The notes under the pieces are model-generated. The model searched no databases. It was not told the DNA's origin and saw nothing but the letters and a program-made list of their open reading frames with translations. A program made the position numbers and the translations under genes. From a virus, in IMG/VR virus record IMGVR_UViG_3300021962_000840, positions 1 to 20,125 of that record: 20,125 bases of DNA. One strand, 5' to 3'. Of the stretch, positions 1 through 20,125 are shown in pieces. Position 1 is the stretch's first letter, and each line of letters starts with the position of its first letter.

Positions 1-588
1 GTAGTTGCTCAAAATGCTGTTACCAAGGTTTGTGTTGGCAGTGTAAGCAGTAGTAGCAGTCAAAGACTTCTTAAGGTTGTAAGCCTGCGCTGGTGTAACA
101 ACAGCGTAGAAAGGACCAGTGATCTTGCGACCACGTAATACAGCAACAGCCTTCATGATGTGCTCAACAGTTAATTCACCTGCGGCACCTGGACCAGCTT
201 CACCAGTCAAGCCAGAGAACAAACCAAACAAGTTTGAGTCCATCTTTTCAGCGATAGCACGACCGCTAGCTTCACCCAATTGTGCGGCAACGTTAGAGAA
301 CGCACTGTCACGCAAGAAGTCTGTAACTTGGTGGTAAACACCAATTTCACCTAGTGTCAATGTAACTGCTTCTGTGCCAGTTGTTTTCTTAGTAGCAGGT
401 GTGCCTTCAACTAATGTGTCAGCAGACACTGCGTCCCATACTGGAACTTGCACTGTGGTGCCAGCGCCTGTAGGCACATCTAAAATTGTTGAAATCTGGC
501 GTGCAACAGATTGTTCGAAAGCAGCCATCTGGGCTTCTACGATTAGGTTGTTAAACAACTCTGAGTTTACGGATGTCGTATTTGACAT
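1..588 (-). CDS. Major capsid protein, HK97-fold type (3' end off window)
   Basis: This is the first 196 residues of a protein that runs off the left edge, so the C-terminus is missing. It begins MSNTTSVNSELFNNLIVEAQ and continues with a segment (about residues 60-110) containing EGTPATKKTTGTEAVTLTLGEIG and VTDFLRDSAFSNVAAQLGEA, followed by AEKMDSNLFGLF and a VTPAQAYNLKK stretch. This pattern (N-arm, 'G-x-Y-x-x-V-T-D' strand, long helix with 'A-x-x-x-D') is typical of HK97-fold major capsid proteins of marine phages, which assemble the icosahedral shell. The ATG at 588 is preceded by AAAGGA, which overlaps the stop codon of the scaffold gene. Position directly after portal and scaffold genes supports the call. 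An encapsulin-type shell protein is the alternative, unlikely in this context. Confidence 0.87.
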   Translation of the reverse strand, partial: MSNTTSVNSELFNNLIVEAQMAAFEQSVARQISTILDVPTGAGTTVQVPVWDAVSADTLVEGTPATKKTTGTEAVTLTLGEIGVYHQVTDFLRDSAFSNVAAQLGEASGRAIAEKMDSNLFGLFSGLTGEAGPGAAGELTVEHIMKAVAVLRGRKITGPFYAVVTPAQAYNLKKSLTATTAYTANTNLGNSILSNY

Positions 589-600
589 AATTAAATTCCT

Positions 601-1281
601 TTATTTTTGTGAGGCTTTCATCTTGCGATATAACTCGCGATGTTCAGGCAAGCGCATATCCAAGTCAGCCACATTCATTTGTGTAGGGCTAGTCTCTTGA
701 CCAAACCCAGGCTTTGCTCCTGAGCCAGCGGGTTGTGCGGCTACAAAGAAACTGTTTTCACGTAGAAATTCATCAACTAAATCGCCAATGCCCAGAGGTT
801 TTGCTTTTTCAGCATCATAACGGATTTGACCATCTTTGTCAACTACTTCTACTGCACCATCTGCACCCAACTTTAGGTTGTTGCGTAATAGTGCGGCTAC
901 CTTATCTGGTGCTACTGCTTTGCGAGCGGCTGCTTCAGCAATTAGTGCACCATCAATTTTGATAGTTTCCAGTTCTCTTGTAAGTGCGGCAATCTTCTGC
1001 TCACTTGCTGACTTAACCTGTCCTAGAACTTTGTCAAACTCTTGGCGTTTTAACGCGGCTTCAGTTTCCTGTTGCTCTTTGAGTGTTTTAAGTTCTTGAT
1101 ATTCACCAACATCAATGTTAGCAAACTTCTTTTCAACTTGGCTAAGTCGTTTAGTAACGATTTGATTTACTTCTTCTTGAGTAAATGTTTTCTCGCTACT
1201 GGGCTGGGTTGTTTGGTTTTGAGTATTTTGTGCTGGTTGCCCATCAACTGCACCTACTGTAACCTGTGTCGTTTGATCCAC
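601..1281 (-). CDS. Capsid scaffolding protein
   Basis: A 226-aa acidic, alanine/glutamine-rich protein. Residues about 1-30 are low-complexity (Q/T/N). The motif FTQEEVNQIVTKRLSQVEKK (about 32-51) begins a long predicted coiled coil to about residue 110. A conserved-looking C-terminal tail, LPEHRELYRKMKASQK, resembles the basic helix with which phage scaffolds bind the capsid protein. The start is GTG, not ATG: GGAG lies 8 bases upstream of the GTG at 1281. It lies between portal and capsid genes, the usual place for a scaffold. Scaffolds template procapsid assembly and are then removed. I see no protease catalytic motif, so a fused maturation protease is unlikely. Two small inverted repeats lie in the 64-base gap upstream (TTAGCA/TGCTAA at 1325-1345 and TGAGG/CCTCA near 1301-1314). 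Confidence 0.8.
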   Translation of the reverse strand: MDQTTQVTVGAVDGQPAQNTQNQTTQPSSEKTFTQEEVNQIVTKRLSQVEKKFANIDVGEYQELKTLKEQQETEAALKRQEFDKVLGQVKSASEQKIAALTRELETIKIDGALIAEAAARKAVAPDKVAALLRNNLKLGADGAVEVVDKDGQIRYDAEKAKPLGIGDLVDEFLRENSFFVAAQPAGSGAKPGFGQETSPTQMNVADLDMRLPEHRELYRKMKASQK

Positions 1282-1345
1282 AGTGATCTCCTATTTTTTT
1301 TGAGGTAGTCCTCAGTGTGTTTATTTAGCACCAATCAGATGCTAA

Positions 1346-2971
1346 TTATTCAGTTCCTTCAATGATATGTCTAATCTCATCTAAAGTGCTAGCATCCACT
1401 TCTGGGTGCATTGCTAAAATCTCAGCATCAGTATACCCTTGACGAATCATCTCAGCCAATGGCATAATTTGTTGTTGTTCTTCTTCACCCAGCGCAGGTT
1501 GTGTTTCACCTGGAGTCATAATACCACGACCTGGACCATCTGGATCTTCTGTGACCACAATACTTTGCTGGACTGCTTCAATGGTTTCATCATCATCTAA
1601 TGTGATTTCAACAATGGCTTTCTTCGCTTCTGCTTGATACAATGGATTATCAACAAGGCTCAAACCTTGGGCCAACTGTGCAAGATCGCGAGCTTTGTCG
1701 CGTAAAGAGAACGAAGTTTCATAACAGATTTCAAAATCTTCACTAGGTTCAACGCCCTGCCATGCAAAGAACAAGTCCCAAATCTTGTATTCTATTTTTT
1801 CTAATGCGGCTGCTTTGTCGCTTAGACGAGCATTCAATACAAGAAAATCCGCTTCTGTAGCTACACCTGATTGTGTCTTTTCACCACGAACTGCTGTTAG
1901 GTGTGTCATGCGGTCAATAGCATCTTTGTGATATTGAATAGCCGCTAAAATGCTGTCAATAGTTGCTCCACTTGGTTGCAACAAGAATGGCTTCAAATCA
2001 CCTGGCAAGTTTTCAGGCATATTGATAATGGCACCACTACCTCCAGAAGCTTGTGTGTCTGCTGTTTTAACTAAACTTGGTGAACTTGAAATGCGAATGT
2101 TTTGTTCAAGTTCAGAGCAGTAGTTATAGATACTGCGTTGGTGATCAGAAGCATCAGCAATATCGCTGTTACCGCAACCAACAACAACCTTTTGTCCATT
2201 GTAAGCGCAGAACACAGGCACACGTCCTAGTGGATTGATGTATTCTACTTGCTTGATAATGCGTGTGTAGTCTACAATCAAATTTGTAGATACTGTGTTT
2301 GAGTTTAAGTCAATGTCATTGGCACCACGCACTGCAATACTGTGTTGGTTGCGTTCTACATGATATTCATACACTATTTCAGGTGTCCAAACACGAATAA
2401 CATCATATGTGTCAAAACTGGCTTCACGGATTTTTACATAAACAAGTTCACTGCGGCCACTAATACCACGTTCATAACGCCAGTCCAAGGCTTGTAACGG
2501 CGTATACATGCTGACATAAGGACGAATACCTAATGCTTGTTCTTCAGCACGAGTTTGTGCTTGGTAAGCAGGGCGATCAACTGCAATCCAAGCTGTGCCG
2601 TAAATGCTTAATGTATCAGAAACTGCTTTTTGAAAGTCATTTAGATCTGTGTCATCTAAGTCACAATCTTCAATAAAGTCATCTGCGTCAACTGCTTCAC
2701 CTACTGTGCCCAATGTGCGTGTGGGCTCTGTTTTAAACAAGTATGAACGATACACATTCACAACTGTTTGCACATGGTTGTCTAATGCTGTGGAAACCAA
2801 ACGTTGATTATATTGATTGCCTGGACTTTGATCTTCATTTAAATATTTGCGTAGATAACCTGCTTCGCGATAGTCTGGTCCACCAGCATAACTGCGAGCA
2901 AGATAATCCCATTGACGCATCTCTTGTTTGTATACTGAGTGCGTTTCTTTTAACTGTTCTAGTGTTAACAT
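1346..2971 (-). CDS. Portal protein
   Basis: A 541-aa protein following the large terminase. It forms the dodecameric vertex through which DNA is packaged and to which the tail attaches. Recognisable features are the N-terminal helix with WDYLARSYAGGPDYREAGYL, the 'NQYNQRLVSTALDNHVQTVVNVYRSYLFKTEP' region (about 55-90), the central 'Y..PLQALDWRYERG' and 'IYNYCSELEQNIRISSSPSL' parts, a long helix KDAIDRMTHL, and an acidic C-terminus. Length suits phage portals (400-700 aa). An upstream in-frame ATG at 2998 would overlap the terminase by 16 bases. The ATG at 2971 is preferred because AAAGGA lies just upstream, overlapping the terminase stop. Confidence 0.86.
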   Translation of the reverse strand: MLTLEQLKETHSVYKQEMRQWDYLARSYAGGPDYREAGYLRKYLNEDQSPGNQYNQRLVSTALDNHVQTVVNVYRSYLFKTEPTRTLGTVGEAVDADDFIEDCDLDDTDLNDFQKAVSDTLSIYGTAWIAVDRPAYQAQTRAEEQALGIRPYVSMYTPLQALDWRYERGISGRSELVYVKIREASFDTYDVIRVWTPEIVYEYHVERNQHSIAVRGANDIDLNSNTVSTNLIVDYTRIIKQVEYINPLGRVPVFCAYNGQKVVVGCGNSDIADASDHQRSIYNYCSELEQNIRISSSPSLVKTADTQASGGSGAIINMPENLPGDLKPFLLQPSGATIDSILAAIQYHKDAIDRMTHLTAVRGEKTQSGVATEADFLVLNARLSDKAAALEKIEYKIWDLFFAWQGVEPSEDFEICYETSFSLRDKARDLAQLAQGLSLVDNPLYQAEAKKAIVEITLDDDETIEAVQQSIVVTEDPDGPGRGIMTPGETQPALGEEEQQQIMPLAEMIRQGYTDAEILAMHPEVDASTLDEIRHIIEGTE

Positions 2972-2982
2972 CTTGTTTTCCT

Positions 2983-4203
2983 TTAAAATCTGCCCCAAGT
3001 TGTGGGCTGGTTGCTTGTATCTATTTCACGCTTGATTGGCCAAAACCAATTTACCAAATATCCGCAAGCATCACCGTGGTGATCAAGTTCGCCTTTGCTT
3101 GGTAATCGTGTTCCTTCTTTATACACTTGACTAGTCAAAGTTTTAATAAGGTTCTTACAAGTCTTACTTATGGTAATATGGCGTTGGCCGTTGCTGTTGC
3201 ATAGTCTACTATTAACAGCGGCAATGCGATCAAGCACTGCGGGGTTGGTTCTGTTTACACGCACTGTAAATCCAGCGTTAGCAAGAATAGCGTGATCTGT
3301 TGTTGTTGAACTTGTGCGACGACTTTGTCCGCTGGCGTCGGGGAAGACTTCAATGCGTCTGTTTGGATAGCGGCGTTTGAGTTCTTCACAAAAGTCATAA
3401 GTGTTGGCACCAAAAATTGCCATCTCATCTATTATGTGTAATTCTTCACCTCGACGCACACCTATAACTGCGGCTAGAGGATCAACGTTAAAGTCCAATC
3501 CCACTAATAGCGTTTCACGATCTTGTAATGGTTCACTAACGCCAATGTTGGCTGGAGCATAGCTGTAATATATTAAACCACTATACTGCTCAAATGTAGC
3601 GCAGTATTCTTGGTTAAATGTGCGTTCATCTAAGTCTCGTCTTGCGGCTTCAATTTCTTCTGGCGGGACATTGCCCCCGTCAATCGTGCGAAATTGGTAG
3701 CTAGACCATGTGTCTGGGTCTATAGAGGCTTGGTCATACAAATCTTTTAAAAATCCCATGCCTTTTGGAGTGCCCAGAAAAACTGCCTTACCCAATGTGC
3801 TTGACAGCGTGGGACGAATTACTTCATACCATACAGCTGGATCCATGTCAGCAACTTCGTCAAATACTACTAGATTCAAACCCACACCACGCAAACTGTC
3901 TGGATTGTCTGCAGAGCGCAAACATATTTCACTGCCGTTGCGTAATATCAAACTCATGTCAGTTTCATTTACTTTTTCAACCCAGTTTAGTCGCAACAAT
4001 TTCTTTTTAAGTGGCTTCCACATGATTTGGCGTGCCATACGATATGTTGGCGCAATATACCAAACTAGTTGATTGGGGATTCGTGCAACTTTTGCCATCA
4101 GATGCATGCTTACAAAACTTTTACCAAAACGACGACCACACACGCTTACAATCATGCGATGTGGATCGTTAGCAATAGTCAACTGTGGTGTGCTTAATGG
4201 CAT
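2983..4203 (-). CDS. terL: Large terminase subunit (TerL)
   Basis: The DNA-packaging motor, 406 aa. The ATPase domain has the Walker A variant GRRFGKS (residues 23-29) and Walker B VVFDE (112-116, catalytic E). The C-terminal RNase-H-like nuclease domain starts with VGLDFNVDPLAAVIGV (around residue 235), then EVFPDASG, and ends with HHGDACGYLV, giving the expected acidic residues for two-metal cleavage. It is somewhat shorter than many TerL proteins but has both domains. No Shine-Dalgarno sequence is obvious before the ATG. The upstream 29-aa ORF overlaps this start, so translational coupling is plausible. Portal, scaffold and capsid genes follow directly. Confidence 0.95.
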   Translation of the reverse strand: MPLSTPQLTIANDPHRMIVSVCGRRFGKSFVSMHLMAKVARIPNQLVWYIAPTYRMARQIMWKPLKKKLLRLNWVEKVNETDMSLILRNGSEICLRSADNPDSLRGVGLNLVVFDEVADMDPAVWYEVIRPTLSSTLGKAVFLGTPKGMGFLKDLYDQASIDPDTWSSYQFRTIDGGNVPPEEIEAARRDLDERTFNQEYCATFEQYSGLIYYSYAPANIGVSEPLQDRETLLVGLDFNVDPLAAVIGVRRGEELHIIDEMAIFGANTYDFCEELKRRYPNRRIEVFPDASGQSRRTSSTTTDHAILANAGFTVRVNRTNPAVLDRIAAVNSRLCNSNGQRHITISKTCKNLIKTLTSQVYKEGTRLPSKGELDHHGDACGYLVNWFWPIKREIDTSNQPTTWGRF

Positions 4204-4283
4204 TGTTGTGGTGTTCTTTTATACTTGCGGGGCCCTTTAGGCTGCTGTGGTGGGACAGGGTCTGTGGGTTGACGTAGTTTCAT
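4194..4283 (-). CDS. Possible 29-aa proline-rich peptide / coupling ORF before terL
   Basis: A short ORF fills the gap between the coiled-coil/TM gene and terL. Its ATG overlaps the preceding TGA (ATGA), and its TAA falls 10 bases inside terL in another frame. The peptide (MKLRQPTDPVPPQQPKGPRK plus nine residues) is basic and proline-rich. Neither it nor terL has a clear ribosome-binding site, so it may mainly pass ribosomes on to the terL start. Very short length makes this tentative. The perfect tiling with both neighbours is the only evidence that it is translated. Confidence 0.4.
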   Translation of the reverse strand: MKLRQPTDPVPPQQPKGPRKYKRTPQQCH

Positions 4284-4555
4284 TTTATATGTGTAATCAA
4301 ATAACCTAATAATCCTATTAGGCTTACGCAAACTGTGCCAGCAGTAGTGATAATTGCTGTATGACTAGAGTTATTGCGCTTTTCAATTAGTTCTTTTATG
4401 TCAGCAAAGCCCTTGCGGGTCTCATCTTTAAGTGCTGATACATCCTTATTAAGATCTTTAATTTGTTGTTCCACTTTGCTCATTCTCATATCTAATTGCT
4501 CATAGCGTAATTCGCATAAGTCAACATGGGTTTCTAGGCTTGTGCGTTCAGTCAT
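4280..4555 (-). CDS. Small coiled-coil protein with C-terminal membrane anchor (XhlA/holin-accessory-like)
   Basis: A 91-aa protein. Residues about 5-60 form a charged heptad-like coiled coil (MRMSKVEQQIKDLNKDVSALKDE...). Residues about 67-90 form one hydrophobic segment (AIITTAGTVCVSLIGLLGYLI), ending HIK. This layout, coiled coil then terminal TM, is that of XhlA-type hemolysin/holin-accessory proteins, and also of some Rz-like or tail-associated small proteins. TAGGAG lies in the last codons of the fibre gene, seven bases before the ATG. The position between fibre and terminase is compatible with a lysis role, but no endolysin is seen in the window. Function is inferred from architecture only. 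Confidence 0.6.
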   Translation of the reverse strand: MTERTSLETHVDLCELRYEQLDMRMSKVEQQIKDLNKDVSALKDETRKGFADIKELIEKRNNSSHTAIITTAGTVCVSLIGLLGYLITHIK

Positions 4556-4556
4556 T

Positions 4557-7427
4557 TTATGCTCCTATTGGTGTTACTGTTGTTACTAATGTTGCTGTGC
4601 CTGGACAGAATGCTGTTGAGGCATAGTTGGTGAATATCAATGCAGTATCATTAACAGCATAAGCAATCTCGTAATAATCAGTAGTGTTGGCACTATCAAT
4701 AACAAAGTTCCAACCCGCAATGGTTGAAGCACTTTTGGCCAATGTGACTCTACCAGTTGAGTTTGCAAGGTCCGCACCGTTCTTACGCAACCAAATGTAA
4801 GCAATGTGTTCTGCATTGGCACCGTTTTCAATCTGCACACTGAACTGCAAGTTATACATGCCTGGCGCACCCAATATGATACGACTTGTTGAACCAACGC
4901 TGGCTACATTGCTAAAGTCTGGTGTGCCAATAGGAAACACATAAGCAGTATTTGCCGCGGCTGCTGTAATTGTTGAATTATACTGCCACTGACCATAAAC
5001 ACGACTGTAGTTGATCTTGTTGCCAACTAGGGCTGTGCCAGCATAGTCAGTAAGTGTCAATGCATTGGCTTTTAGCGTGTTGTTTGTGGGTGTAAAGATA
5101 GCAACATCACTAACACTTGAACCACCAGGAGTGGCGCTGGCTGTTCCTGCTCTAATCCTTGTTTCAGTTATCTTACTTGAAATTATGTTTACACTAGAGA
5201 ATGTAGCACCAGTTTGATCACCATTGGCTAAATTTAAGAACCAAGCCGCATCACCTGTTGTAGAATAACCTGAGGTCATATCAGCAATGGTATAGATTGT
5301 GCCGTTTGAACCACCTGTTCTATAACGGAAACCAGTTCCATCATTATTGCTAGGAGCGGCTTGATCACTACGAATCAATTGAATGTTAAAACTTGGGCGA
5401 CTTTCAGTAGCACCAGGTGTGCCCACTGTTGTTCTACTTAAAGTGTGTAAGCCAGCACCTGTTATTGTAGTGCCAGTTGAAGCAAAAGTAGCGTAAGTTG
5501 TAGTGCCAGCGTTGTTCTTAACTGTTAGTGTATCTTGGTTGATGCTACCAGATGTAGCGCCAAATGACGCATAAGTTTGTGTATTGGCTGAGTTGGTGAT
5601 GTTTGTTGTGTTACCACCAAGTCGTGCCAGTGTATCAGTTAATAAGAAAGCCGCAACACCACCTGTGGTGTTTAAGAAATAATTACCACGCTGGAATTGA
5701 CCCATCATGGTTGGTGCGTTATAGTCACCAGCACCTTGCAAGAACTGTATTACGTGATTGCCGCTGGTTTGATAACGACTACGAATAGCATTTTGAAATG
5801 AAGTTGCTTGTGTGTTATCTGTGCCCACATATTCAAATGACAACCATGGACCGCCATCAACTGCACGAGCGGCATCCCCACGATTGCGGGAGATTGCTAA
5901 CACAGCGTTAGCGCCAGTGCCAGACGCTGTTCTACTAAAACGGTTTAGGTTAGCACTGTCAACTGTTGCAGAATTAACCCATGCTGTGCCATTGTAGTAA
6001 ATCATTTGGCCAGCGGTGCCTGTTGTGATAACAACATCACTCAGCGCATCAATGGAGGTGTTGTTGATTCTTGAAGTAACTCTAGCATCAGTGTAGTATA
6101 AGTTTGTTGAACCTTCTGACAAGTTGTCAGTAGTCTTAGTTGCTAATCTGCCATCAAAGTCAGTATTGCTACGAGCAGTAGTGTAATAAAGATTAGTTCC
6201 CTCAGCGAGATTCGTAGTGGACTTTGTAGCCAGTCTAGTGTCAAAGTCGCTATTAGCGCGACTAGTAGTATAATAGAGGTTAGTTCCTTCATTTAAATTC
6301 GTTGTAGTTTTAGTGGCTAACCAAGTGTCAGCAGTAGATGTAAAATCAGCTGTGGCCAACTTTGTGCCTAATGCTGTTGAGATAGTTGTGGCAAAGTTAG
6401 GATCATCACCTAATGCAGCCGCCAATTCATTCAATGTGTCTAAGGTAGCGGGAGCAGTATCTACTAGGGCCGCAATGCCAATAGCAACTCTAGCATCTGC
6501 TCTAGCATCAGTGTAGTATTTGTTGGTAGTGCCTTCAGCAAGACCATCTGTAGTGTGGTTGCTCAATGACGCAATGGTAGTGGGTGTAGTATAACTGATA
6601 ACACCTGTAATAGCACTATAACTCAAACTGCCACTTACTGAGATAGCAGAGCGTGCTAGGCCATTGGCAAAGTATTTGTTGGTAGTGCCTTGAGCCAAGT
6701 TGTCAGTTGTTTTGGTTGCTAGACGTGTGTCAAAAGCTGAGTTGACTCTAGCAGTTGTGTAGTATTGATTAGTGCCTTCGCTAATGTCAGATGTTGTTAA
6801 GACCACTGTGTTGGTTTTACCATTAACTGAGTCTACTGGGTAATCAATAGCACCAATGCCTGCGGCTACTCTAGCATCAGCACGGGCATCAGTGTAGTAT
6901 AAGTTGGTGCCTTCCCCTAACTCTGTTGTTGAAATTGGAATGTCATAATAAACAACACCATCACGGCTTTGCACTAACTTATCTGTGCTTGCACGATAAC
7001 CAATAAAGGCTGAGCCACTAGCACCCGCAGCCATGCTAACACCAGTTAAATCAGGTTTGCCTAAGCCATTAGTGCCCAACAACAAGTTATAGCCGTGAAA
7101 TGTGGGATTTTCAGCAAAGCTAGTAAAGGCACCAGGCGCTGTATTGTCGCCTTGCACAAATAGATTTGCAGTTGTAGTGCCAGGAACTGTGATGTCTGAA
7201 CGTGCTGTAATAGCACTTTGAACATCAACTACGCCTGTTAGTCCGTTAATACTTGCAACGCCAGCCGCTGTAGGACTTAGCACTACTCTTACTGCATCAT
7301 TAGTGGTTGACACTGTAATGTTAGTAGTGGCTGTGGTTTCACTTACTACAACACGGGGTGCGGTATCTGCCACGGTAACTCTGCTTACCGCTAAACTTTC
7401 ATCTACTGTTACTCGTGGAGTTGCCAT
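4557..7427 (-). CDS. Large repeat-containing tail fibre / receptor-binding structural protein
   Basis: A 956-aa protein rich in T, A, N, S and G. Residues 1-80 are beta-strand-like, with repeated VTV/VVV strings. Residues about 170-450 hold seven degenerate copies of an EGTNLYYTxAR-type unit, several followed by DxRLATKTT. This repeat is widespread in phage tail fibres and trimeric adhesin-like proteins. Residues about 320-356 carry a TLDTLNELAAALGDD module, also frequent in phage fibres. The C-terminal ~110 residues (YNLQFSVQIENG...AYIWLRKNG...) look like a C1q/TNF-type trimeric jelly-roll head, a likely receptor-binding tip. The ATG overlaps the stop of the upstream gene (TAATG). It probably works with the adjacent BppU-like protein. 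Confidence 0.85.
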   Translation of the reverse strand: MATPRVTVDESLAVSRVTVADTAPRVVVSETTATTNITVSTTNDAVRVVLSPTAAGVASINGLTGVVDVQSAITARSDITVPGTTTANLFVQGDNTAPGAFTSFAENPTFHGYNLLLGTNGLGKPDLTGVSMAAGASGSAFIGYRASTDKLVQSRDGVVYYDIPISTTELGEGTNLYYTDARADARVAAGIGAIDYPVDSVNGKTNTVVLTTSDISEGTNQYYTTARVNSAFDTRLATKTTDNLAQGTTNKYFANGLARSAISVSGSLSYSAITGVISYTTPTTIASLSNHTTDGLAEGTTNKYYTDARADARVAIGIAALVDTAPATLDTLNELAAALGDDPNFATTISTALGTKLATADFTSTADTWLATKTTTNLNEGTNLYYTTSRANSDFDTRLATKSTTNLAEGTNLYYTTARSNTDFDGRLATKTTDNLSEGSTNLYYTDARVTSRINNTSIDALSDVVITTGTAGQMIYYNGTAWVNSATVDSANLNRFSRTASGTGANAVLAISRNRGDAARAVDGGPWLSFEYVGTDNTQATSFQNAIRSRYQTSGNHVIQFLQGAGDYNAPTMMGQFQRGNYFLNTTGGVAAFLLTDTLARLGGNTTNITNSANTQTYASFGATSGSINQDTLTVKNNAGTTTYATFASTGTTITGAGLHTLSRTTVGTPGATESRPSFNIQLIRSDQAAPSNNDGTGFRYRTGGSNGTIYTIADMTSGYSTTGDAAWFLNLANGDQTGATFSSVNIISSKITETRIRAGTASATPGGSSVSDVAIFTPTNNTLKANALTLTDYAGTALVGNKINYSRVYGQWQYNSTITAAAANTAYVFPIGTPDFSNVASVGSTSRIILGAPGMYNLQFSVQIENGANAEHIAYIWLRKNGADLANSTGRVTLAKSASTIAGWNFVIDSANTTDYYEIAYAVNDTALIFTNYASTAFCPGTATLVTTVTPIGA

Positions 7428-7768
7428 TATCGTGTTACCTCACCTGATACAAATGCTTCACCTTCTAAGATGCGTGTCACTGTGGTGCCATCTACAAGTT
7501 CTACATCATAGCGTAGAGTCTGTGCTGGTAGTAGTGCTGTGTTTGTGGCACTTAGGTTCCAAGTAACAACACCAGGATTGGTGTTTTGATCTGCTACTGT
7601 GAATACAAATGTGCCAACTGGAAGTGCGTCTGCTAAACTTCGTTTGATATATCCACGTAGTGTTTTACCAGTTAAGTTTAATGGTGTCGTCCCAGTTGAA
7701 TATATGGTCATGGTGCGGTTGAATGTTGCACCTTGTTCTATAAGAATGTTAAGCAGACCTGCTGACAT
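7427..7768 (-). CDS. BppU-N-like baseplate/fibre-attachment protein
   Basis: A 113-aa all-beta protein. The pattern 'IEQGATFNRTMTIY...PLNLTGKTLRGYIKRS...FVFTVADQ..NPGVVTWNLSATNT..LPAQTLRYDVELVDG..TRILEGEAFVSGEVTR' matches the BppU N-terminal domain seen in baseplate upper proteins and in many stand-alone phage proteins. In lactococcal phages this domain attaches receptor-binding proteins to the baseplate. An in-frame upstream ATG (7792) exists, but AAAGGA directly precedes the ATG at 7768, so the shorter form is given. It ends on the start of the fibre gene (TAATG overlap), which suggests stoichiometric coupled synthesis and a role in connecting that fibre to the virion. Confidence 0.72.
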   Translation of the reverse strand: MSAGLLNILIEQGATFNRTMTIYSTGTTPLNLTGKTLRGYIKRSLADALPVGTFVFTVADQNTNPGVVTWNLSATNTALLPAQTLRYDVELVDGTTVTRILEGEAFVSGEVTR

Positions 7769-7782
7769 ATTGCGTTCCTTTA

Positions 7783-7950
7783 TTAAAACCAACTCAGCAC
7801 TGTGCGAATGGCTGTGTATGGTATGTATATTGCTCCAGAAATAAGAACTAGGCTTAGTAGTCCATTGAGCGTTTTAATGAGCTTAGCCAACTCAGTGGCT
7901 ATGTTTTCGTTTCCAAATAGTTGATCAACTATTTCTTGTGGTAGTCTCAT
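7783..7950 (-). CDS. Small single-TM protein, unknown (holin-like size)
   Basis: A 55-aa protein starting MRLPQEIVDQLFGNENIATE. It has a short amphipathic N-terminal part and one hydrophobic segment at about residues 30-52 (GLLSLVLISGAIYIPYTAI). I chose the ATG at 7950 because AGGAC lies just upstream; an in-frame ATG at 7989 has no such site. It lies between the small terminase and the BppU-like gene. It could be a holin or a small membrane protein, but nothing beyond size and the TM segment supports that. Confidence 0.55.
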   Translation of the reverse strand: MRLPQEIVDQLFGNENIATELAKLIKTLNGLLSLVLISGAIYIPYTAIRTVLSWF

Positions 7951-8020
7951 GTTGTGTCCTAAATTATTTATTGTAATTAAATATCGCAACCTGTGTGCTG
8001 TGGGTGCAACACACGGGCCA

Positions 8021-8055
8021 GACAGTGAAAGTTAACTCTTGTGGCTTTCACTGTC
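8021..8055 (-). repeat. 11-bp perfect inverted repeat spanning the small-terminase stop codon
   Basis: GACAGTGAAAG (8021-8031) and CTTTCACTGTC (8045-8055) are perfect complements separated by 13 bases. On the coding strand one arm encodes the last DSES residues, the loop holds the TAA stop, and the other arm is 3' untranslated. No T-run follows, so this is not a standard terminator. An mRNA-stabilising or processing hairpin is likely. Confidence 0.6.
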
Positions 8056-8646
8056 GTCTTGAGTAAAACTCATATCTTCATCTTCTTCAAATGTAGATTC
8101 TGCCTCTACTTCATCAGTCCAAGGTAAAGGTCTGTTGTCACTGTTGCTTTGTCCGTTTTCATTTTGTGACAAAATATTACGACCTAGCCAGATTAGCATT
8201 GTGGGATTACCATCAAATGCCACTCGTAACTGTGTTTGACGCAGAGTGGTGCGTAGTTGATGACGTCCTTTTGTAAGAAACTCCTTAAAATTGTATCTTA
8301 ATGTGTTTTCATGCACATCAAAATAATCTGCAATTTCACGGTCACTGCAACCAAGACTGGCCAAATGCATTACTTCTTCAGGTGGGACTACGATTTTGTT
8401 ACGTCCAACAACTATGCCTTTAACTACTTTTTCAGCCCACTTTGGTTCTCCAGTAGGACCAGTCTTTCCCCAGGCTTCCCCGTCTTTACGCACTGCACTT
8501 CTTGCGTAATTAGGATCACGTTCTTCTGGACCAGGATCTTTAGGGCCCGTTCGTGCGGCAAGTGCGGCATTGTGCTCACGCACTCGTTCTTGTGCCATAC
8601 GAAAGATACGATTGTCAAAAGGTGATTTATCTTGTTCTTTATCCAT
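8032..8646 (-). CDS. Small terminase-like DNA-binding protein (TerS)
   Basis: A 204-aa protein. Residues about 90-127 form a helix-turn-helix: PPEEVMHLASLGCSDREIADYF, then HENTLRYNFKEFLTKG. It is followed by LRQTQLRVAFDGNPTMLIWLGRNIL. This 'GCSDREIA-Y-F.....TL' HTH plus 'GN-TMLIWLG' segment is characteristic of terminase small subunits and related phage proteins that recognise packaging sites and deliver DNA to TerL. The C-terminus is acidic (FEEDEDMSFTQDDSESHKS). A longer reading beginning with TTG at 8676 starts inside the 8666-8697 terminator hairpin and is rejected in favour of the ATG at 8646. It is separated from terL by four genes, which is less common than direct adjacency. Confidence 0.8.
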   Translation of the reverse strand: MDKEQDKSPFDNRIFRMAQERVREHNAALAARTGPKDPGPEERDPNYARSAVRKDGEAWGKTGPTGEPKWAEKVVKGIVVGRNKIVVPPEEVMHLASLGCSDREIADYFDVHENTLRYNFKEFLTKGRHQLRTTLRQTQLRVAFDGNPTMLIWLGRNILSQNENGQSNSDNRPLPWTDEVEAESTFEEDEDMSFTQDDSESHKS

Positions 8647-8665
8647 GCACTTACTTATGCCAAAA

Positions 8666-8697
8666 GAAAGCCCCAATGCATGACCAATGGGGCTTTC
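8666..8697 (-). terminator. Rho-independent terminator before the structural cluster
   Basis: On the minus strand GAAAGCCCCA ... TGGGGCTTTC forms a 10-bp stem followed by TTTT. It lies downstream of the metallopeptidase gene and 20 bases upstream of the terS start. It should end, or partly attenuate, transcripts coming from the 11828-8764 operon. Confidence 0.75.
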
Positions 8698-8702
8698 AGA
8701 GG

Positions 8703-8736
8703 TAGAGAGGAAAATGGCCTAATAAAAACCTCTCTA
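8703..8736 (-). repeat. 8-bp-stem hairpin upstream of the terminator
   Basis: TAGAGAGG and CCTCTCTA pair across an 18-base loop, next to the terminator hairpin at 8666-8697. The two may form a tandem 3' structure for the metallopeptidase operon. There is no strong T-run after this stem in the minus direction. Confidence 0.5.
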
Positions 8737-8757
8737 TAACAACAACGGTCCTAAGGT
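8731..8757. other. 23S rRNA helix-69 / I-CeuI-target-like sequence
   Basis: The plus strand reads CTATAAC, then AACAAC, then GGTCCTAAGGTA. Without the two extra AAC triplets this is the ultraconserved bacterial 23S rRNA helix-69 segment that is also the core of the I-CeuI homing-endonuclease target. AACGGTCCTAAGGTA alone is an uninterrupted 15-base match. The neighbouring genes are transcribed in the other direction, so a minus-strand transcript would be complementary to host 23S rRNA here. The match is from memory of the consensus, not from an alignment run. Confidence 0.55.
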
Positions 8758-8763
8758 ATTTGT

Positions 8764-9129
8764 TCAGTTATTGTTGCACTTATTTATACGGCGAGCGTCT
8801 TCTTCCGTGCAACGTTCAGCAATAAATCCTAATAGTTCTGGATTGGCCATGTAAATCTGTGCCCATACCATGCCTAACACATGCACTTGGTGCTCGCTTA
8901 GTTCTAAGTTGGCTTTGTCACTTGCATAATGAAAAATCTCATGCAGTGTAGTGTCTAAGCATTGTAAGCCATTGAGATTGTCTCTTAGTTGAATCTCTCG
9001 TTGTTCTGTTACACACTTGCCATAGCAATCATCTAGTAGTCGTGAGGGTAGCCATTGTAGGTCTACTGCTTCCCCGCATATTTCAATTTGGCGGTATGTT
9101 GTTGGGTGTGGTGGGTTAAGTTTTGGCAC
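8764..9129 (-). CDS. HExxH zinc-metallopeptidase-like protein
   Basis: A 121-aa protein with HEIFH at residues 63-67 in the helix LDTTLHEIFHYASDKANLELSE, the zinc-binding signature of ImmA/IrrE- or SprT-like small metallopeptidases. The region before it, CYGKCVTEQREIQL, is a beta hairpin as expected for this fold. The following QVHVLGMVWAQIYMANPELLGFI helix resembles small phage proteins annotated as metallopeptidases. ImmA-type proteases cleave repressors, but the substrate here is unknown. The start is GTG at 9129, with AAGGAG ten bases upstream. It is the last gene of the AAA+ operon that begins at 11828. A third zinc ligand is likely in the ELSEHQ segment, but I cannot be certain. Confidence 0.7.
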   Translation of the reverse strand: MPKLNPPHPTTYRQIEICGEAVDLQWLPSRLLDDCYGKCVTEQREIQLRDNLNGLQCLDTTLHEIFHYASDKANLELSEHQVHVLGMVWAQIYMANPELLGFIAERCTEEDARRINKCNNN

Positions 9130-9167
9130 TGTTTAAATCTCCTTGTTACTGTAGTTATCTAAATAGA

Positions 9168-9641
9168 CTACTTTTCTTCAAAGTAGTAATTTGTGGGATC
9201 AGTCTTTTTCCACTTTTCAAACTTTTTAACTGCATTACCCAGCAAGCCTGCTTCAGTTACATAACGAGCTGCCGCAAGTAAACTTGGGAACACACCATAA
9301 GGAGTGTGAAATGGTCTATCTCGTTTGGCAATGCCAGCCACGAGTGCGGCCTTCCACTTAGGATCGTTTGGCTTGGCACGATTGCTTGCGGCAACCTTTG
9401 CTTCGTGTTCTGCTGTCTTAACATACTTGCTCATCTTGGCACTGATCTTTGCTTGCACTAGTGGATCAGCATTTACTACTGCTTGGTAACTGTTGTCACG
9501 TTGCAAGCAACCTTGCTTTTGGTTTTGATAGTATTCTCGACTGCGAGTTTGAGCTATTGCTGTCATCCTAGCACTACGATCATCACTAAAGTGCTCATCC
9601 AATGCGTCATCAAACTTGTCTAGTTCTTTTAGTTTACCCAT
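9168..9641 (-). CDS. Tandem paralogue 3: FDDALD N-terminus plus NUMOD-like C-terminus
   Basis: A 157-aa lysine-rich protein. The N-terminus LKELDKFDDALDEHFSDDR (4-22) is nearly identical to those of the next two upstream genes. The middle (about 50-105) has short basic repeats, including NDPKWKAALVAGI. The C-terminus TPYGVFPSLLAAARYVTEAG (113-132), then W and NYYFEEK, resembles the small DNA-binding module (NUMOD1-like, 'TPYGxFPS...A...W....YYY') found at the ends of HNH and GIY-YIG homing endonucleases. No HNH or GIY-YIG catalytic motif is seen. Its start overlaps the end of the preceding gene by 8 bases. A role in sequence-specific DNA binding is inferred from the module only. Confidence 0.7.
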   Translation of the reverse strand: MGKLKELDKFDDALDEHFSDDRSARMTAIAQTRSREYYQNQKQGCLQRDNSYQAVVNADPLVQAKISAKMSKYVKTAEHEAKVAASNRAKPNDPKWKAALVAGIAKRDRPFHTPYGVFPSLLAAARYVTEAGLLGNAVKKFEKWKKTDPTNYYFEEK

Positions 9642-10083
9642 GAGTTGCCATCCAATCTAAATATTCTTCTCGTGTTGTATAGTAAAAGGTTTCAGTTTTA
9701 GAACTTTTCATCCACCATTGTATTGTGCCTACTGCTTTACCATAATAACGAGCAACATCAGTTAAACTTTCGTGAATTGTGTTTGCTTCTAAATCAACAA
9801 CAGGACGAGCTCTTGACATAATGTTGGCTAGTGTTTTTTCTTTCCATTGCAAGTCACTTGCAATCTTACGAGCAACATCAACACGATGATCGTAGTTGTC
9901 AGCAAATGCTTTACTAATAGCCTGGCCACGTTGTTTTTTTAATGCTGGATCTTTATGCACCTCTTTAACGCTGTTGGCAAGTGTTGCACTTTGCCGTAAT
10001 GCAACACTCATCCTAACTACACGATCATCGCTGAAGTGTTCATCCAATGCGTCATCAAACTGGTCTAAGTCACGAAGTTTCAT
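9634..10083 (-). CDS. Tandem paralogue 2: FDDALD N-terminus, diverged C-terminus
   Basis: A 149-aa protein. The N-terminus LRDLDQFDDALDEHFSDDR (3-21) is shared with its two neighbours. The C-terminus keeps the overall module (RPVV...HESLTDVARYYGKAVGTIQWW... ETFYYTTREEY) but has lost the TPYGxFPS core, reading RPVVDLEANTIHESLTD instead. The YGKAVGTIQWWM stretch looks like a helix-turn-helix recognition region. It has an ATGA overlap with the upstream gene and an 8-base overlap with the downstream one. It clearly arose by duplication, then diverged. Possible roles are DNA binding or adaptor to the AAA+ ATPase upstream; neither is shown. Confidence 0.7.
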   Translation of the reverse strand: MKLRDLDQFDDALDEHFSDDRVVRMSVALRQSATLANSVKEVHKDPALKKQRGQAISKAFADNYDHRVDVARKIASDLQWKEKTLANIMSRARPVVDLEANTIHESLTDVARYYGKAVGTIQWWMKSSKTETFYYTTREEYLDWMATHG

Positions 10084-10688
10084 AGTTCTTTCCCTGTTAG
10101 CATAATGTATTCTTCTTGTGTAATGTAATAGTAACCAGAATCTGGAATTTTAACATACTTGTTGATCTTGCCACCAATGTTAACAACTCCAGATGTTTTA
10201 ACTGCTACGATTCGTGATGGAAAGATACCATATGGAGTTACAACAGGTTTACTTTTAAGTAGTGTATTTTTTCTAGCATTCTTTTCATACCAATCACCTT
10301 GACCTCTTTTGTCAATGGCTTCTTGGTGCCTTTCGCGATGTTCAGCATCGTTAACTTTTGCCTTGTTGTTTTTAATTACCTTTTCAAGCCAAACCGGATC
10401 CTGGGCATTCTTTCTAACTGAAGCCAAATGCTTTTCTTTTGTTTCAGAGTTTTTCCATTTTTCCTGATTAGCAACTTTATTTTTTTCTAACCAAACTGGA
10501 TCATTCTTACGAATCTCTGTAGCAACAGCAACTTTATTTTTCCACTCATCTGTTTTAGTTGCTTCTCTAACAGCCGCAGTTCGTTTTTCATGATAACCTA
10601 CATTTGCTTCTCGTTTAATGACACCATCATTACTAAAATGCTTGTCAAGAGCATCATCAAACTTGTCTAAGTCTTTAAACTTGCCCAT
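10080..10688 (-). CDS. Tandem paralogue 1: FDDALD N-terminus, basic repeats, NUMOD-like C-terminus
   Basis: A 202-aa very lysine-rich protein. The N-terminus FKDLDKFDDALDKHFSND (4-21) is shared with the two genes downstream. The central part has repeated basic segments: NDPVWLEKNKVANQEKWK (62-79) and QDPVWLEKVIKNNKAK (96-111). These resemble the repeats of homing-endonuclease-related phage proteins. The C-terminus KPVVTPYGIFPSRIVAVKTSG (147-167), then GYYYITQEEY, is the NUMOD-like module. No nuclease motif is seen. AAGGAGG, overlapping the stop of the upstream AAA+ gene, gives a strong ribosome-binding site. It follows the ATPase directly, so the ATPase and this family are likely made together. 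Confidence 0.72.
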   Translation of the reverse strand: MGKFKDLDKFDDALDKHFSNDGVIKREANVGYHEKRTAAVREATKTDEWKNKVAVATEIRKNDPVWLEKNKVANQEKWKNSETKEKHLASVRKNAQDPVWLEKVIKNNKAKVNDAEHRERHQEAIDKRGQGDWYEKNARKNTLLKSKPVVTPYGIFPSRIVAVKTSGVVNIGGKINKYVKIPDSGYYYITQEEYIMLTGKEL

Positions 10689-10697
10689 GATGCCTCC

Positions 10698-11603
10698 TTA
10701 CAAAAAGTTCTGCTCAAACTCATCTGCAAATGAGTCTGGGTTGTTATACAACATGGCACCTGCTTCTTTGACAGTTCGCATACTGTTGGCACTCAAGTTG
10801 TTCCAGTTGCTATGAAAGATGTTCAGCAGTTGAAACATCTGCATAGGTGTAAGGGAAAAGCCATCGTCCTGGAATACGTTGTTACTTAACATAACACTGG
10901 CCATCCAGCCCCATGCTTCTTCTTCTGTAATGTCAAAACTGCGCCACTGCACACGGTCACGAACTGCGTGTTCATCAATGGCAGTTTTCTTTTTAGACAG
11001 TTCTTGCTTGGAGGCCAGTTTCTTGTTTGTAGTCACAACAAAGCGGCAGTTATCTAGTGGAATCTCAATACCAACACCCCCGTTGTCAAAGTGTCGCAAT
11101 GCGTTTACTAGATCCATGTCACCAATCTTTTCTGCTTTGGTAATCTGGCTACCTACGTTGACATCCCAACTGATAGCAGGCTCGTCGTTGTCCAGCACAA
11201 TCTTCATAAAGTCCAAGTGAGCCTTGTCACTGAAAAATGCATCGCAATCATCAATCCAAACTGGGATAGTTTTCTTAGAGCCAGACATCATGTAGCAGGC
11301 TTTGGCCATCTTCATAACAAATGCGTTTAGGCTGGCTTTGCCATGAAACTGCACATAGTCCAGTTTGTTGGCATGTGCAACGTTACGCACGGTAAATGTC
11401 TTACCTGCGCCAGGTGGGCTCCAAATAATGGTGTTGCGTTTGGTCTCTACCAAGTCTGGACGCAGGCCTAGACTTTGCTCAGCATACTTTTCAAGGCGGG
11501 CAGTAAGTTCAAGTCCGTTGAGGATAGCACTTTTTTGCTTGGCTGTGAGATAGCCACTATACTCGTTAATAAAGAACTCTAAGTTTGAGTTGGGTTTTTG
11601 CAT
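10698..11603 (-). CDS. AAA+ ATPase, copy 1
   Basis: A 301-aa AAA+ protein. Walker A is SPPGAGKT (62-69), Walker B is PVWIDDCD (114-121), sensor 1 is RFVVTTNK (187-194), and VRDR (214-217) is a likely arginine-finger or sensor segment. The C-terminus (about 225-300) is a helical lid. It is clearly related to the ATPase at 14895-15695: the HGKASLNAF / NGSMTAPQLF, IDD.D, TTNK / ISNK and VRDR blocks line up. It has AGGAG before its ATG and follows the 69-aa gene in one operon. The role may be DNA remodelling, helicase loading or packaging help. I cannot place it in a named family, but ATPase activity is well supported. Confidence 0.85.
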   Translation of the reverse strand: MQKPNSNLEFFINEYSGYLTAKQKSAILNGLELTARLEKYAEQSLGLRPDLVETKRNTIIWSPPGAGKTFTVRNVAHANKLDYVQFHGKASLNAFVMKMAKACYMMSGSKKTIPVWIDDCDAFFSDKAHLDFMKIVLDNDEPAISWDVNVGSQITKAEKIGDMDLVNALRHFDNGGVGIEIPLDNCRFVVTTNKKLASKQELSKKKTAIDEHAVRDRVQWRSFDITEEEAWGWMASVMLSNNVFQDDGFSLTPMQMFQLLNIFHSNWNNLSANSMRTVKEAGAMLYNNPDSFADEFEQNFL

Positions 11604-11618
11604 AGTTTACTCCTGTGT

Positions 11619-11828
11619 TTAGTTGCTGAGCAAGAAACTGCCAACTTGGGCAAAATCACGATCATTATCGTTCCAAGCAACTTCAACGCCTTCTGCTTGA
11701 ACTGAATAACGACCGTTGTTGTAAATCAACTCAAAGTCCATGCCTTCAAGACTAAAAGTGGCTGGTCCTGTATCGTTGAGCCAGTTGCGAACAAACTGGT
11801 CGAACTGGGGAATCAAATGTGCTGTCAT
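11619..11828 (-). CDS. Hypothetical 69-aa acidic protein, first gene of AAA+ operon 1
   Basis: Not recognised. It is a 69-aa acidic protein (MTAHLIPQFDQFVRNWLNDT...) with alternating beta-like segments (FELIYNNGRYSVQAEGVEVAW) and no TM or signal peptide. AGGAGT lies just before the ATG. The transcript is predicted to begin about 50 bases upstream, at a 5'-terminal hairpin. As the first gene under a consensus promoter with ATPase and NUMOD-like genes after it, it is likely expressed strongly. Confidence 0.65.
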   Translation of the reverse strand: MTAHLIPQFDQFVRNWLNDTGPATFSLEGMDFELIYNNGRYSVQAEGVEVAWNDNDRDFAQVGSFLLSN

Positions 11829-11853
11829 AAAATACTCCTACTGTGTTAAAAAA

Positions 11854-11880
11854 ACATAGCGTTGATCTGTTGCGCTATGT
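11854..11880 (-). promoter_or_regulatory. 5'-terminal mRNA hairpin of AAA+ operon 1
   Basis: ACATAGCG and CGCTATGT form a perfect 8-bp stem with an 11-base loop. The predicted transcript start (about 11878) falls in the first bases of the stem. Seven Ts follow on the minus strand, so it could also work as a leader attenuator. The other leader hairpins in the window occupy the same position with different stem sequences. Confidence 0.7.
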
Positions 11881-11884
11881 AGTT

Positions 11885-11952
11885 ATTATATGCGGATTGC
11901 CCCCTGCTGTCAACCTAAATCTGACAGAAAAAGTGTTGTATTTTTGCAACAC
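11885..11952 (-). promoter_or_regulatory. Consensus sigma70 promoter with upstream palindrome (AAA+ operon 1)
   Basis: -35 TTGACA (11908-11913), 17-bp spacer, -10 TATAAT (11885-11890): both hexamers match the consensus fully. The upstream inverted repeat GTGTTG...CAACAC (11933-11952) is a variant of the GTTGTAAAAATACAAC palindrome of the other modules and is centred near -64. Confidence 0.88.
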
Positions 11953-12680
11953 TAACACTTTCGTGGGAGTAATACTTTAGTTAAGTTTTGTTTTTGCTCA
12001 TGGCTATTCATTATCCCAATAAGTTTTTGTTGTTTTATGGGATTCTGCTATCGCATCTCCCATAAAAGATATACACAACTCGTTTATCAACTCGTTGTTT
12101 GTATATCTTTTACTTTGACATTTAACACGAAAACAGATAGTAGTAAGATGAATCTATTGTTTGTATTGTATTTTTTGATGACATAGATTTCCTTGATTTT
12201 AAGCCAAGACGGGACTATTTTAGCCCCGTCTTAGTCGATGTATTTCCCGTCATCATCGCCTGTCTGGATAATAGGTATTTTCCGTATATGCTACTGGGCT
12301 CTGTCCTTTCCCAACCTATAACGACATCATAACATTTCTGTTACTACCTTAAACCTCGTCCCTGGTGTTTAAGTTTTCGTAGCACGGTTTTTCGTATGCT
12401 AACATTCATACTATAATAATACATTGGGCATCATTGTTCTCACCCTCAAACTCACTTCCATTTTTCAGGATAGTTGGCACATATTACCAACGGGAGTGTC
12501 TTATTATGTTACGTGTGCGGTTTATGCCCCGCCTTTTCCACAGCCCTATTTTTAAACTGGCGGGCCAACCTTAAGTGTTAGATTTTTTGTTATTGTATTA
12601 GCCATAATGTAGTGCCTGTATTAGTTGATCATTTGTATATATGCCTTAGCAAACTGCGTGTTTAGCCAAAGCACATTTTG
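11953..12680. other. About 730-bp gene-free region rich in inverted repeats
   Basis: No ORF above about 21 codons is convincing here. Several inverted repeats are clear: TTTTATGGGA/TCCCATAAAA (12033-12067, 10 bp); AAAAGATATACA/TGTATATCTTTT (about 12064-12111, 12 bp); AAGACGGGGCTA/TAGTCCCGTCTT on the minus strand (12206-12232, 12 bp with one G-U, loop AAA); CTTAAAC/GTTTAAG (12348-12373); GTTGG/CCAAC (12473-12491); and CCCGCC/GGCGGG (12528-12564). In the strongest stem the G-U pair exists only in minus-strand RNA; the plus strand would have an A-C mismatch. That points to a minus-strand structured RNA or long 3' UTR. A replication origin is the alternative. A 20-aa ORF (12122-12184) has an AAGGA upstream but is weak. 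Confidence 0.6.
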
Positions 12681-13001
12681 TTATTCAAACAGTTCATCAA
12701 TACTGTTATGCATAGTGTCGCGATCAGTAACGATTACTGGCACACTATCAGCATCAATGATATTTTTGAATAACTTGCCATAGGTAAAACGGATTACCAA
12801 CTTGCGTGTTGGTTGGCTTAGAATGTGTGTCCACAAATCGTTATTTTTAAAGCCTTCAACAATGTAAGTTCTGTATTCTTGGCGGTCTAGGGTGCCACGC
12901 AAGATAATGTGTATTGTTGGCATGCCCAGTGTTTTGGGTGCTTTTGAATCAGCAGTCCATTGGCGGACAATAGTAAAGTCTTGGTTAAGATTGTATTTCA
13001 T
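12681..13001 (-). CDS. Hypothetical 106-aa protein with its own promoter
   Basis: Not recognised. It is a 106-aa mixed alpha/beta protein beginning MKYNLNQDFTIVRQWTADSK, with beta-rich stretches (PTIHIILRGTL, KLVIRFTYGKL, VPVIVTD) and an acidic end. No TM or signal peptide. AGGAG lies upstream of the ATG. It is transcribed alone from the promoter at 13046-13074, and the long gene-free region follows it. Confidence 0.65.
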   Translation of the reverse strand: MKYNLNQDFTIVRQWTADSKAPKTLGMPTIHIILRGTLDRQEYRTYIVEGFKNNDLWTHILSQPTRKLVIRFTYGKLFKNIIDADSVPVIVTDRDTMHNSIDELFE

Positions 13002-13017
13002 ATTTTACTCCTGTTGT

Positions 13018-13040
13018 AAGCAACTTGATCATCGTTGCTT
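13018..13040 (-). promoter_or_regulatory. 5'-terminal mRNA hairpin of the 106-aa gene
   Basis: AAGCAAC and GTTGCTT form a 7-bp stem at the predicted transcript start (about 13039), with loop GATGATCAA, just before the AGGAG site. It sits in the same position as the hairpins in the other leaders. Confidence 0.65.
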
Positions 13041-13045
13041 GTTAT

Positions 13046-13074
13046 ATTATACTTAGTTTTGTTATGCTTGTCAA
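13046..13074 (-). promoter_or_regulatory. Consensus sigma70 promoter of the 106-aa gene
   Basis: -35 TTGACA (13069-13074), 17-bp spacer, -10 TATAAT (13046-13051). The GTTGTAAAAATACAAC palindrome is absent upstream, unlike in most other modules. A weaker plus-strand promoter (TTGATC 13025-13030, 17 bp, TATACT 13048-13053) overlaps it. Confidence 0.85.
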
Positions 13075-13283
13075 GTGCTCAAATGGCGGGAAAAAGGCAA
13101 ATCTCCCAAGATTACACTGATAAATAAATGCATGTGCAAGATGCAATGTTTTGTGCAAGGTTTAATGGTTTCCTTTGTAAGTGCCTTTTACTCCTAAATC
13201 GCAGTGACGTCATAAACCACTGCAACATTAAACCGCAGGAACCCGCTTGTAGGACTGATCCCCTACTTTAAGGCGGGTTTTTT
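13060..13283 (+). ncRNA. Possible plus-strand non-coding RNA ending in a strong terminator
   Basis: This is the only plus-strand transcription unit I can suggest. It would start from TTGATC-17-TATACT (13025-13053) and end at the terminator at 13240-13283, giving about 220 nt. It carries one further hairpin (GCAGTG/CACTGC, 13201-13223) before the terminator. No plausible plus-strand ORF is present. The promoter match is moderate (4/6 and 5/6), so the terminator is better supported than the RNA itself. Confidence 0.35.
13240..13283 (+). terminator. Plus-strand rho-independent terminator with two-tier stem
   Basis: AACCCGC/GCGGGTT outer stem (7 bp) encloses an inner GTAGG/CCTAC stem, followed by six Ts on the plus strand. 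In the minus direction the sequence after the stem has no T-run, so it is oriented against the direction of all genes around it. It lies seven bases beyond the stop of the 86-aa gene. Confidence 0.75.
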
Positions 13284-13289
13284 GTTGGC

Positions 13290-13550
13290 TCAGTTAAACT
13301 TATCAGCAGTTGGAACCAGACCAATGTAGCACTTGTTTGTGATCACAGCGTTGGTCCACTCTTTGTCATTAGCCCAGCATTTTACTGTAAAGTCAATGTC
13401 CCCTGCCATTTGCACATCACGAGTATCTTGTTCACCATCAGCATTGATGCCAGTGATGGTAACTACATACCATTCTGTATTGGCCCAGCGTTCTAACCTA
13501 TCTTCTGGTGTTTCGTCTTCACCAAACAGTTCGTTTTCATCAAACATCAT
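13290..13550 (-). CDS. Hypothetical 86-aa acidic protein, last gene of AAA+ operon 2
   Basis: Not recognised. MMFDENELFGEDETPEDRLE gives a very acidic N-terminus, followed by a beta-rich part (WYVVTITGINADGEQDTRDVQ, IDFTVKCWANDKEW). Its start overlaps the end of the 77-aa gene by 11 bases. The tandem ATG ATG makes the exact start uncertain by one codon. The acidic head resembles those of DNA-mimic or adaptor proteins, but that is speculation. Confidence 0.62.
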   Translation of the reverse strand: MMFDENELFGEDETPEDRLERWANTEWYVVTITGINADGEQDTRDVQMAGDIDFTVKCWANDKEWTNAVITNKCYIGLVPTADKFN

Positions 13551-13773
13551 AACCTATCTTTCTTTTGCGTTCAAGTTCTTTGTTGTGCATGCGTTTTGCG
13601 CTCATTGGTCTTAGTTCAGCAATTTTAACAATTACCCAACAAACACCAACTACAGCCAGGACAGCAAGTGTTATTTGCCAAAAATACAATCCAACAGATA
13701 TCAGAAGTATAGGCCCCATCTCACGCCAGGCATTATCTACATCTGTTTTAAACTGCTCATATGAAGTTTTCAT
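13540..13773 (-). CDS. Small membrane protein, 77 aa
   Basis: MKTSYEQFKTDVDNAWREMG is followed by a long hydrophobic stretch (about residues 20-51: PILLISVGLYFWQITLAVLA...VCWVIVKI), enough for one long or two short TM helices, then a basic C-terminus (SAKRMHNKELERKRKIGYDV). By the positive-inside rule the C-terminus is cytoplasmic. The ATG at 13773 forms an ATGA overlap with the preceding 45-aa gene, which argues against the longer in-frame start at 13815. No function is known; a superinfection or membrane-targeting role is possible. Confidence 0.65.
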   Translation of the reverse strand: MKTSYEQFKTDVDNAWREMGPILLISVGLYFWQITLAVLAVVGVCWVIVKIAELRPMSAKRMHNKELERKRKIGYDV

Positions 13774-13907
13774 TTGGCAAGTTCCCGTTGTAGTTGAGCC
13801 AGTTCCTTGTGCCATAGTGCAACCAACTGTGCTTCTGGCGTATAAGGTTTAGGTGGTAACTTGACCAAGTAAGCCAATAGCATGGCTCGTTTTTGTTGCG
13901 GCGTCAT
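13770..13907 (-). CDS. Hypothetical 45-aa protein
   Basis: A short ORF (MTPQQKRAMLLAYLVKLPPK...) rich in Q, A, L and K, ending LWHKELAQLQRELAK, likely helical. AAGGAGG six bases before the ATG is an excellent ribosome-binding site. It overlaps both neighbours through ATGA junctions, strong evidence that it is translated. Function unknown. Confidence 0.65.
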   Translation of the reverse strand: MTPQQKRAMLLAYLVKLPPKPYTPEAQLVALWHKELAQLQRELAK

Positions 13908-14053
13908 TGAGCCTCCTTGACTTGGTCTAACAATCGTTGTGCTTCTGCTTTGACACGGTCACGCCACCGTTGTTGGCGTTCTTTGTTGCTTAAAGGGCCA
14001 CCTGGCTTTGGTGGGCGACCCATCTTCTTTGGTAACTTCTGTTCTGTGTTCAT
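13904..14053 (-). CDS. Small basic protein with AT-hook-like GRPPKPGG motif, 49 aa
   Basis: MNTEQKLPKKMGRPPKPGGP, then LSNKERQQRWRDRVKAEAQR. The GRPPKP core is AT-hook-like (minor-groove binding), and 'LSNKERQQRWRDR' resembles the small phage and plasmid proteins with a basic 'AERQRRYRER' helix. AAAGGA precedes the ATG. It has an ATGA overlap with the downstream gene. DNA or RNA binding is a reasonable inference from charge and motif; no partner is evident. Confidence 0.65.
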   Translation of the reverse strand: MNTEQKLPKKMGRPPKPGGPLSNKERQQRWRDRVKAEAQRLLDQVKEAQ

Positions 14054-14065
14054 TGTATTGTTCCT

Positions 14066-14260
14066 TTATGCTGTATACATCCAAGTTGACGGGATAGGTC
14101 CTCGTCCTTGTGTAATCCTAATCCAACCACCTGCTCGTAGATAGTTGTATGTGTTATAGCCACCCCAACTGCTATCTTGCAGTAGTGTGTTTCTAACATA
14201 CGGGCCTGTGTAAACACGACCCTGCACTGGTTGCACTACTGGTGTAATAACTTGTTTCAT
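14066..14260 (-). CDS. Hypothetical 64-aa glycine/tyrosine-rich protein
   Basis: Not recognised. The sequence (MKQVITPVVQPVQGRVYTGP...SSWGGYNTYNYLRAGGWIR...) is rich in G, Y, V and W, with no TM or signal peptide. Its ATG overlaps the stop of the 53-aa gene (ATGA), which supports translation. Composition suggests an extended or beta structure. Confidence 0.58.
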   Translation of the reverse strand: MKQVITPVVQPVQGRVYTGPYVRNTLLQDSSWGGYNTYNYLRAGGWIRITQGRGPIPSTWMYTA

Positions 14261-14418
14261 TCTGCTTCTCCTGTAATAATGTCTGTGAGTTCTTGTAGTT
14301 GATCAATAGTCAACTGATCTAAGTTGGCAAATGTGCCTGGGTCTGCTGAGTTGTGCAAGTTCTCAATCAGTTGGGCACGTTGCTCAAGTTGCGTGACTGT
14401 CCATGTAATACCGTTCAT
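14257..14418 (-). CDS. Hypothetical 53-aa helical acidic protein
   Basis: MNGITWTVTQLEQRAQLIEN and a helical, leucine- and aspartate-rich remainder (LDQLTIDQLQELTDIITGEAE). A longer in-frame reading reaches to 14538 but overlaps the NUMOD3 gene by 119 bases. The ATG at 14418 has AAAGGAGAG just upstream and begins right after the NUMOD3 stop, so I use it. Function unknown. Confidence 0.65.
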   Translation of the reverse strand: MNGITWTVTQLEQRAQLIENLHNSADPGTFANLDQLTIDQLQELTDIITGEAE

Positions 14419-14419
14419 C

Positions 14420-14893
14420 TTACTCTCCTTTTTTAACATAATAATAGTGTTCAGGGAACTTTCTAAGCCAGGTTCTAACAGTGCTAGCGTCACGACCGCT
14501 TGCTTCTGCAATAGCACGAATACTTGGGAACAAGCCATACGGTGTCATAACTGGCTTAGACTTTGACGCACTAAAGTTGGCACGAGACTCAGCACTCCAC
14601 TTAGGCTTAGGCTTGCCTTTAAGGGCCGCACTTAGCTTGGCACGAGACTCTGCTGATATCGTTCTGCCTTTATTGGCGGCACCTATCTTAGCACGAGTCT
14701 CTGCTGAATGCTTTTTGCCATAAGTGGGGCTCAAAACTCCAGAGCGAGTTGCTGACATCAAAGCACGAGTCTCGGCTGAATGCTTTTTGCCTAACATAGT
14801 GCCTGAAAGGCCTGTGCACCAAACAACATACTCTTTCTCAACAGTCTCAAATGTAGCCTTAGAAGGTGCGGTAACTTTAGTAAAAAATGTCAT
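14420..14893 (-). CDS. NUMOD3-repeat DNA-binding-like protein without nuclease domain
   Basis: A 157-aa basic protein. After a ~34-residue N-terminus come four NUMOD3-type units: GKKHSAETRALMSATRSG (35-52), GKKHSAETRAKIGAANKG (59-76), ISAESRAKLSAALKG (about 79-93) and KWSAESRANFSASKSK (98-113). Then follows the C-terminal module PVMTPYGLFPSIRAIAEASG (115-134) with WLRKFPEHYYYVKKGE. NUMOD3 repeats and this end module are DNA-contacting parts of GIY-YIG and HNH homing endonucleases. The N-terminus is far too short for a GIY-YIG domain and has no HNH signature. It is either a remnant or a domesticated DNA-binding protein. AAGGAG overlapping the AAA+ stop couples it to the ATPase. Confidence 0.82.
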   Translation of the reverse strand: MTFFTKVTAPSKATFETVEKEYVVWCTGLSGTMLGKKHSAETRALMSATRSGVLSPTYGKKHSAETRAKIGAANKGRTISAESRAKLSAALKGKPKPKWSAESRANFSASKSKPVMTPYGLFPSIRAIAEASGRDASTVRTWLRKFPEHYYYVKKGE

Positions 14894-14894
14894 G

Positions 14895-15695
14895 TTATAC
14901 TCCTTGGTCCATCATAACCAGGTTACGCCAGTTCTTCTTATCAATCTTATACATGTCCATGCATGTAATAAGAGTGCGGAATGATAAGCCAGGAAAGTGC
15001 TTGACTTCTTTGCTAACGAACTTGAGAATCTCTTCTTTATGCACGGCGTCTAACTTAGACTCGTTAAAGCAACGAATCATACCATGCTTGTAAAGAATGT
15101 TCATAGCAACTGCGGTCCACGCTGGGCTAAGTCCTGCTGGCACATACATGCAACGATCACGCACTGGCTTGATGCTTTGGCGTTGGCGTGGAGTCATGTC
15201 AGCAATGTTCATAACCTTGTTGCTGATCAAAATAACACGACCTTCGCATGTAAAGCGTGTAGGCACGTTGGCTATACGCAAAGCCGCTGAGTTGGTCTTG
15301 GCATAGTCTACGTTCTTGCTAGTGCTGTCAATAGCGGCTTTGAGAATGTCGCACATCTCAGTATCTTCTAACACCACGTCAGTGTCATCAATAACCAAGA
15401 TCTGGTTAGGCTTGCGAGCATGCAGATACAACTTGATGAACAACTGCGGTGCTGTCATAGAGCCGTTAATAACATGATACTCAGCGTTCAGTAAGTCCAA
15501 GCTATGCTTGACAACTTCTGTCTTGCCGCCACCGTTGGGACCGTTAACAATAAGACCGCGCTTGCCTGTAATGCCTCGGGCAAATGCCTGCACTAACTTG
15601 GCAATGCTGTCGTAGTGTTCTTGAATAATCTGCTCTTGAACAGCTGGCTTGAAAGCACTGGGATCGCTGTTAAGTTTTTCTTGCAAGTATGACAT
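14895..15695 (-). CDS. AAA+ ATPase, copy 2
   Basis: A 266-aa AAA+ protein. Walker A is GPNGGGKT (52-59), Walker B is ILVIDDTD (99-106), sensor 1 is RVILISNK (153-160), and VRDR (178-181) is an arginine-finger-like motif. The C-terminal third is a helical lid. It shares its core layout with the ATPase at 10698-11603, so the two are paralogues or one is a divergent import. AGGAG lies five bases from the ATG. It is the first gene of an eight-gene operon (15695-13290). Coupling to the NUMOD3 protein mirrors copy 1 with its NUMOD-like genes. Possible roles: DNA remodelling, helicase loading, target-site selection. The exact family is not known to me. Confidence 0.85.
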   Translation of the reverse strand: MSYLQEKLNSDPSAFKPAVQEQIIQEHYDSIAKLVQAFARGITGKRGLIVNGPNGGGKTEVVKHSLDLLNAEYHVINGSMTAPQLFIKLYLHARKPNQILVIDDTDVVLEDTEMCDILKAAIDSTSKNVDYAKTNSAALRIANVPTRFTCEGRVILISNKVMNIADMTPRQRQSIKPVRDRCMYVPAGLSPAWTAVAMNILYKHGMIRCFNESKLDAVHKEEILKFVSKEVKHFPGLSFRTLITCMDMYKIDKKNWRNLVMMDQGV

Positions 15696-15721
15696 AGTGT
15701 CTCCTGTGTGTGTTAAAGAAT

Positions 15722-15744
15722 ATAGCGTTGTTTTGTTGCGCTAT
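15722..15744 (-). promoter_or_regulatory. 5'-terminal mRNA hairpin of AAA+ operon 2
   Basis: ATAGCG and CGCTAT form a 6-bp stem (11-base loop) whose first base is the predicted +1. The stem and most of the loop are nearly identical to those of AAA+ operon 1 (11854-11880), suggesting the two leaders share a recent origin. Confidence 0.68.
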
Positions 15745-15750
15745 GTGTTT

Positions 15751-15822
15751 ATTATACGACTACTGTAACGAAATGTCAAGTGTTTTTGTTATGTTTTTTG
15801 TTGTATTTTTACAACGGTAACT
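15751..15822 (-). promoter_or_regulatory. Promoter module of AAA+ operon 2
   Basis: -35 TTGACA (15774-15779), 17 bp, -10 TATAAT (15751-15756). The upstream 23-bp element at 15800-15822 contains the perfect palindrome GTTGTAAAAATACAAC next to AGTTACCG. It is identical to the elements at 17412, 17852 and 18327. The palindrome is centred near -63.5. Confidence 0.9.
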
Positions 15823-16124
15823 TAGTGCTGACGCTGTTTAAGTTTAGCGTAAGTTGCGCTGATAACGTTAGAGCCATAAACGTCATTTAAACTGTCAAGA
15901 TAAACTGTAACGACTTGACGTGTTAGTGCGTCGACAATGAGCACTGCTTTTTGTGCGTGATTGTTAAAGCAAAAAGCTAACATTTTGCGGTTAGTTGAGG
16001 TATTTGTGTAAGTGTTTGCTAACGTAAACATACTGCTAATGTTAACACTTGAGTTTACATTTAAAGATACGTTTAAACGCTGATTAAAGCGTTGTATAGC
16101 GTGTTTAGTAAAAGTAACTTGCAT
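15822..16124 (-). CDS. Hypothetical 100-aa protein (HAIQRFNQR motif)
   Basis: MQVTFTKHAIQRFNQRLNVS opens the protein; a beta-rich middle follows (MLAFCFNNHAQKAVLIVDALTRQVVTVYLD) and a basic end. The 'TKHAIQRFNQR' start resembles the 'xHAxxRxxxR' opening of DUF4258-like and some RelE/BrnT-like toxin folds, but the match is too short to name it. A longer reading from 16184 begins upstream of the promoter's -10 and cannot be transcribed from it. The ATG at 16124 has GGAGCC at the right distance. Its stop codon touches the promoter element of the next operon. Confidence 0.65.
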   Translation of the reverse strand: MQVTFTKHAIQRFNQRLNVSLNVNSSVNISSMFTLANTYTNTSTNRKMLAFCFNNHAQKAVLIVDALTRQVVTVYLDSLNDVYGSNVISATYAKLKQRQH

Positions 16125-16155
16125 ATTAGGCTCCATTTGTTGCTGTCTATGTGTT

Positions 16156-16240
16156 ATTATACTGCTCTTTTGCGTTATGGTCAAGCAAAAACCCTGGAAA
16201 ATCCAGGGTTTTTGTTGCGTTTTTGTTGCTTTTTTACAAC
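16156..16240 (-). promoter_or_regulatory. Promoter module with palindrome displaced two helical turns
   Basis: -35 TTGACC (16179-16184), 17 bp, -10 TATAAT (16156-16161). The palindrome variant GTTGTAAAAAAGCAAC (16225-16240) is centred near -83.5, 20 bp farther than in the other modules. A terminator (16187-16213) sits between palindrome and -35. The leader here is short (about 25 bases) and has no 5' hairpin. Confidence 0.82.
16187..16213 (-). terminator. Bidirectional rho-independent terminator after the methyltransferase
   Basis: AAAAACCCTGGA, loop AAA, TCCAGGGTTTTT: a near-perfect 12-bp stem with A-run and T-run on either side, so it can act in both directions. It ends methyltransferase transcription just before the next promoter. 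Confidence 0.85.
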
Positions 16241-16872
16241 ACTCGCACTGCTACAGGTTGGTAGTTGCCACCATGCACATAACCAATATAGTCATATGGG
16301 ATACCTTCTTCTTGCCAGGCCTTATATTCGTGTTCTTGCCAAGTTGGGTAGTTCCAATACTCATCAAACACAATAATGGTGCCAGAGCGTATGTAAGGCT
16401 TTAACCACTTGAACGCATCTTTTGCCGCACTATACAAATCACTGTCAATGTGAATAATGCTTGCAAAGCCTGGGTTTTGCTGTGTCCAGCCAGGCAGTGT
16501 AGCATCAAAGCGTCCAACTACAAGTTCAACGTTATGCGGCACCTGCGGTAACTTCTGTGCAAAGTGCCCTGCTTTAAATCCGTTCCAATCTTCGTAAATG
16601 CCTTCAAAGCCATCAAAGCCATAAACAGTTTGGTTTGGGAATAAACTGGCCCAGTGACGGATACTGCGTCCAGTTGCTACACCTAACTCTAAAATATAGC
16701 CTCCTGGTATAGCTTGTGATGCTACTGCTCGATGCAAACGCAAGTCACTGCGGTAACTTGGCACTGAACCAAACTTGCGGGCACAATAGTCTAAACTGTC
16801 CCCAGTCCAACGTGGTGCAGGTGCGTTGCGATAGCGCCACGCTTGTTTTAAATCATCTAATAGATATTTCAT
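16234..16872 (-). CDS. TylF/MycF-like class I SAM-dependent methyltransferase
   Basis: A 212-aa protein. The SAM-binding loop is ILELGVATGRS (60-70). TVYGFDGFEGIYEDWNGFK (82-100) is the acidic-loop region. IIHIDSDLYSAAKDAFKWL (139-157) and TIIVFDEYWNYP (165-176) hold the metal-binding-type acidic residues typical of TylF/MycF sugar O-methyltransferases (Methyltransf_24-like). A phage enzyme of this type could modify surface sugars or the capsid; the substrate is unknown. AAGGA precedes the ATG. It follows a terminator and has no promoter of its own, so it depends on read-through. Sequence remnants on both sides suggest it was inserted into a promoter module. Confidence 0.82.
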   Translation of the reverse strand: MKYLLDDLKQAWRYRNAPAPRWTGDSLDYCARKFGSVPSYRSDLRLHRAVASQAIPGGYILELGVATGRSIRHWASLFPNQTVYGFDGFEGIYEDWNGFKAGHFAQKLPQVPHNVELVVGRFDATLPGWTQQNPGFASIIHIDSDLYSAAKDAFKWLKPYIRSGTIIVFDEYWNYPTWQEHEYKAWQEEGIPYDYIGYVHGGNYQPVAVRVL

Positions 16873-16904
16873 GTTTTTCCTTGTTTGCGGTAACTTTTAA
16901 AAAT

Positions 16905-16931
16905 AGCAAGCATACATTGTGTATGCTTGCT
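16905..16931 (-). terminator. Terminator after the 51-aa gene
   Basis: AGCAAGCATAC and GTATGCTTGCT form an 11-bp perfect stem with a 5-base loop, then ATTTTT on the minus strand. It has the same AGCAAGCA outer arm as the 3' hairpins at 17445, 17907 and 18382, but different inner pairs that are compensated. Confidence 0.8.
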
Positions 16932-16937
16932 GGTTGT

Positions 16938-17093
16938 TTAATACGCAATGTATCTTGCAAGTTGCTTTTGTGCATTGTTAATGCGGCGTGTGTAATACGC
17001 ACGTTTAGCAGGCACTGTTTGTTGTTGTTGCAGTGCAGTTAGTGCGTCAATGCGTTTTTGTAGTGTAGTAATCAAAATGTGTGTTGCTTGCAT
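16938..17093 (-). CDS. Hypothetical 51-aa basic helical protein
   Basis: MQATHILITTLQKRIDALTA, then LQQQQTVPAKRAYYTRRINN: a helical, Q/R-rich small protein. The longer in-frame ATG at 17147 lies well inside the preceding gene. I prefer the ATG at 17093, just beyond the preceding stop, with GAGGA about 17 bases upstream. Translational coupling is likely because no close Shine-Dalgarno is present. Function unknown; possibly nucleic-acid binding by charge. Confidence 0.55.
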   Translation of the reverse strand: MQATHILITTLQKRIDALTALQQQQTVPAKRAYYTRRINNAQKQLARYIAY

Positions 17094-17097
17094 GTTA

Positions 17098-17292
17098 TTA
17101 CGCTTGTGCGTCCTCGCGGTTGAGTATTGTAGTTGATACAACGACATGCAAGTTGCGACGCAATGTAATGCCTGCTACACTGTCGTCTACTAACACTGCA
17201 AACAGTTGTTGCAGTTGTGCATCTGTTAGTGTGTCTAAAAATGCTTGTGCTACTGCGTAGCTGGCAAGTTTTTGTTGCAATAAACTTTGCAT
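17098..17292 (-). CDS. Hypothetical 64-aa helical protein
   Basis: MQSLLQQKLASYAVAQAFLD, TLTDAQLQQLFAVLVDDSVA and a C-terminus VVVSTTILNREDAQA. Likely helical and slightly acidic. The longer frame reading to 17334 includes the 5' hairpin arm; the ATG at 17292 is preceded by AAAAAGG. First of two genes in its module, followed by the 51-aa gene. Not recognised. Confidence 0.6.
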   Translation of the reverse strand: MQSLLQQKLASYAVAQAFLDTLTDAQLQQLFAVLVDDSVAGITLRRNLHVVVSTTILNREDAQA

Positions 17293-17316
17293 AGTAAGGG
17301 CCTTTTTGTTAAAAAT

Positions 17317-17356
17317 ATAAACAGCGTTGTGCAAAAGTGCGTTGTGTGCTGTCTAT
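17317..17356 (-). promoter_or_regulatory. 5'-terminal mRNA hairpin of the 64-aa/51-aa module
   Basis: ATAGACAGC pairs with GCTGTTTAT (9 bp, one G-U) over a 22-base loop. The stem begins exactly at the predicted +1 (17356). TATTTTTAA follows. Confidence 0.7.
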
Positions 17357-17362
17357 GTAGTT

Positions 17363-17434
17363 ATTATAGCAAAAGCGTAACAGGATGTCAAGCACTTTTT
17401 GTTATTTGTTTGTTGTATTTTTACAACGGTAACT
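17363..17434 (-). promoter_or_regulatory. Promoter module of the 64-aa/51-aa genes
   Basis: -35 TTGACA (17386-17391), 17 bp, -10 TATAAT (17363-17368). The 23-bp palindrome element lies at 17412-17434, centred near -63.5 and identical to that at 15800-15822. Confidence 0.9.
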
Positions 17435-17444
17435 TCTGTAGGTA

Positions 17445-17480
17445 AGCAAGCACTAACATGTAGTGCTTGCTGGTTAGTGC
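17445..17480 (-). repeat. 3' hairpin with alternative pairing (after the 82-aa gene)
   Basis: AGCAAGCACTA/TAGTGCTTGCT (17445-17471, 11 bp, 5-base loop) lies 14 bases after the stop of the 82-aa gene. A second, exclusive pairing is possible: GCACTAAC (17450-17457) with GTTAGTGC (17473-17480). No T-run follows, so termination may be inefficient or factor-dependent. Confidence 0.65.
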
Positions 17481-17484
17481 TGAC

Positions 17485-17733
17485 TTATGCAAATGCTTGC
17501 GGCATCAACAACAGTTCGCTGTAGCAGTCTGCTAAATCTGCCAACTGCTCTACAGACAAGTTGCAGTTGACGTTGACTTGCAATGTGTTGGTGTCAATGC
17601 AATACTTGTAATCAAAGTCTGCTGTCATTGGCAAGTGATCGTTGATGCTTTCCTCAATGCTTTGAACAAAGTCTGCATCTTGTAAAAGTTTTGCTGTAAA
17701 GTTTAAGTTGTTAAAAGTGTATGTGTTAGACAT
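17485..17733 (-). CDS. Hypothetical 82-aa acidic protein
   Basis: MSNTYTFNNLNFTAKLLQDA is followed by acidic, beta-like segments (DHLPMTADFDYKYCIDTNTL, VNVNCNLSVEQLADLADCYS). No TM segment. AGAGGA lies just before the ATG. Sole gene of its promoter module. I do not recognise a family. Confidence 0.65.
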   Translation of the reverse strand: MSNTYTFNNLNFTAKLLQDADFVQSIEESINDHLPMTADFDYKYCIDTNTLQVNVNCNLSVEQLADLADCYSELLLMPQAFA

Positions 17734-17758
17734 GTTTTTCCTCTGTAGTGTTTAAAAT

Positions 17759-17796
17759 ATAGACAGCGTATTTTGCAACATGCTTTTACTGTCTAT
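17759..17796 (-). promoter_or_regulatory. 5'-terminal mRNA hairpin of the 82-aa gene
   Basis: ATAGACAG pairs with CTGTCTAT (8 bp, perfect) and starts at the predicted +1 (17796). The loop holds a partly conserved AAGCATGTTGCA-like stretch also seen in the 88-aa leader. Confidence 0.72.
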
Positions 17797-17802
17797 GCTG
17801 TT

Positions 17803-17874
17803 ATTATACTGCAAACATAACGCAAAGTCAAGCACTTTTTGTTATTTGTTTGTTGTATTTTTACAACGGTAACT
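17803..17874 (-). promoter_or_regulatory. Promoter module of the 82-aa gene
   Basis: -35 TTGACT (17826-17831), 17 bp, -10 TATAAT (17803-17808). Palindrome element at 17852-17874, identical to the other full copies and centred near -63.5. Confidence 0.9.
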
Positions 17875-17903
17875 TCTGTGTCAGTAGTCACTAACTTACG
17901 TAG

Positions 17904-17950
17904 GTAAGCAAGCACTAACATGTAGTGCTTGCTGGTTAGTGCTTGCTTAC
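17904..17950 (-). repeat. 3' hairpin with two competing right arms (after the 88-aa gene)
   Basis: GTAAGCAAGCACTAAC (17904-17919) can pair perfectly over 16 bp with 17935-17950. Alternatively its inner AGCAAGCACTA can pair with TAGTGCTTGCT at 17923-17933. The outer arm covers the stop codon of the 88-aa gene (17947-17949), so a ribosome ending translation would influence which hairpin forms. Confidence 0.68.
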
Positions 17951-18213
17951 AACTTGTAAACAGTTCCCTCTGCGTTGACAAAGTTAAAGCATGCAGACAT
18001 GTGCTCGCTTGCAACATTGTTGTCTATGTTGTTGCGACACTGCTGTGCGGCAAAACTGCGTAGTGTTGGCTCTGCTAAAGTGTAAAGTATTACTTCAGTA
18101 TTACCAGTTGCAAGCAACTGCTTGAAGCGCACTTTAGCATTACCGTTTGAAAAACGATAAGCATACTTGTTGTTGCGTTTGCTGACGCCAACTATTGTAT
18201 AATGTTTTAACAT
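17947..18213 (-). CDS. Hypothetical 88-aa basic protein
   Basis: MLKHYTIVGVSKRNNKYAYR is followed by FSNGNAKVRFKQLLATGNTE and a mixed C-terminus ending EGTVYKL. Predicted mostly beta at the N-terminus, no TM. AAAAAGG before the ATG is a moderate ribosome-binding site. It is alone in its promoter module, and its stop codon lies inside the following 3' hairpin. Not recognised. Confidence 0.63.
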   Translation of the reverse strand: MLKHYTIVGVSKRNNKYAYRFSNGNAKVRFKQLLATGNTEVILYTLAEPTLRSFAAQQCRNNIDNNVASEHMSACFNFVNAEGTVYKL

Positions 18214-18235
18214 ATAGACCTTTTTTTGTTAAAGT

Positions 18236-18270
18236 ATAGCAACGTTGTGCGACATGCTTTTTGTTGCTAT
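18236..18270 (-). promoter_or_regulatory. 5'-terminal mRNA hairpin of the 88-aa gene
   Basis: ATAGCAAC pairs with GTTGCTAT (8 bp, perfect), beginning at the predicted +1 (18270). The stem sequence differs from that of the neighbouring leader, but pairing is kept. Confidence 0.72.
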
Positions 18271-18276
18271 GTTGTT

Positions 18277-18349
18277 ATTATAGCAAAAGCATAACGCAAA
18301 GTCAAGTGTTTTTTGGTCCTGCTACTGTTGTATTTTTACAACGGTAACT
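18277..18349 (-). promoter_or_regulatory. Promoter module of the 88-aa gene
   Basis: -35 TTGACT (18300-18305), 17 bp, -10 TATAAT (18277-18282). Palindrome element at 18327-18349, centred near -64.5, identical to the other full copies. Confidence 0.9.
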
Positions 18350-18381
18350 ATTGGTCAGTAGTCACTAACATATAAAGGTTA

Positions 18382-18414
18382 GCAAGCACTAACATGTAGT
18401 GCTTGCGTTAGTGC
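18382..18414 (-). repeat. 3' hairpin with alternative pairing (after the 94-aa gene)
   Basis: GCAAGCACTA/TAGTGCTTGC (18382-18406, 10 bp, 5-base loop) plus the alternative GCACTAAC (18386-18393) with GTTAGTGC (18407-18414). It has the same layout as the hairpins at 17445 and 17904 and lies eight bases after the 94-aa gene. Confidence 0.65.
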
Positions 18415-18422
18415 ATACTAAC

Positions 18423-18707
18423 TTATTGTAAAACTGGGCTACTGCAAGTGCTGTTTACTTTTTTAGTAATAGTGCATTGTGCAAGTTGCGTATGCGACAT
18501 TGTGCTGACACCAAAATGTTGTGCTGTATGCTGTGGAAAATACTTTTTGCCAAAATGCATTAAATGAACGCTAATGGTATACATGCACTTTGAAGCAAGA
18601 ACTGCTTGCATTATTTTGCTATCGTTTTTTGACATAGGCAAACTTGTTGTAGGGAACGTGCTGTTTGTATTAGCAGGGCAAATGTAATGTGTTACAACTT
18701 TTGACAT
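18423..18707 (-). CDS. Hypothetical 94-aa cysteine/histidine-containing protein
   Basis: MSKVVTHYICPANTNSTFPT is followed by a basic, S/T-, H- and M-rich sequence. Cysteines are at about residues 10, 41, 78 and 90, with several histidines, but there is no clear zinc-finger spacing. An in-frame start at 18773 would lie upstream of the -10, so I use the ATG at 18707, with AAGGAG nine bases before it. Function unknown. Confidence 0.58.
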   Translation of the reverse strand: MSKVVTHYICPANTNSTFPTTSLPMSKNDSKIMQAVLASKCMYTISVHLMHFGKKYFPQHTAQHFGVSTMSHTQLAQCTITKKVNSTCSSPVLQ

Positions 18708-18740
18708 TTTTACATACTCCTTTTTGTTTAACATGTGTTT

Positions 18741-18806
18741 ATTATACGGCCTGCGTAACAAAAAGTCAAGCACTTTTTGAGCCTATTTTCGTTGTATTTT
18801 TGCTAC
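18741..18806 (-). promoter_or_regulatory. Promoter module of the 94-aa gene, degenerate palindrome
   Basis: -35 TTGACT (18764-18769), 17 bp, -10 TATAAT (18741-18746). The upstream element is a decayed palindrome (GTAGCAAAAATACAAC, 18791-18806), centred near -64.5. The leader is short and has no 5' hairpin. Confidence 0.82.
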
Positions 18807-18835
18807 AGTAGCACCAAAAAACGCTTGACAATGGC

Positions 18836-18866
18836 AAAAAACCCAGCATAGCGGTGCCGCTATGCT
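18836..18866 (-). terminator. Second of two tandem terminators
   Basis: AGCATAGCGG and CCGCTATGCT form a 9-10-bp GC-rich stem with a very tight loop, followed on the minus strand by GGG and six Ts. Confidence 0.8.
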
Positions 18867-18890
18867 TGGAAAAATCCACTAAAAACCAGT

Positions 18891-18923
18891 AAAAAACGCC
18901 ACTAGCGGGGTAGCATAGTGACG
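18891..18923 (-). terminator. First of two tandem terminators
   Basis: CGTCACTA and TAGTGGCG pair over 8 bp (one G-U) across an 11-base loop, then six Ts on the minus strand. It lies about 30 bases after the stop of the 98-aa gene and isolates that operon from the promoter-module block. Confidence 0.8.
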
Positions 18924-18954
18924 TTGTCTGTATGAAAGTGCGTTTTATTGCGGT

Positions 18955-19251
18955 TTAATCGTTTTCGTTGGGTTCTAACACTCTACCAACTGTCATAATG
19001 CCCACTGTGAATGCATCAGTTGTGTGGATCTCGTTTAGTTTGCGAGCAAGTCGAATGGCATGTCCTGCTTCTGGGAAGAAACTTTTACCATACTTGTAGC
19101 CTTGGTAGCCAAGGTCAGGATGATGTGTTCGCACTTTGATAGGCTTGCCTGCATAAAGAACAGCAAATACTGCATCTGCCGCGCACACTTCAAAGATACG
19201 TCCTGTGTCCTCTGTATGAGCACAAATCAAATTTGGTTGTGGTCTTGCCAT
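18955..19251 (-). CDS. Hypothetical 98-aa protein
   Basis: MARPQPNLICAHTEDTGRIF, EVCAADAVFAVLYAGKPIKV, then YQGYKYGKSFFPEAGHAIRLARKLNEIHTTDAFTV. Mixed alpha/beta, no TM. The ATG overlaps the stop of the 234-aa gene (TAATG), so the two are translationally coupled. I do not recognise the family. The two form a small operon closed by tandem terminators. Confidence 0.65.
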   Translation of the reverse strand: MARPQPNLICAHTEDTGRIFEVCAADAVFAVLYAGKPIKVRTHHPDLGYQGYKYGKSFFPEAGHAIRLARKLNEIHTTDAFTVGIMTVGRVLEPNEND

Positions 19252-19955
19252 TATTTCTTACCTCCTATGATCCTGTAGATGTATGAACGGCTTGTGTCAT
19301 GTTTGAGTGCCATGTCATCTACACTCATACCCTCAGCATTGTCTCGTAACACTGCCACATGATCCACATGCTTACGGTCCTTTAATTCAATGCCAGCACG
19401 CCATTTCTTGACCACATAGTAAATGTTTGGTTCTGGAAAGTCTAATGCCTTTGAAATTTCTGTTGCTGTCTTACCTGCATCCAACATATCATAAACCTTA
19501 CCATGGTCAAGCACTCGCCGTTGCACCAAACCTTCACCAACTGCTCGTTGTGCTGAATCTGAGGGACGCTTCCACCATACATAAGCCGCACCGTGTGCTT
19601 CATATATCTTTAACCAACGCATTACTTCGCCAAAAGGCACTGCGGCACACAATCCAATTGCAGGCACCAAATCCCCAGCACGTGGGCGGTTCATTTTATC
19701 TGGTGTGGGAATGTCATACCAACGAAACAATTCTCTGTGCATGCCAGTAACTGGTAAGCCGTAGCCTTCTGGCTTTTTATACCAAATGCCTGCAACTGAG
19801 ATTTCGTATGTGGTCAAACTACCTTCAGCAAAGGTAGTGTCTATTAAGTTGGCTTCGCCTAATGCTCTACGTAGCCAGGACCGCGGGCTACCTAATGATC
19901 CAGTAACTCCGTGTCCTGTTCGTGTTTTTGTATTTGTCCAAGTATCTTCTTGCAT
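19251..19955 (-). CDS. 234-aa helix-turn-helix-like protein, unknown
   Basis: Residues about 150-190 (DHGKVYDMLDAGKTATEISKALDFPEPNIYYVVKKWRAG) and about 198-231 (VAVLRDNAEGMSVDDMALKHDTSRSYIYRIIGG) look like two consecutive homeodomain-type HTH units. The first ~140 residues (PRSWLRRALGEANLIDTTFAEG... WYKKPEGYGLPVTGMHRELF... VMRWLKIYEAHGAAYVWWKRP) are unassigned. It may be a regulator, a small-terminase-like or a recombinase-like protein. The start codon lies in the 3' arm of a hairpin and has no Shine-Dalgarno sequence. No convincing -35 was found upstream. Confidence 0.62.
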   Translation of the reverse strand: MQEDTWTNTKTRTGHGVTGSLGSPRSWLRRALGEANLIDTTFAEGSLTTYEISVAGIWYKKPEGYGLPVTGMHRELFRWYDIPTPDKMNRPRAGDLVPAIGLCAAVPFGEVMRWLKIYEAHGAAYVWWKRPSDSAQRAVGEGLVQRRVLDHGKVYDMLDAGKTATEISKALDFPEPNIYYVVKKWRAGIELKDRKHVDHVAVLRDNAEGMSVDDMALKHDTSRSYIYRIIGGKK

Positions 19956-19982
19956 ACCATTATATAGCTGTATAATGTATGC
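19952..19982 (-). promoter_or_regulatory. Hairpin enclosing the start codon of the 234-aa gene
   Basis: GCATACATTATA pairs with TATAATGGTATGC (12 bp, one bulge) around a short loop. The ATG of the 234-aa gene is inside the 3' arm. The absence of a Shine-Dalgarno makes this a candidate translation-control structure; it could equally be a TATAAT-bearing operator. Confidence 0.5.
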
Positions 19983-20000
19983 GGTGTTAGATCGCAGAGC

Positions 20001-20125
20001 TTAGAACAATGCTTGCCAAGTGGTTCCATCATAACATTCTAACTTGACTGTTGTTGTGTTAAAGATTACCCAACCTTGCGCTGGTGTTAGTGCATTTCGT
20101 GTGGTAGTATCCATTGTAGGAAATG
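20001..20125 (-). CDS. C-terminal end of a phage structural (tail/fibre-like) protein
   Basis: Only the last 40 codons are in the window; the 5' part lies beyond the right edge. The end reads FPTMDTTTRNALTPAQGWVI, FNTTTVKLECYDGTTWQALF, then TAA. The pattern 'TTxRNALTPxxGWxIFNTTTxKLxxYDGxxW' is a very common C-terminal motif of phage tail, fibre and other virion proteins. The upstream part would be needed to name it. Confidence 0.68.
   Translation of the reverse strand, partial: FPTMDTTTRNALTPAQGWVIFNTTTVKLECYDGTTWQALF

Follow-up and report, generated by a model that had tools for sequence, protein, structure and literature searches.

Two operons in a 20,125-nucleotide stretch of viral DNA (IMG/VR record IMGVR_UViG_3300021962_000840; hereafter the window) each encode an AAA+ ATPase followed directly by one or more proteins that resemble the DNA-binding portion of a homing endonuclease. 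The locus raises the question of whether ATPase and follower belong together and, if so, what such a pair might do.

The ATPases and their downstream partners

The coordinates and gene order given in an earlier note on this DNA are right, and the partners do directly follow the ATPases: 1 nt separates AAA1 from its partner and 9 nt separate AAA2 from the first of its three, which overlap one another by 4 nt (a/b) and 8 nt (b/c). The genes are as follows.

14895-15695, minus strand: AAA1, a 266-residue member of the T4 NrdC.10 family of AAA+ ATPases (PHROG 1250)
14420-14893, minus strand: AAA1 partner, with leader MTFFTxVTA, NUMOD3 repeats and a C-terminal TPYG/HTH module, without a nuclease
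10698-11603, minus strand: AAA2, a 301-residue AAA+ ATPase that likewise belongs to PHROG 1250
10080-10688, minus strand: AAA2 partner a, 202 residues, with leader KDLDKFDDALDKHFSND, helical repeats and a C-terminal TPYG/HTH module
9634-10083, minus strand: AAA2 partner b, 149 residues, with leader RDLDQFDDALDEHFSDD and a degenerate C-terminal module
9168-9641, minus strand: AAA2 partner c, 157 residues, with leader KELDKFDDALDEHFSDD and a TPYGVFPS module

AAA1 and AAA2 are genuine AAA+ proteins and belong to a single family. Both exceed the curated cut-off of 21.2 bits for the Pfam AAA model PF00004 (26.5 bits for AAA1 and 23.0 bits for AAA2), and both match PHROG 1250 in profile searches (E = 1.2e-33 and 4.6e-11, respectively), with AAA1 covering positions 81-322 of the 327 in the profile. 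Profile-profile comparison joins AAA2 to AAA1 at E = 9.9e-11. The motifs are intact, and in an alignment of 38 relatives Walker A (P63, G65, G67, K68), IDDxD (D118, D119, D121), R217 of VRDR and the C-terminal SxR (S274, R276) are invariant. The relationship between the two ATPases proposed in the earlier note is thus borne out, and they do not fall into unrelated families.

T4 NrdC.10, in which an AAA motif has been noted (PMC1524935), itself belongs to PHROG 1250 (E = 3.9e-163), matches AAA1 in BLASTP (E = 2e-14) and shares Walker A, DDxD, the arginine finger and the C-terminal SxR with the window ATPases. It differs in having an N-terminal region of ~80 residues that is missing from AAA1 and from the AAA2 proteins of the window and of jumbo phages. 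The T4-like members examined keep this region and have no such partner, whereas the window and jumbo-phage AAA2 proteins have a partner gene; because the region is absent from several other family members too, it does not define membership. The structure model of AAA2 (pLDDT 90.4) has an AAA+ fold in which no one family is prominent: the best matches are protein remodellers (Rubisco activase, Z = 12.1; HslU; ClpX; NorQ), with clamp loaders and Cdc6/ORC close behind at Z = 10.3-11.1. DnaC, IstB, MuB and TnsC are not among the best fold matches listed (Rubisco activase, HslU, NorQ and clamp loaders at Z = 10-12). A scan of cellular genomes by short exact peptides, a method blind to distant relatives, found no relatives of AAA2.

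The evidence supports the view that each partner corresponds to the DNA-binding region of a homing endonuclease from which the nuclease is missing. The NUMOD3 repeats described for one set are present in the AAA1 partner (Pfam, 6.6e-17), which aligns to positions 92-212 of 215 in TIGR01453, a group I intron endonuclease model; because the match begins at 92, the N-terminal portion that holds the GIY-YIG domain is missing from this protein. Partners match intron endonuclease models only C-terminally, beyond about position 81-92 of 215, in agreement with an origin from homing endonucleases, which had been raised as a possibility. The three AAA2 partners are paralogues with no Pfam match. Their earlier classification as NUMOD-type holds at the profile level, where they match the NUMOD3 partner at E = 5.1e-13, but by sequence they are only remotely NUMOD-like. 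Similarly, the TPYGxFPS motif of the C-terminal module is clear in partners a and c and in the AAA1 partner, but degenerate in partner b. The model of one paralogue, of medium confidence (pLDDT 69) and weakest in the leader, ends strand-strand-helix-helix, and its top PDB match, a weak one (E = 1.6), is the I-TevI DNA-binding domain (1i3j).

Where a homing endonuclease carries its nuclease, the partners keep a short N-terminal leader. No nuclease Pfam domain was found in any partner and no GIY-YIG domain in the window or in the L003 or L004 genomes, consistent with the lack of visible HNH or GIY-YIG motifs reported previously. An Rfam search of five stretches, the window and four pair-bearing loci, found no group I intron and no other match.

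Recurrence and exchange of the pair in other phages

A gene-neighbourhood survey of the kind proposed in the earlier note found AAA+ and NUMOD-like genes together in distant phages. A homologue 38% identical to AAA2 is present in the jumbo phages FLC6 and FLC8 and in three contigs of 172-315 kb (L103-L105), and in each of these the very next gene encodes a NUMOD3/I-TevI-type protein without a nuclease; the pairing is not confined to the window. The I-TevI_DNA-bd model scores above its cut-off in the FLC6, FLC8 and L105 partners and NUMOD3 does so in those of L005 and FLC8, and true GIY-YIG proteins occur elsewhere in FLC6 and in the genome of L105. In FLC6 and FLC8 the pair, gp129 with its partner gp128, adjoins DnaB. 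In seven genomes the sole protein with NUMOD3 above the cut-off is encoded immediately downstream of the ATPase, and in an eighth genome, L004, the ATPase partner gives the sole I-TevI-type match. Partner frames are open in eight genomes, always downstream of the ATPase and on the same strand, and searching in the opposite direction, from the profile of the jumbo-phage partners, led only to ATPase-linked loci. The pairing is known from three lineages, that of AAA1 from two related genomes. Chance adjacency was rejected at a probability of ~1e-5, calculated from the two lineages that had played no part in selecting the finding, in which the only NUMOD3-over-cut-off protein among ~237 and ~300 genes (the latter an estimate from the length of sequence) is the gene next to the ATPase.

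The partner is not a general property of NrdC.10 ATPases, an idea ruled out by distant loci with no NUMOD neighbour. Across 50 whole records, it is only in the close group that NUMOD3 matches adjoin the ATPase; the TPYG motif was found in none of about 94 other loci, and the wider family has no conserved downstream neighbour (24 clusters, 50 loci). The absence of a NUMOD partner from some 90 distant loci indicates that the arrangement is lineage-specific and that the ATPase in general does not need one. The endonuclease beside the Hallingskeid ATPase was considered as a pair and ruled out as an ordinary homing endonuclease. Literature searches found no description of an ATPase paired with a NUMOD-type partner, in line with the earlier note.

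Within the lineages that have them, the two genes behave as one unit. In phage SURPRISE13, exactly the ATPase and partner genes are replaced by one unrelated gene, with homology stopping 9 bases ahead of the start of the ATPase and restarting at the stop codon of the partner. The partner is also exchangeable beside a constant ATPase: between FLC6 and FLC8 the ATPase is 100% identical and DnaB 99.8%, whereas the partner is 34% identical, and the partner interval has 0% tile identity against a genome median of 98.8%. Both the ~90 bases leading up to the ATPase and the gap that precedes the partner are near-identical in the two phages. Conservation within the partner is uneven: across six AAA2 partners, mean identity is 69% for the leaders and 27% for the bodies. 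The many synonymous codon differences among these leaders indicate that it is the protein sequence of the leader that is conserved. Between clades (AAA1, small-phage AAA2 and jumbo-phage AAA2), the three kinds of leader are hardly alike. The partner frame is constrained (dN/dS 0.27 for L104/L105) and the ATPase strongly so (dN/dS 0.07-0.12).

A candidate steering mechanism and known systems

The interpretation that we tentatively favor, with confidence just short of even, is that the pair is a two-component module in which a constant NrdC.10-family AAA+ motor is steered to DNA sites by swappable, domesticated homing-type binders. The partner would be a domesticated DNA-binding region of NUMOD3-type helical repeats and an I-TevI-type C-terminal helix-turn-helix, its nuclease replaced by the short conserved leader. 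We infer that the leader docks on the ATPase, that the repeats and helix-turn-helix choose the site, and that ATP hydrolysis there remodels or loads proteins, with complexes of replication or transcription the most plausible targets. With one to three partners per ATPase, the DNA-reading body could be exchanged or duplicated freely, re-aiming a motor that itself stays unchanged. Weighing against this reading are the small number of lineages, the dissimilar leaders of the clades, the distant NrdC.10 loci that have no NUMOD neighbour and the medium confidence of the partner model. The roles floated in the earlier note (DNA remodelling, target selection or helicase loading) are likewise candidates. 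It is more speculative, and rather less likely than not, that the module stands for a hitherto unknown class of re-aimable machine, in which a leader docking on the ATPase has taken the place of the nuclease, homing-type readers deliver a NrdC.10-type motor, and a change of reader is a change of aim.

AAA+ motors of the TnsC/MuB/IstB or DnaC type work with a sequence-specific DNA-targeting partner. Their likeness to the module is in logic only. No transposase or integrase is seen beside the pair and the best structural matches listed are to other families, although the ATPases may still belong with them. I-TevI and other GIY-YIG endonucleases, whether intron-encoded or free-standing, share the NUMOD3 repeats and I-TevI-type C-terminal module but differ from the partners, which have a leader instead of the nuclease, an ATPase companion and no intron. 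CapR of PLE satellites likewise reuses a homing-type DNA-binding region without the nuclease, but it is of the zinc-finger rather than the NUMOD3/I-TevI type and is a repressor with no ATPase partner (PMC10448857). The arrangement suggests a means, so far undescribed, of directing a molecular motor to selected places on DNA and, if the mechanism is true, homing-endonuclease domestication extends from repressors to ATPase steering. NrdC.10-family ATPases occur in hundreds of sequenced phages without known function, and a lineage with a DNA-reading partner offers a concrete handle on their substrate; FLC6 and FLC8, culturable phages with the same ATPase and different readers, are a natural experiment.

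Alternative explanations

The ATPase could instead be an unfoldase with the partner as its client, gripping the leader to strip a tightly bound homing-type protein from DNA, much as MuA is removed by ClpX. This would account equally well for the genetic pairing, the leader resembles a short N-terminal tag, and remodellers are the best folds of the AAA2 model; however, clamp loaders and Cdc6/ORC score nearly equally, so the fold does not discriminate, and the idea gives no reason for the partner to exist. We consider it improbable. Still less credible is that the partners are decaying free-standing homing endonucleases at a favored insertion site. Such enzymes do lie near NrdC.10 genes elsewhere (Hallingskeid; T4 mobD, two genes off) and phages exchange partner alleles, but decay fits poorly with frames that stay open at one position and on one strand, with the absence of a nuclease from every partner, with a leader kept through synonymous change, with purifying selection, and with joint loss of ATPase and partner. 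A weapon against co-infecting relatives, in which the ATPase is directed by different partner variants against the DNA of rival phages or satellites, for instance their replication origins, seems to us a similarly long shot. The allele swaps between near-identical phages do look like specificity determinants in conflict, the pair adjoins DnaB in the two jumbo phages, and the nuclease Odn provides a precedent by targeting satellite origins via a RepA-type domain (PMC8263062, PMC10448857). Against this, PADLOC gave no defence-system match except homing-endonuclease models and weak matches.

The remaining alternative involves the sequences upstream of the two operons, which are as follows.

15751-15779, minus strand: AAA1 operon promoter, TTGACA-17-TATAAT
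15722-15744, minus strand: AAA1 operon 5' hairpin, ATAGCGCAACAAAACAACGCTAT
11885-11913, minus strand: AAA2 operon promoter, TTGACA-17-TATAAT
11856-11878, minus strand: AAA2 operon 5' hairpin, ATAGCGCAACAGATCAACGCTAT
11619-11828, minus strand: 69-codon ORF of no family, between the AAA2 operon promoter and AAA2

In this alternative, a homing-type protein has been domesticated as a repressor: the partner autoregulates the ATPase operon (or acts on other phage or host genes) without touching the ATPase, and the 23-nt hairpin just downstream of the -10 boxes is its operator. I-TevI moonlights as an autorepressor via its DNA-binding domain (PMC2988022), and the satellite-encoded repressor CapR is itself a homing-endonuclease DNA-binding domain. 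The identical dyad, ATAGCGCAACANNNCAACGCTAT, occurs in both ATPase operons, where none is expected by chance, and nowhere else in the window, and co-evolution with an operator would account for partner swaps. The dyad is missing, however, from the loci of paired relatives, including L005 and L004, and in FLC6 and FLC8 the DNA before the ATPase and before the partner hardly differs despite the swapped binders. Furthermore, a repressor usually precedes or stands apart from its target gene, whereas the partner always follows the ATPase, and repression alone leaves the conserved leader and the joint loss unexplained. Autoregulation is a serious contender but, in our judgment, an unlikely one. As to the near-identical promoters and hairpins remarked on in the earlier note, the two ATPase operons do share a promoter type and the 23-nt stem, but the layout is partly a general habit of the phage: a third operon has a promoter and 5' hairpin in the same arrangement with a different stem, so only the common stem sequence is specific to the ATPase operons.

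The two ATPases and their partner proteins

The window is a tailed-phage fragment of 20,125 bases in which the portal and large terminase were recognised from sequence, together with a head scaffolding match and weak small-terminase matches. Two minus-strand operons each encode an AAA+ ATPase, AAA1 or AAA2, followed directly by one or more partner proteins:

14895-15695, minus strand, AAA1, 1 nt from its partner gene
14420-14893, minus strand, AAA1 partner (157 aa), directly behind AAA1
10698-11603, minus strand, AAA2, 9 nt from its first partner
10080-10688, 9634-10083 and 9168-9641, minus strand, three overlapping AAA2 partner genes

Both ATPases score above the Pfam AAA cut-off and match PHROG 1250, the family of T4 NrdC.10 (E = 3.9e-163 for NrdC.10 itself). 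Direct BLASTP to NrdC.10 gives single-comparison E values of 2e-14 for AAA1 and 4e-7 for AAA2, and profile–profile comparison links AAA2 to AAA1 (9.9e-11) and to the wider family (1.3e-19). Walker A, a DDxD Walker B, the arginine finger and a C-terminal SxR are invariant across 38 relatives. The AAA2 structure is confidently predicted as an AAA+ fold (pLDDT 90), with Rubisco activase, dynein AAA modules, HslU, clamp loaders and NorQ as its nearest folds and none clearly best. T4 NrdC.10, which is recorded as an AAA ATPase without a stated function (PMC1524935), has ∼80 N-terminal residues that the window ATPases lack.

The AAA1 partner contains NUMOD3 repeats (6.6e-17) and covers positions 92-212 of a 215-position group I intron endonuclease model. 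The partner therefore lacks the N-terminal part, in which the nuclease of this family lies. No GIY-YIG domain and no known RNA family was found in the window. The AAA2 partners matched no Pfam family, and profile comparison joins them to the NUMOD3 partner at 5.1e-13. In a model of the first, a leader helix precedes about seven helices in a row, and the C-terminus forms a strand-strand-helix-helix unit; the model's top PDB match, a weak one, is the I-TevI DNA-binding domain. Six AAA2 partners have in common a 17-residue leader (consensus K/R-D-LD-x-FD-x-x-LDEHFSDD) with a mean identity of 69%, as against 27% for their bodies, and codon differences within it are mostly synonymous. AAA1 partners have a different leader in common (60%) and are also alike at the C-terminus (57%), whereas their middle parts are dissimilar (28%).

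A third operon (12681-13051, minus strand) has the same promoter style and a different 5' hairpin, AAGCAAC...GTTGCTT; hairpins starting right behind the -10 box thus seem to be a general trait of early transcripts in this phage. The stretch of some 700 bases (11900-12640) that separates the AAA2 operon promoter from the next gene contains no plausible gene.

Conservation of the pair and exchange of the partner

Support for the pairing comes from three lineages. The window's gene order recurs in two close relatives from other metagenomes, with partner bodies that differ: L005 encodes both ATPases and, directly behind each, its own partner or partners, and L004 has AAA2 with one partner, the sole I-TevI-type match in that genome. 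L005 also encodes a 471-aa protein (4220-5635) that matches nothing in Pfam or PHROG and carries a polymerase-like VHDGF motif. The jumbo phages FLC6 and FLC8 have an AAA2 homologue with 38% identity, and the protein encoded behind it, gp128, matches NUMOD3 and I-TevI_DNA-bd above Pfam cut-offs; FLC8 gp128 has no nuclease domain. Three contigs of 172-315 kb (L103-L105) encode an ATPase 70-71% identical to that of FLC8, again with a NUMOD3 protein behind it. In whole-record searches, the single over-cut-off NUMOD3 protein adjoins the ATPase in all seven genomes that have one, and a jumbo-partner profile matches solely at these ATPase-linked loci. The distant NrdC.10-family loci examined, in contrast, lack a NUMOD neighbour, and they share no downstream gene. 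The collection scans relied on short exact peptides, which distant relatives can escape.

FLC8 shows about 77-84% identity to its relative SURPRISE13 around the locus. Homology breaks off 9 bases short of the ATPase start and picks up again at the stop codon of the partner, and SURPRISE13 has one unrelated gene in place of the pair. The FLC6 and FLC8 genomes are nearly identical (median tile identity 98.8%), as are their ATPases (100%) and adjoining DnaB proteins (99.8%), whereas their partners are 34% identical, with divergence at the locus limited to about the partner's reading frame. Other short intervals also diverge strongly between these phages, e.g. FLC8 148001-148750, 184501-186000 and 200001-200750. 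Between L104 and L105, synonymous divergence is lower for the partner (0.41) than for the ATPase (1.19), and higher identity extends past the partner into the genes beyond, so the recombination histories of ATPase and partner differ. In this pair of contigs the partner's dN/dS of 0.27 shows constraint on its frame. ATPase and partner behave as a unit with an exchangeable reader, the partner's predicted DNA-binding body.

A possible mechanism and its main rival

I-TevI combines an N-terminal nuclease with a tethered DNA-binding region that selects the site (PMC2988022). The partners, in contrast, lack a nuclease and have the leader in its place, and their genes accompany that of an ATPase. On the simplest reading, the leader would dock the ATPase while the rest of the partner would read DNA. 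The result would be a site-directed AAA+ motor that is given a new target by swapping the reader.

In the main rival explanation, the partners would instead bind promoters, as regulators resembling CapR or the I-TevI autorepressor. A 23-nt dyad common to both window operons would fit such a regulator, but it is missing from the relatives fetched, and the DNA immediately before the pair is near-identical in FLC6 and FLC8 although their readers differ. Each half of the pairing is already known in kind, as an NrdC.10-type ATPase and as a homing-type DNA-binding domain used without a nuclease. The literature searched gave no description of the two paired in a conserved module that has an exchangeable reader.

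Neighbourhood and possible origins

DnaB adjoins the pair in FLC6 and FLC8, and in L104 the neighbour is a family B DNA polymerase, as read from its sequence; as evidence from gene neighbourhood only, this hints at replication. Directly upstream of the FLC8 pair lies a series of small genes whose products resemble winged-helix paralogues (gp130-gp135; L006:3687-5923).

About 7 kb from a jumbo-phage pair, GIY-YIG and I-TevI-type DNA-binding domains occur in one frame (G042:C1:21605-22144). This is apparently a complete homing endonuclease, and possibly a source or relative of the partner in the same phage. The NrdC.10 genes of Erwinia phage Hallingskeid and of T4 also have homing endonuclease genes next to them or nearby, mobD in the case of T4 (L011:4949-6801 and L137:1344-4209), an arrangement from which such a pairing may have started.
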